64,000 nucleotides of DNA. Origin: Hysterangium stoloniferum. Taxonomy: Eukaryota; Basidiomycota; Agaricomycetes; Hysterangiales; Hysterangiaceae. The number at the start of each line of letters is the position of its first letter. Positions within the stretch are counted from its first letter, which is position 1. The notes beneath the pieces were generated by a model that saw nothing but the letters and a program-made list of their open reading frames with translations, was not told where the DNA came from and made no database searches. The stretch covers positions 248,001-312,000 of the forward strand of contig WHVD01000001.1 in assembly GCA_015178975.1 (NCBI GenBank), given 5' to 3'. A program made the position numbers and the translations under genes. Of the stretch, positions 1-64,000 are shown piece by piece.

Positions 1-3
1 GAT

Positions 4-2069
4 GTGATGGACACTATTCACACTGCAAGCAAAAAACATGGCGAAGAAGGAATTTGGACACACTCGGGGGCCATGAGCTTGAGCTATATGGAGCGCATTT
101 TTGAGTGGTCGGAAAGAGTCTTTCCAGTATCCTTTCCTCTGCATCATGCAACTGAACTCTCTTTGAACGAACGGCAAATGTTGCACAAGTATCTGGGTTG
201 GCATGCATTATCTGTCACTGCATGGACTGTCTGGACTGTCTGGACCAGGTATGCAATTAATTCTTCAATATTAATATGTGTACCATTGTAAACTGGTTTT
301 GTGGCATCTAAAATAGGAATTTTGAAACTGTGAAGCTGAAGTGGAAGCATCTCACATTTGGATGTGTGACAGAAGATGAATTTAGAATACCACATTGGAA
401 ATTATCTCTTGTTGAGAGGAAGAACTGGCAGAGTAAGCTCAACAATGAGGTGGATTTGCGGGGTATGTACACAGTCATAGATATTTTGAGAAATTGACAC
501 ACAAAGTGCATAGGACATATATATGAAATATATCCACAGCCCGAACTACCATCTGTTGATATGGATCAGCATATGCATAACTGGATTAGTTTTCTCGAAT
601 CACATGTCTATGGCCGAATATTGGAGTCTGAGGATTTTTTATTCCCATCTGTAGGGAGCAATGGCATTGTTCAACCTGGATCTGCCATGTCTCATGATGT
701 GGTCCAGAAATGGATTAAAGAGTTTTGTACAGGGGCTGGCATTGATGTCACACTCACTCATCTTTCAACTCACTGTTTCCGGCGGGGTGGCTTTCAATAT
801 CGCTTCATGCTAGCACCAGTCGGAAAATGTTGGACACTAGCAACAATCCGTTGGTGGGGTGGATGGGCAGAGGGAGAACATGTAAGTTTTGTTAAACCTC
901 AGACAGAGATTAATAAGAGCTAATATTGGTAAAGCGAGATACTCTAATAAGATACTTACTTGATGAGCTCTATTATTATGAGGGACATGGTGATGCTTTG
1001 CGACCAATTCAAAGTGAAGTCAACATGTCATTCCTTGGTGAGTATAAGGATATCCGCCCAGTGTCACTCTTAGAAATGAAAGAGTTGTGGTCTTCTATGG
1101 AGAGATCTATGGGGAAAACAATTAAAGCTGGATTCTCCCATTCAACTTCTGATGCAGCAGCCTCCCACCGGCATGGTGAACACACTGGAATACAATCCAA
1201 CAACAACACCACCAACACAACCAATGTGATGCCAATTCCACTTCCATTATCATCACTGTTGGCATCTCCACCTCCTGGGCTATGCATCCCAGCTGCACGA
1301 ATAGGCATTCCAAGGCATGAGCGATGGCTCACATTTGTACATGATTGGGAAAATATAGATGAAAGTTGGGGTCTCCACAAACCTCTGAAGGATTGGCTGA
1401 CTGAATGGAAGACTCACCCGGCTTTTGCAATGAGCTACTGTGCTCGTAAACTAATAGCTGAAGAGTACATATTAAAGTGTGTTAAAATTTTATTTACTTG
1501 ACTCATACTATTTTGATTTTAATTCCATGAATAGATGTGGATGTGATAATGAGGTCTTTCTAAAAAAATGGCCAATGGCAGTAAATGGTACAACAGAGCT
1601 CACCCTTGCACTAAGGGATGCTCTTAAAGAAGAAGGTATTTCTAAACCACGGAGAAGACAGTATGGTACTCCTAAAGAAAGGGAGAGAAAGTGTAAAAAT
1701 GGTGCTGAGGTCAATACTGGAGGGAAATGTTAGAGTATGATACTACAGCTCTAACATAGTCTATTATGATCTCCATATTTTTCTGATATTTGTAGTATTT
1801 TTCCCAGCACTGTAGGTGCAGTATTGAGTGAGTTACTTTAGGTCGGTACCTCCTGTATAGGTGCTTAGATAAGCACCTAGTAGTATAGTCCACTGTGGGT
1901 GTGGGAAAGTCTCCTTAGTGTTTACTTTCCAATCACACTCACAGGTATGTCTTTACAGTTGAATATACTTAGTGTTTACTTTCCAATCACACTCACAGGG
2001 GTGTTCTGCAAAGTGTTATTCAACTGTTTCAACAGGAAACACTCAGAGGGGACGAACTCAGCGAGGTGA
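4..2069 (+). pseudogene. Crypton-like tyrosine recombinase, 3' part, split by a solo LTR
   Basis: This is the C-terminal part of a DNA-cutting tyrosine recombinase of the kind carried by fungal Crypton elements; the gene runs off the left edge. Coding pieces are about 4-248, 333-462, 540-881, 935-1475 and 1535-1727. They are separated by GT-AG introns, the clearest being 882-934. Key residues seen are the box HCFRRGG (His-x-x-Arg), then IRWWGGWAEGEH, then across the intron RDTLIRYLLDEL, which holds the likely catalytic Tyr. The tail is Lys/Arg-rich. A 307-bp LTR (1728-2034) interrupts the last exon. Without it and one GGAAA copy, the frame continues to a TGA at 2067-2069. The family call rests on motif order only; exon borders before 540 are less certain. 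An integrase-like domesticated gene is the alternative. Confidence 0.6.
1728..2034. mobile_element. Solo LTR, 307 bp, target duplication GGAAA
   Basis: The element starts TGTTAGAG and ends TCAACA. It is flanked by GGAAA at 1723-1727 and 2035-2039. It holds a short terminal hairpin (TGTTAGAG / CTCTAACA at 1728-1756) and a 32-bp direct repeat at 1914-1945 and 1968-1999. It carries no coding sequence. It resembles in size and layout the 291-bp element at 16548-16838, so I treat both as solo LTRs of small, perhaps copia-type, elements. Confidence 0.75.
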
Positions 2070-2265
2070 GCTCTAGATAAGAAAACCATAGTTTTGCTAA
2101 CAAACATGAAGCCAATTAGACCTCACAGATGATCATCGCAAATAATGAGAACAATAACTTAAGAGATGACAATATATTGACACAGCACATTTACTCGGGC
2201 AAATCCCATGAATACACTTTCCCATTATCTTGACCAAAGTACAAATATTCACTGATGATATTCAG

Positions 2266-3545
2266 TCAATCTGCCGATTGCAACATAAACAAACCATGAG
2301 ACCAATAAAATATAGAGCAGTGATGATGGACATAAACCCACCAATAGCAGCCAACACTTTAGTGTTCGCAGTGTCCAAAATTGCCACTGTGCCTTTTCCC
2401 CTTCCAAGGTCTCATTTGTGTCCCATGTCCATAGTGCGATGGTATGTACCTGTTGCCAAGGCACTGAGGTTTGGCCATTCTCTTTTGTGAAAGGCCAAGG
2501 ATGTTATGTGCAATGAAAACCCTACATGGACAGAGTGGTATAAACTGAATGGTGAAGATTGTCAACTTTAATGACCGGGAACTATTTAAATTCGAAATTC
2601 AACCTTATAAGACCAATTGCTCCAGGTAGGGAAGTTCGAACGTCACCAAAGATACATCTGCACCCAGGGATATAGAGTCGCATTCTATCCATTATCACTC
2701 ACATACCACTTGATTCGAATGATATATTGAAAAAATATGATGGAATATGAGAGGCCACATACACTGTTGCATTTTGTCCAGATTTTGTCTTGTGATGCCG
2801 CTTGAAGACCTTTCGTATATGTTTTCTCTGCATCATCTTTTACTTCAACTTCAGATGCCTCCCCTCGGAGAATGGGCTTGATGACCTTCAATGTGAAGTT
2901 CACATTATTTTCGATTGTAAAAATGACAGATGTATGACCGGTGGATCCATTGGGACATAGAGCATGAAAGAATTAGGAACTAGAGCAAATAAGTGGTTGT
3001 CCAGGGAATACATAAATATACATTTACATCTGTGAACAGCAGTACCATTATACCCATTAGGACAGCCTTCCAATGGTCAGTGAGCAGCTCACCATTTCAC
3101 CCATATACACGGAGGGTAGTAAGGTCATTCATTGAGTGGAAGCTGGTTGCAAAGATAACTACATCTGCGTGGTAATTTTTAGTAGTGGTCCGCACGCCAC
3201 CTGGAACGAATTCAACAATTGGGTCCTTCGTCAAATTGACATTTGGAGATCCGAGCGACTTGAGATACTTCCCGTCTATGTCCCAGATCCTGTGCTGCAA
3301 CACGATTATTTAACCATTGTCGCTGTGTTATTCCTCCCCTCATACCTTGCGTGCAATGTCCCAATCAGGTGTCAACAGATCGTGAAACTTTTCTGGGCCA
3401 GTTTCATATATATATTTCATACACTCTGCCTCAGGTGCCTTCCTGGCCTTCACCCCAGATTCGGTAAGATGGAAGAGTTTCCATCCTTGCTCAAACACAC
3501 TAACATGTATGTGCGTGTCAACAGTGTGAAACCTGGAATATAGTG
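2266..3545 (-). pseudogene. Decayed flavin-dependent monooxygenase (FMO/BVMO type), C-terminal two thirds
   Basis: Minus-strand exons can be pieced together. About 3540-3340 gives HVSVFEQGWKLFH and further family-like sequence. About 3305-3150 gives RIWDIDGKYLKSLG and YHADVVIFAT, the usual conserved box of flavin monooxygenases. About 2960-2600 gives PNGSTGHTSVIFTIEN and the Trp/Tyr-rich end. About 2440-2266 encodes a C-terminal membrane helix. The FAD-binding GxGxxG region is not found upstream. An in-frame TGA lies in the exon near 2630, and the frame is broken after it. Members oxidise small organic substrates with NADPH and FAD. The missing N-terminus and the stop make this a pseudogene. 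Confidence 0.6.
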
Positions 3546-4011
3546 TAAAAGTTAAAAATTAGAATATGCGCTGAGGAAGGATGAGGATTTGTACTTACCT
3601 TGAAGATGTGCCCCAGTTGGTATTTTACATATAATATTGAAAACATTGTTTCGTCAAGCATCGAGTTGCACTGACGGTCTCTCGTAATTATATCGTAAAT
3701 ATTGTATAATATATATATATTCTTTTTTACATTTCGGCCAGGCACAACAAAGTGTAGGAAAGTGATACCTAATTGGGAACACACGTGGGGTATCCTGGGT
3801 GAGCTGAGCGCCTGGAGTATCCTGAGAGAGGCGGTGAACATGGAGGCAAAAAAATGGCTTAAAATTGGCAAACTAAGTATTATTAAGGATTGAGAGGAGA
3901 AAGCTGTTGCAGGTGGACTTGTGGAATTGGCTTGTCCTACTGAGTTTCTCATGATTGAAGGCATGTTGATGAGGAGCCCCTACGATGTTCACTTTACACT
4001 AAATTGACATT

Positions 4012-4683
4012 ATGGCAGCAAAACAGGGTGTAAAACAACACACTGGCAAGATGGCAGTCATGACAAATCACCTTCTTAATTGTGAGTATTGTCCTGATGA
4101 GGTCAAAAAGAAGGCACACATGTATAAGTGAGGGGCTGAATCAGATAGTAGTTCAGTTGAAAAGGAAAAAGGGACACACAATTCAGCAGGAAGTGGTCTG
4201 AAGAGAAAAAAACAGAAGTGCTTTACAGTGGTGGCAGCAAAGACATTGATATTTCCCCCCACAAAGCAGGTTGAATTTGAAAATCAGCTCCTGTGAGCCT
4301 GTATTTCTGCTGGTTGGTCTTTCAATTCAATAATGGATCCTGAAGTCTCCAAACTTTTTGCAACCTTCATACCAGGTGACCGTAAGAAGCTCTCCACTAC
4401 AATTCTGAAGCATGAGATTGTTTGGGTTGAAGGGTCTATTCAAGAGGCTTTGAAGGGACATTATGCCACACTCCAGGCTGATGGTTGGAAAGATATCTCA
4501 AGAAAGCATCTTGTGGCACTTATGGTAGCAACTAATCGCCAGGTATGTATGTATGTCACAGTAATAATCCATTTAGACAATTAGAAATATTGGTCTCCAT
4601 TTAGGCTCACCTAATGCACATTCATGTCAGTCATCTGGATGAAAAACAGGAGAAAACATCTTCAAACTTCTCAAGGAAGAACT
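4012..4683 (+). pseudogene. hAT-family transposase fragment
   Basis: From the ATG at 4012 the frame reads a BED-type finger-like start (NHLLNCEYCPDEVKKKA). It then passes an in-frame TGA near 4128 and a second near 4294. Next come ISAGWSFNSIMDPEVSKLF and LQADGWKDISRKHLVALM, which match the conserved N-terminal half of basidiomycete hAT transposases, including the first catalytic Asp region (ADGW). A GT-AG intron follows at about 4542-4603, and the next exon starts AHLMHIH. The sequence is cut off at about 4684 by an unrelated repeat, so the catalytic C-terminal half is missing. Confidence 0.65.
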
Positions 4684-5316
4684 AGGTTTCTCACTTTGTC
4701 TGCGCTTCTATCATCAAAAATTCAAATGACTTGGCAGTTTCCACTGAGAGTCTCTGTCACCCTTGGTTCTATGCACTTTCTGGCAGTCAACTATCCTCTG
4801 AGAAGTCCTACCTTTGGAATGGGATGCAGGTGCAGTTCTGTGCACAGGTAAATATATCTCGCCAATATATCAAAGTAGCAACAGGTTTCTCGTTTCATCT
4901 ATGCTTCTATCAGAGATTCAAATTATTTAATCCTGTTTTCCACCAAGAGTCCCTGTTGCCCTTGGTTCTATGCACTTTGCACAGTCAACTATTGATATCT
5001 TGTCAACATGAAACTAACAAAGGGTCTCTCACTTCTATTAGAGATTCAAATCACTCGGTCGTGTTTTTCCACTGAGACTCTTTGTTGCTCTTGGTTGTAT
5101 GCACTTTCTGGCAGTCAACTATCCTCTGATTGGCACTGGACATGCTCAGGGAATCTGCAGATGCTCTCCTGGTGTTCAAGAGTTCCGCTTCTTCAGTAGG
5201 AAGCAATCAATATGGTATGTCTTGCCATAAAAAATCGAAATTGCAGATTCATTATGATTTTCTTAAGATTACAATTCATCTAATTATAGGTTATTTGTAT
5301 ACCCATTACATGGGAC
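4684..5316 (+). repeat. Inverted orphan copy of the aquaporin upstream repeat
   Basis: This stretch matches, in opposite orientation, the DNA at about 45960-46530 upstream of aquaporin 2, and less fully 15960-16290 and 50150-50400. It contains three degenerate copies of a 110-190 bp unit (typical core: ctatgcactttctggcagtc). At 5131-5217 it encodes LDMLRESADALLVFKSSASS, followed at once by a GTATGT splice-donor-like site that all four copies keep. No aquaporin exon follows, so this is a stray duplicate inserted at the broken end of the hAT fragment. Confidence 0.7.
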
Positions 5317-5556
5317 TAGTACCTGGAAAGTTCTCGGCAAATTTTGTACTTTATGGAGTTCAGAGTTAAGCCACCCACACTATGTATGTGAAGAAGTACT
5401 GTAAGGGGGACTCTAAGTCAATATTCAAACTGAAGAGAAGTGATATACAGGATATATCTTTTGTACTAATAAAGGGCAAGGTGAAATACTAAACTGGAGC
5501 AAACAAGTCACAAGTGGAATAAAGAATCATAGATAGAGCAAAAGGAATCATGAAAG

Positions 5557-6535
5557 TGTTAAGCTTGGAGCTTATGGATTGGTCTCTGGAGAAACCTGCA
5601 GATATTCTAGGGAAGGATGTTACAACTGGAAATCCTACTGGACTCTGGGCACTAACCTATACACACCTGTACCCTACATGCACCAATTATCAGTTTACCA
5701 GAATACCTGCTGGACTCTGTACGTCAGACCTGTCCATGCTCGACCTTCGTTACTTCATGTATCAGTCACCGGAATACCCACCAGACTCCGTCCCTGTCTA
5801 TCCCCAACCCTGTCCCACACACCAGTCACTGGACCCTGCTTGGAAAACCCGTCAGCTCTCTAACTGAGCCCCATTCCCATTATGGTCAAATGATCTGTCA
5901 TGATTTGGACTCCACTCCCGCCCCGTTCCCATTATGGTTTTATGACCTGTCACGATTCGGACTCCGCTCTGTTCCATCCCATTCCTAATACCAAGTTTGG
6001 TGTTTATTTATCTCGTTTTATGTTTGCTAGTTTAGTTTTCATTATTACTGGATTTGGTATGTTATTCATTCCACAGTCTATATAGTCTGGCAGATGTTGT
6101 ACATACAATCCAGTCAGAAAATCAGCTTAGATTCTCCCCAGTAATCTTAGTATATTGTCCGCTCTATTCTCCTCTTTGAAACACACTGCTCTTACTTGTT
6201 GGAGCCCATGGGCTCTGACCCATCTATCACTCGACCTCCGACCTATTCATCCTGACCTCTCAACCACAAACCCTGCCTGGACTCCCCGGGATTCCCATCT
6301 GCCCATTTGAAATTGGATAAGATGATCTCATGAGGGTGCACCCTATAAGCTGAAGCCAAGTCCTACCGGCTTTCCTGCAGGTTTCTCCAGAAACCTTCCA
6401 TGTATGCAGCTTAACAAAGGACATGGCTTCAGCTTATATGCTACACCTTTGCAAGATTGTGTTGTCCAGATTCAGACAGGAGCAGACTGAGTTACAATAG
6501 AGATCACTTGTAGGAGGTCTGAAAATAATATCTAA
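5557..6535 (-). mobile_element. Old LTR fragment (minus), split by a family-A LTR
   Basis: The bases 5557-5617 and 6422-6535 join across the inserted LTR at 5618-6416. Together they read as the start of a minus-strand LTR: TGTTAAGC, then GAGAAACCTGCAG, then the common box catGGCTTCAGCTTATATGC. The true far end is unclear; 6535 is the last TAACA I can place. Confidence 0.45.
5618..6416 (+). mobile_element. Solo LTR family A, target duplication AAGGA
   Basis: It starts TGTTACAACTGG and ends GCTTAACA, 799 bp. It is flanked by AAGGA (5613-5617 and 6417-6421). It carries the family-A landmarks: a TATA-like tctatatag, the conserved start-site region CAATCCAGTCAGAAAATC about 25-30 bp further, and the 3' box ATAAGCTGAAGCCAAGTCC. 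It has few CpGs, so it is an older copy. It lies inside the older minus LTR that starts at 5557. Confidence 0.85.
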
Positions 6536-6709
6536 CAGGCACTAGGCTACATACAACAAACTAGGGGTATGGATGTACAGTTCTCACTTGATAGACTTGA
6601 TCCACCCCCACCCCAACCTGTGATGTATTGCTTTTGTTGAGAATCCTAAGTACTTAGCAGTGACTTAAAGACAACAACTATGATATATGAAAGGGTTGAG
6701 TGTGTCAGT
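6422..6709. other. Gap between LTRs, no gene seen
   Basis: Apart from the end of the split LTR fragment up to about 6535, this stretch has no open frame or repeat that I can support. Confidence 0.5.
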
Positions 6710-7734
6710 TGTTAGGATATACACACAGGCCGGGTTTCCAGAGAAACCCGCAGGATATCCGGTAGGACTTGGCTTCAGCTTATAGGCTGCGCCCTCGCTA
6801 GATTGTGTTGTCCAATTTCAAACAGACGGATGGGGATCCTGGGGAGTCTGGGCGGGGTTCGTGGGTCGTAGGTCATAAGTCAGGGGTCGTGGGTCGTAAG
6901 TCGGAGGTCGTGGGTCATGAGTCGAGATAGTTGAGAGAGATAGATGCACCGGAGCCCGTGGGCTCTGACTAGTGCGAGCGATGTGAATCAAGTAAGGTTT
7001 TAGAGCAGAAAATGTTATTAGATTACTGGGGGGAATCTAAGCTAATTTTCTGACTGGATTGTATGTACAACATCTGCCAGTTTATATAGACCATGGAGTG
7101 AATGACATACCAAATCCAGTAATGATGAAACGAAACTAACAAAACATAAAACGGGAATAGTAAACACCAAATTGGTGCTAGGAACGGGACGGAACGGAGC
7201 GGAGTCCGAATTGTGACAAAGCATAACCCATAATGGGAAATGGAGCGGGAGCGGAGTCCTAAATCGTGACAGGTCATTTGACTAAAATGGGAACGGGGCT
7301 CGATTAGAGCAGTGACGGGATTCTGAGCGGGTCCGGTGACTGATGCGTGGGACAAAGACGGACATAGACAGAGATGGAGTCCAGGGGAAGTCTGGTGACT
7401 GATATGTGTCGTAATGAGGTCGAATGTAACGAGTCTTGACGTAACGGAGTCTGGGCAGGAAATCCTATAAACAGCCAATTGGTGCTTGTAGCGCGTGGGG
7501 GCGTACAGGTTAGTGCCCGGAGTCCGGTGGGATTGTCCGGTCGTAACACAGCCCACGACCTCTGACCTACGACCCCTCAACCCATGAACCCTGCCCAGAC
7601 TCCCTGGGATTCCCGTCCGCCTGTCTGAAATTCGACAACACGATCTTGCAAGGGCACAGCCTATAAGCTGAAGCCAAGTCCTACTGGATTTCCCGTGGGT
7701 TTCTCCAGAAACCCGCCGTGTATGTACCCTAACA
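6710..7734 (-). mobile_element. Family-A LTR (minus, 6710-7548) joined to an inverted 3' LTR fragment (7549-7734)
   Basis: The minus LTR starts TGTTAGGATATACAC at 6710 and ends GTCGTAACA at 7548, 839 bp. Directly after it comes the 3' fifth of another family-A LTR in plus orientation, ending ACCCTAACA at 7734, which makes a palindromic junction. No matching 5-bp duplication was found. The long open frame on the minus strand of this LTR recurs in other family-A copies and is not a gene. Confidence 0.8.
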
Positions 7735-9323
7735 GTTTAGCTTAGTGTATTGAGGAGATAGGTTGTAGCTAAGTCAATATACTGATTGGATTGTGGTTAA
7801 AAAGATGAATAGACTATATAGACTAATTCATTATTGTACTACTAATCTGCTGAAACAAAAAGGCAAGGCATGTGAGCAAGAAAATAACAGGATTAACCAT
7901 TCTGGAGTATACATACATATGGGTCAAGTTGATATGGGAACAGGTACCAAAACACAATATCAAGTGAACATATGCATGTCAAAACATAATCAGGAACAAA
8001 CTGGGTCACAGCTTAGTAAGTGTCTAGAGAATATGGGAAGTTGTAAGGGGACAAGTCATGCACACTTTATTTTCCCCAGATTAGTACCCCCCAGACTATG
8101 CCTTATTGTCTATTCCATTTTATTACCTCCCCATAACAGGACATCTTATTCTTTATAGGGTACATTGAACTGATGTAAGAGGGCGCTTAAGGCGTGGGAA
8201 AATACACTGCGTGCTGTATAGCTGACGTGTCACACCTGGTAGAGTTTCCTTAGACTTTTCTCTTTGGATTTCCTCTACTAGGTGAGTAGATAGTTATCTT
8301 GTATTTAGTCATTTATATATACCTTTGGATTTCCTCTACTAGTGTGATATCCACTCTTAGAGTTGCCCTTACAGAAGTCCATATGAGGTCCAGGTCAGAA
8401 GCCACACTTATAGCAAGAAAGGGCTATTACTGGGAGGATCTGGGGCCCAGGTCCTAACAACACAATACAATGAGACTAAGATGGGAAAACAACAAGAACA
8501 ATAAACCCCAATGAGAATGGATCTTGGATACTAAGAAGTCAGCTAAGATATATTGATTGAGTATAACATTATAGCTGAGAATATGGTCAGCATGGTCCTA
8601 AAAATATTCATTCTCTTAGGTGGTATTGTCTTTTTGCATTATTATAGCTTTCTCTTTGATTGTGTCATGTAATAGGTAAAGTTGATATCAATTACTCAAG
8701 CCATCAATTAAACTGTCATGCTACAGTCGATTTTACCACCCTCAATACAATCTGGGTTCAATCAGTCTACCTTTCATTCTCTAATCTTGCAGAGACAATG
8801 CATGTATTCAACATATGAACATTACTGCTTCACCCCCATTGACTTTACTTGCTTTCTAAACTATTGATGTTTGATATAGTTAGGATAGCTAATAGCTTGT
8901 GATTGAACAGTCAATACTCAAGATGTATATCTTTTCTTAGCTAAATTAGTTTAAGACAATTGTCACTGTGCAAGTGCAGTTATGTGTAGTCACACTATAT
9001 TCTGTCATGTGCAGTTATTGCATAGCAGCCATGATTTTTATAGATAGTAATGTGCAGTTGCACAGCATCATTTTATGTATATAAACAGCAGAGCTGAATT
9101 ATGAAATATAAGCCTTTTGAACCATCTTAAACTACACAGTATCATCCCATTTGCATTCATGCATCTTATTCACATGTTCCAGGTTTATGGGATCTTACCT
9201 TTCTCAGGTTAGTGAGAATTCTCCTTGTCATTAATGTGACTTATCTTAATTCACTCCCTTTCCCAGATTCTATTCTACCTTTAAATACTCACAAATAAGA
9301 ACCCTAACTTAATAGACTACTGA
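7735..9323. other. Intergenic, possible small LTR at about 8174-8459
   Basis: No protein family is recognisable. At 8174 a sequence starts TGTAAGAGGGC and contains two copies of ctttggatttcctctactag (about 8262 and 8323), the twin-repeat layout of the small LTRs at 1728 and 16548. Possible ends are CCCTTACA (8373) or CCTAACA (8459); no target duplication was found. An open frame at 7793-8158 has low-complexity composition and no recognised motif. Confidence 0.35.
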
Positions 9324-10163
9324 TGTTACGACCAGACAATCCTGCCAGACTCCGGGCACTAACCCGTACACCCCCACGCGCTACAAGCACCAATTGTCTG
9401 TTTATAGGATTTCCCGCCTGGACTCCATTACATCAAGACTCGTTACGTTCGACCTCATTACGACACATATCAGTCACCGGACTTCCCCCGGACTCCGTCT
9501 CTGTCTATGTCCGTCTTTGTCCCATGCATCAGTCACTGGACCCTGCTCAGAATCCTGTCACCACTCTAATCGAGCCCCGTTCCCATTTTAGTCAAATGAC
9601 CTGTCACGATTTAGGACTCCACTCCCACTCCATTTCCCGTTATGGGTTATGCTTTGTCACAATTCAGACTCCGCTCTGTTCCGTCCCATTCCTAACACCA
9701 ATTTGGTGTTTACTATTCCCGTTTTATGTTTTGTTAGTTTCATTTTGTCATTACTGGATTTGGTATGTCATTCACTCCATGGTCTATATAAACTGGCAGA
9801 TGTTGTACATACAATCCAGTCAGAAAATTAGCTTAGATTCCCCCCAGTAATCTAATAACATTTTCCGCTCTAAAACCTTACTTGATTCACATCGCTTGCA
9901 CTAGTCAGAGCCCACAGGCTCCGGCGCATCTATCTCTCTCAACTATCTCGACTCATGACCCACGACCTCCAACTTATGACCCACGACCCCTGACTTATGA
10001 CCTACGACCCACAAACCCCACCCGGACTCCCTGGGATCCCTGTCCGTCTGTTTGAAATTGGACAACACGATCTAGCAAGGGCGCAGCCTATAAGCTGAAG
10101 CCAAGTCCTACCGGATATCCTGCAGGTTTCTCCGGAAACCCGGCCTGTGTGTGTATCCTAACA
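9324..10163 (+). mobile_element. Solo LTR family A
   Basis: It starts TGTTACGACCAGACAATCC and ends GTATCCTAACA, 840 bp, with TATA-like tctatataaac and the 3' box ATAAGCTGAAGCCAAGTCC. It directly abuts a truncated minus copy (10164-10808), and no clean target duplication is left, which suggests recombination between copies. Its plus-strand open frame of 175 codons is a recurrent LTR frame, not a gene. Confidence 0.85.
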
Positions 10164-10808
10164 GGCTGAGAGGTTGGGGAGTCAAGATAAATAAGAGAGA
10201 TAGCTGTGTTGGAGCCTGTGGGCTCCAACTAGCGAGAGCGGTGTAATTCAAGGAGGAGTTTAGAGCGGAAAATGTTATTAGATTACTGGGGAGAATCTAA
10301 GCTAATTTTCTGACTGGATTGTATGTACAACATCTGCCAGTTTATATAGACCATGGAGTGAATGACATACCAAATCCAGTAATGATGAAATGAAACTAGC
10401 AAAACATAAAACGAGAATAGTAAACACCAAATTTGGTGTTAGGAATGGGACGGAACAGAGCAGAGTCCGAATTGTGACAAATCATAAACCATAATGGGAA
10501 ACAGAGTGGGAGTGGAGTCCAAATTGTGACAGGTCATTTGACTAAAATGGGAATGGGGCTCAGTTAGAGGGATGATGGGTTTTCCGAGCAGGGTCCAGTG
10601 ACTGACGTGTGGGATGAGGTCGGAAATAGACAGGGACGGAGTCCAGCGGGTATTCCAGTGACTGATACACGATGTAACAAAGTCAAATGTGGACAAGTCT
10701 GACATACAGAGTCTGGTGGGAATTCTGGTAAACTGACAATCGGTGCATATAGGGTGTGGGTGCGTATAAGTTAGTGCCTGGAGTCTGGCAGGAATTCCAG
10801 TCATAACA
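10164..10808 (-). mobile_element. Truncated family-A LTR (minus)
   Basis: This matches the inner and distal three quarters of family A in minus orientation and ends CAGTCATAACA. The first 200 bp or so of the LTR are missing at the junction with the preceding plus-strand copy. Confidence 0.75.
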
Positions 10809-10825
10809 TAAACTATGAGACTTGA

Positions 10826-11564
10826 TGTTAAGAACTGAAAACTGACTAATGTCGGTGGCCGACAGGGACCGATCGGAAGGACTTGGCTTCAGCTTATATG
10901 CTGCACCCTCGCAAATATCCGTAGTGTGTCCTTAAATTTCAGACGGGTGAAGACTAATCCTAAAGAGTTCCTTTCGGCGAGATACCGATCGGGACTGAAG
11001 GACAAGTCAAGTGTCGGGCCAAGGGGTCGGGGCCGGGAGTGAGCGAGTGCACGCGAAGGCAGATGAGGGGATCTTTAGTATGAGACTGTTACAGGCTTAT
11101 GAGGGTATTCTGAGTCGATATTCTGATTGTCTAGTAACTACAACTACAGTGGGTTCATATACAAGTAACAGGCATCTAGGAAATACTAACGGGGAGAAAG
11201 GCGGAAAACGGTATTAACAATAAGCTTGACTAGGAGTGGGAAGTTTATGATTAGTTTGGAGGCCGAAGAGATAACCGAGAGCAGAATTACGGAAAAAGGA
11301 AATAGTTCGAGGACTACAAATATAGATAGACATATGTGAAACATAGGATAGAACGGATCATGATAATAAAAGGGACATATCAAAAGTTTAACCAGATAGT
11401 ACAAGTATATTTTGATGTGGGCGTAAACAGAGTTTGATCACCGCGAAAGCATACATCAGCATCGGGGGCGATGGTTTCCGATGTGGTGACTTGAGTGATA
11501 ACTTGAATTGTCAATAGGTGGCGATAACCTCGGGGACCAATAGGGTTGTGACACGGTCGTAACA
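10826..11564 (-). mobile_element. Solo LTR of the gypsy (family B) chromovirus, target duplication CTTGA
   Basis: It starts TGTTAAGAACTGAAAACTG and ends GTCGTAACA, 739 bp, and is flanked by CTTGA (10821-10825 and 11565-11569). It is a diverged minus-strand relative of the gypsy-1 LTRs at 21607 and 28652, including the 3' box (here ACTTGGCTTCAGCTTATATGC). Confidence 0.85.
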
Positions 11565-14126
11565 CTTGACACCAGTGTATTTTCAGAACCCCTGGGTATC
11601 CCAACTCTCTGACCAGTCATGTACTTTCAGACTTTCTAGGATAACTGTACCTACCCCTGTCTGAAGCTAGGACCCAATGATTATACAAAAGCACAGCACA
11701 TAAGATGAAGCCAATTTCTATCTGCCTTGGAACTTCTACAGGTTTTCCCCATGCCTTAGTGCCTTAGTTCACTCCTGCCCAGTAAGGCCTGAGCTTAACA
11801 TATATCCCTTGCATCCTTGTTATATCTCTAGATTGTTATTAAAATAACTCCTCTATCTATATATACATGGAGAAATAGTATTTGCAATCCAATCTGAATA
11901 TTGTGTTACATCACATTACATTTAAACTTACTTCTCTCTACAGAAAAACCACCCATTCTCTTCCTATTTTGGCCCATTAAATACCTTCAGATTTCCTGAG
12001 CTGCAGCTTCATTCCTCTTCTAATCCTATTCTTGGCCCATCCTGAAGTCACAAATTCATTTGAAATTAGGACAGCTGCATAGTTTGTAATGGTGTAGCAT
12101 ATAAACTGAAGCCAAGTTCCATCCATTCACAGTCTTTGCTCCTTGGTTTAGTACTTGACTTAGGGACTTAAGGTCTCTATAGTATATTTTATTCTCAACT
12201 AATCTCACTTCCAACATCCTGACCATATCCAGCCTCCATCACATATATGGATAGTCCAATCACTAACTAGATACATATAAAGCTGTACAAGGCAGCAATA
12301 TCATTGTAGACTCATGATTAATATCATCCAACCTCTCTTTTTGACCAAACTCAGCTGATTTAATAGCAATATTCAATGTTTGTATACATACTGTCTAAGG
12401 CAAAGGAATCATCATGGGCTTGGACTGACATTATTCTGCCCATTCCTTATCCTAGTTGTATTTTGTATTTGGGCTTTTTGGATTTACACCTGAATCCTTT
12501 ACATATATCCTCTAACAAAAAACCTGATTTATCATTATATATATTTAAGGCCTGTCCATCTTAGATTTTCACAGATACTAGTGGTGCTCCAAAGCAACAA
12601 ATTCTTACAACTCTTACAGAAGTGTAGAGTAACTGGAAAGAAAAAAATCACAAATAGGAATGGATTAATAGAAAGGCTAATCAGAGTCTCAACAAGGAAT
12701 ATAATGTGATTTGGATAGGAAGTGTAGAAGTTAACTGCCAGAGGCTCAAAATATTTCAAACTCCGACACAGCAATGTGCCGCGCACTGCTGCGAGGTCAT
12801 ATTTTGAAAGGAAATACTCAAAATATCATGTTAAATCATATATGCTATTAGAAAAGGGCCTAATACACCATTCTAAACATTAACACTAAGTCTTAAAGTA
12901 AATTAACAGGCCCCAGTACACATATTGATATATTATGAAGAATAGATGGAAGGTTATATCTATTTATGCTAGTCAAATGTGTTTTTGAGGGCATTTTGAG
13001 GTGTTTGCGGCAGTCGCGACACCTGCGCGGCACTTTCATGGCCCCCGTGGTCATTAGATCTTTCGTCTGCCAGAGGGGCGGTCGAGTGCCCAGCGTTGAG
13101 TTAGTACCACTCCAGCACCAAGGTTCATAGAACCAACTCCGAGAGCAAGAATCCGAAGTCGGGGATGAGGGTATGCAATAGTTCTTACTACAAAATCTTA
13201 ACACCATCCATTAGTACTACACTTGATAATGTGGAAATACCAAAGTGATTTCTTATCGAACATATATCGGTTTAAATTTGCCAAATATTCATTATCAAAT
13301 TATTCTTTCGAACTATTGTGCGTTGGGGGCTTTATCTATCACATACATATATAGCATGCTAGCTCGTGTTTTAAATCTCATACTTATCCTGCACTCGGGG
13401 GCACTATTAAGGGCGACTTGGTTTGCACATTGGGTAAATTAGTTTAAACAAGGCACCCTCCACAACGCACTGTTCAAATATGCCCTTTGGAGTTGAATTG
13501 TGCCCGATGATGCATCTGGTGTAGGAGGTTTATCATATACTTACTACCAAGACTTACATGCCAACTATTTCCCTTTTTCTATCTACTGTCAGAATGACAC
13601 ATGTACATGGAGGGGGAGGTTAATTGCGTAGAATATCGGATTTTACGAACCGAAAGGAAAATCGAAACTGGACGGTTGTTTGGATGCGGAAAGCTGCACA
13701 TGCCCGGCACTATACTGACACCAACACACCGGTATATCATTGATGCTACACACGCAGGCGAATTTATGCATTTATTAATGGACACCAGGGCCAACCATTA
13801 ATGACGGGAGTGGTCAACTAGACTATGCCAGCCTTGGCAGATGCGCTCGGTTCGTGAATTAATATTGTAGAAACTCCCGTCTATTTAGGATATAGTACAC
13901 GGTACAAGCAACCATATATATACGTACAAAATGAGCTGATGTCATATAAAGTCTAATCAGACGTGGACAGGAGCATTTACGGGTCCATGGACTTTATGAC
14001 ACACGATACACATGGGGGTCAGGAATCCGCACTGAGAAACCAATAATGAATTTTTAGAGAAGCAGAGGCACTTAAAAAGAGGAGAGATGAAATATGGCAA
14101 TACATAACAAACCAGCGGATGGTCTT
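11565..14126. other. Intergenic with LTR remnants; possible SET-like fragment
   Basis: The bases 11680-11720 and 12095-12120 keep the LTR 3' box in decayed form (cataagatgaagcca, ataaactgaagccaag). A plus-strand frame at 13601-13801 reads GTILTPTHRYIIDATHAGEF, reminiscent of the end of a SET methyltransferase core (Y-x-IDA-x-x-x-G), but the usual NHSC box is absent. No other gene can be supported. From about 13900 the sequence is the 3' flank of aquaporin 1. Confidence 0.3.
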
Positions 14127-15587
14127 TTAAACGATGTCACCAGCTGTCTTTTCGGCAGCAACGTTCCGAACCCTCTCACGATGGGCTTTTGTTTCCAAAT
14201 TGGCGGTATTGATAATACTATCATTACCGATAAAGAGGAAAGTGTCGTACACCAAGGCACCAACAAGAGCACCAAGGAACGGACCGAGCTATGAAATAAA
14301 CAAAGTTAGGTGAAGCTTGTGTATGGTTGAGCAAATTTATTTACGATAGGGCACCAGAGCCAGTATTGGTTACGGAAATTGAAGACTAGAGGGAAGTCAG
14401 GGTTATCAATTAAAACTACCAGACGTTGCATCTACGTACCGTCTCTTCCATATCCGACCATTGCGGTGAGTAATCTGGGACCGAAATCACGGGCCGGGTT
14501 GATAGCATAGCCTGTGGGAAAGGGTTAGAATTAAAAGACGCGCAAAACCCCGCCGGGTTTAACGTACCGGTCTGCATTCCAAAGGATAGTCCGATGCCGA
14601 ATACCGCGAAGAATATGGCGAGCGGAAGCATTCCAGGTTTCGGTGCGAGATTTTTCTATGGAATGTCGGACCTTAGCAAACAAACGGTCTGAGTAATGAT
14701 GATGATAGTAATGACCTTGTCGGTGACCGCGAATACAACCATGACCAGCAGGGCTGTTCCTATGACTTCGTCGAAGAAAGCAGATACTGGTGTCAAATAG
14801 TCCAACTAAGATCGAACTATATAAATATCAACGTCGGATGGACAAGTTCGACGAACAGGATATGTCGCGAAAAGACTGGCAGTCCCAGGAACCGTCCGAA
14901 CACCTCTTTCTCCCTCGAAAATATCAATAGCATGGAAGTAGTTGGCATATACGATGGCGGCGCCACATATTGCTCCCATTAACTGCGCGAACATATAAAT
15001 CGGCACTTTTTTCCAGGGAAACCCTCGGAAGACAGCGAGAGCGAGTGTGATCTTGGTCCGAAATGTTAGCTAATAGACTCGGTAGCGTATTCAAAGAAAA
15101 AATCAGTCACAGCAGGGTTAATATGACCACCGGAAATACCACCAGAAATCCATACACCAAGAGCGGCAGCGGTTCCCCAGCCGAATGAGATTGAGAGGTA
15201 TTCCTGTGAATGGTGGTGAACGAGGGATAGTTGGCGAGACATCGTGGTACTCACCCCCTTGCTTCTAGCCGAAATTGCAGGATTTTCAGCTAGGACGACC
15301 TGGAGGAGAGATAAACAACGTAAATGATGAGAAAATTCAAGGAAAGTAAAAATACGTACTTGACATACAACACCATTGCCAAACAAAATGAGGACCATGG
15401 TGCCCAAAAATTCTGCAGCTGGCTCTCGAATCATTCCTCGCCATTGCGCCCATATGTTAGGATACATGACGCAGTGCTCCGTGAGCTCCTCGAGGGTTTT
15501 CCCACCTTCTACTCCACGATGTGAACTCGGAGACATGGTACGATTCTCATCGCTAGCTGTAGAGTCGTTACTGATATCGTGAGACAT
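14127..15587 (-). CDS. Aquaporin 1 (aquaglyceroporin, MIP family)
   Basis: This is a membrane channel for water and probably glycerol, of about 320 residues in about eight exons joined by short introns. From the N-terminus (start chosen at MSHDISND, kept in the paralogues): a hydrophilic tail of about 55 residues; helix 1 with [35 protein letters not shown] and the first pore motif GGHINPA; helix 3 in [17 protein letters not shown]; a loop; [35 protein letters not shown]; the second motif [11 protein letters not shown], where Asp after NPAR is the mark of glycerol-type channels; and a last helix [17 protein letters not shown]. The second NPA is split from the preceding exon by an intron. Exon 1 is 15587-15360. 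FGWG replaces the FGYG of the two paralogues. The reading frame looks intact. Confidence 0.88.
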
Positions 15588-15599
15588 AACGTGGTCGTG

Positions 15600-15960
15600 A
15601 AGGTAGAGGGAGAGGGAGTTTAAGTACAAAGTGGGGACAAGCCTGAGGTGACAGGAAGAACTAGAGGCGTTATTTAAGGCGATTGAGGAGGAGGGGGGCG
15701 CCTCTCGGGGTTGAACTTGAGGCGAGCTGCCCCAAGGAACGATATTGGTCACCAGATGCTAATCTCCGGCGCAGAGGGATATATAACCCATTCGAAAATC
15801 TGTGGGGTTCTTAGAATCACGGCTCATGCGCTACCTTCCACGTGATGATTGATTTCTAACTCTGTGCGCTCATTTTACCACCAGACAGGCTTCGCGAAGG
15901 CCCAAAGTTCAAATATACTATTTTCCATGAGTGGGCGGCTCGCGTAGAGTGTTTACAAAT
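15600..15960 (-). promoter_or_regulatory. Aquaporin 1 upstream region, conserved in the paralogues
   Basis: The first 300 bp or so before the start codon are alignable among the three aquaporin copies: ggacaagcctgaggtgac, then an AT-rich cttaaata-like box (minus strand, about 15675), then ggggttgaactt. The conservation could be recent descent rather than selection. Confidence 0.4.
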
Positions 15961-16495
15961 AGCTTATTATTAAATGATTTGTAATTCATAGTGAATCTGC
16001 AATTTCGATTTTTTACGACAAGGCATACCATACCGATCGCTTCCCACTGAAGAAGCGGAACTCTTGAACACCGGGAGAGCATCTGCAGATTCCCTGAGCA
16101 CGTCCAGTGCCGATCAGAGGATATTGACTTCCAGAAAGTGCATACAACCAAGAGCAACAAAGAGTCTCGGTGGAAAAACGCGACCGAGTGATTTGAATCT
16201 CTAATAGAAGTTCGAACGAAGTGAGAAACCTTTTGCTACTTTGACATAGTGGAGAGATATCTTTTCTCGTGCGCAGAACTGCACCTGCACCCAGCCCGAG
16301 GGTTTGACTTCTCGCAGCAGCAACCGAGTGTGTGCCACTGGGGAAAAGTGGGAGGATCAGCAGTCCAGGAACTTACTGCACCATGAGAATTATACAACCT
16401 GTCAACCAGAAATGGACGTTCCCAACATGTTCCCATAGTTGTGCACATTGAGCACTCTGAGACACCAAAATTACTCTGCGAGACATTTAACATTC
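15960..16495 (-). repeat. Aquaporin upstream repeat, copy 1
   Basis: On the minus strand it carries a frame that reads DVLRESADALPVFKSSASS up to a GTATGC donor-like site (about 16030-16120), then one or two copies of the 110-190 bp unit and the box gcgcagaactgcacctgc. Copies lie upstream of aquaporins 2 and 3 and, inverted, at 4684-5316. The peptide resembles the start of basidiomycete NLR-type proteins, an inference from pattern only. Confidence 0.6.
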
Positions 16496-16547
16496 TTTGT
16501 TATCTATTGAGCGAAATCTGGGTGATTGTTGTTTTATGTGGTAATTT

Positions 16548-16838
16548 TGTTAAAGCTACTTGCGCAGGAACTTAAGTATGCCTCTTAGTGAGTTAACAAC
16601 TCCACTAAGAATGTATTAGCTATCTACCTTAAGTATGCCTGTAGATAGACGAATAAGGGACTATTACTATAATAGAGAAAAGAAACCTTGCATACCTCTT
16701 AGTGAGTTAACAACTCCACTAAGAGGTTACATCCTCAACTCATAACTACTTATATAGTTCGGGCACTCAACTCCGAACTATACAGGTGCAACCAACATTT
16801 GGTGTGTTCCTGATTAAATAATACTTATATCTCCAACA
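16548..16838. mobile_element. Solo LTR, 291 bp, target duplication AATTT
   Basis: It starts TGTTAAAGC and ends ATCTCCAACA, flanked by AATTT (16543-16547 and 16839-16843). Inside are two identical 30-bp copies, 16581-16610 and 16695-16724, of a sequence that is itself a hairpin (CCTCTTAGTG / CACTAAGAGG). A second inverted pair flanks tatatagttcgggcactcaa. Confidence 0.75.
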
Positions 16839-17144
16839 AATTTGTCCAATTAATTGATTGTATCGGAAATCATTGTGACAACTTGTGACTGATGGTCGAC
16901 TGCATTCCACCAATGGAACTTTGAAGAATGGCAAATGAAGCTTTTGTTGGAATGTACATGATGACCAACATCTATTTTTGACAACAAAGGATTATGTCAC
17001 TTGGCCAACTTCCCCATCCTTTTGTTGGATTTCAAGCATCATACAAGCTTGTGTTCCTTTGTTTCCTTGCCCTCTTGTCCTATTATCCCCCCTTTTCATA
17101 CTCCTATTCTTCCCCATTTAGAATTCTATTGTTGTTAGGGTTTA
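16839..17144. other. Left flank of the Tc1 element, inverted relative of its own 5' region
   Basis: The bases 17020-17144 match, inverted, 17460-17590 inside the Tc1 element. The right flank 30245-30300 matches, inverted, 17405-17455. The pre-insertion site was therefore a copy of the element's 5' untranslated region in opposite orientation. No gene is seen. Confidence 0.6.
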
Positions 17145-17373
17145 CAGTGACTCTCAAAACCTTTTCAATGTTTGACATTTGCATATTGGCAGGCCACTAC
17201 CAGGGGAGAAAAAATAGCAAAATATCTCAAAAAGATACAGTATATAGCTAAACATATGTAGAATCAGTGTCTAGAATATTATTATGTAATATCCATTTTT
17301 GGGTATGCTAAAAATAGTTTATTCGGGCCTGCTCATTGAAAAGGTTTTAATGCTGATGATTATGATGCAATAT
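17145..17373 (+). repeat. Left terminal inverted repeat of the Tc1 element
   Basis: This is the inverse of 30014-30242 with about two mismatches. Each repeat also carries an internal inverted pair: ACCTTTTCAATG near the tip and CATTGAAAAGGT near the inner end. That is the layout of elements whose transposase binds twice per end. Confidence 0.85.
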
Positions 17374-17806
17374 TGTTGAGATGAGATGGACTTTGACCTC
17401 ACCCAGGTATAGCAGGGACCCTCGCAAACGTGCAGGGAGCTCTATTCGCATGTAGCTACATATATATACAATAAGAACAATAGAATCTCAATGAGGAGAA
17501 CAATAAAGATGTGAGACAAGAGGACAATGGGGGAAAGGAACAAAGGAATATGAGCTTGTATGATGCTTGAAATCCAACAAATATATGCTATATTAACTGG
17601 CCAAATCACATGATTTTGGTGATTGTATTCAACATGGTCATGTGACTTGTTGATTTATAGTCAATTCTGACATTCCTAGCTCTTTTCATTACCAGCAATC
17701 CATCATGCACTCCATCACATCTGATCAGCAACAATACATTATCTCCCAGCTTGAAGCTGGCCATTCCACTCCATACATTGCCTCAATAACTGGTATTAGC
17801 ATTAGT

Positions 17807-18644
17807 TGTTACAACCGGACAATCCCGCCGGACTCCGGGCACTAACCTGTACGCCCCCACGCGCTACAAGCACCAATTGTCTGTTTATAGGATCTCCCGC
17901 CTGGACTCCGTTACGTCAAGACTTGTTACGTTCGACCTCATTACGACACATATCAGTCACCGGACTTCCCCTGGACTCCATCTCTGTCTATGTCTGTCTT
18001 CGTCCCACGCATCAGTCACCGGTCCCCGCTTAGAATCCCGTCACCGCTCTAATCGAGCCCCATTCCCGTTTTAGTCAAATGACCTGTCACGATTTAGGAC
18101 TCCACTCCCGCTCCGTTTCCCGTTATGGGTTATGCTTTGTCACGATTCGGACTCCACTCCGTTCCGTCCCATTCCTAACACCAATTTGGTGTTTACTATT
18201 CCCGTTTCATGTTTTGTTAGTTTCGTTTCATTATTACTGGATTTGGTATGTCATGCATTCCACAGTCTATATAAACTGGCAGATGTTGTACATACAATCC
18301 AGTCAGAAAATTAGCTTAGATTCCCCCCAGTAATCTAATAGTATTTTCCACTCTAAAACCTTACTCGATTCACATCGCTCGCACTAGTCGGAGCCCACGG
18401 GCTCCGGCACATCTATCTCTCTCAACCAACTCGACTCACGACCCACGACCTCCGACTTACAACCCACGACCTGACTTACAACCTACGACCCACGAACCCT
18501 GCCCGGACTCCCCGGGATCCCCGTCTGTCCGTTTGAAATTGGACAACACGATCTAGCGAGGGCACAGCCTATAAGCTGAAGCCAAGTCCTACTGGATATC
18601 CCGCGGGTTTCTCCGGAGACCCGGCCTGTGTGTGTATCCTAACA
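17807..18644 (+). mobile_element. Solo LTR family A, target duplication TTAGT
   Basis: It starts TGTTACAACCGGACAATCC and ends GTATCCTAACA, 838 bp, with exact TTAGT duplicates at 17802-17806 and 18645-18649. It interrupts transposase codons for the first helix-turn-helix. It is rich in CpG compared with the copy at 5618, so it is younger. Confidence 0.93.
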
Positions 18645-19462
18645 TTAGTACTATCTCCAGACTTCACTCTAAATACCTTCCTACCCTCCCAAAATCAACT
18701 GGAGGTCATCCCAAGAAGTTCTCTCCCACCAACATCCATCATGCAGTCCACTTGATCACCTCTGGAAAGGCTGAAACTGCAGTTGACATAGCCAAAACAC
18801 TTCAGACCATCACCAACAACTCTATCTCAGCTCATACAGTTCAGAGGAGCTTGAAGACTGCAGGGATGAAAGCAGTTGTGGAGAAGAAGAAGCCACTTTT
18901 GTCCAAGAGACACATGAAGGAGAGGCTTGACTTTGCTTTGGCCTACCAGTATTGGACTTTAGATGACTGGAGGAGGGTGTTAAGGTATGCATGTGGAGCT
19001 TATCGGAGGGTTTCCAGAGAAACCCACAGGAAGACTTGGCTTCAGCTTATAGACTGCACTCTCACAAGATTGTGTCATCCAATTTCAGATGGGCGGACAG
19101 GAATCCTGGGGAGTCCAGGAGTGGTTGGTGGGTTGAGAGGTTGGAGGGTCAACTGTGGGAATCCCATGGAGGTCGAGGGGTCAGGCAGTGATGAGTCGGA
19201 GGTTGAGTAGTAGATAGGTCAGAGCCCATGGGCCCCAATGAGATAAATAGCGGTGTGTTTCAAAGAGGAGATTAGAGCAGAAAATGTACTGAGATTACTG
19301 GGGAAAATCTAAGCTGATTTCTGACTGGATTGTATGTACAACATCTGCCAGACTATATAGACTGTGGAATGTATGTCATACCAAATCCAGTAATAATGAA
19401 ATCCAAACTAGTAAACATGAAACAAGATAAGTAAACACCACACTTGGTGTTAGGAATGGAAT

Positions 19463-20788
19463 TGTGAGGTATCAGCTTTATCTCTTAATTTTCTCTTAAT
19501 TTTCTTTGAATTTATTAATATTTTCTCAAATTTATTGTATTTTTATTATATTTTTATTGTGAAATATAGGCTCTATTCCTTTTAACTTCGCATAATAATA
19601 GCATATATGAACTCATATTATGCTATTATATCTTAGTTAATTTATTATAATTTTTAACTAATTATTTATATTTTATTTACTTAGTTATTACCTTTTGGCA
19701 CCTTGTGCAGCCTCGTTTGCGCATTTTTGGAGTCATGTGACCTATTACATAAGCCTCCAGTGTTGGGATGTCACAAAGGTCACGAATGTGACTACCCGAG
19801 TCACACAAGTCACGAACGTGACTACCCGAGTCACACAAGTCACGAACGTGACTACCCGAGTCATTATTAGGTTCCGCCGACTCATCGTTTGCTTCCGTCC
19901 CGGGACCGCGGCCTTGAACCTTCATGTTCAAGCAAGAGGTTAGAACCCTTGTCTCAGAGAAGGGAATCACATGTTAAACAAAGGGTAAATAATGAGTAGA
20001 ATATGAGGTCATTATGATCTCACTAATGACCTCATAAACTAAATAGTTGGCTAATCATTGAGTTATCAAAATGTATATAAGGAGGGCCAAGTTTCCAATA
20101 AAACCAATCTATCTCACACACATTTAACAGTACAGCACAGAAGCTTACCTCATTATCCTAAGGACAATAATAGCCTTAGTCTGATACACTCACTGCAAGC
20201 ACCTACACTTGCAGCATCTTGAATCTTTGTCAGCAACTCTTGGACTTAGCTAATCATCTAAGTTCCCCCAGCCTCACAGCTACCCTTTAGGCTTATTAAT
20301 TAGATAATAAACCTAATAAGTATCTAAGTATCCTTACTGAAATCCCTGCCAATACTAGATTACTCAAGGCCCAGCCCTAAGTTTATTGAATTAATCAAGT
20401 ACAAGCACTCAGATAATCCAATACAATTTATTTTCTCTATTAATAAATTATTTAACACCTTGTTAAATAACTATTAATAGTTACAAATAAGCATACAAGA
20501 ATCCGAAGCTCTTATATCAAGTCCCTGCCAAGTTACTGCACATATATTCAGCTTCCAGCCCCTATTCTCAAGGAATAGTTCTTGTATTTGCTAAAAGAGT
20601 CATACACAGTTCTATTGAACCTTTCAATAATCAAAATAAGCATTGATTTGAGTTGTTTAAGCTTCATAGCGCAGCTCATTAATCTATCAGTATTTAAATT
20701 ACTGGACCTTTGCTTGTTTTACTGTTGAAGCTCTGTGACACTATAGCATATATTGAGCTATCTAAGAGAATCCCCTGAGTACATTACA
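19463..20788 (+). mobile_element. Solo LTR family C, 1326 bp, target duplication GGAAT
   Basis: It starts TGTGAGGTATCAGC and ends GAGTACATTACA, with GGAAT at 19458-19462 and 20789-20793. It is AT-rich, with a TATA-like tgtatataagg at about 20071. A relative in the opposite orientation sits in gypsy-2 at 38969-40397. Confidence 0.88.
19779..19868. repeat. Three tandem 30-bp repeats inside the family-C LTR
   Basis: The units begin at 19779, 19809 and 19839. Each reads gtcacgaacgtgactacc plus the rest, and contains the inverted pair GTCACG / CGTGAC. A similar but scrambled set of GTGAC boxes lies at about 40030-40135 in the other family-C copy. Confidence 0.85.
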
Positions 20789-20968
20789 GGAATGGAGTGG
20801 AGCAGAGTCCAAAATGTGACAGGTCGTTAGACCATAATGGGAATGGGGCAAAAGTGGAGTCTGAAACGTGACAGGTCATTTGACCATAATGGGAATGGGG
20901 CTCAGTTAGAGAGCTGACGGGTTTTCCAAGTGGTGTCCGGTGACTGATATGTGGGACAGGTCGGGGAT

Positions 20969-21442
20969 TGTGAGGAGTATGCTTTTACCACAGTTTCATT
21001 GTGGTAAAACACTCCTTTTATTTTAATTATATTTTACATATTCTATTCATATTTTTCTATCTTTCATATTCTTCGAATATTGCATATTTCATTAGTTCGA
21101 AGCATTGTGTATACTTGTGGGTGCACTCAGCACTAATTAGAACTCAGACACACTTTTACCCAAGCACCACCACTCGTAAGACATAAACTAGGTCTACTAC
21201 GAGTGGTGATCAGGGTAACGTGTCAGCTACCATATAGGTAGTATTATCTGAACTACTGAACACTTCTGGCCTCGAACTATAACAGTCGAGGCCTCCACTC
21301 GAACCATTGCACTCATTGACTCCTTCATCATCTCGTGCTCTTTCTCTCACTTTCTCTTATATTGCACCGAATAGGTCAATATTCTTCCTTTCTACTCATT
21401 TCTTCGTATATAGAACGGTCAGAACTTCCGCCACTCTTCACA
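20969..21442 (+). mobile_element. Small solo LTR, 474 bp, target duplication GGGAT
   Basis: It starts TGTGAGGAGTATGC and ends CACTCTTCACA, with GGGAT at 20964-20968 and 21443-21447. It contains hairpins (CACCACTCGTA / TACGAGTGGTG at about 21166-21210; CCTCGA / TCGAGG at about 21271-21292). No coding sequence. Confidence 0.88.
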
Positions 21443-21606
21443 GGGATAGACAGGGATGACATGCATGGGGTCCAGGTGGGTATTCTGGTGACTGGTACAT
21501 GAGATAATGAAGGTCAGGCATGGACAGGTCTGATGTCCAGGTTCCAGCAGGTATTCCGGTAAACTGATAACTGGTGTGTGTAGGGTGCAGGTGCATATAG
21601 GGTAGT

Positions 21607-22329
21607 TGTTACGACTGTGTCGTAACCCTTCGCAAACCGACGCCCCCTGACGGAATACCCTCGTTATACGTCTCCGACAATACAACACCTCGGAAGACGT
21701 CGGACCTCCGACGCTGACGTATGCTCTCCGGTCAATCAAACCCGACTACGCCTTTCTGTCTGGTTATGTTTTGATATGTCCCTTTCATCATGTTGATCCG
21801 TATCATCTTATGTTCCACATATGTCTAACTATATTCGTAGTCCTCGAACTATTTCCTTTTATCGTAATTTCCATTCTCGGTTATCATCGGCCTCCGAACT
21901 AATCATAAACTTCCTGTTCCTAGTCAAGCTTATTGTTAATGCCGTTTTCCGCCCTCCTCCCCATTAGTACTTTCTAGACGCCTGTTACTTGTATATGAAC
22001 TCGCTGTAATTGTAGTTACGAGGCAATCAGAATATCGACTCAGAATACCCTCATACGTCTGTAGCAGTCTCATACTAGGAGAATCTCTCTTCCGCCTTCG
22101 CGTGCGCTCGCCCACTCTCGGCCCCGACCCCTTGGCCCGACACCTGACTTTTCCTTCGGTTCCGATCGGTGTCTTGCCGAAAAGTTCTTCTTAGGATTTA
22201 GTCTTCGCCTGTCCGAAATTTAAGGACAACCTACGGATATTTGCGAGGGCGCAGCATATAAGCTGAAGCCGAGTCCTTCCGATCGGTCCCCGTCGGCCAC
22301 CGACATTAGTCAGTTTCTAGTTCTTAACA
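21607..22329 (+). repeat. gypsy-1 5' LTR
   Basis: 723 bp, from TGTTACGACTGTG to GTTCTTAACA. TATA-like tatatga lies at 21992 and the predicted transcript start at 22025. The 3' box ATAAGCTGAAGCCGAGTCC lies at 22258-22276. Confidence 0.93.
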
Positions 22330-22342
22330 GTATATTCTGATT
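22025..22342 (+). promoter_or_regulatory. Predicted self-primer and primer-binding site of gypsy-1
   Basis: AATCAGAATAT at 22025-22035 lies 33 bp after a TATA-like box, where the transcript should begin. Its exact complement ATATTCTGATT lies at 22332-22342, two bases after the 5' LTR, where the primer-binding site belongs. The related Tf1/sushi elements prime reverse transcription by folding the 5' end of their own RNA onto this site. The fit here is 11 of 11 bases. The role is inferred, not shown. Confidence 0.6.
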
Positions 22343-22367
22343 TTACACTCGCATTTTCCGTCTAATC

Positions 22368-23666
22368 ATGCCTCCGAGGAAAAATGCCAAGCCTAGCGGC
22401 GAAGCAGAATCTTCCACTCTCAAGTCTCCTTTCCTGTATACAGCCCGAACTACTCAGAAAACTCCGTTACCAGAAATCTCCGAAGAATCTCGCTTTGTGG
22501 AGATTACCGGCGATGCTGAAGAAGTAACCGAAGCAACCGACCCCGAAGCAACTGAGGAGATTAACAATCAACCAGTTTCGGAACACGAACCCGAGGATGT
22601 CGACCAACCTCAGGCTAGTGGCTCCAAGAAGTCTGCAAAGAAGAAACCGGCTCTCGACCCTGAAGAAACATGGGAATTGTTTTCAGGTACACTAGGATCC
22701 CTTAATGAATTCCTTAAAAGCAATATCAAGGAAAAGGAACCTGGGCAAACCCGAGTCAACAAACCCGAGCCATTTACTGGCTCAAACCCGAAGAAATTGC
22801 CGACATTTCTCATGCAATGTCGATTCAACTTTCGGGACCGCCCGGCTGCATTCGCAACGGATGACCGAAAGGTAAACTTCGCACTCTCATACCTTAAGGA
22901 TTCCGCAGCAGCCTGGTTCGAACCCGCATTCTCTGGCCTCACCTCTGAAGACCCCGATTGGCTCCACGATTGGGATGCCTTTGTCGAGGAACTCGAAACC
23001 AACTTCGGCCCCTACGACCAAACCGGCGATGCAGAAACCGCGCTTTCTAATCTCAAAATGAAAGACACTCAGCGCATCACCGATTATATTGTCCAGTTCA
23101 ACAACCTCGCCGCGCGTTGCGACTGGGGCGATTCGGCCCTCCGTTACCAGTTTTACTCCGGCCTTCCGTCTCGCCTCAAAGACGAAGTCTCCAAAGGAGA
23201 GACCGGCAAGCCGAAAACCCTCCCTCTCATGCGCCTGAAAGCCCAAAACGCAGACGCTCGATACTGGGAACGACGTTCGGAAATCAGTCGCGAAAACCCG
23301 TCGGACAAAAAATCATCAGACAACAAAAATGCCAACAAGTCTGGTAACCAAAACACCAATATAACTGGCAACTCGACTTCCGATAAGAAGTCCGAAAACA
23401 AAGGGTCTAACGACAAAAAAGGCAAGGGCAAACAGTCGAATAAGTCTCAAGACAAAGACAAACCCGACCTAACTGGCAAACTCGGCTCCGATGGCAAGCT
23501 CCTTCCACAGGAAAAGCAACGCCGAATGGACAACAACCTTTGTTTGTTGTGTGCAGATCCCGGACACCGAGTCGCTGCATGCCCAAAAGCCACAAAAGCC
23601 CGATCGGCCAATACGGCCACGACCTCACAACCGGCCAAGCCGGCTGCCGAGTCGAAAAAAGATTAA
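22368..23666 (+). CDS. gag: gypsy-1 Gag polyprotein
   Basis: 432 residues that form the virus-like particle and bind element RNA. The first 110 residues are acidic and low-complexity. A retrotransposon Gag core spans about residues 125-300 (KPEPFTGSNPKKLPTFLMQC; AAAWFEP; MKDTQRITDYIVQFNNLAA). A Lys/Asn/Ser-rich linker follows. A zinc knuckle C-X2-C-X4-H-X4-C (CLLCADPGHRVAAC) lies at about residues 391-404. The stop TAA directly follows a run of six A. Pol overlaps in the -1 frame. Confidence 0.92.
   Translation: MPPRKNAKPSGEAESSTLKSPFLYTARTTQKTPLPEISEESRFVEITGDAEEVTEATDPEATEEINNQPVSEHEPEDVDQPQASGSKKSAKKKPALDPEETWELFSGTLGSLNEFLKSNIKEKEPGQTRVNKPEPFTGSNPKKLPTFLMQCRFNFRDRPAAFATDDRKVNFALSYLKDSAAAWFEPAFSGLTSEDPDWLHDWDAFVEELETNFGPYDQTGDAETALSNLKMKDTQRITDYIVQFNNLAARCDWGDSALRYQFYSGLPSRLKDEVSKGETGKPKTLPLMRLKAQNADARYWERRSEISRENPSDKKSSDNKNANKSGNQNTNITGNSTSDKKSENKGSNDKKGKGKQSNKSQDKDKPDLTGKLGSDGKLLPQEKQRRMDNNLCLLCADPGHRVAACPKATKARSANTATTSQPAKPAAESKKD
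23654..23661 (+). promoter_or_regulatory. Probable -1 frameshift site between gag and pol
   Basis: The Gag frame reads TCG AAA AAA GAT TAA. A slip of one base back on the A run gives AGA TTA AGC and enters the pol frame. The same context, TCG AAA AAA GAG TAA GCAAC, is kept at 35742-35749 in gypsy-2 although flanking sequence has diverged. Confidence 0.6.
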
Positions 23667-26600
23667 GCAACTCTCTGGATTCCGTGCGGTTGGAGAGTTG
23701 CGTTGAATCTCCTCGCACACCGGAAAATTGTCATCTTAACGCATCCGCATTGTATGATCCTAATTCTTTGTTCATAAATCTTACTTCGGAACCTCTCGGG
23801 AGTTTCACTTTTCGAGCTCTCATAGATTCAGGTTCAACCCATTGTTTTATAGATACAAGTTTTTCCAGAAAAAATCAGTTGAAAACCTATGCAATAGATC
23901 CAATTCCGCTCCGACTTTTTGATGGTACCTCAAACTCCGTAATCTCGCAAACCTGCGAACTCCGACTTCGGTTCCCGTGTGGAACCTTTCAGACAGTTAC
24001 GTTTTTTGTAACACAGTTGGACTCGAGCTGCTCCGTGGTTCTAGGACATAACTGGCTCACCCGCTATAATCCGTTGATTGATTGGGTATTGGGCAGTATC
24101 CATTTCCGAACCCCGTCGGCACCCGATACGACTGGTCCTTTTCCGCCTGTTTCGGCAAATATGGCCTCTACAGCACCTCCGGCCCCCGTGGCAAATCCGA
24201 GCTCTCCGCCGCCCGTCTCTCTAATAAACGCCGCAGCTTTTATGAGAGCCATCAAGCTGGACGGCTCCCGAGCATTTACAGTCAATCTTAAAGTTGACGA
24301 AGTCACCGGTCGCTTCGCATCCCCGGTGACCGAACCGATCGCAGATTTAGAAGGTGTTCCTAAAAAATACCATGAATTCGCAGATGTCTTCAGTAAACAA
24401 AAAGCCGATCGACTCGCCCCTCACAGGCCTTACGATTTGAAAATTGATATTGAAGATGGTTCACATCCGCCCCTAGGTCCGGTTTATCCTCTCTCGCAGT
24501 CCGAACTATCGGCTATCCGAGATTTCTTGGATGAACACTTGGCTATAGGTTTTATCCGACCCTCAAAGTCTCCCTATGGAGCCCCTGTCCTATTCGTTCG
24601 GAAAAAAGACGGTTCCCTTCGACTTTGCGTTGACTTTCGAGGACTAAACGCGATTACTCGAAAAGACAAGTACCCATTACCACTAATCTCCGATTTACTC
24701 GACGCCCCTCGAAAGGCCCGAATTTATACAAAGATAGATCTCAAACACGCCTATCATTTGGTTCGGATCGCCGAAGGTGACGAATGGAAAACAGCTTTTT
24801 GCACTCGCTATGGTTCCTTTGAATGGTTAGTGATGCCTTTCGGCCTCACCAACGCTCCGTCGGTCTTTCAACGTTTTATCAACGACGTCTTTTCCGACCT
24901 ACTTGACGTCTTTGTCATTGTGTACCTAGACGACATCCTCATCTTCTCCGAAGACCCTACACTTCATGATGAACACGTCCGTGAAGTCCTCCGAAGACTC
25001 CGAAAACATGGTCTTTTTGCGAATGGTAAAAAATGTTCTTTTGATGTCGACACGGTTGAATACTTAGGCTTCATGATGGAACCCGACGGTCTCCGCATGG
25101 ACGACTCTAAAATTCAAGTCATTCAAGATTGGCCGGAACCCCGAAAGGTTAAAGATATTCAGTCCTTTTTAGGCTTCGCCAATTTTTATCGCCGTTTCAT
25201 TCACAATTACTCAAAAATTACCGTTCCGCTCACTCGTCTTACTCGCAAAGACACCCCGTGGAATTTCTCCGACGAATGCCGATCGGCATTCCAGGAACTG
25301 AAAAGTGCATTTACATCCGCCCCTATTTTGTCGCACTGGAAACCCGACGTTCAACTCATCGTGGAAACTGATGCTTCGGACTATGCGCTTGCCGCGATAT
25401 TGTCCATTCTGGACACCGATGGTGAAGTACACCCAGTAGCTTTTCTGTCTCGCACATTTTCGGCGCCCGAACTCAACTACGACGTTCACGATAAGGAATT
25501 ACTCGCAATCTTTGAAGCTTTCAAGACATGGCGACATTATTTGGAGGGCTCGGCCCACCCGGTAGATGTTATTACAGACCACAAAAATTTAGTTTACTTT
25601 TCAACCACAAAACTTCTCACCCGTCGACAAGCTCGATGGTCCGAATACCTCTCCGCTTTCAACATGGTAATCCGCTTCCGTCCCGGCCGCCTTGGTGGAA
25701 AACCCGACGCTATGACTAGACGATGGGACGTCTATCCTAAAGAGGGGAGTAGCGACTACGCCACAGTTAACCCGCATAATTTCAAACCTATGTTTTCATC
25801 TGAACAACTGTCCGCATCTATCCGAGCCACTTACCTCATTCATCCAGTCTTGCGAAGTGTTATCCTTATGGATACCGAAAAGTTACATCAAGACATACTA
25901 TCGGCAATTCCATTAGACCCAGTCACCAAAGCACACCTCGATAACCCGTCCGACCCCGATCAACCCCGATGGTCATTAGACTCACAAGGTTTCATTCGAC
26001 TTGACAATCGCATTTATGTACCGGATTCCGACACCCTTCGGCTGCGAATCCTACAACATAAGCACGACCACCCAATCTCAGGACATTTCGGCCTCAATAA
26101 GACCCTCTCACTCATTAGAAGAGAATATACATGGCCCGGCATCCGAGATTTTGTTAAGCACTATTGTAAATCCTGTACTACGTGTTTACGCTCTAAATCA
26201 CAGCGACACAAACCATATGGCCTACTCAAACAATTACCGATACCGGAAAAACCCTGGAACTCGATTTCTATGGATTTTATCGAGCACCTGCCAGCATCCG
26301 AAGGTCACACAGCAATCCTAGTTGTTGTGGATCGGCTCTCAAAGCAAAGTATTTTCATTCCAACATATGACACGATAACATCTGTACAGTTAGCTGAATT
26401 ATTCGTTACCCATGTATTTTCCAAGCATGGCGTTCCGTCGCATGTCACATCCGATCGCGGCTCCGAGTTTGTCTCTCACTTCTTTAGGTCACTCGGAAAA
26501 GCACTAGACATGAAGTTACACTTCACTTCGGGCTATCACCCGGAAGGCGATGGACAAACCGAACGCATGAATCAAACCTTGGAGCAATACATCCGTGTCT

Positions 26601-27352
26601 ATTGCAACTATCAACAAGACAATTGGAAATCACTACTACCGCTGGCCGAATTCGCATACAACAACGCACCAAATGCCACTACTGGCATTTCGCCTTTCTT
26701 CGCAAATAAAGGCTACAACCCCAACATCGAAATCCACCCGGAACGCGATCTCGCATCCGCCCGTGCTCAAGACTTTGTTACAAACCTTGACGAGCTACAT
26801 CAAGAACTTCGTAAAACTATCGCAATGGCTCAAGAACGATACCAACGGTCTGCGGATAAAAACCGACTTCCACCTCCTGATTTCAAGATCGGAGACCGAG
26901 TATTCGTTAAAGCCGAGTTTTTCCGAACCACTAGACCTTCTAAGAAGCTCTCCGAAAAATATTTAGGTCCTTTTGAAGTCATAGCACAAGCCGGCACGCT
27001 TTCATGGACGCTTCGGCTCCCCGACAACATGCGTGCAGTACACCCGGTATTTCATGTATCCATGTTAGAACCTTGTGTTGCTAACAGTATACCCGATCGC
27101 ATACAACCACCACCCCCACCCGTGATCATCGACGGGGAACCCGAATTTGAAATATCGGAAATCCTAGACTCCAAGATCGACAATCGCAGGCGATCGTGCA
27201 AGTTACTTTATTTGGTCAAATGGACTGGCTATGAAGGTACAGATGAAGAAACTTCCTGGATTCTAGCCACCGAACTTGGCAATGCATCGGAAATTGTTTT
27301 AACTTTCCATCAAACGTATCCGAATAAGCCCGGTCCTTTAGACTCTCTTTAG
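23660..27352 (+). CDS. pol: gypsy-1 Pol polyprotein with chromodomain
   Basis: The enzyme chain that copies and integrates the element. It is read by -1 frameshift; the open frame itself spans 23540-27352. In order: aspartic protease (ALIDSGSTHCFID, about 23810); reverse transcriptase (DFRGLNAITRKDKYPLP; YLDDILIFS at about 24920); RNase H (ETDASDYALAAIL, about 25370); integrase zinc domain HHCC (HPISGHFG; CKSCTTC); integrase core with Asp in SMDFIEH, Asp in TSDRGSEF and Glu in GDGQTERMNQ; a GPY-like end; and a chromodomain (LLYLVKWTGYEGTDEETSW, about 27205-27260), which in this family steers insertion to chromatin marks. No stop or shift is seen, so it looks active. Confidence 0.95.
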   Translation, partial: RLSNSLDSVRLESCVESPRTPENCHLNASALYDPNSLFINLTSEPLGSFTFRALIDSGSTHCFIDTSFSRKNQLKTYAIDPIPLRLFDGTSNSVISQTCELRLRFPCGTFQTVTFFVTQLDSSCSVVLGHNWLTRYNPLIDWVLGSIHFRTPSAPDTTGPFPPVSANMASTAPPAPVANPSSPPPVSLINAAAFMRAIKLDGSRAFTVNLKVDEVTGRFASPVTEPIADLEGVPKKYHEFADVFSKQKADRLAPHRPYDLKIDIEDGSHPPLGPVYPLSQSELSAIRDFLDEHLAIGFIRPSKSPYGAPVLFVRKKDGSLRLCVDFRGLNAITRKDKYPLPLISDLLDAPRKARIYTKIDLKHAYHLVRIAEGDEWKTAFCTRYGSFEWLVMPFGLTNAPSVFQRFINDVFSDLLDVFVIVYLDDILIFSEDPTLHDEHVREVLRRLRKHGLFANGKKCSFDVDTVEYLGFMMEPDGLRMDDSKIQVIQDWPEPRKVKDIQSFLGFANFYRRFIHNYSKITVPLTRLTRKDTPWNFSDECRSAFQELKSAFTSAPILSHWKPDVQLIVETDASDYALAAILSILDTDGEVHPVAFLSRTFSAPELNYDVHDKELLAIFEAFKTWRHYLEGSAHPVDVITDHKNLVYFSTTKLLTRRQARWSEYLSAFNMVIRFRPGRLGGKPDAMTRRWDVYPKEGSSDYATVNPHNFKPMFSSEQLSASIRATYLIHPVLRSVILMDTEKLHQDILSAIPLDPVTKAHLDNPSDPDQPRWSLDSQGFIRLDNRIYVPDSDTLRLRILQHKHDHPISGHFGLNKTLSLIRREYTWPGIRDFVKHYCKSCTTCLRSKSQRHKPYGLLKQLPIPEKPWNSISMDFIEHLPASEGHTAILVVVDRLSKQSIFIPTYDTITSVQLAELFVTHVFSKHGVPSHVTSDRGSEFVSHFFRSLGKALDMKLHFTSGYHPEGDGQTERMNQTLEQYIRVYCNYQQDNWKSLLPLAEFAYNNAPNATTGISPFFANKGYNPNIEIHPERDLASARAQDFVTNLDELHQELRKTIAMAQERYQRSADKNRLPPPDFKIGDRVFVKAEFFRTTRPSKKLSEKYLGPFEVIAQAGTLSWTLRLPDNMRAVHPVFHVSMLEPCVANSIPDRIQPPPPPVIIDGEPEFEISEILDSKIDNRRRSCKLLYLVKWTGYEGTDEETSWILATELGNASEIVLTFHQTYPNKPGPLDSL

Positions 27353-27475
27353 TCCTCGCACGGTAACCGACGGCCTCCGGTTCTTCAAACATCAAGTCTC
27401 ACTAGTCGATGCTTTCAAATTTTCAATTTTCAATTCACGTTTCAAAAAAAGGGGATAAAATCAATTATTATTTTG

Positions 27476-28473
27476 CTAACTACCCAAAGTACCCTCCACT
27501 ACTTCCCCTTCCTCCTCGGCCTCCGAAGCTCTTGCTTCACCGACGGCAACCGATATTCCCTTCCCTCCAGTTTCCTCCAAGGCCCTAACCGGCTCAACTT
27601 CGTCCGAACTAGGCAGCTCGAGATACTGCTCGAGCTGCCCCCCGACCCACTGTAACATGGCTGTCTGTTCTCCAATAGCCACTCCCAGCAGTCGCATTTG
27701 CTCTTGTAGGAGCCCCTGCTGTCGCAGAGACTCGTTTCGCCACCGAGTGGTCTCCGAGAAGTACAACCGCATAAGGCGGTTCTGTTCCTCCATCGCGTCT
27801 GTCTGGCGCTCTCCGTAGATCACACCCACGTCGGCCCCCGGGTAGGTACAACCAAGTTTTTGACTCGCACACTCTTGACATGTGCGGCCCCGACCGTTCG
27901 CCCGAGGATGGCAAGCCCGGTTCCGAGCAGTGCAGCGGTTACACCTAGGATCGTTTTCAGGCCCCGCCTTTGGGACTCCTTTTTGTCTCTATCACTAAAA
28001 GTCAGTAACAAAAAAAATATATATATGCATAAATACCTTCGGGCTCGAAGGCCCCGCAGCCTCATCCTCATCTTCCTCGTCCTCTTCATCGGAGACCGAC
28101 GGTGATACTGCCTTTCGCTGAGAAGAAAACATTAGTAGAGATTCGCAGTGCGGTATTTCTCCTAACTTACCTTCCCTTCTCGTTTCTTTCTCGCCTCCTC
28201 CTCTCGGGCCCGACCGGCCTCCTGCTGTTTTTTCCTCGCAAGATCAGCCTCCCGACGCTTGCGTGTAGCTTCCACCTCCGCCCGTCTCTTCTCCTCCGCC
28301 TCGGCCACCTCAATCGCTTTCAGCTCCTCCATCTCCTTTCGTTCCTCCTCCTCGCGTGCCTTTTTCCTTGCCTCGAGTTGGCGACGACGCTCTAGTGCAT
28401 TCAGCGTCCCACTCGGACCCGACGCGGGAGTTACCGTCAGCCTCACAGGGATGGTCTTCGCCCCAGTGTTCAT
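27476..28473 (-). CDS. Antisense three-exon gene in gypsy-1: coiled coil plus Zn2Cys6-like motif
   Basis: Exons 28473-28171, 28117-28037 and 27988-27476 join at phase-0 GT-AG introns into one 298-residue frame. Residues about 30-100 are a Glu/Arg/Lys/Ala coiled coil (LERRRQLEARKK onward). Residues 102-128 are an acidic serine-rich stretch (SDEEDEEDEDEAAG). Residues 144-175 show six cysteines spaced C-X2-C-X6-C-X10-C-X2-C-X6-C, the spacing of the fungal binuclear zinc cluster of GAL4-type DNA binders; basic residues between the halves (HPRANGRGRT) fit. A second amphipathic helix rich in Gln/Glu follows (RQQGLLQEQMRLLG) and an acidic tail. It converges on pol and lies fully inside the element. 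Function is unknown; transcription control or silencing of the element is a guess. Intact splicing and frame argue for a real gene. Confidence 0.75.
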
Positions 28474-28530
28474 TGACAATGTGTTTTGGAGGAAAGATTG
28501 AAGAGTAAAGCGCCTTGTAACCTCCCATTT

Positions 28531-28540
28531 CTTATATGCG
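28531..28540 (-). promoter_or_regulatory. TATA-like box of the antisense gene
   Basis: On the minus strand CGCATATAAG stands about 60 bp before the ATG at 28473 and after the start of the internal region, so the gene seems to have its own promoter outside the LTR. A similar TATATA stretch (about 33747) precedes the antisense start in the family-A element. Confidence 0.45.
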
Positions 28541-28651
28541 AAAATTTTACCGGTCACATGACGTTCTGACACACAACCCGTAACCGACGTTGTTTACGTA
28601 CACGATCTAGATTTTCGGCCTCCTTGGAATTTCGGCCAAATGAGGGGATAC

Positions 28652-29373
28652 TGTTACGACTGTGTCGTAACCCTTCGCAAACCGACGCCCCCGACGGAAT
28701 ACCCTCGTTATACGTCTCCGACAATACAACACCTCGGAAGACGTCGGACCTCCGACGCTGACGTATGCTCTCCGGTCAATCAAACCCGACTACGCCTTTC
28801 TGTCTGGTTATGTTTTGATATGTCCCTTTCATCATGTTGATCCGTATCATCTTATGTTCCACATATGTCTAACTATATTCGTAGTCCTCGAACTATTTCC
28901 TTTTATCGTAATTTCCATTCTCGGTTATCATCGGCCTCCGAACTAATCATAAACTTCCTGTTCCTAGTCAAGCTTATTGTTAATGCCGTTTTCCGCCCTC
29001 CTCCCCATTAGTACTTTCTAGACGCCTGTTACTTGTATATGAACTCGCTGTAATTGTAGTTACGAGGCAATCAGAATATCGACTCAGAATACCCTCATAC
29101 GTCTGTAGCAGTCTCATACTAGGAGAATCTCTCTTCCGCCTTCGCGTGCGCTCGCCCACTCTCGGCCCCGACCCCTTGGCCCGACACCTGACTTTTCCTT
29201 CGGTTCCGATCGGTGTCTTGCCGAAAAGTTCTTCTTAGGATTTAGTCTTCGCCTGTCCGAAATTTAAGGACAACCTACGGATATTTGCGAGGGCGCAGCA
29301 TATAAGCTGAAGCCGAGTCCTTCCGATCGGTCCCCGTCGGCCACCGACATTAGTCAGTTTCTAGTTCTTAACA
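28652..29373 (+). repeat. gypsy-1 3' LTR
   Basis: 722 bp, identical by eye to the 5' LTR except for one missing base in the run gacgccccc. Followed by the GTAGT duplication and the tail of the family-A LTR. Confidence 0.93.
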
Positions 29374-30013
29374 GTAGTTCCCAGAGTCCAGTGGGTTTTC
29401 CAGTCATAACAGAGGGTTATATGGTCTGATGAGACTAAAATAAATTGCCTTGGATCAGATGGGAGGAAGTGGGCATGGAAAAAGACTGGGGAAGGCCTGA
29501 ATAAGAGGCTAGTTCAAGGAACAGTGAAGTTTGGTGGAGGGTCTGTCATGGTTTGGGAGTGCTTCATGTGGGAGGGTGTGGGATATGCCACCAGAATTGA
29601 GGGTAGAATGGATGGGGAACTTTACAGGAGCATCTTGGATGAAGACCTCCAAAACAGCATCAGGTATTACCAGTTGGACCCTGCTAAAATCATCTTTCAG
29701 CAGGATAATGATCCAAAACATACCTGCAAAAAGGCAAAGGAATGGTTTGAAAATAATGGAATGACTGTCCTACCATGGCCTGCCCAATCTCCAGACCTCA
29801 ATCCAATTGAGCATCAATGGGATTACTTGAAGAGAAAGCTGGGACAGTATGCTACTGCACCAAGTGGGATTCTGGAGTTGTGGGAGAGGATAGAGAAGGA
29901 GTGGGAAGATATACCAGCTTCTGAGTGTCAAAAGTTAATTCAAAGCATGCCAAGAAGGATTGAGGCAGTCATAAAGGCCAAGGGAGGGTATACCAAGTAT
30001 TAAAATATTCCAT

Positions 30014-30242
30014 ATATTGCATCATAATCATCAGCATCAAAACCTTTTCAATGAGCAGGCCCAAATAAACTATTTTTAGCATACCCAAAAATGGATATTA
30101 CATAATAATATTCTAGACACTGATTCTACATATGTTTAGCTATATACTGTATCTTTTTGAGATATTTTGCTATTTTTTCTCCCCTGGTAGTGGCCTGCCA
30201 ATATGCAAATGTCAAACATTGAAAAGGTTTTGAGAGTCACTG
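30014..30242 (-). repeat. Right terminal inverted repeat of the Tc1 element
   Basis: The mirror of 17145-17373. It begins 10 bp after the transposase stop and ends in CACTG next to TA. Confidence 0.85.
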
Positions 30243-30244
30243 TA

Positions 30245-30857
30245 TATGTATAGCTACATGTAAATACAGCTCCCTGCATGATTGTGAGGGTCTTCTGCTA
30301 CTTGAATATGTGATAGAGACACACATATTTCAACACAATTGTGTAGCATACCCTCCATTCTCCTTTCATGACATTCTAGTGGCTTGGTTCTAGTCTTAAA
30401 GGCTTCAGCACCTTACTAGCTGAAGAAGGTGGGTGCAGTTCTGAAATACTGTAGAAGGTGGCACAGTGCTGAAAATACTGCAGAGGATTACTATTATGAT
30501 TTTTAATAACAAGAAGATTAAAATTGCCATTGAGATTGGTGCAGAATTTTTTTCAAGCCCTTTGGTCTAGGGGCAGAAGAAATATTGAAGGAGTGCCTCA
30601 AGACTTCCTGGTAATTTTTTGAAGGGAAGAACTGAAGAATTTTCTGAGGAAGAGCACTTGCAGTGCCAGGAGGTTTTATTTCTCAGATACCCAGACTCAT
30701 TCACACAGATCCCCCTTGACTCTCACTGAGTTTGATTATCACTGTTCATTCATTGAAGCCCTTTCAGAATATCTGCAAACCAGAGGACAAATTTGATACT
30801 AGAAGATTTATTAGTTTTGGAGAATACTTGTAAAGAGTCATGTAAATTACCACTCTG
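30245..30857. other. No gene seen
   Basis: The first 55 bp or so are the inverse of 17405-17455 (insertion-site copy). The rest has no usable frame or recognised repeat. Confidence 0.5.
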
Positions 30858-31507
30858 TGTTAGGATCCTATCATCTCAGACCCCCACAACTTGGTTTTAC
30901 CCTCATAACCCTTCAGCACCCTGCTATCAGTATCCCCAACCATGGTGTCACTGCCTGTGGTGCCCCAACACCTGTCACTCTGTAGATTACCCTTTTGATG
31001 ATCCTGTTCCATCTCTGCTTGTTAGGACTGGGAAACCCACTGGGTCCTGGAACTCATCCTATAGATATCCAACTCTCTATATCACATGAACTAGCCACCA
31101 GACTCCACCCAGACATTCTGGACCCTTTGTTCCCAATCTGTCTTTACCTGTCTGACATCTGGTTCAGTCTGCCCCTTGTTCCAAATCAGTTTGACATCTG
31201 GTTTATTGTCTTATTGTATGCTTGATATGTCTTTTTGTATCTCTGGATATGTATGTAGTACAATACCCTACTAGTCTATATAGTCTAACTACTACCTGTA
31301 CTTACAATCCAATCAGAAAATCAACTTAGCTTCAACTTAGCATCTGCCTCAGCATATTCTCAGAACTCATGGGTTTCCTGTCCACTCCTGTCTGAAGTTG
31401 GACAATGCAATCTTGTGAGGGTGTAGCACATAAGCTGAAGCCAAGTCCTTTCCTGGAACATCCATGGGTTTCCCCTGGAGACCCACCTGTGAGCCCTGTG
31501 CTTAACA
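30858..31507 (+). mobile_element. LTR family E, CpG-poor copy
   Basis: It starts TGTTAGGATCCTATC and ends GTGCTTAACA. Landmarks are tctatatagtc at about 31275, CAATCCAATCAGAAAATC about 35 bp later and the 3' box ATAAGCTGAAGCCAAGTCC at about 31430. No target duplication was found, so the borders are approximate. Confidence 0.6.
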
Positions 31508-32823
31508 CTGCTCTAATGCTCTTCTGTCATGCATTTGATGTGTATGTCTTATTTGTCACATCACAACTTTTAGAATACTTGTTTTTAATCACATTTAGTT
31601 GTAGTTTGATCTTTGTCCCCTTCCTTTGACTCATCACAACTTCTTGCTTCCTTGATTGGCCTTCTGATCATCTGTTATACTTTTGTATAAAAACCCCCTC
31701 ATGTATACTATGGTTCTTCAGTTCAAATATCAACTTAGATTACACTCCTCTTGTTTAAATCCCCTTTACTCTTCCCCTAATACTCTCTAAGATGTTGTCA
31801 GCAAGCCACAACTCTTACCCACACAACTCTTAGTATTTTGGCCCAGTTGATTGAGCTAAGTGTTGTCTTTAGTCTCTATCATACTATTCACTCTGTCTCA
31901 AATACCAGAGCACCCTCACAGTTTGTGCAAGGGTGAAACGCATAAGTTGAAGCCAAGCTCCACTTGTCTTATAGAGTCAGACCTCCCAACTAGTATAATT
32001 TCTATTGTTGGCCCCCCAACATAGATCCCTCTTGCCCCATTTGACTCTAAATATTAACAGTATATTTGAACTCAAGCTTACAAACTGTTATTCTCTATTC
32101 ATGGACAACTGAAACCCCATCAACTCAAGATGAGAAGCTATCAGAAGAGTTATTCTCTATACCACTGATTGACAATATGTAAGATCCCTGTTAATGACAC
32201 TCCCAGACTATGTCTCAAATGTGTGAATCCTGGTGAGTCTGCCATGGCCTCTCCTGGTTCTCCTGAGTTCTGGTGGTAGTATTTTCCAACATGTACCACC
32301 TCCATTGATCCACACAATCCACAATAGCTCTTATCATAGTAGTCACCCCAGTGGCAGCCCATCTAGTTCTCATAGCAGTGGTCCTCCCAGTTTACACCAC
32401 AGTTTTGGTAGTGGATCCCCAAGTTCCTATCATAGTTCTCACCATAATAGTCATGGTGGCAGACCTCCAAGTTTGTCCCACCATAGTTCACATCACAGTT
32501 CCCATCATTCTGGCACACTCAGCTATTTAGTACTGTACAGTAGCTTAGTCATCACATGTATTCCGGTAGGGACTTTGTCATCCCCTCACCCACATGAAAT
32601 CCTGTTGCATATTTTTACACCTTCGACATTCCTTCAACTTTCCGACTCAATTTCTGACTCAACTTCCAACTCAACTTCCAACTCAACTATTCTTTGACAA
32701 TCTCAAATATCTTTGACTTGTCTCAGTTTGATGTCATTGACAATTTTTCTTTGATATCATATTATCATCATAGGTAAATGGTATATAGTATATAAGGGCA
32801 ATGACAGGAATGAAGGAAGCCAG
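31508..32823. other. Repeat debris and a Ser/His-rich low-complexity stretch
   Basis: A decayed LTR 3' box (cataagttgaagccaag) lies at about 31941. The bases 32320-32510 are imperfect short repeats around catcatagttc that translate as Ser/His/Gly runs. The bases 32515-32620 match 47270-47380 upstream of aquaporin 3. No gene can be supported. Confidence 0.45.
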
Positions 32824-33595
32824 TGTTAGGGTACCTACACAGCAGGTTTCTGGAGAAACCCGCGGAATATCCAGTAGGACTTGGCTTCAGCTTATAGGCT
32901 GCACCCTTGTGAGATCGTGTTGTCCAATTTCAGACAGGTGGACAGGAATCCCAGGTAGTCTGGGTGGGGTTCGTGGGTCAAGGGGTCGTAGGTCGGAGGT
33001 CGTGGGCTGAGAGGTTGTGAGTTGAGATAGGTAAGAGAGATAGATGTGCCGGAGCCCGTGGGCTCTGACTAGCATGAGCGGTGTAATTCAAGTAGGAGTT
33101 TAGAGTGGAAAATGTATTAGATTACTGGGGGGAATCTAAGCCGATTTTCTGACTGGATTGTATGTACAACATCTGCCAGACTAAATAGACCGTGGAATGA
33201 ATGACATACCAAATCCAGTAATAATGAAACAAAACTAGCAAAACATAAAACGAAAATAGTAAACACAAAATTTGGTGTTAGGAACGGGACGGAACAGAGC
33301 AGAGTCCGAATCATGACAGGTCATTTGACTAAAACAGGAACGGGGCTCTGTTAGAGGGATGACAGGTTTTACGAGCGGGGTCCAGTGACTGATGCATGGG
33401 ACGAGGTCGGACATAGACAGGGGTGGAGTCTGGTGGGTTTTCCAGTGACTGAAATGCAACATAACAAAGTCAAATGTAGACAAGTCTGACGTATGGAGTC
33501 CGGTGGGAATTCCGGTAAACTGACAATGGGTGCGTATAGGGCGCGTGTGTGTATAAGTTAGTGCCCGGAGTCCGGCGGGATTTCTGGTCATAACA
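32824..33595 (-). repeat. Family-A 3' LTR of the composite
   Basis: 772 bp, from TGTTAGGGTACC to TGGTCATAACA, in minus orientation with the 3' box at about 32880-32900 (GGACTTGGCTTCAGCTTATA). Confidence 0.85.
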
Positions 33596-33803
33596 GTACC
33601 CTCCCTTTATGCTGAAGTCCCAAAGAGGCTCTAGACCTCAATAAGGTTCTTGTCAGCTACGCGCATGTGTCAAAAGTCATGTCAGTTACACGTATGTGTC
33701 AAAGAGTCATGTGATCTGGAAGGTAAGGTTCAGATGCGACAAGCCTATATATAAATTTGAAAAAATAGAATTTCTTCTTCTTTATTACCCCCATCTTTGC
33801 CAT

Positions 33804-33935
33804 ATGGGTCCCAAACCAATGCCAAGAAGACCTATGCTGACCGCTGGGCCATCCATGGGCACTCCATATTGGGCGCCTCTTAGTGCAACCCAAATTTGGT
33901 GCAACAAGAGAAACAGTGCCAACTACGTGAGGAAG
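33804..33935 (+). pseudogene. N-terminus of an antisense gene in the family-A element
   Basis: This frame is antisense to the family-A element and starts about 200 bp from its polypurine tract, the same place as the antisense gene of gypsy-1. It reads MGPKPMPRRPMLTAGPSMGT and then SATQIWCNKRNSANYVRK. The gypsy-1 counterpart begins MNTGAKTIPVRLTVTPASG and then LNALERRRQLEARKK, so the layout (basic start, T-A/S-G-P box, Arg/Asn-rich helix) is alike. It is cut by the gypsy-2 LTR. A TATATA run lies about 55 bp upstream. Confidence 0.45.
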
Positions 33936-34669
33936 TGTTACAACCGTGTCGCGGCCATTTGGCCCCGAGGTTATCACCACCTATTGATGATTCAAGTTAT
34001 CGCTCAAGTCACCACATCGGAAACCATCGCCCCCGATGCTGACATATGCTTTCGTGGTGATCAAACTCCATTTACGCCCATGTCAAAATATACTCGTATT
34101 ATCTGGTTAAACTTTTGATACGTCCCTTTTATTATGTTGATCTGTTCTATCCTATGTTTCACATATGTCTATCTATATTTGTAGTCCTCGAACTATTTCC
34201 TTTTACTGTAATTCCACTCTCAGTTATCATTGGCCTCCAAACTAATCATAAACTTCCCGTTCCTAGTTGAGCTTATTGTCAATACCCTGTTCTGCTCTTC
34301 TCCTAGTTAGTATTTCCTAGACACTTGATACTTGTATATGAACCCGCTGTAGTTGTAGTTACTAGGCAATCAGAATATTGACTCAGAATACCCTCATAAG
34401 TCTGTAACAGTCTCATACTAAGGATCCCCTCATCCACCTTCGCATGCGCTCGCCCACTCCCGGCCCCGACCCCTTGGCCCGACACTTGACTTGTCCTTTG
34501 GTCCCGATCGGTATCTCGCTGAAAGGAACTCTTTAGGATTAGTCTTCGCCCATCTGAAATTTAAGGACACACTACGGATATTTGCAAGGGCACAGCACAT
34601 AAGCTGAAGCCAAGTCCTTCCGATCGGTCCCTGTCAGCCACCGACATTAGTCAGTTTTCAATTCCTAAC
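33936..34669 (+). repeat. gypsy-2 5' LTR (family B, decayed)
   Basis: It starts TGTTACAACCGTGTCG, is homologous along its length to the gypsy-1 LTR, and keeps GCAATCAGAATATTGACT at the predicted transcript start. The final CA, the primer-binding site and the first gag codons are deleted at about 34669. Confidence 0.85.
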
Positions 34670-35754
34670 TCCCCCGACAAGGGCAAAGATGTCAAAAATC
34701 CTCCATCCAACGATCGACTGCCACTTTCGGATCCCACCTCTGAGTATTTAGCAATCACTTTAGAAAGGTTGATGAATCATATGCTCGGAGAAGGCAAAAA
34801 GAAAGATCCGGAACCCCTGTGGTCAAAGGTCAATGCTCTGGAACCCTTCACGGGTTCCAACCCAAACAAAGTCTCTACTTTCCTCATGCAATGTCACTTC
34901 AATTTCTGCAATCGATCCGCCGCATTCTCCACAGACTCCCGAAAAGTCAACTATGCACTTTCATACTTGTCGGGATCTGCATTGAAATGGTTTGAACTGG
35001 TAGTGGACTTTCCAAGGAAGAGCTACTTTGGCTCAAAGATTGGAATGCTTTTGTTGAGGAGCTTGAAACCAACTTTGGCCTGTATGACCTGACTGGAGAA
35101 GCTGAGAACAGCCTCACAAATCTTCATATGAAGGACACGCAGCGCATCATGGACTACATCGTCCAATTCAATAATCTTGCAGCTTGTTGTCAGTGGGGCA
35201 ATCCCACTCTCCGCCACCAATTCTACACTGGTCTGCCATCCCGCCTTAAAGATGAAGTCCTGAAAGGAGAAGATGGCAAGCCAAAAACCCTGTCCTGTAT
35301 GCACCTCAAAGCTCAAAATGCGGACGCACGTTATTGGGAACGTCACACGGAAGTTGCCCACGAGACCTCCGTGGACAAAGTGAACAAGTCCATGGCCAAT
35401 AAAACCAACAACAACAACTCATCAACCAGCAACCAAAACTCCACACAATCCGACAAGAAGAATGAGAAAAAGTCTTCTAACAACAACAACAAGGACAACA
35501 ACAAAGGTCAACAGTCTGGCAAGCAAGCCGGAAAACCCGACCTCTCAGGCAAACTTGGACCCGATGGCAAATTGACCCCACAGGAAAGACAACATTGTAT
35601 GGACAATAACCTCTGTCTCTTGTGTGGGAAACCTGGTCATCGAGTCCCGGAATGTCCGCTGGCAAAAGCAAACTCTGCAAAGGGTCAAACAGCCAAGACC
35701 TCCACAGAAACCCCATCGAAGGACAAACCGGCTTCCGACTCGAAAAAAGAGTAA
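34670..35754 (+). pseudogene. gypsy-2 Gag, frameshifted
   Basis: Homologous to gypsy-1 Gag (ALEPFTGSNPNKVSTFLMQC; MKDTQRIMDYIVQFNNLAA; knuckle CLLCGKPGHRVPEC) but lacking the first 90 residues and shifted near 35010. It ends at the shared gag-pol junction TCG AAA AAA GAG TAA. Confidence 0.85.
35742..35749 (+). promoter_or_regulatory. Conserved -1 frameshift site of gypsy-2
   Basis: G AAA AAA G directly before the gag stop, in the same position as in gypsy-1 at 23654-23661. Confidence 0.55.
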
Positions 35755-38700
35755 GCAACCCCATGGACTCCACGCAGGTTGGGGGTTGCATTGCCTCTCC
35801 ACACATTCAAGAGTTTACCCACCTCAATGCATCCGCTCTTTCACATTCTGATTCATTTTTCATTAAACTTATGTCTAATATGATCCCAAAATTCGTTTTT
35901 TCAGCTCTTATAGATTCCAGCTTGACTCATTGTTTTTTAGATACAAAATTCATGCAAAGAAAATTGTTATCAACTTATCCGATAAATCCCATCGGTCTCC
36001 ACCTCTTCGAGGGCACAAGTAATTTGGTTGTTACCCAAGCTTGTGATTTATCCATCTGTTTCCCCTTTGGAACATCTTAATTGGTCACTTTCTGTGTGAC
36101 CTAGTTAGACTCAAGTTGCTTGGTGGTCCTTGGACACAACTGGCTTACCCGCTACAATCCGTTGATTGACTGGATAGCTAACAGTATAACATTCCAGACT
36201 CCTGCAGCAGCCGAGGAAACTGCACCCGATACAGCCTCCATGGCACCCATGGCCTTCCCGGCACCTGCAGTCTCGAGGATTCCTGTGATCCCTACAGCAC
36301 CTATGGCTTCCCCAGAACCCATGGCACCTCCGTCTATTTCTCTGATTAATGCTGCAGCTTTTATTAGGGCTACAAAAATGGATGGGTCCCAGGTGTTCAC
36401 TATCAACTTAAAAATTGATGAAGCAACTGGATGTTTTTCAACCCTGGTATCCGAATCTGAGCAAGCTGCTGACCTAGGAGGTGTCCCGGAGAAATATCAT
36501 GACTTCGCAGATGTTTTCAGCAAGTGAAAAGCTGACCGGCTTCCGCCCCACAGAGAATACAACTTAAAAATCAATCTCGAAGATGGCGCCCAGCCACCCC
36601 TAGGACATATTTATCCACTCTCGTCCACAGAATGTTCTGCAATCCACGATTTCCTGGATGAACATTTGTCCATAGGTTTTTCTGACCCTCAAAGTCTCCT
36701 TTTGGAGCACCTGTTCTGTTTGTCAGAAAAACGGATGGATCCCTTAGACTATGTGTTGATTTTAGAGGACTCAATGCTGTCACCAAAAAGGATAAGTATC
36801 CACTTCCACTTATCTGATCTGCTCGATGCTCCATGGAATGCCCAGATTTACACCAAAATAGATCTCAAACATGCCTATCATTTGGTCCAGATCACTGCAG
36901 GCGATGAATGGAAAACCACTTTTAGAACCCGCTATGGGGCCTTTGAGTGGTCAGTGATGCCCTTTGGACTCACCAATGCTCCATCTGTTTTTCAGCATTT
37001 TATCAATGACATTTTCTCCGACATGCTTGATGTATGCATTATTGTTTACTTGGATGACATTCTTATCTACTCCGAGGACCCTGCAGAACATGACAAACAG
37101 GTCCATGAAGTTCTCTGGAGACTCAGACAACATGGTTTATTCGCAAATGGTAAAAAATATACTTTGACACGGACTCTGTGGAATACCTGGGCTTCATAAT
37201 GGGACCCGACAGACTCTGCATGGACAAAACTAAAGTACAAGTCATCAAAGATTGGCCAGAACCCTGAAAAGTTAAAGATATATGTACAATCCTTCCTCAG
37301 CTTTGCCAATTTTTACAGATGGTTTATCCGCAGATATTCTGACATCATGGTACCCCTTACCCGTCTTACGTGTAAGGATACTCTGTGGAATTTTAATGAT
37401 AAGTGTCAAAAAGCTTTCAATCTTTTAAAAAATTCTTTTTCCTCAGCTCCTATTCTGTTGCATTGGAAACTGGACTTCCCACTCATTGTTGAAATGGATG
37501 CCTCGGATTATGCGCTTGGAGCCATTCTGTCTATCCAGGACTCCAACAGAGAAGTCCACCCCATGGCTTTTCTGTCCCGGACTTTTACCAGAGCAGAGCT
37601 CAACTATGATGTTCATGATAAGGAACTCCTGGCAATATTTTCAGCTTTCAAAGCGTGGTGACACTATTTGGAAGGCTCAGGAACTCCGATTGACATTGTA
37701 ACAGATCACAAAAACCTGGAATACTTTTCTACTACAAAATGTTTGACCCGTCAGCAGGCCTGCTGGTCTGAATATCTATCTGCTTTCAATATAATTATCC
37801 ACTTTCGACCTGGCCATCTCAGCAGCAAACCCGACACTTTAACTAGATGATGGGACATCTATCCTAAAGAGGGGAACAACGACTATGCCATGGTAAACCC
37901 GCACAACCTGAAACCCATTTTCACAAATCAACAACTTACCGCATCAGTCCATGCAACTTTCCTCATCAATCCCATTGTCTGTCGAATTATCATTATGGGT
38001 ATTGAGAAGTTACATCAAGATATTCTATCGGCAATTCCACTAGACCCGATAACTAAAGCTCACCTTGACAATCCCATGGACCCCGATCAACCCCAGTGGT
38101 CTCTTGATCAGCATGGTTTCATTAGACTTGACAATCAAATCTATGTACCAGACTTTGACAGCCTCCGCCTCAGGATCCCTCAATACAAACATGATCATCC
38201 ACTCTCTGGACATTTCGGGTACAACAAAACTCTATCATTAATAAGAAGAGAATACACTTGACCCGGACTCTGTGGATTCATTAAGCACTATTGTAAATCT
38301 TGCACTACTTGTCCCTGCTTAAAATCTCAGTGACACAAGCCATACGGCCTTTTGAAACAACTCCCAGTACCAGAACACCGATGGAATTCTATCTCTATGG
38401 ATTTCAGGGAACACCTACTGGATTCCGAAGGCTTTTCTGCCATTCTAGTCATTGTTGATAGGTTCTCAAAACAAGGTATATTCATCTCTACTTATGATAC
38501 AATTACGTCTGTGCAGTTAGCAGAACTTTTTATTATCCATGTATTTTCCAAGCACAGAGTTCCGTCCCACGTAACTTCCAACCGAGGATCAGAGTTCGTA
38601 TCTCACTTCTTTAGATCCCTCGGGAAATCCTTGGACATGAAATTACATTTCACATCTGGAAGGTGATGGACAAACCAAATGCATCAATCAGACATTGGAA

Positions 38701-40998
38701 TAATATCTCCACGTATATTGCAATTACCAACAGGACAATTGGAAATCCTTGTTACCACTTGCAGAATTTGCTTACAACAATGCACCTTCGGCCACTACTG
38801 GCATTTCCCCGTTCTTTGCAAATAAAGGATATAATCCAAATATTACAGTACATCCAGAACAAAATCTTGCCTCTGCTCGCGCTCAAGAGTTCACCGTGGA
38901 CCTCCACAAGGAACTCCAGACTGCAATAAAGTCCACCCAAGAGCAATACCAACATTCAGCAGACAAACTGTAATGTATTAGGCTTAATTTAATACTTATT
39001 TTCTGAAAAAGGAGTCCAATGCTCAATCAAAATGTGCAAATACTGAATTCACTGCAAGGTAAAATAATTTAAGTATTTGATATTAATCAGTGGCAGCCTT
39101 GATAGACTTAGAACCCCTGAAGTCAAGAGTTTACTTGAATATATGCACCCTACTTCACAAAGAAGGTTTTGAGAGCTGCTTGTGCAAGCTTGTTCTTTTT
39201 CTGTGATAACAACTACTAAAATAAGAATAACAATTTACTGATTCCGAAGCTAGATTTAACTTCAATGCTAGCTAGTTTATATATATATTATACTATTTAT
39301 CAAACAGTAAAAATATTTATAAACAGGTCAAAAGATTAGATATAGAATAAAACACTATTTGGCTAATATATGCTTTATTTACACTAACCTACAGGGTCTA
39401 CTGTGATACTAACTTATCAGGATCTTAATGTAGTCTTAGGATCTTGCAAGGATATTCTCAGTATTTATTTATGCTCAAACACTTTAAGATGTTTTGTGAA
39501 TATGCTTTACTGATTCACAATAAATGAGCAAGGGAACAGGGATTATTTGTAATGTAATAATCAGTCAAATTACTCAACAAGAGGTGACTGAAGTTTTAGA
39601 TTACAAATAACAAGAAATGTAACAAGGATTATTTGCAATGTAATAATCAGTCAAATTACTCAACAAGAGGTGACTGAAGTCTTAAACTACAAATAACAAG
39701 ATATGTAACAAGCAGTCAAATTACTCAACAAGAGGTGACAGGGAATCCTAGGTGCCAGATGCTCAACTAAGAGGTGGCAATAAACTGCTAGTTGCAGTGA
39801 CACACTGATGTGTTGATAAATGGGTTGATAAAATGAGTTATATTTCATGGCTGGAGCAGAGCTCCTTATATACACTGAGATCTGAGACATTTAGAGACAT
39901 ATTGAACTTTATTTCTATCCTATTTTAGCTATTTTACTTGGAATGTTTTAGACATTTCCGCCATTCTCTATTGTAGCATATATGATGACATAATATATGA
40001 CATAATATATGACATAATATTCCTGTGCTAGTGCATGTGACACCCATCGTGCCTTGTGACTGTCACGTGCCCTTGTGACTGTCACTCATTGTGACGACGG
40101 TCACTTGTTGTGACGCCCGGTCACTCATTGTGACGAATATTCCCGCACATTGTGTAATAAGTGCCAGGTGGCCAGTTTGAAGATATATAGTTAAAAAAGA
40201 ATAAAAGGTAGAAATTTTGTAGCTCCCTCAATTTATAAGATAAAAATACGATATAAATTGCATAAATTCAATATAAATCAAGAGAATATTGTAACAATTT
40301 TAATAATCGTGATATAAGTACATTTTAACAGCCTTTGTTAAGAATTTCATTTTGGGAAATTTGTGAAAAATAGAAAAAACCTTTAAAATACATAACACAA
40401 ACACCAGATCCCACCACCAAACTTCAAGATTGGCGATCATGTTTTTGTCAAAGCTCAATTCTTCCGGACTATCCGTCCATCAAAAAAGCTTGCTGAAAAA
40501 TATTTAGGTCCTTTTGAAATTATTGCACAAGTAGGTTCAGTTTCTTGGACCCTACAGCTTCTGGACAGCATATGCGCAGTACACCTGGTATTTCATGTTT
40601 CTATGTTAGAACCTTGTACTGCTAACACTATCCCAGATCACATGCAATCTCCGCCTCTTCCGGTCATTATTGATGGAGAACCCAAGTTTGAAATCTCACA
40701 AATTTTAGATTCAAAAATTGACAAGTGTCGACACACTTGTAAACTGCTTTACTTGGTCAAGTGGGCGGGTTATGAGGGCACCGATGAAGAAACCTCATGG
40801 ATTTTGGCCACGGAACTCGGTAATGCCACAGAAATCATTACTGACTTTCATACAGCTTACCCACTCAAACCTGGACCACTATCATCTCTGACCACACCCC
40901 ACGGACCCCATGTTACATTTGGACTTATTTTCATTATTCCCTGTCGCCCTATGTCTCTCTTTGCTTTTACAGGTTCTGACATGTTTTCAAGTCCTTAA
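35747..40998 (+). pseudogene. gypsy-2 Pol with chromodomain, many stops, split by a family-C LTR
   Basis: All domains of gypsy-1 Pol can be followed: protease (damaged, ALIDSSLTHCF), RT (YLDDILIYS), RNase H (EMDASDYALGAIL), integrase and chromodomain (LLYLVKWAGYEGTDEETSW at about 40745-40800). Breaks include a TAA near 36078, TGA at 36526, 37265, 37659, 37848, 38259 and 38331, and shifts near 36690, 37180 and 38665. Four of the TGA codons stand where gypsy-1 has CGA. Pol resumes after the LTR at 38969-40397. Confidence 0.9.
38969..40397 (-). mobile_element. Solo LTR family C (minus), target duplication CAAAC
   Basis: It starts TGTAATGTATTAGGC and ends AATACATAACA, 1429 bp, with CAAAC at 38964-38968 and 40398-40402. 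The ends are the inverse of the family-C LTR at 19463. It interrupts pol codons between SADK and PPPNFKIGDHVFVK, and the frame rejoins exactly when it is set aside. It holds a 72-bp direct repeat at about 39530-39700 and a cluster of GTGAC boxes at about 40030-40135. Confidence 0.88.
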
Positions 40999-41081
40999 GT
41001 GGATCTTCCACAGACTTTGATTTTTATGTTTTTCACGCCTTACTTTTATTTTCAAAAATTATTAAACTTTTATATTTTATT

Positions 41082-41915
41082 TCAATCTACATTTATGGGG
41101 CTATGTTTCTGCCCAACCTCAGCCATCTCCTCAGGGAGCTCCGCGACCTCCACGGGAACCCCATCCTCATCCGACCCGGCATCCTCAGAACTCCCGACTT
41201 GCAGCTCTTCATATATATAGCTGCCATACTCCACCAGGAACTTCCAAAACTCCTCATGGAGTCCGCAAAGCTCCTTTGCCACCACAATTTGGACTTTGTT
41301 ACTCTTCCAGAGCAACTCATTTTGGACCTCTAAGCCCTCGGTGATCCATCCCAAGACTTCGTCCAACCCAGAAAACCTGTCCAACTGATGTCTTGCGCCC
41401 TGGACCCCGTGGCCTGCTCGTGAACCAAAGAGCACCTTGCTTTGAGGTGCGCGCATTGGTAGCAGCCTGGACCCTGCCCGGACTTTCGGTTGCATTCCGT
41501 GTTCCAGTCATTACAACCAAAACACCGTGGGTCATTCCATGTCGGTAGGTGGACTGGTGCCACCTTCCTTGCCTTCTGTTGATATGGTTAGTTCCCTGGA
41601 TATCCCATGGACCTGAGACTTACCTTTTGGGGGTTCTCTGGCTCCCCCTCAGACTCTGATTCTACCTCTGTCACTTTGCACTGAAATTACTAAGTCAGTT
41701 ATACTTGACAAGTTGAAATGTTGGGACTTACTTTGCCCGCAGCAACCGCAGCCCTGTCCGCAGCTGCCTGCACTTTCTCTGCAGCCACCCACACAGCCTC
41801 CTCCTCATCTTTTTTCTTCTGCCTTGCAGCCTCTTCCTCCGCAGCCAATGCCACCTGGTACTCCCTGTCCAGGGCCTCCTTGGCCTCTCTGGCCTCCTTC
41901 TCTGCTTCCTGTTAA
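41082..41915 (-). pseudogene. Antisense Zn2Cys6-like gene of gypsy-2, truncated
   Basis: Three minus-strand exons are visible: about 41915-41742, a Glu/Ala coiled coil (EAEKEAREAKEALDREYQVA) ending at GTAAGT; about 41679-41630, an acidic short exon (VTEVESESEGEPENPK) ending at GTAAGT; and from about 41575 an exon with CFGCNDWNTEC, then after nine residues CYQCAHLKARC, spacing C-X2-C-X6-C-X9-C-X2-C-X6-C. The helical tail (41495-41082) is in another frame, so a shift or lost splice occurred. The start codon is gone: the copy is cut at 41911 by an LTR scrap. Same exon plan and place as in gypsy-1. Confidence 0.65.
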
Positions 41916-42022
41916 GAACTGAAAACTGACTAATGTCGGTGGCCGACAGGCAATGGGTGTGTATAGGGTGTGGGTGCATATAAGTTAGTGCCCGGAGTCT
42001 GGCGGGATTTCCAGTCATAACA
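41911..42022 (-). repeat. Scraps of family-B and family-A LTR ends
   Basis: The bases 41911-41950 are the first 40 bp of a minus family-B LTR (TGTTAAGAACTGAAAACTG). The bases 41951-42022 are the end of a minus family-A LTR (to CAGTCATAACA). Confidence 0.75.
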
Positions 42023-42027
42023 GCCAG

Positions 42028-42365
42028 TCAGAAAACCTGTATCTTAATCTGTATTATTACTATTATATTATTAATTTGACTTCTATCTGAGATTTCTTTG
42101 ACATAATTATTTGTGAGCCTCTATGTCCTATCTTTTCCTCACACTTTATCAACAGGACAAATTAATACTTCATCAAACGAGGTATCTGCATTTGATATTG
42201 TTGTATATTCTTCCATTGTTTATTCCACTTTATTGAGTAAAATGCAATTCGTGTCAATACTATAGCAGGCACATCTCATAGTTCTGCATCAATTCCCAAA
42301 CCAAGTCTCAGGACAGCACTCAATTTTGGCCACCACAATGCTGTTGGTGACACTGAAGCCACTTT
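42028..42365. other. No gene seen
   Basis: AT-rich stretch with no recognisable frame or repeat. Confidence 0.5.
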
Positions 42366-43873
42366 TGTTAAGTTCTGAGGATCTTGAGCCACAGGGTTTC
42401 TGATAATATTCTAAACACTTTCCAGGAATGTCCTGTGGAGTCCCCAGGTAATAGTCCAGGGAGTTTCTGGGGATTAGTACAAGGAGTATCAGAATAATTA
42501 CCAGAGTACTGGGATGGACTTGGCTTCAGCTTATGTGCTGCACCTCATACACTCATTCGGGTGTCCATATTTCAAGCTGATGGATCACCTACAAGGAAGA
42601 TGTAGATTCTGGAGTTCCCATGGGCATTCTGGGAATTGAGTATGCAGACAGACAAGAGGAGTAGAGGCTGGATCAAGACATATTTGGAGTGTAACTAGTT
42701 CAAGATTCAAACTGGATTGTAAGTATGGGATGTTAGATTATATAATACCAACCATTGTTCCAACTGGGACCATATGGTGTACAGCTCTGAGTTCAGTGTG
42801 TATATGATCTAATAGGAATGGCGCTTAGGGTTATATCCTTAAGTACAGTGTAAGACCAAACCTACCCAAGGTCAGATGGTGTAGTGGTTAACACCTTCAT
42901 TATGTAATCGAGAGATCCTGGGTTCAATCCCCAGTCTGGCTATTCATTTTCTACATTACTTATGTTCTCTACATTGTTAGAGAACATAAGTTGTCCATTT
43001 GGTCTATATAGTCTAGGATTTGTTTGTACTTACAATCTGATCAGAATATTGACTTAATACCCACCTAACATTCACCTATTTACCTGCTTGATACCTACTT
43101 GTTCCACTCAACTTGCACCAGCATATTTTTGGAGTCCCCAGGCTTCCTGACTTTGGCTCATAGTATATTGTCAGAGCCCAGGTCTCCTGACTCTATCCCA
43201 TTGCATATACTCAGGCTGCCCAGACTACCCACATCTCTCTGTCTGAAGTTGGACCTGACAATCATGCAAGGGCATGGCACATACATAGGCTGAAGCCAAG
43301 TCCTGCCCATCCCTGGGACATCTATGGGTTTTCCCCAGATATCCACCTATAAGCCCTGAGCTTAACAGAAAGTCAGTAAGCAACCAGTAACTCCAGTTGC
43401 ATCAAGGATATGGAGCTTGGCTTCAGCTTATGTGCTGTGCCCTCACATGATTGTCATGTCCAACTTCGATGGGGGAAAACAGGAATCCGGGGAGGTCTGG
43501 GAATACACAAGGTGGGAGACCTGGGGATTCTGAGAATATGCTATGTCAAGTTGGAATGCCCACAGGCTCTGGGAATACACTGGTACTGGGTTCTTAGAGT
43601 GAGAGGTAAAATACCAGGTGCACTAAGTTGATTTTCTGATTGGATTGTAAGTACATGTTTGACTAGACTACATATATACATAGAGCTAGAGGTTATTGTA
43701 CTACAAACACAGGAGGCATAATAAACCAGATGTCAAATGGGTTTAGGGGTGGGTTGGGACAAAGATCTTCAAGTGTCCAAGGCTCCAGGATATCCGGGTA
43801 GAGCCCAGTTGGTGAGTTGTACTGTAAAAGAGAGTGAAGTGCTTATAGGATGGGGTCCATGGCAGTCCTAACA
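42366..43873. mobile_element. LTR family E debris: minus, plus and minus fragments
   Basis: A minus start at 42366 (TGTTAAGTTCTG) has the box GGACTTGGCTTCAGCTTATG at about 42519. A plus fragment ends at 43367 (GAGCTTAACA) and has CAATCTGATCAGAATATTG at about 43034. A further minus fragment at about 43395-43873 ends GTCCTAACA. No target duplications were found; borders are approximate. Confidence 0.55.
42870..42941 (+). tRNA. tRNA-like sequence, probably a pseudogene or SINE head
   Basis: 72 nt with an A box (TGGTGTAGTGGTTA), a D stem GTGT/ACAC, a B box and T arm (CTGGGTTCAATCCCCAG) and acceptor ends GGTCAGA / TCTGGCT that pair with two G-T wobbles. The anticodon stem pairs poorly in every register I tried, so the amino acid cannot be named. 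It sits inside LTR debris. Confidence 0.45.
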
Positions 43874-44096
43874 GACTGAAGACACTAGATCCCCAGGAGA
43901 TCCTGAGTTAATATTTGAACTGAAGAATAGTACATGATGAGAATTTGTACAAAAGGCCTGATCTCAAGTACACCTATGTAATCTAACATAGGCTTTATGA
44001 TTCACAACACACTGAGAAACCAATGTTGAACCCGCAGAGAAGTGAGAAGAGGAGAGATGGAATATGGCAATACATAACAAGCCAGCGGATGGTTGT

Positions 44097-45570
44097 TTAA
44101 ACGATTTCACCAGCTGTCTTTTCAGGATAATGGGCAGCGTTCCGAGCCCTGTCACGAGCCTTTGCTTCGGAAATGGCAGTGTTGATTATGCTCTCATTAC
44201 CGATGAAGAGAAAAGTGTCGTACACCAAGGCACCAACAAGAGCACCAAGGAACGGACCGAGCTATGAAATAAACAAAGTTAGGCGAGGCTTGCGTATGGC
44301 CCGAGCAAAATTATTTACGATGGGGCACCAGATCCAGTATTGGTTACGGAAATTGAAGACTAGCGGGAAGGTCAGGGTTGTCAATCAAAAACGACCAGAC
44401 GTTGCATCTACGTACCGTCTCTTCCATATCCGACCATTGCGGTGAGTAATCTGGGACCGAAATCACGAGCTGGGTTGATAGCAAAGCCTGTGTGAAAGGG
44501 TTAGGATTGACGAATGCGCAAAACTCGGCTGGGTTCAACGTACCAGTCTGCATGCCAAAGGACAGTGCGATGCCGAATACCGTGAAGAATATGGCGAGGG
44601 GAACCATCCCGGGTTTCGGTGCGATATTTTTCTATGGATCGTCGGGAAATTAGCAAACGAACGGTCTAATGATGATGGTGATGGCAGTAACTACCTTGTC
44701 GGTGACCGCGAATACAGCCATGACCAGCAGGGCTGTTCCTAAAAATTCGTCGAAGAAAGCAGATATTGGCGTCAAATAGTCCAACTAGGATCGAACTACG
44801 TAAATATCAACGTCGGATGGATGGATCAGTTCGACGCACAGCATATGTTCCGAAAAAACCGGCAGTCCCGGGAACCGTCCGAACACCTCTTCCTCCCTCG
44901 AAAATATCAATAGCGTGGAAGTAGTTGGCATATACGATGGCGGCGCCACATAATGCTCCCATTAGCTGCGCGAACATATAAATAGGCACCTTTTTCCAGG
45001 GAAACCCGCGGAAGACCGCGAAAGCGAGTGTGACCTTGGTCCGAAATGTTAGCGAATAGACTCGGTAGGTATTCAAAAGAAAATCAGTCACAGCAGGGTT
45101 AATATGACCACCGGAAATACCACCAGAAATCCATACACCAAGAGCGGCACCGGTTCCGTAGCCAAAACATATTGAGAGGTAGTCCTGTGATGGGCCGTGA
45201 ATGGGAGATCATGGGGGAGACATTGTGGTACATACTCCCTTGCTTCCACCCGCCACGGCAGGGTCCCCACTTAGGACGACCTGGGGGAGAGGTGAACAGT
45301 GTAAGTAATGAGAAAATTCAAGAAAGTAAGAGTACATACTTGGCATACAACACCGTTGCCAAACAAGACGAGGACCATGGTGCCCAAAAATTCTGCAGCA
45401 GGCTCTCGAATGACTGCTCGCCATCGTGCCCATGCGTTGGGATACATGACGCAGTGCTCCGTGAGCTCGGGGTGTTTCGCACTCTCTGCTCCGCGAGGCG
45501 AGCTCTGAGGCAGGATACGCTCTCGGTACTCATGGGTGGCTTTAGCGTCGTCGCTGGTGCCGTGAGACAT
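44097..45570 (-). CDS. Aquaporin 2 (aquaglyceroporin, MIP family)
   Basis: Paralogue of aquaporin 1 with the same exon plan. Start [15 protein letters not shown] at 45570, stop at 44097-44099. Visible motifs are [42 protein letters not shown] with the intron directly after, [36 protein letters not shown] and the last exon [19 protein letters not shown]. The residues before DFGPR read FAINPAR. The expected water/glycerol pore is complete. The C-terminal tail ([18 protein letters not shown]) differs from copies 1 and 3. I see no stop or shift. Confidence 0.87.
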
Positions 45571-45949
45571 TATGTGGTCGTGAGGGTAGATGAGGGATAG
45601 GGAAGTTTGGTTACAAAATGGGGACAAGCCTGAGGTGACAGTAAGAACTAGCTATTTAAAGCGATAGAGGGCGCTGCCTCTCAGGGTTGAACTTCTGCCC
45701 ATGAACGGAATCGGTCACCAGGTGTGCCAATCTCGGCGCAGAGGGACGTGTACGTTATTCGAGGATTTGTGGGGCTCTTAGAACCACGTCTCATACGCGA
45801 TCATCTACACAATGATTGGACTCCTGCTCCGTACGCTCATTAACCACCAGACTTCGCCTCGCGAAGACTCAAAGTTTAGATTCACTAGTTTCCATGACTG
45901 GGGCGCCCCGCGTAATGGGTTTACAAATAACCTATAATTAGATGAATTG

Positions 45950-46690
45950 TAATCTTGAGAAAATCATAATGAATCTGCAATTTTGATTTTTTACGGCAAG
46001 ACATACCATATCGATCGCTTCCTACTGAAGAAGCGGAACTCTTGAACACCGGGAGAGCATCTGCAGATTCCCTGAGCACGTCCAGTGCCGATCAGAGGAT
46101 AGTTGACTGCCAGAAAGTGCATACAACCAAGAGCAACAAAGAGTCTCGGTGGAAAAACGCGACCGAGTGATTTGAATCTCTAATAGAAGCGAGAGACCCT
46201 TTGTTAGTTTCACGTTGGCAAGATAGTTGACTGCGCAAAGTGCATAGAACCAAGGGCGACAGGGACTCTCGGTGGAAAGCGGGACCAAATAATTTGAATC
46301 TCTGATAGAAGCACAGACGAAACGAGAAACCTGTCGCTACTTTGATATATTGGCGAGATATATTTACCCGTGCGCAGAACTGCACCTGCATCCCATTCCG
46401 AAGGTAGGACTTCTCAGAGGATAGTTGACTGCCAGAAAGTGCATAGAACCAAGGGTGACAGAGACTCTCGGTGGAAACTGCCGAGTCATTTGAATTTTTG
46501 ACGATAGAAGCGCAGACGAAGTGAGAAACCTTTTGCTACTTTGACATATTGGCGAGATATATTTTCTCGTGCGCAGAACTGCACCTGCACCCCAGTCCGA
46601 GGGTTTGACTTCTCGCGGCAGCAACCGAGCGTGTGCCCTTGGGGACAAGTGGGAGGATCAGCACGTGCTATATTGCATGAATCCAAATAC
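45950..46690 (-). repeat. Aquaporin upstream repeat, copy 2 (three internal units)
   Basis: The fullest copy. It holds three units of 110-190 bp, each with a core like gactgccagaaagtgcata on the plus strand, plus the minus-strand peptide LDVLRESADALPVFKSSASS before a GTATGT site at about 46016. It matches 4684-5316 inverted. Confidence 0.7.
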
Positions 46691-48303
46691 CATGTCCAAA
46701 ATCCTCAATTCGTCTTAGAGTTCCATATACCTTCGCCTGAGGGTCCACCCAGCACTTTGTTCGTGTACTTTATAGCTTCTGCTTTTAATGAAGATGCTAT
46801 ATTAACACATAATACCGGGGTATTTCTCCATCTTCCACTGGAGAAAACAAGATGCCGGTGAAATCAAAAAAAAAAAAAAAATTTCTTGCAATTGCGTCGA
46901 TCAAAGGTCCATCGTCATCATCGAAGTTCAAGCAACTCAGCATGACGTGGACAGCTATGGAGATTATCCCGATATGTTTCTCATGCAAGGGCACATTACA
47001 TTTTGATAAGCCAAGACCCCTCCTTCCAAATTAGGCAACTCCGCGTCGGAATCAGGCAAGTTTTCATGCTATGATGTGTCAAGGCCAGCTTGGACCCCTT
47101 CCTCGCAAGATATCCCTTTTTCGCCTTCTAACCCCCCCTTGCTCTCATGGTGAAGATATGATCTCTGTGGGATTTATTGGTAGTGTGTTGCAAGCCGGTG
47201 GACGCTCACGGTATTGCTGTGCTCTTTTTTTAGGTTATACTATATTATCAAGTAGATATTCCATTTATTTGATAGACAGTAGTACTTTACAGCAGCTTAG
47301 TCATCAGTTATATTCAAAGAAGGGACTTTGTCGCCCCCTTCACTCGCACAAAAACCAGTCGTATATTTTCAACAATCTCAATAGTCACCTAAGGAAATAT
47401 ATGATACTGCACGTAACTTCTTGAGAGCTCGATTAAGTGTTTAAAATTGCTAGAACTGAACCATACCCTTAAAACCCGACAGTCGGAACTGCTAAATGTT
47501 TTGGAAGGTTGGGAAGTAATCGGAGCAAGCCATAGGAACCTAATGGGGTATCCCCTCACAAGACCACCTCTCTGAAATCTGGCACCCCAATGCAACTGAC
47601 TTCTTGAGTGGAAATGTAGGAAGTACTCCAGAGGATATTATGTAAGTTCTGAAAATACCAGAAAGGGATCAAGTCAATATCTGAACTGAAGAATAGCGGA
47701 GTACATGACGAGGATTTATACTGAAGGGCTGATGCCAAGTCTTCTATCAGGGTTGAAGGGAGAGATAGGACGGGGATTGGCGGATTTAACGTAATTCATT
47801 GAAGCAGGGAGAATGGCGGGAGCCCAGATCAAGGATCCATAGCCACAAATTGATTAATTACAGACTAATTAGTCAACAAATGGAATCATTAAGGGCTCTC
47901 GTAATGTTCTAAGGACCTTTGAAAAATTGTAAGATAATACCGTGGGAACCTTCCCCGTCAAGTCAAGCAAACATCTAGAGCTGAGGGAAGATCCAGAAGG
48001 TTAGGTTTAAGCAAGCATCTGTCATCTCTTCTTTATTATTTAGGAATATGCTCTTTTAGATAAATAAAATGTTCCTACATATTACTTTACTGATGTTAGA
48101 AAATCTTTAAATCCTAATTATTTAATTATTAAGTGCACACACCTATGTAATTTAACAAGACATGTACAAGGAAACATTTGCGGGTTCATGCTTTATGATT
48201 CACAACATACTGAGAAACCAAGGCTGAATTCGTAGAGAAGTGGGGGCACACAAGAAGAGGAGAGGTGAAATATGGCAATACATAACGAATCAGCAGATGG
48301 TTC
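46691..48303. other. Spacer between aquaporins 2 and 3
   Basis: The bases 46700-46870 are alignable with 50790-50960 beyond aquaporin 3 (attaacacataatacc; ttccatataccttcgcct), so the duplicated segment reaches at least 1.1 kb upstream of each gene. A 16-A run lies at 46866. The bases 47270-47380 match 32515-32620. The bases 47640-47760 are a decayed LTR core (tcaatatctgaactgaag). No gene is supported. Confidence 0.45.
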
Positions 48304-49759
48304 TTAAACGATATTACCAGCTATCTTTTCGGGATAATCTATGACAGCTGCGTTCCGAACCCTCTCACGATGGGCTTTTGCTTCGGTATTAATTATACTA
48401 TCACTACCGACGAAGAGGAAAGCGTCGTATACCAAGGCACCAACAAGAGCACCAAGGAATGGTCCGAGCTATAGAACAGACAATGTTAGGTGAAACTTGC
48501 GCATGGTTGAGCAAAATTATTACAATAGGGCACCAAAGCCAATATTGGTTACGGAAATCGAAGACTGCGGCGCAGGGAAGATCAAGGCTGTCAATTAAAA
48601 ACGACCAGACGTTGCATCTACGCACCATCTCTTCCATATCCAACCATTGCCGTAAGTAATCTGGGGCCTAAATCACGGGCCGGGTTGATAGCGAAGCCTG
48701 TAGAGAATCGTCAGAACCAAAGGATGTGCAAACGTCGAGTGTGTTAAATGCACCGGTCTGCATTCCAAATGCCAGTGCGATACCAAATATTACGAAGAAT
48801 AAGGCGAGGGGAACCATTCCGGGTTTCGGTGCAATATTTTTCTATCGGGCGTTGGATGTTAACAAGTGAAACAAACGGTCTGAATAATAATAACGACCTT
48901 GTCGGTGACGGCGAGTATAACCATGACCAGCATGGCGGTTCCTATGAATTCGTCGAAGAAAGCAGATACTGGTGTCAGATAATCCAACTAGGGTCGAAAT
49001 AAGACATAAACATCAAGGGGCGGATGGAACGTTCGACTAACAGGGTATGTCGCGAAAAGACTTGCTGTCCCGGGAACCGTCCGGACGCCTCTTCCTCCCT
49101 CGAAAATATCAATAGCGTGGAAGTAGTTGGCATATACGATGGCGGCACCACATATTGCTCCCATCAACTGCGCGAACATATAAATAGGCACTTTTTTCCA
49201 CGGGAACCCACGGAAGACAGCGAGAGCGAGTGTGACCTTAGTCTGACGTGTTAGCACATAGACTCGAAACCATATTAAAAGCAAATCAGTCACAGCAGGG
49301 TTAATATGACCACCGGAAATACCACCAGAAATCCATACACCAAGAGCGACACCGGTTCCGTAGCCGAAACATATTGAAAGGTATTCCTGTGAATGGGGCA
49401 TGAACGGGAAATACTGGGGGAGACATCACGGTACTCACTCCCTTGCTTCCAGCCGACACTGCAGGGTTACCACTTAGGACGACCTTGAGGAGAGGCAACC
49501 AATGTAAGTAACGAGAAATTTCAAGAAAAGTAAAAAGACGTACTTGGCATACAACTCCATTCCCAAACAAGATGAGGACCATGGTGCCCAGAAATTCTGC
49601 AGCAGGCTCTCGAATGACTGCTCGCCATCGCGCCCATGTGTTAGGATACGTTACGTCGTGCCCTGTGAGCCCCTCGAGGTGTTTTCCGCTCTCTGCGCGA
49701 TGGCGATTTCCTCGGTGCTCATTGCTAGCTTTATCGTCGTTGCTGATATCATGAGACAT
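48304..49759 (-). CDS. Aquaporin 3 (aquaglyceroporin, MIP family)
   Basis: Third paralogue, same strand and exon plan. Start [15 protein letters not shown] at 49759, stop at 48304-48306. Motifs seen are [83 protein letters not shown] and [19 protein letters not shown]. The region before the last exon reads [14 protein letters not shown], with Leu in place of Phe after the Asp. The N-terminal tail is shorter than in copy 2. The frame appears intact. Confidence 0.86.
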
Positions 49760-50139
49760 AGCGTGATCGTGAGGGTAGAGGAGGGAGAGGGGAGTTTAAG
49801 TACAAAGTGCAGTGACAGTAAGAACTAAAGGCGCCATTTAAGGCTATTGGGGAGGAGGGCTGCCTCTCGGGGCTGAACTTGACACGGGCTGACCCAAAGC
49901 AAAAAAATTGGTTATCAAGTGCCAAGTTCGGGCGGGGGGATATAAATCCTTTGAGGGCTTGTGGGGCTCCCAGAGTCGCCTCATGTGCGACCATCCGTGC
50001 TGTGCGCTCACTTGACCACCGCACTTCGCTACACGAAGACTTGGAGTTCAAATACTACTTTTCATGACTGGGCGGCTCGCGTGAAGCGTTTATAAATAAC
50101 TTATAATCAGACGACTTGAAATCTTGAGAAATCATGTCA

Positions 50140-50640
50140 TTCTGTGATGTTTTCGAACTTGCACTCTAAGACGTACCATGCCGATCGCTTCTCATAGGAG
50201 AAGCGGAAATATTGGACAGAGGCAGAGCATCCGCAACTTCACTAAGCATGTCCAATACAGATTGGAGGATACTTGACTGCCAGAAAGTACATAGAACCGA
50301 CAGCAACAACGATTCTCGGTAGACGAGGCGAGAAACCATTTTTCTATGTTGGCATATTGGCGAGATGTCTTTCCTCATGCGCAGAATCGAGATACCTGCA
50401 CCATATTCCGTGGGCCAGGCTCAGGCCCCCACGCGCCAGTCGCCGAGTGGCGTGCCGGGAGGAGGACCAGGACAGGAACCACTAAGTACATTCCAATTAT
50501 TATGCGGCCTGTCAACCTGGACTGGACGTTCCCACATACTTACAGAGATGTTCCCCATAATGAGTGAGGATTTAAGTTGGACACGTTTGAGCAGAAACAC
50601 CAAGGCAATTACTCTGCCAAAACATTCTTTCATGATTAAT
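50140..50640 (-). repeat. Aquaporin upstream repeat, copy 3
   Basis: A single-unit copy. Only here does the NLR-like peptide frame run through the unit without a stop: SILQSVLDMLSEVADALPLS, ending next to GTACGTC. The flanking box gcgcagaat and the minus-strand NISVSMWERP region align with copy 1. Confidence 0.6.
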
Positions 50641-52242
50641 TGGTAGACTTTTGGTGATTATTGTTTATGCGATACAGCGTGACAGCGTGTAACTGATGGC
50701 TTAGTCATTCAGCACTTACGTCACACTCCTCCGGGAACACTCAAGTCTCGCCTTCTCGTGCCATATGGCCGCACATCCAAATATAACGTACAAAGGGTTT
50801 AAGTCGTCTTAGAGCTACCTATACCTTCGCCTTCGCCTCCATCCAGCACTTTTTTTCGTCTGCCCTGTATTTTATGGTGTTATATTAACACATAATACCA
50901 GAGGGTGCTTCTTCATCTTCAACTGGAGGTAATAATGTTCCCAAGGCAAAAGGAATTCAGGACACTCGAAGATAAAGATAACAGGCGGAAAGACAATAGC
51001 TCCCAGGAGCGGCCATGAGATTCTTGGGTGTCAAGGTCGATCGATGCAACTACTAAGGAAGTTGAGAGGCGTAACGTGTCATCCCCTTTCAATGAAATTG
51101 TTGCGCTTTATGATACATATTCTCCGACACAAAGCACATTCACGACACGAATATCGACGATCCGGATGCTGACGTCCCCCTGCAAATGCGTCCGCCGATC
51201 GAATGTTACTCATCCTCGTCAACATTTGCATGGCATGTCAAGTTTTATCAACTCATGAAGATGATCCCAATATCTGTGGGGGGGGTAGATGATACTACCC
51301 ACGGCTTTTTGAGAGCTCGATCAAACTATAACAGCCAGGAAAGCGAAAAGGCACCTGTAGAGTAGTAATTGCAAAGCGACAGCGAGCATTTAGTTTATTT
51401 CAAACCTGGTTTAGACCGTTGGCAAATCTAACAATGATTAGCGTAAGCCCAGGAAACATGTTTTATAGCAAGTTTTGCTCCAGGCAGAACGACCTGTTCA
51501 TCATTATTTCGGACGGTCATGAGGTATACCGTACCTTGCGTAATTACGTCTGAGTCCTTTACCATCATCTGAGTGCCCATTGCAGATTAGTCTCAAGCCC
51601 GGACGTCGCTGCGGAATATCATCGGCTTGGTTATCGTGGCGATCGAGCAATCGCCACTAATTGTATTTCTCAGCACAGCGTCAACTCGGAGATTTTGAGA
51701 GGATAAGAAGCTCAGGCTGGAGTCAGCGATTTTCCAAATTACCTTGCATTGATCACTATCTATCATAGTTCATTCTTTGAAGGCATCCTTTTCATACTTG
51801 GGTGTACTATTAAAGGCGATGGACTATGTATAGGTGCACTGAAGATGCACGTGGGTGAAACATGGTTTAAACAAAACAGGCTTTGACACATAGCGCGGGT
51901 AACGCCGTGTCCAATAGGATGTCGGTATAATTGATCTATATAAACCTCGAATTTCAAAGATTACATCTAGGAAGGGTGCCCTGACAGTAAAAGCTTAATG
52001 CAGACGAAGACAACACGAAATACAGTATGTGATCTTTAATATCACATAATTGCAATGCAGCATAAGGGTAAAGCATCAAACTCAGTAGTCTTGGCGCTAC
52101 TGTGCTAGTGGCTTTTAATGTTCAAGGCTAAACTTGCTGCGTAGCTCTGGCGAACATCCCGGATCATACGACCACGAGAGCCACTCAAGACCATCTGCCC
52201 AGGAATACATCGGTATATCACAAGGGTGCCATCAAAAGCCAC
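50641..52242. other. Intergenic, no gene supported
   Basis: The first 320 bp continue the duplicated aquaporin flank (to about 50960). A run of nine G lies at 51279. Short frames at 51028-51258 and 51763-51957 show no recognised motif. Confidence 0.45.
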
Positions 52243-53778
52243 TTACAATCCAATGACCGCCATGGCTGTTGTTCCTAAAACCAAGCTCCCCAGGGCAAGT
52301 GCCTGCCGCCCCCATCCGAGCTGTCTCATCTCTTGATTCATTACGAAATCTCCTGCGAGCATCTCCACAGCCGCAGCGTAGATTAACATTCCCGCACTTA
52401 CGGTACACATAAGACCTCGAGTCAGCGAGGTGTTCTGGATAAACGACACTGTGGTTTGGCCTGGTGAGGGATGTGAGGATAAAAGGCCCATCCCACAGAG
52501 GATTCCGAGGGGTGCTGTAAAGGCGAAAAGGACACAGAGAACGATGGGCAAGATCCGATCTTTTAGGGAGTCTGATGGTAGTGTTGATATACGGATACCA
52601 AGTGACAACCCTTCGAACAGTTGGTGAAATATAATTGCGGTGAAGAGTGTGGCTATATAAATGAATAAGCATGACACAACGATTTAGGAAGGAATTGACC
52701 AACTAAAGTTCGCTCCAGAAGTGATAGATAATGTCAAGCCAATAACGACCGAATGTATCATGATGCCTAGTTGGAGAACCTAAATTATATTGCATATAAG
52801 TTTTCGTAACAATGAGATAGGGGATACTAACAAGGATACCAATGAGTCTGGTTCGCCGGGAGATCTCGTGTTCGATAGTCGATCGATGATCGGGAGATGT
52901 GCCTGTGCAACTCTGTCCTGCTGACTCTAGTTGAGGTGCAATGAAAACGGGTATCTGCTGTCTTTCTTGTAGGCAAGGCCCAAACTTGTGATGGTGGATA
53001 TGGGGCGATTCGTGTCTAAAAAGAATAAAAATTCGGAATAATGGATTGAAGAATTGGAGCAGAGGCGATGGTCACCAACCTATGGTGACCTATAGAGGCA
53101 TAGAGCGACCGCGAGCACCAGCAACGTTCCTCAAGACCCGGTTCCGTTGGAACAACTGCAGATTCTTCAGCAATAGCCGCGGATATTTCTTCAGGGTCAT
53201 CATGATAGGACACGAAGGGGGGTATACCATCACCACATTCGCCGTTATGTGGGCCATCGTGTTGCGCGCCGAGATGAGATATACGCTCCACATATACCGT
53301 TGATAAATCTAAACCAGGTAAGAAAGCTGTGACAAAATGATGGGGGAAGCTTACATTCGATAAGGAAAATTGAAAGAAAAGACAGCAGCCTGTCTCCTTC
53401 ATAAGAAACCGGAATGGCACAAACGAGTTGTTGTAACTCACACTATTAAGCCAGACATATCTTTCCATTTTTTAAGTAAATATGGACTTGATAGATTTTC
53501 AAACCCCTCCTGTAAAAGATGGACAAAAGCGGTCGAAAGAATAACGCCTGCAAATGATTTCATTCACTTTGTCGTCACTGGGAGACTCAATGCTACTACA
53601 GACCTGTCCCAAAATGCTTTCCAACGAAAAACAATATTTGTGGAGGCTGTATGCGTGGTGCATGTTTCGCTAGGGTGGGGAAGGACGATGCCACCCCTGA
53701 AACAAGAAGAATTATTCCTGCTGCTCCATACCGTATTGCAGTAGCGGTTGAATCGGAGGCCATGATGATCTCAGACAT
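52243..53778 (-). CDS. ZIP-family zinc/iron transporter
   Basis: A membrane carrier importing zinc or iron into the cytosol. Start taken at MSEIIMASDSTATAIRYG (53778); the next Met is at 53763. The exons join in phase: helix 1-2 SFPTLAKHAPRI and ILFFVGKHFGTG; after an intron VILSTAFVHLLQEGFENLSS; then FLSIFLIEYLSTVYVERISH; a variable cytosolic loop with His/Asp/Glu and Cys-rich parts (GPHNGECGDGIPPFVSYHDD); the signature helix 4 with IMIHSVVIGLTLS and helix 5 FTAIIFHQLFEGLSLG, whose His and Glu bind metal in this family; helices 6-8 end GTTAMAVIG. The final codons either stop at 52243-52245 or splice at the overlapping GTAAGT into a tiny last exon. No defects seen. Confidence 0.85.
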
Positions 53779-55350
53779 GGGTGAACATTCACCGCTACAA
53801 TTCGATAAAATATGCATTATCCTAGGGAGAGGATGTCAAGTACAGATTGGGGAGAGGAAGGGTACAGAGGGGTATTCCCAGCATTTCATAGGCGGTGTAG
53901 TACCCTCACAGTCAGTGGGCGGTAATGAGTTGAGACAACTTACATAATCTAGAGATACAATTCCGACCAAAATCCGACCGAGCTTCACCTTGTCAGAATA
54001 TGCCTCAATGAGGCCACGTTTTAATATCGTTTAGTAATCAACAAAAGAGGTAATTTCCCGGTCCCTAGGGGGAAAAGACGACAAAAATGAGTCCTCGATA
54101 TGCTAATAGGGGGGATTGCAGCGAGTGAAGGGAAGAGAATGGGTGTTAGTTCTCTGGCCACACATATTTAGAATTTAAAGTTGGCTGTTAGCGCTTCAAT
54201 TGAAGACTGGTGAACAGAAGTGCATACTTCGAGTGGGAACGTAACGATGGAACAGCTATCTCGTAAGCGTTGCCGCCTCGGCTGGACTGCGGCTAAACCG
54301 GCAGAGCCAGGAAATGTTTGGAATGAGCAGACCTTAACAGCCTCCAATTCATCTTTAAGCAGCTAGATATTTGAAGGTGAGGGCTAGGTTGTTCACAGTA
54401 CCCGCCCTACCAAGGAACTGCCGAGGAACCTGAACAACATCAGGACTAGAGAATCTATAGATCTAGATCCTTGCTGCCGATGATATGGGAGCTTCTAATG
54501 GAGTTCCATCGGGACTCGCATTGGGGATCCGGTTAACGTTGTTGCCACGATGGACATTGTAATGCTCATTAAAGGGAGGAGCAGTCTCGAAAAAATCACC
54601 GCTTTGATAGATATAATATGGGAGTAGCCCAGGGGTAATAGAGTGAAGTGGACAGCATGATCTGTGATCAACAGCCCTATGGCTGCGAAGATATCCATTG
54701 TGAGGCTTTATGATTTGTAGTTCGATGATAGAAAGTGATACGGTAAAGATCCCCCTTTGGGTATGTGCCATTCCGTCGTCCCCCTACCTGGAAACCGTCG
54801 GACTGCCCAATCGCGTTGAATTAATATATCAATACTCAAGAGGAGTCATGGCTCAGTCAACGCCCCCAACTGCACTCCTATTTTACACATACAAGTTTCC
54901 TTCTCTTCAAGCAGCGGTATTGATTTGCCAACTTCTTTTTTGACTATGGTGCTTCATGTCGTCACTGATTCACTCGCAATCAAACTTTGGCAGGGAAGCA
55001 AAGCCCGCAACCGACTAGTACCACCACGGCGGCAGATGTCCAAGTCAACCTCTGCTGGCTCACTGATCCAAATAGTTAGGTAGTGTACACCCCAAACACA
55101 GATGACTGTTTGCCTTCATTTCCCAATCTTGTCCTGTACTTTGTTTGACATTGGTTACATTGCATGACTGTCCCTATTGTAATGCAAGAGCCAGCATAGT
55201 TGCTGTACTCTTTCTCACTGGGCAACATTTACTTTGAGAAGACAATGAAAATAGGTGAAGCATAAATTAAAAAAATTAAAATTAGAAAGAATAATAATCT
55301 CTGGATTGTTTGGTTTCAAGTACATGCGTCGGCAGTGAAAGTGAATCTCA
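53779..55350. other. Intergenic; one unassigned minus-strand frame at 54463-54771
   Basis: Two overlapping minus-strand frames (54463-54771 and 54495-54698) exist. The shorter encodes a hydrophobic helix-like peptide; neither shows a known motif. The rest holds no recognisable feature. Confidence 0.35.
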
Positions 55351-57509
55351 CTAGTGCTGTTTTTGAGCGAGTAATTGCTCGATATTCCAGCCATATGTAG
55401 GTACATCACATAACTGGCGTTGCATGGCAGCTAGAATTATACTCAACCAACATCCTCCATAGTGTCCTGTATTACAGCATAGAATATTGTCAATTTGACT
55501 AGTTGGGCACAATATGGAAAATGAAACAGTTAGAAATGTGATGATTGATAATCTTTGATTTTGCCCAATGCCTCTTGTGCGGAGGGTGCTATTGAACCCT
55601 GCATCCACTTCCCGAAGTTTTTCAGCTCCAATGAAATATCCAATGCCCCACACTTGAGAATCAGCTCCCCGACACCCCACATATCCACTTCTGCACCATG
55701 CCCGTCAGTAAAAATACCAGGGGGGTGAATTCTCCGGTTAAAGTGGGGTTGAGCTGTTGTAGGAGGGATAGCTGCATCATCCCAATCAATGATAAACCAC
55801 CTCTGTGGATCATCGAGGCATCGCATGACATTTGGCCAACGAATATCTCTGTGAAAAATTGGTGGCGATTTATGAAGAACCTGTTCCAAGTCAGTAATTT
55901 ATTCTTGACATTTACTACCTACTTGCCTCGAGTGCTTCTAATACGCATATTAGGGCGGTTAGTAGTTCTTTCTCAGTTTTCGGCAGTTCAGCAATCCCTC
56001 TCGGGGAAAGGACAACGGTCGTATCGAAGTGATGCACAAGCGAATCAACATGTGGAATATTCTTGCTCCCAAGAAGAGAATACATATTCCGGAGATGCGT
56101 TACTCGTTCTGGGCTGGTGAAGACCTTGATAACACGACCACCTGCAATCTCAACGGTACAATTATCCCTTCAACGGATGTAGGTGTTAGATCCCGGGATC
56201 CTCAAAAGAAATAGAACAAAAACCTTTCCAATACTTCAAACTCAGCATCAGCAGGCTGGACGAGGTCAGCCAGAGATTGGATGAGTCCCGAAAGGTTGAT
56301 CAATCGGCGAATGTTCTTGATTCGGTCTCTTCGGAGCCTTAAATTGGCATATGCGATGTCGTGGACAGCGGGACGATTTCGTTGTGTGGGACTAATTGCC
56401 ACAAGTGTGAAGTCAGGTCCCGTGGCATAATACCCTTATTCTGCCATCAGAACAGTAGAATGAGCCATACACAACCATTCTCAACTTACCAAGAACATAA
56501 GGGGCTGGCGAGTAAGCCCATGAAAGTTTATTTGCAAGTTCTGCCTTTGGATTATCGGTGCTACCAGGTGCTTTCTCCTCTCCTCGGAATGGACAAAGCT
56601 TATTTAACAGGAAAGCATAGTCTGGACGCAAGGATCCGGTGGCAGTGTGCTGGCTGCTATTGCGTGTGCTCCTCCCATCGGGGATAATAAGCTCTAAGAC
56701 GTCGCGCACATTTTTATCCCAGAATGAATGGAACGAGTCCTCAGTCCCCATGATAGGAGGTGCACTAGAGGCAGTAAAGAAGAGTACATCAAGGAACGAT
56801 TCGCTATCCCCAACACGAAACAGAAGTTCAACATCTTGAAGGGTACAGAAATCTACTCCGGTTTCTGTGTTAACCAGTGATTGGATACGGTTGACTGAGA
56901 TCGGTATTTTCTCGTCCTCCGAAAGCGGGAGATCTACGATCCTAGCCAGTTCGGCTATTGTCGGTAATTCTGACTTGATGCGCTTGGACCGCCATTGCTC
57001 AATTACACGACCAACATCATCTAAAAAGTGCGTCAGTTTTGGGTGAACATCCAACTGGATCCTGTACAACCTACCCGAATGCATACGCTTCTTATTTTTT
57101 ACGGGTTCTGTGGGAACGGATCAATGTCTGCTCCAACTGATAGATAGGTATTACAGTCACCACTCGGAACAACCACAAGAATGTGGAGGAGCTCCTCTTT
57201 GGGCGTAGCAAGGACATCGTATTTTGATACGTTGGACGAGGGGTTCAGCCTCTTGAGAAAAGCCTTTCTCTCTTCTCCGTCCAGTTTCAGCCGAGAGATT
57301 TCATCTTCGAAAGACTCTTCATCAATTAAGATCTCCGTCATTGGAGTGTAGAGATCGAGACTGATCGCAGTAACATGCCTTTCAATCTCTCCCAGTATTT
57401 TCTTTCGCAGTTCTGAAATCTTTTCTTCTGGTGATATTTTCACCTCGAAGACGCGACTGAACGCTGGCTCGTCGCCATAGACGAGGCAATTGAGCGACAC
57501 CCTAGCCAT
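55351..57509 (-). CDS. Crinkler (CRN)-like N-terminus fused to a fungal protein kinase
   Basis: The first exon (start MARVSLNCLVYGDEPAFSRV at 57509) has the ubiquitin-like fold pattern of CRN proteins (VFEVKISPEEKISELRKKI; SLDLYTP). Middle exons (to about 56490, then 56434-56224) include FWDKNVRDVLELIIPDGRST and SLRPDYAFLLNKLCPFRGEE, as in fungal CRN-kinases. The kinase part follows with VEIAGGRVIKVFTSPERV, catalytic HRDIRWPNVM and IIDWDDAAIPP in place of DFG, then ADGHGAEVDMWGVG-like sequence. The last splice uses a GC-AG intron (CTCGAG|gcaagt, about 55920). The frame stops at 55530, or an extra exon (PTYGWNIEQLL) ends at 55351. Between exons 1 and 2 (57085-57115) the frame changes without a clear intron. 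CRN proteins act in cell-to-cell interactions or nuclear signalling; the role here is unknown. Confidence 0.7.
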
Positions 57510-57604
57510 GTTTGTTGTTGAAGTGATAGGCTGACATAAGCAGTTCCCATGCCTAAGCTTCCGGACGGCTGCGACGACAACGACAACCACCAGCCTTCAT
57601 TATC

Positions 57605-57941
57605 ATGACAGATGACTTTGCGCGGTCTCTCGAGCTAGTCCCGCCCCATGAGCAGCTCAATACCACCCTACCTATCCACCAGGAGCACGTCCGAATAACC
57701 CCCCCCCCTCTCAACCACAGTAACCCCTCATGCAAACACTCAGGACATCAATGACATTCTTATTCCTGTAGATCCTCCCCTAGACTCAGCCTTTGGCTCC
57801 TTCAAACCCATGCAGAGCACGGAGAGCGCCTACCCCTTGCCAAACTTGCAGTCCCCCTGCCGGTCTAAAGGACCCTCCGGATGGAATTTTGACGGAAAAG
57901 ATGTGCAATTACTAACTCTGAATTCGTTTCCTACGCCGTGA
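57605..57941 (+). pseudogene. Short ORF split at a poly-C run
   Basis: ATG at 57605 opens MTDDFARSLELVPPHEQLNT. After ten C residues (about 57699-57708) the continuing sense is in another frame: ANTQDINDILIPVDPPLDSA to FPTP and TGA at 57939-57941, about 112 residues in all. It is divergent from the CRN-kinase gene, about 95 bp from its start. Rich in Pro/Ser, no known domain. It may be a homopolymer miscount, a shifty gene or a dead one. Confidence 0.35.
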
Positions 57942-58994
57942 AGGTCGAAACCGAAGAGACGAAAGTGGTGGTGGCCGTAGCAAAGGGCGCAAGAGCGGGT
58001 CGGCGAACGGATCATTGCCTTGAATGACAAGCAGGCTAATCTCTGCAACAATAATATTTTTTACATCCAAATTTAATGTCGCGAGGTTTTTGCCAAGTTT
58101 TTGGCTGGTGCGTCTCCCATTCTCGATTTGGCAGTCATATTCTTAATGACTTAACTTTCTTCGGAACAATTCTCAAATACGCAAACATCTTCTTTTATTC
58201 ACTGCCTGTATCCAACAAATCCCGACGTCTCTCCCACAAATCAATTCACCACTATCGGACCCCTCGGTCTCCCTAACTCGTAAAGAACTAGGATGCATTT
58301 GACAGAGCATTCATAAATCTTTGGGTTATGTCTGTTTTGGATTAAAACAAATGCACAACATCCAATTTCTCACATGTAGGAATAGACTGAAATAGACTGA
58401 AGACTAAATGGGAGTAATCTAAGTCAATATTAGAACTAAGGAGTAGTAGCATACATGGTAGGAACTTTATACAAAGGTGTAACAGATGAGCAGATGGCCA
58501 ATCAAGGAAGTGGGAAGCAGTAATGGGTCAAAAGAAGCACAGGACAGGGTTGGGATCATACTATGTAGAACTAAATACAATGTAGTAAAAGCATTCTAGA
58601 GGTATGAGGTAGCAAAATATTGTTTACAAGTAGAATGGGTGATGGGAGAGCATTGGGACAGAGATGGGATGGAATGACAAAAAGGAAAAACCATAGTAAA
58701 ACAAGTGTTGGGGCACTGTATGTAGGTGGTGACACCATGGTCAGGGGTACTGATGGTGGGAAGCCAGGGGTGGGGAGAGTAAAATGAAGTTGCAGGAGGC
58801 TGAATGACTGGGATCCTAACATCTTCACACAAATCCCCACATTCAAAACAACCTGATCAAGGGTTACTCCCCCTGATCAGTGTTCCATGTGGAATGGCAC
58901 CATAACAACATTGAAAACCCCTAAACTGACTCATACCTGTCTGGGCTTGAAACATGGAACCTTCAGCATACCCAGGATGTAATTCTTTTCAAAT
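57942..58994. other. Intergenic and LTR family-E fragment
   Basis: The bases 58425-58850 on the minus strand resemble the family-E LTR at 30858 (ccaaccatggtgtcac-like and cccaacac-like boxes), and a LTR core (agtcaatattagaactaagg) lies at about 58421. No gene. Confidence 0.4.
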
Positions 58995-59553
58995 TCAACT
59001 TGCCACAATTGTCCTTGACATAATATCAAAACCTTCTGGCAGCATATTCATAAATAGGCTGAGATAATTGGCATCTGTGATCACATGGCCAGCTTCCAAC
59101 AGCTTGAGTCTGATGGAGCCCTTTTGGGCTTTATATTCAATGATTCCCATCCCATCATATTGTGTACAAACAAGCTCCAAAAGTAAAGTTGTTACTATCG
59201 GCTAAACATGTTCCATATGTCATTTTCAAAGCATCCCATGCACTAACCAGATTATTACTGACCATGATTGCCACTCTAGGTTCATCCTCAATGTGCAACA
59301 TTATTTCACTATAAGCCCTCTTCTTCCAAAGCTCCCAGGCTTCTTCAATCTCAAGTTCTTCCTTTATAGGGACTTTTGGGTCTGCACATGTTGGATCCAT
59401 TAGTTCTCCAACTTTCCATTTATTTAATGATTCGAGCACAGTTTTCATGCTTGCACTCCAGGTAAAGTAATTATCTTTGTGTAACTTCAGAAAAACCTAG
59501 TAAGCACTCCCAATGCTTATTTCGTAGTCTTTAATCTTATCCAGAGTGGCCAT
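58995..59553 (-). pseudogene. Copia-type Gag fragment
   Basis: Starting at MATLDKIKDYEISIG (59553) the minus strand reads KLHKDNYFTWSASMKTVLES, WKKRAYSEIMLHIEDEPR and SAWDALKMTYGT, the usual Gag/UBN2 pattern of Ty1/copia elements. After a TAG near 59493, another stop near 59205 and a shift, it continues LKLLEAGHVITDANYLSLF and FDIMSRTIVAS to 58995. No protease or reverse transcriptase is nearby. Confidence 0.65.
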
Positions 59554-59925
59554 GTTCACAATGTTTAACAGGACTTGTTATTTGAATTTAATCAATATGA
59601 AGGACCAGGGCCCATAACTTAATAGCAGTTTTAGGACTAAATATATATAATGAGTTATACCTTGAAATAGAAAACAATATGACCACATACTCTCAGCATC
59701 AATAAAATCGCTGAGAGACTTTTTCCTACTAGACTGCATGTATATAATAGTACATTCAAAAGGAGATTCAAACCGAAATAGAACATATTGTGTCATTTCG
59801 AGACACATTGTCTCTTATTTGTTTGTGCGCTAAATTCTTCAACACTCGTTCCTAATACTCACTCACTAAGGTTATCTTCAAGCTCACCTCAGTGAAGGTT
59901 TAACTCTTGGACCGAGTGGTATCCT

Positions 59926-61590
59926 TGTTACGACCGGACAATCCCGCCGGACTCCGGGCACTAACCCGTACGCCCCCACACGCTACAAGCACTAATCGTC
60001 TGTTTATAGGATTTCCCGCCCGGACTCCATCACGTCAAGACTCATTACGTTCGACCTCATTACGACACATATCAGTCACCGGACTTCCCCCGGACTCCGT
60101 CTCTGTCTATGTCCGTCTTCGTCCCATGCATCAGTGACTGGACCCCGCTCAGAATCCTGTCACTGCTCTAATCGAGCCCCTTTCCCATTTTAGTCAAATG
60201 ACCTGTCACAATTTAGGACTCCACTCCCGCTCCGTTTCCCATTATGGGTTATGCTTTGTCACGATTCGGACTCCACTCCATTCCGTTCCGTTCCTAACAC
60301 CAATTTGGTGTTTACTATTCCCGTTTCATGTTTTGTTAGTTTCGTTTCATCATTACTGGATTTGGTATGTCATGCATTCCACGGTCTATATAAACTGGCA
60401 GATGTTGTACATACAATCCAGTCAGAAAATTAGCTTAGATTCCCCCCAGTAATCTAATAACATTTTCTGCTCTAGAACCTTACTTGATTCACATCGCTTT
60501 CACTAGTCAGAGCCCACGGGCTCCGGCGCATCTATCTCCCTCAACCAACTCGACTCACAACCCACGACCTCCGACTCACAACTCACAACCCCTGACTTAC
60601 GACCTATGACCCACGAACCCCGCCCGGACTCCCCGGGATTCCCGTCCGTTCGTTTGAAATTGGACAACACGATCTAGTGAGGTGTTAGGATACACACACA
60701 GGCCGGGTTTCCGGAGAAACCCGCGGGATATCCGGTAGGACTTGGCTTCAGCTTATAGGCTGCGCCCTCGCTAGATCGTGTTGTCCAATTTCAAACGGAC
60801 GGACGGGGATCCCGGGGAGTCCGGGCAGGGTTCGTGGGTCGTAGGTCGTAAGTCGGAGGTCGTGGGTCGTAAGTCGAGTTGGTTGAGAGAGATAGATGCA
60901 CCGGAGCCCGTGGGCTCCGACTAGTGCGAGCGATGTGAATCGAGTAAGGTTTTAGAGCGGAAAATATTATTAGATTACTGGGGGGAATCTAAGCTAATTT
61001 TCTGACTGGATTGTATGTACAACATCTGCCAGTTTATATAGACCATGGAGTGAATGACATACCAAATCCAGTAATGGTGAAACGAAACTAACAAAACATG
61101 AAACGGGAATAGTAAACACCAAATTGGTGTTAGGAATGGAACGGAACAGAGCGGAGTCCAAATCGTGACAAAGCATAACCCATAATGGGAAACGGAGCGG
61201 GAGCGGAGTCCTAAATCGTGACAGGTCATTTGACTAAAACGGGAACGGGGCTCGATTAGAGCGGTGACGGGATTCTGAGTGGGTTCCAGTGACTGATGCG
61301 TGGGACGAAGACAGACATAGACAGAGACGGGATCCAGGGGAAGTCCGGTGACTGATATGTGTCTTAATGAGGTCGAACGTAACGAGTCTTGACGTAACGG
61401 AGTCCGGGCGGGAAATCCTATAAACAGACGATTGGTGCTTGTAGCGTGTGGGGGCGTACGGGTTAGTGCCCGGAGTCCGGTGGGATTTGTCCAGTCGTAA
61501 CACGAGGGCACAGCCTATAAGCTGAAGCCAAGTCCTACCGGATATCCCACGGGTTTCTCCGGAGACCCGGCCTGTGTGTGTATCCTAACA
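59926..61590 (+). mobile_element. Solo LTR family A (plus), target duplication ATCCT, split by another
   Basis: It starts TGTTACGACCGGACAATCC and ends GTATCCTAACA, with ATCCT at 59921-59925 and 61591-61595. The body is 59926-60682 and 61508-61590, about 840 bp. It is CpG-rich, so a young copy. Confidence 0.92.
60683..61502 (-). mobile_element. Solo LTR family A (minus), inserted in the plus copy
   Basis: It starts TGTTAGGATACACACACAGG and ends CCAGTCGTAACA, 820 bp. Its duplication is TGAGG at 60678-60682 versus CGAGG at 61503-61507; intact family-A LTRs have CGAGG, so the left copy lost its CpG by C-to-T change. Confidence 0.9.
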
Positions 61591-61595
61591 ATCCT

Positions 61596-64000
61596 AGTGC
61601 AAATTAATCATTCCCACAGATCTGTAATATTTTATAAGATCATATTGGACAGGCATTGTGTCACACTAAGTCCAATGGTTATTGCTCGAGAGTGGATCAA
61701 TTTATACGCAACTGTTTCAATAATTACAAACATGAATGATGCCATGCTTCCTTGCTCCTTGAAATTTCCATAGTAGGGCAATTGCACTCATGTGTTTTCG
61801 GGGGCAAACTTGAAGCTCTTCTTTGGCGTCTCAGCACTGCTGCCCATATCGGAGTGGTTGCAAGCTTTGGGGCATTTTACCGAAACAACAAATATGTGAT
61901 GCCCCCCCCCCCCTTTTGTGGGGCATTTACATGGGTGGGCACGCAGCCTAGCTGCCCTCCGCCCCACTGTATATCAACTGACTTACCGAGGAAATCAGGA
62001 GTGGCACGAAGGAAACATAAAACAGAGGCATATAACATAGGGGCCGCCACCCGAGTAAATGCCATTATACACGCTAGCAATGGCTAACTGTATGGGGTTC
62101 AAGGAGCTAGAAGTCTCACGGAGGCTGCCAACTCCCCCTACCAACTAAACCCCAGCAACGTCACTTAGAATGCCAGTTGGAGTAAGACGACCATTTGGCT
62201 CCAATACATGAGCTAACGGGTGTATCATATGACTAAGAAGGATAAAGACACAGGGAGAGTAAGTGTTGAATCACATGTCCATTCAGGTATGATGTCGCCA
62301 TAGCATCCATTCCAAAGCTGCCAGCCGCGCAAGGTGAATGGATCATTGGTCAGTGCAGACCTACAATATGATATAATAACTTGAAGAGCGCTGTCACAAT
62401 AGGTGATACAGCAAAACATGAACAAATAAATGCCCGACAAGTCGCATGCTCAAAGTAGTCTATGTAAGCTTATCAAATTCCGTTGAGATGAAATGAGTTA
62501 CGGAAGAGATGCAACGACCCCTTTCCCTTTATAGTCAGCACTGTGGTAGCTGATTCGAGTTGTCAGTCATAGCGTCTACTCGTGGTAAAATACATCAATG
62601 AACAGATACATTCCAATACTAGAAAAGCAAGAATGGGAAGAATATTGGGAACTTGCACAGACCACAGTAGATATTAGAATATAACCTGGCTTCTATCTAT
62701 GAGTAAACCACTGGGGATTATATATATCTATGGGGAGAAGGTTCTGGAAGGGATGACAGAGATATTACTAAAGCTATGTTAAGTATGTTCCATGATATTC
62801 TATAATATTCTAGGAATGTCGGGTTGATTACCAACAAAGAAGGGGCCATAAGATGAGAGTATTTATCGAGAATGGCTTGCGAGAGATGACGTTCCTTGGC
62901 TTTGCATGTGAACACGGAAGACCCAGCTAAAAATGGGAGGGCTAGACAAAGTCATGAGCAACCTGACACTCAATATCAGCTTAAGCAACAATCTAGATAA
63001 CGAGCGATACACCCCCTTACCATATGCCAGTGCAACTTATTTAGACCAGGGGTTACGGCACTCAGGGAAAGGGTGGACATTATATTAAGAGGCATTGTTA
63101 TAATTGAACTTGGATGCCCGGCCTTAGTTCCTGTTAACTTTTCGGCGAAAATATGACCAGACCTATAGAGGACAAGCACAACACTGTCTGAGTTATATTG
63201 TTGGTTATAAACGCATAGGGGGGTCTCATGCATAACTACAGGATTATATACTCAAAACAAGAGCGGTAATGAATGTGGGCAATAATGACCCCAGTCAACT
63301 ATACGACTCCGACTGCTCGCTTTACACGAAAATCTAACAGTTCCTTCGCGCCCTGCCACTATTTACCGAATCAAACGTTAATAAGTACTCCTGTAGAGTC
63401 TGAAGCCGCCAAATTTTGGGGTTCCGGGATTGGAATAGTGGGATTAAAACTATTTGGAGTGGCACAGCCCCCCCCCCTTGGCCACTACTGAGGTATATCA
63501 TCAAATCCTATGAAAATAGACAAAGAAAATGGTGTCAATACTCTTGCCTTGCAGAGTTTACATCGCTCAAATGATTTGAGGAAGCTGGAGTATTTGAAAA
63601 GTGTGGCAGCATTATTTTTTCCCTTCCGAAACTTGAAATTCGTCCACCAAGAATTGAGCGAGACACGAACGCACGGCAAGATCAACGAACGTGACAGCAC
63701 TGATTCGAAAAGATCTAGATGGTCTATCTTCGATGTGGTTCTGGTTCGATACGGGTTGAGGCGAACGACAAAAGGGATGTGTGTCAGTTCATCAGTGGCT
63801 TGAAATCTGTTTTTTTTTGTTGTAGGAAGATGCCTGGATGGATGCCTGGAGTGCACATGTTGTTTGAAAGGTAAGGTACAGGGGACGTGAAAGGAGAATG
63901 AGGTGGCTTCCAGCTAGACGTGAGTGAAATCCCAGTGCATTAGATCACATGGGGCAATTTCCACATGCGAGGCTAAGCGTGCCGACAGGACTCGTCCCAC
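61596..64000. other. Unassigned; possible multi-exon gene on the minus strand
   Basis: Several minus-strand frames (about 63233-62976, 62915-62718, 62440-62225, 62080-61877) are hydrophobic and have plausible donor or acceptor sites (for example CTCG|gtaagt at about 61988), as in a membrane protein, but no family motif is clear. A run of ten C lies at 61903 and one of nine C at 63469. The frames at 63485-63856 (minus) and 63510-63803 (plus) overlap on opposite strands and neither is recognised. Confidence 0.25.

Follow-up and report, generated by a model that had tools for sequence, protein, structure and literature searches.

The closest described fungal system is Boty of Botrytis cinerea, in which an antisense gene, brtn, lies between pol and the 3' LTR (Zhao et al. 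2011, Virology 417:248, as cited in passages of PMC7264820, PMC8365987, PMC4227169 and PMC5987419). In plants, antisense open reading frames (ORFs) after pol are carried by the aORF-3R elements, among them Grande (gene23), RIRE2, Retand (TRP28) and PvRetro13 (PMC7264820, PMC11963269). According to the relevant passages of the same two papers, gene23 is nuclear and has its own promoter, TRP28 is thought to bind DNA, and a regulatory role has been proposed (PMC7264820, PMC11963269); what antisense ORFs after pol do is called unknown in the corresponding part of PMC7264820. HTLV-1 offers an analogy in logic: its antisense gene HBZ, from the 3' end of the provirus, encodes a protein that antagonises the activator Tax (PMC7264820).

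Here we describe an antisense gene of the element gypsy-1, located in a stretch of 64,000 nucleotides of Hysterangium stoloniferum DNA that was analysed as a whole (hereafter, the window). As far as Boty is described in the citing passages, the two have in common that a fungal gypsy element with gag-pol and a terminal chromodomain carries an extra antisense gene before the 3' LTR. Botrytis is an ascomycete, unlike the present host. With the plant aORF-3R elements gypsy-1 shares both the place and the orientation of the additional gene.

Layout of gypsy-1 and its antisense gene

The gypsy-1 element (21607-29373) is a young Ty3/gypsy element: its 5' and 3' LTRs are 99.86% identical, its gag and pol are open, and it is bordered on both sides by GTAGT. 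By its LTRs, gag, pol order PR-RT-RH-IN and C-terminal chromodomain it is a chromovirus. The interval that separates pol from the 3' LTR holds three exons on the minus strand, which are joined through phase-0 GT..AG introns into a frame of 298 codons plus stop (Table 1), whose product contains the motif CNRCTARNRACHPRANGRGRTCQECASQKLGC (CX2CX6CX10CX2CX6C). This three-exon frame and its location, as well as the six-cysteine spacing and an acidic exon, had been proposed in the initial annotation, and all of them were reproduced from the sequence, exon 1 being charged and exon 2 acidic. The ACTGAC in intron 2 fits the branch-site consensus.

Table 1. Positions in the window of gypsy-1, its antisense gene and the related features
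Feature	Position	Strand	Basis or remark
5' LTR of gypsy-1	21607..22329	+	GTAGT at 21602-21606 and 29374-29378
gag of gypsy-1	22368..23666	+	ORF; Pfam Retrotrans_gag E 7e-14, Ty3_capsid
pol of gypsy-1: protease, RT, RNase H, integrase, SH3-like, chromodomain	23669..27352	+	Pfam
Antisense gene, exon 1 (101 codons, charged)	28171..28473	-	Splicing of window sequence; relatives
Antisense gene, intron 1 (GTAAGT..CAG, 53 nt)	28118..28170	-	
Antisense gene, exon 2 (27 codons, acidic)	28037..28117	-	
Antisense gene, intron 2 (GTATTT..TAG, 48 nt; contains ACTGAC)	27989..28036	-	
Antisense gene, exon 3 (170 codons + stop): six-Cys cluster, long predicted helix, acidic tail	27476..27988	-	
TATA box CATATAAG, about 58 bp upstream of the antisense ATG	28531..28538	-	Alignment of divergent loci
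Antisense promoter element TGTGTCAGAACGTCATGTGA, common to family 2	28554..28573	-	Alignments
3' LTR; distal U3 (to about 28860) is part of the diverged stretch	28652..29373	+	
Diverged, cassette-like stretch: chromodomain end, antisense gene, promoter, polypurine tract, distal U3	27120..28860	.	Edges approximate
Family-2 antisense gene beside gypsy-2 pol, exon 1 cut off, exon 3 frame broken; CX2CX6CX9CX2CX6C	41085..41905	-	
Start of family-2 antisense gene: promoter element 33695-33714, exon 1 start 33804-33953, interrupted by gypsy-2 LTR	33695..33953	+	

Upstream of the antisense gene, the TATA box was present in 10 of 12 divergent copies of the gene, namely those that cover the promoter with homologous sequence, and the same 10 loci carry the upstream element TGTGTCA..TCATGTGA, with small changes in some. 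In a second family of antisense genes (see below), the TATA box reads CCTATATAAAA, and TGTGTCA..TCATGTGA is found in both families. A promoter pattern written from the family-1 and family-2 alignments themselves gave, as printed, 409 forward and 409 reverse genomic matches at up to one mismatch, and its backwards control gave none. Among the matches listed, 18 of 32 promoter places, all those listed on contigs C1-C3, had an exon 3 or pol partner on the expected side. Within the window, the pattern at up to three mismatches had two matches, both exact; two matches were reached in 9 of 100 shuffles.

The antisense gene also accompanied pol elsewhere in the genome. Among the matches listed, at least 113 of 150 family-1 pol ends had a convergent antisense match within 1.5 kb and none a same-strand one; this partner list consisted of 150 protein-match rows, 11 DNA-match rows and 6 family-2 rows, and the 18 best pol ends all had a convergent partner. 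For family 2, the count was at least 81 of 150 within 2 kb, again with no same-strand match among those listed. Pol matches that had no antisense partner among the matches listed numbered 37 of 150 and 69 of 150, respectively. In all eight divergent loci with flanks, pol lay beside the gene on the opposite strand, several of these pol copies being broken. A conserved opposite-strand ORF between pol and the 3' LTR in most copies, a feature by which aORF-3R elements are recognised, is thus found here.

Independently of the antisense gene, we observed that a block around CATATAAGCTGAAGCC occurs at 10 places of the window (repeat family D10; for example, 22215-22277, 29259-29321 and 34556-34618), with differing surrounding sequences; it is perhaps a shared core promoter.

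Conservation of the antisense gene in two families

The genome (111 Mb, 554 contigs), whose 18 hydrophobin matches would suit a basidiomycete of the mushroom type, was searched for copies of the gene. The antisense gene of gypsy-1, which represents family 1, had 41 DNA matches in its own genome at 80-100% identity, and its protein had at least 150 genomic matches at 53-100% identity (the best 150 of 648 first-look candidates). When the window sequence was aligned with 20 close copies, on average 0.21, 0.21 and 0.63 rows per site departed at the first, second and third codon position, respectively, and 0.38 in the introns; all 21 rows kept GT..AG at both introns. After automatic extraction, the frame was open throughout in only 5 of the 21 rows, of which the window and L009 are one copy; the remaining rows had stops, indels, or an extraction that was one base short.

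The comparison of the window gene with 12 divergent copies gave dN/dS values of 0.13-0.23 in 16 exon comparisons. As a control, the other five frames were evaluated in the pair of the window and L037, and pN exceeded pS in four of them, the fifth, a reverse frame, being the exception. Judged by splice patterns, the frame is intact in 6 of 13 sequences, namely the window and five divergent loci; the latter have the same three-exon layout and, once spliced, encode 292-294 residues. In the seven other divergent loci these patterns found no start, no splice site or no open exon 1, the start of L047 lying outside the fetched stretch. Five of the six cysteines were present in all 23 unique exon-3 proteins and the second cysteine in 22 of them; these proteins were selected from 52 loci because their frame was open over 150 residues or more and contained the tail motif, with cysteines playing no part in the choice. 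A lack of conservation of the cysteines and splice sites in homologous elements had been named beforehand as part of the outcome that would speak against the gene; both proved to be kept in relatives.

Two further features of the copies were seen. Exon 2 of L047 (C62:86150-87550) contains a long in-frame 9-bp repeat expansion of acidic units, by which the acidic stretch is lengthened. The stops within the listed antisense and pol matches are mostly TGA, which is consistent with C-to-T decay at CGA through CpG methylation or a RIP-like process.

The second family was found beyond the pol of gypsy-2 in the window, and is missed by family-1 proteins at E 1e-3. A 61-residue piece of its exon 3 had at least 150 matches at 78-100% identity (the best 150 of 1003 candidates). 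The one locus that was spliced of the four fetched, L081, encodes 109+19+166 = 294 residues with the spacing CX2CX6CX9CX2CX6C. All four family-2 proteins have the six cysteines, the dN/dS of their exon 3 was 0.16-0.30 (six pairs), and pN exceeded pS in four of five other frames of the pair tested. Exon 3 is only 22-26% identical between the families. Despite that, exon layout, splice sites, cysteine spacing and TATA promoter are common to both, and the comparison of the families gave a probability of 95.5% and E 1.6e-8 over the cysteine region with hhalign, and 31% identity and E 6e-5 with BLAST. By these alignments, families 1 and 2 are related.

The family-2 gene of the window is split in exon 1: its start abuts the 5' LTR of gypsy-2, and the rest abuts a 42-bp LTR end. 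GGAAG flanks both pieces (33695-33953, plus strand, and 41085-41905, minus strand), and the halves are oppositely oriented, suggesting an insertion combined with an inversion, or self-integration. In the genome, more than 20 family-2 places have an identical score (112.3 bits over 60-61 residues), which hints that these elements recently transposed in a burst.

One could suppose that the frame is a chance reading frame in a repeat, and no gene. The codon-position pattern and the frame controls, the latter made in both families, lead us to reject this; the dN/dS values, the at least 150 matches per family and the layout kept between the families point the same way, and the probability of a chance frame is negligible. 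The sequence evidence says that the antisense gene is real, spliced and under purifying selection at the protein level.

The cysteine cluster and the predicted long helix

Zn2Cys6 domains follow the spacing rule CX2CX6CX5-12CX2CX6-8C, and have as further hallmarks an aromatic residue after the last cysteine, and a linker and a long helix behind the cluster. The six-cysteine spacing of both families is compatible with this rule. A linker and a predicted long helix likewise follow the cluster, and family 1 has the aromatic residue. In contrast to Zn2Cys6 domains, the basic stretch between cysteines 2 and 3 is weaker in family 1 and nearly missing in family 2.

The initial annotation had assigned the cysteines to a GAL4-type cluster and had proposed a search against the Pfam family Zn_clus (PF00172) as a check, which did not confirm the assignment: the window protein was absent from the matches at E<=10, and none of the 23 family-1 and 4 family-2 exon-3 proteins reached the cut-off of 21 bits, the best relative scoring 18.4 bits. 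At E<=10, six of the 23 and all four, respectively, were listed, and the matches that were printed correspond to the model's second half. We also compared profiles of the two families with three Zn2Cys6 domains of the host. The family-1 profile scored 31.0, against 17.5 +/- 3.2 when the non-cysteine columns of the cluster were shuffled (0 of 60 shuffles as high). The score of the family-2 profile was 15.7, against 18.8 +/- 3.7 for its shuffles (48 of 60 as good). Thus, of the GAL4-type assignment the spacing is supported and, in family 1, by the comparison with these three host domains, a likeness beyond the cysteines; membership in Zn_clus is supported only in part, as scores remain below the cut-off, and family 2 has the spacing only.

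The structure predicted by AlphaFold contains a helix over exon-3 residues 54-123 (70 residues) at high confidence, with a pLDDT of at least 90 in 54-56 residues. The cysteine region, as a block, had a pLDDT of only 42-59. Because of this low-confidence model of the cluster, the Pfam scores below the cut-off and the shuffle comparison, we call the protein zinc-cluster-like and do not count it among the Zn2Cys6 members. From Zn2Cys6 regulators it differs, besides its Pfam score, in being encoded by a retrotransposon.

Searches of the PDB by sequence and by fold gave no convincing match, a search of NCBIfam gave nothing useful, and a single-protein search found no public homologue. Two profile searches of public proteins gave one match, BU17DRAFT_68499 of Hysterangium stoloniferum itself (116 aa), which covers the helix and tail only. 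In the host genome, Zn_clus matched 76 places at E<=1. Among the antisense places listed, not one had any of the 76 within a distance of 2 kb, so that a parent gene in the host was not recognised. Some Zn_clus matches are closely clustered on contigs C56, C115, C308 and C85, some of them sharing one frame, which is an unusual arrangement. In 14 distal U3 sequences, which represent 12 distinct copies, the triplets CGG/CCG were not above expectation (smallest p 0.2), so no cis target was identified by them.

The diverged stretch and possible functions of the gene

We compared gypsy-1, a type-A element, with elements of type B; the more distant L051, which is saturated in most of pol, was left out of the pol ranges. 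Silent divergence (dS) was 0.06-0.46 at pol codons 780-1150, 0.59-1.33 at codons 1150-1227 (one value saturated), and 1.4-1.8 in the antisense gene. The bootstrap ranges of dS for codons 1000-1150 and 1150-1227 did not overlap in five of six loci; in L054, where dS was 0.35 and 0.59 across the step, they did. At the protein level the chromodomain end hardly changed, with a dN of only 0.05-0.11 at codons 1150-1227 (L051 left out). In 60-bp windows, evaluated in three loci, identity was 0.83-0.97 before 27120 and 0.42-0.82 over most of 27300-28850, with values of 0.77-0.87 around the antisense promoter and the LTR start. Inside the LTR, L055 had an identity of 0.88-0.98 at 28860-29040 and 0.73-0.85 afterwards, and L052 and L053 reached only 0.65-0.88 at 28860-29040. 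In 200-bp windows, identity at 28901 was 0.90-0.95 in three of six loci and 0.78-0.80 in the other three. As identity recovers clearly in half of the loci only, the diverged stretch has a soft right edge. In its 5' half, the L055 element has 92.5% identity over 3493 bp. In the type-A elements L026, L027 and L028, identity dipped to 0.70-0.88 but a long step was absent; the LTR of L027 was not comparable. The chromodomain end, the antisense gene, its promoter and the distal U3 have a divergence history that differs from that of the rest of pol, and in this the stretch resembles an exchanged regulatory cassette.

The stretch, though not the gene as such, could also be explained if the 3' part gathered silent changes faster or if gene conversion kept gag-pol alike. 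In support of that, the silent distance in exon 3 exceeded that in pol also within type A (about 1.3-1.6 fold; L009, L027, L028) and within type B (about 1.3-3.7 fold; L055 against L050 and others). Moreover, the tree topologies agree: the pol and antisense trees both unite the type-B elements (support 0.954 and 1.0, branch 0.013 and 0.44, respectively), and a search for topological conflict between them found none. One exchange, or conversion of gag-pol, would therefore be enough, and repeated exchange is not established. Against this explanation stand the excess between A and B, which is about 4.6-9 fold (from L009), and the step inside pol in five of six loci. If the rates differed by a fixed factor, the ratio should be the same throughout, so that the larger excess between the types speaks against it. 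The type-A element L028 had, in pol, a dS of 0.15 to L050 (B) and 0.19 to L009 (A), and in exon 3, of 1.06 and 0.30. We regard a faster rate or conversion as possible, if on the unlikely side; were it true, the antisense gene would say nothing about U3 specificity, and any of the other alternatives discussed below could hold as well.

A more far-reaching reading of the exchanged cassette likens it to the repressor-operator modules of temperate phages. Antisense gene, promoter and distal U3 would be exchangeable together as an immunity-type unit: the zinc-cluster regulator encoded by each type would recognise the U3 of its own cassette, control the copy number and, according to its specificity, shut out or admit other elements, old types being kept and swapped among near-identical gag-pol bodies. 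This we consider quite doubtful, weakened as it is by trees that have one deep split in branch length and no conflict in topology. The start of the LTR (28652-28671 and 21607-21626) is a near-perfect palindrome, GTTACGAC-TGT-GTCGTAAC, which persists, slightly changed, in type-B elements and is a candidate operator.

For the gene itself, we propose the function of an accessory regulatory gene of the chromovirus lineage, whose product would be a nuclear dimeric self-regulator of the element's own control region, with a logic like that of HBZ; we place about even confidence in this. What points to a self-regulator acting on the control DNA of the element is the combination of an own promoter, a layout of six cysteines plus helix, basic and acidic stretches, and linkage to U3. 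The antisense promoter would be used, and the introns would be spliced from the antisense transcript only; left uncut in the sense genomic RNA and copied in each round, they would persist through transposition. The protein would enter the nucleus and dimerise via the long helix of exon 3, its six-cysteine zinc cluster would bind DNA, and its acidic parts would contact the transcription machinery. As the most likely target we see the element's own U3, the antisense promoter or both, through which the strength of the sense promoter would be set. Since factor and U3 would travel in one cassette, their specificities could diverge together. The role would be that of a copy-number or latency regulator, repression and activation being indistinguishable from sequence.

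The same product might instead be a replication accessory and no transcription factor, binding the RNA or cDNA of the element or helping the pre-integration complex to the nucleus or chromatin together with the chromodomain. Cysteine clusters and charged coils suit nucleic-acid binding in general, and the diverged stretch takes in the chromodomain end as well. Such roles have been proposed for plant antisense ORFs in passages of PMC7264820. However, a separate antisense promoter makes the gene independent of the sense RNA, unlike gag-pol, and the diverged stretch includes the distal U3, while the chromodomain protein itself hardly changes; we hold a replication role to be unlikely. Less probable still is that the antisense RNA is what matters, pairing with the sense genomic RNA, feeding RNA silencing and limiting copy number with no need of a protein. 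The transcript would indeed fall within the sense genomic RNA, and double-stranded RNA has been proposed for antisense ORFs in the same source (PMC7264820), but selection acts on amino acids and splice sites, and RNA pairing would require neither. We consider it equally improbable that the protein is a regulator captured from the host, acting mainly on host promoters and so preparing a cell that favours the element: the host has its Zn_clus places, three of which family 1 resembles, but none of them was recognised as a parent gene near the listed antisense places, and the linkage to U3 points to self-regulation.

To our knowledge, self-limitation or timing of retrotransposon activity is known in few cases. 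Here, an antisense protein of a predicted DNA-binding type is conserved at hundreds of places in one fungal genome, linked within one old stretch to a U3 that it possibly controls. Self-regulation is simply testable in this system, as it involves one protein, one promoter and several natural variants, and the family supplies splice sites, a promoter element and a domain for probing the function of antisense ORFs.

The likeness of the proposed self-regulator to HBZ would be one of function: as far as PMC7264820 describes it, HBZ is a bZIP protein with its promoter inside the 3' LTR, whereas here a six-cysteine cluster is encoded and the promoter lies in the internal region. The proteins of plant aORF-3R elements, as given in the passages cited above, differ as well (TRP28/PF04195, SMC-like, or none named), and the word zinc is absent from the main texts of PMC7264820 and PMC11963269. 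The initial annotation knew of no fungal element of this make-up. That is too broad for an antisense gene after pol, which Boty has with brtn; it may hold for a zinc-cluster antisense gene, none of which we found in any retrotransposon in the literature, as judged mostly from titles and the beginnings of abstracts. The passages citing Boty mention no U3 cassette. Antisense genes in fungal elements thus have a precedent in Boty, and the present one is spliced, zinc-cluster-like and equipped with its own promoter. What appears to be new, by the sequence comparisons above, is the high divergence, between two element types and relative to the rest of pol, shared by the chromodomain end, the antisense gene, its promoter and the distal U3.
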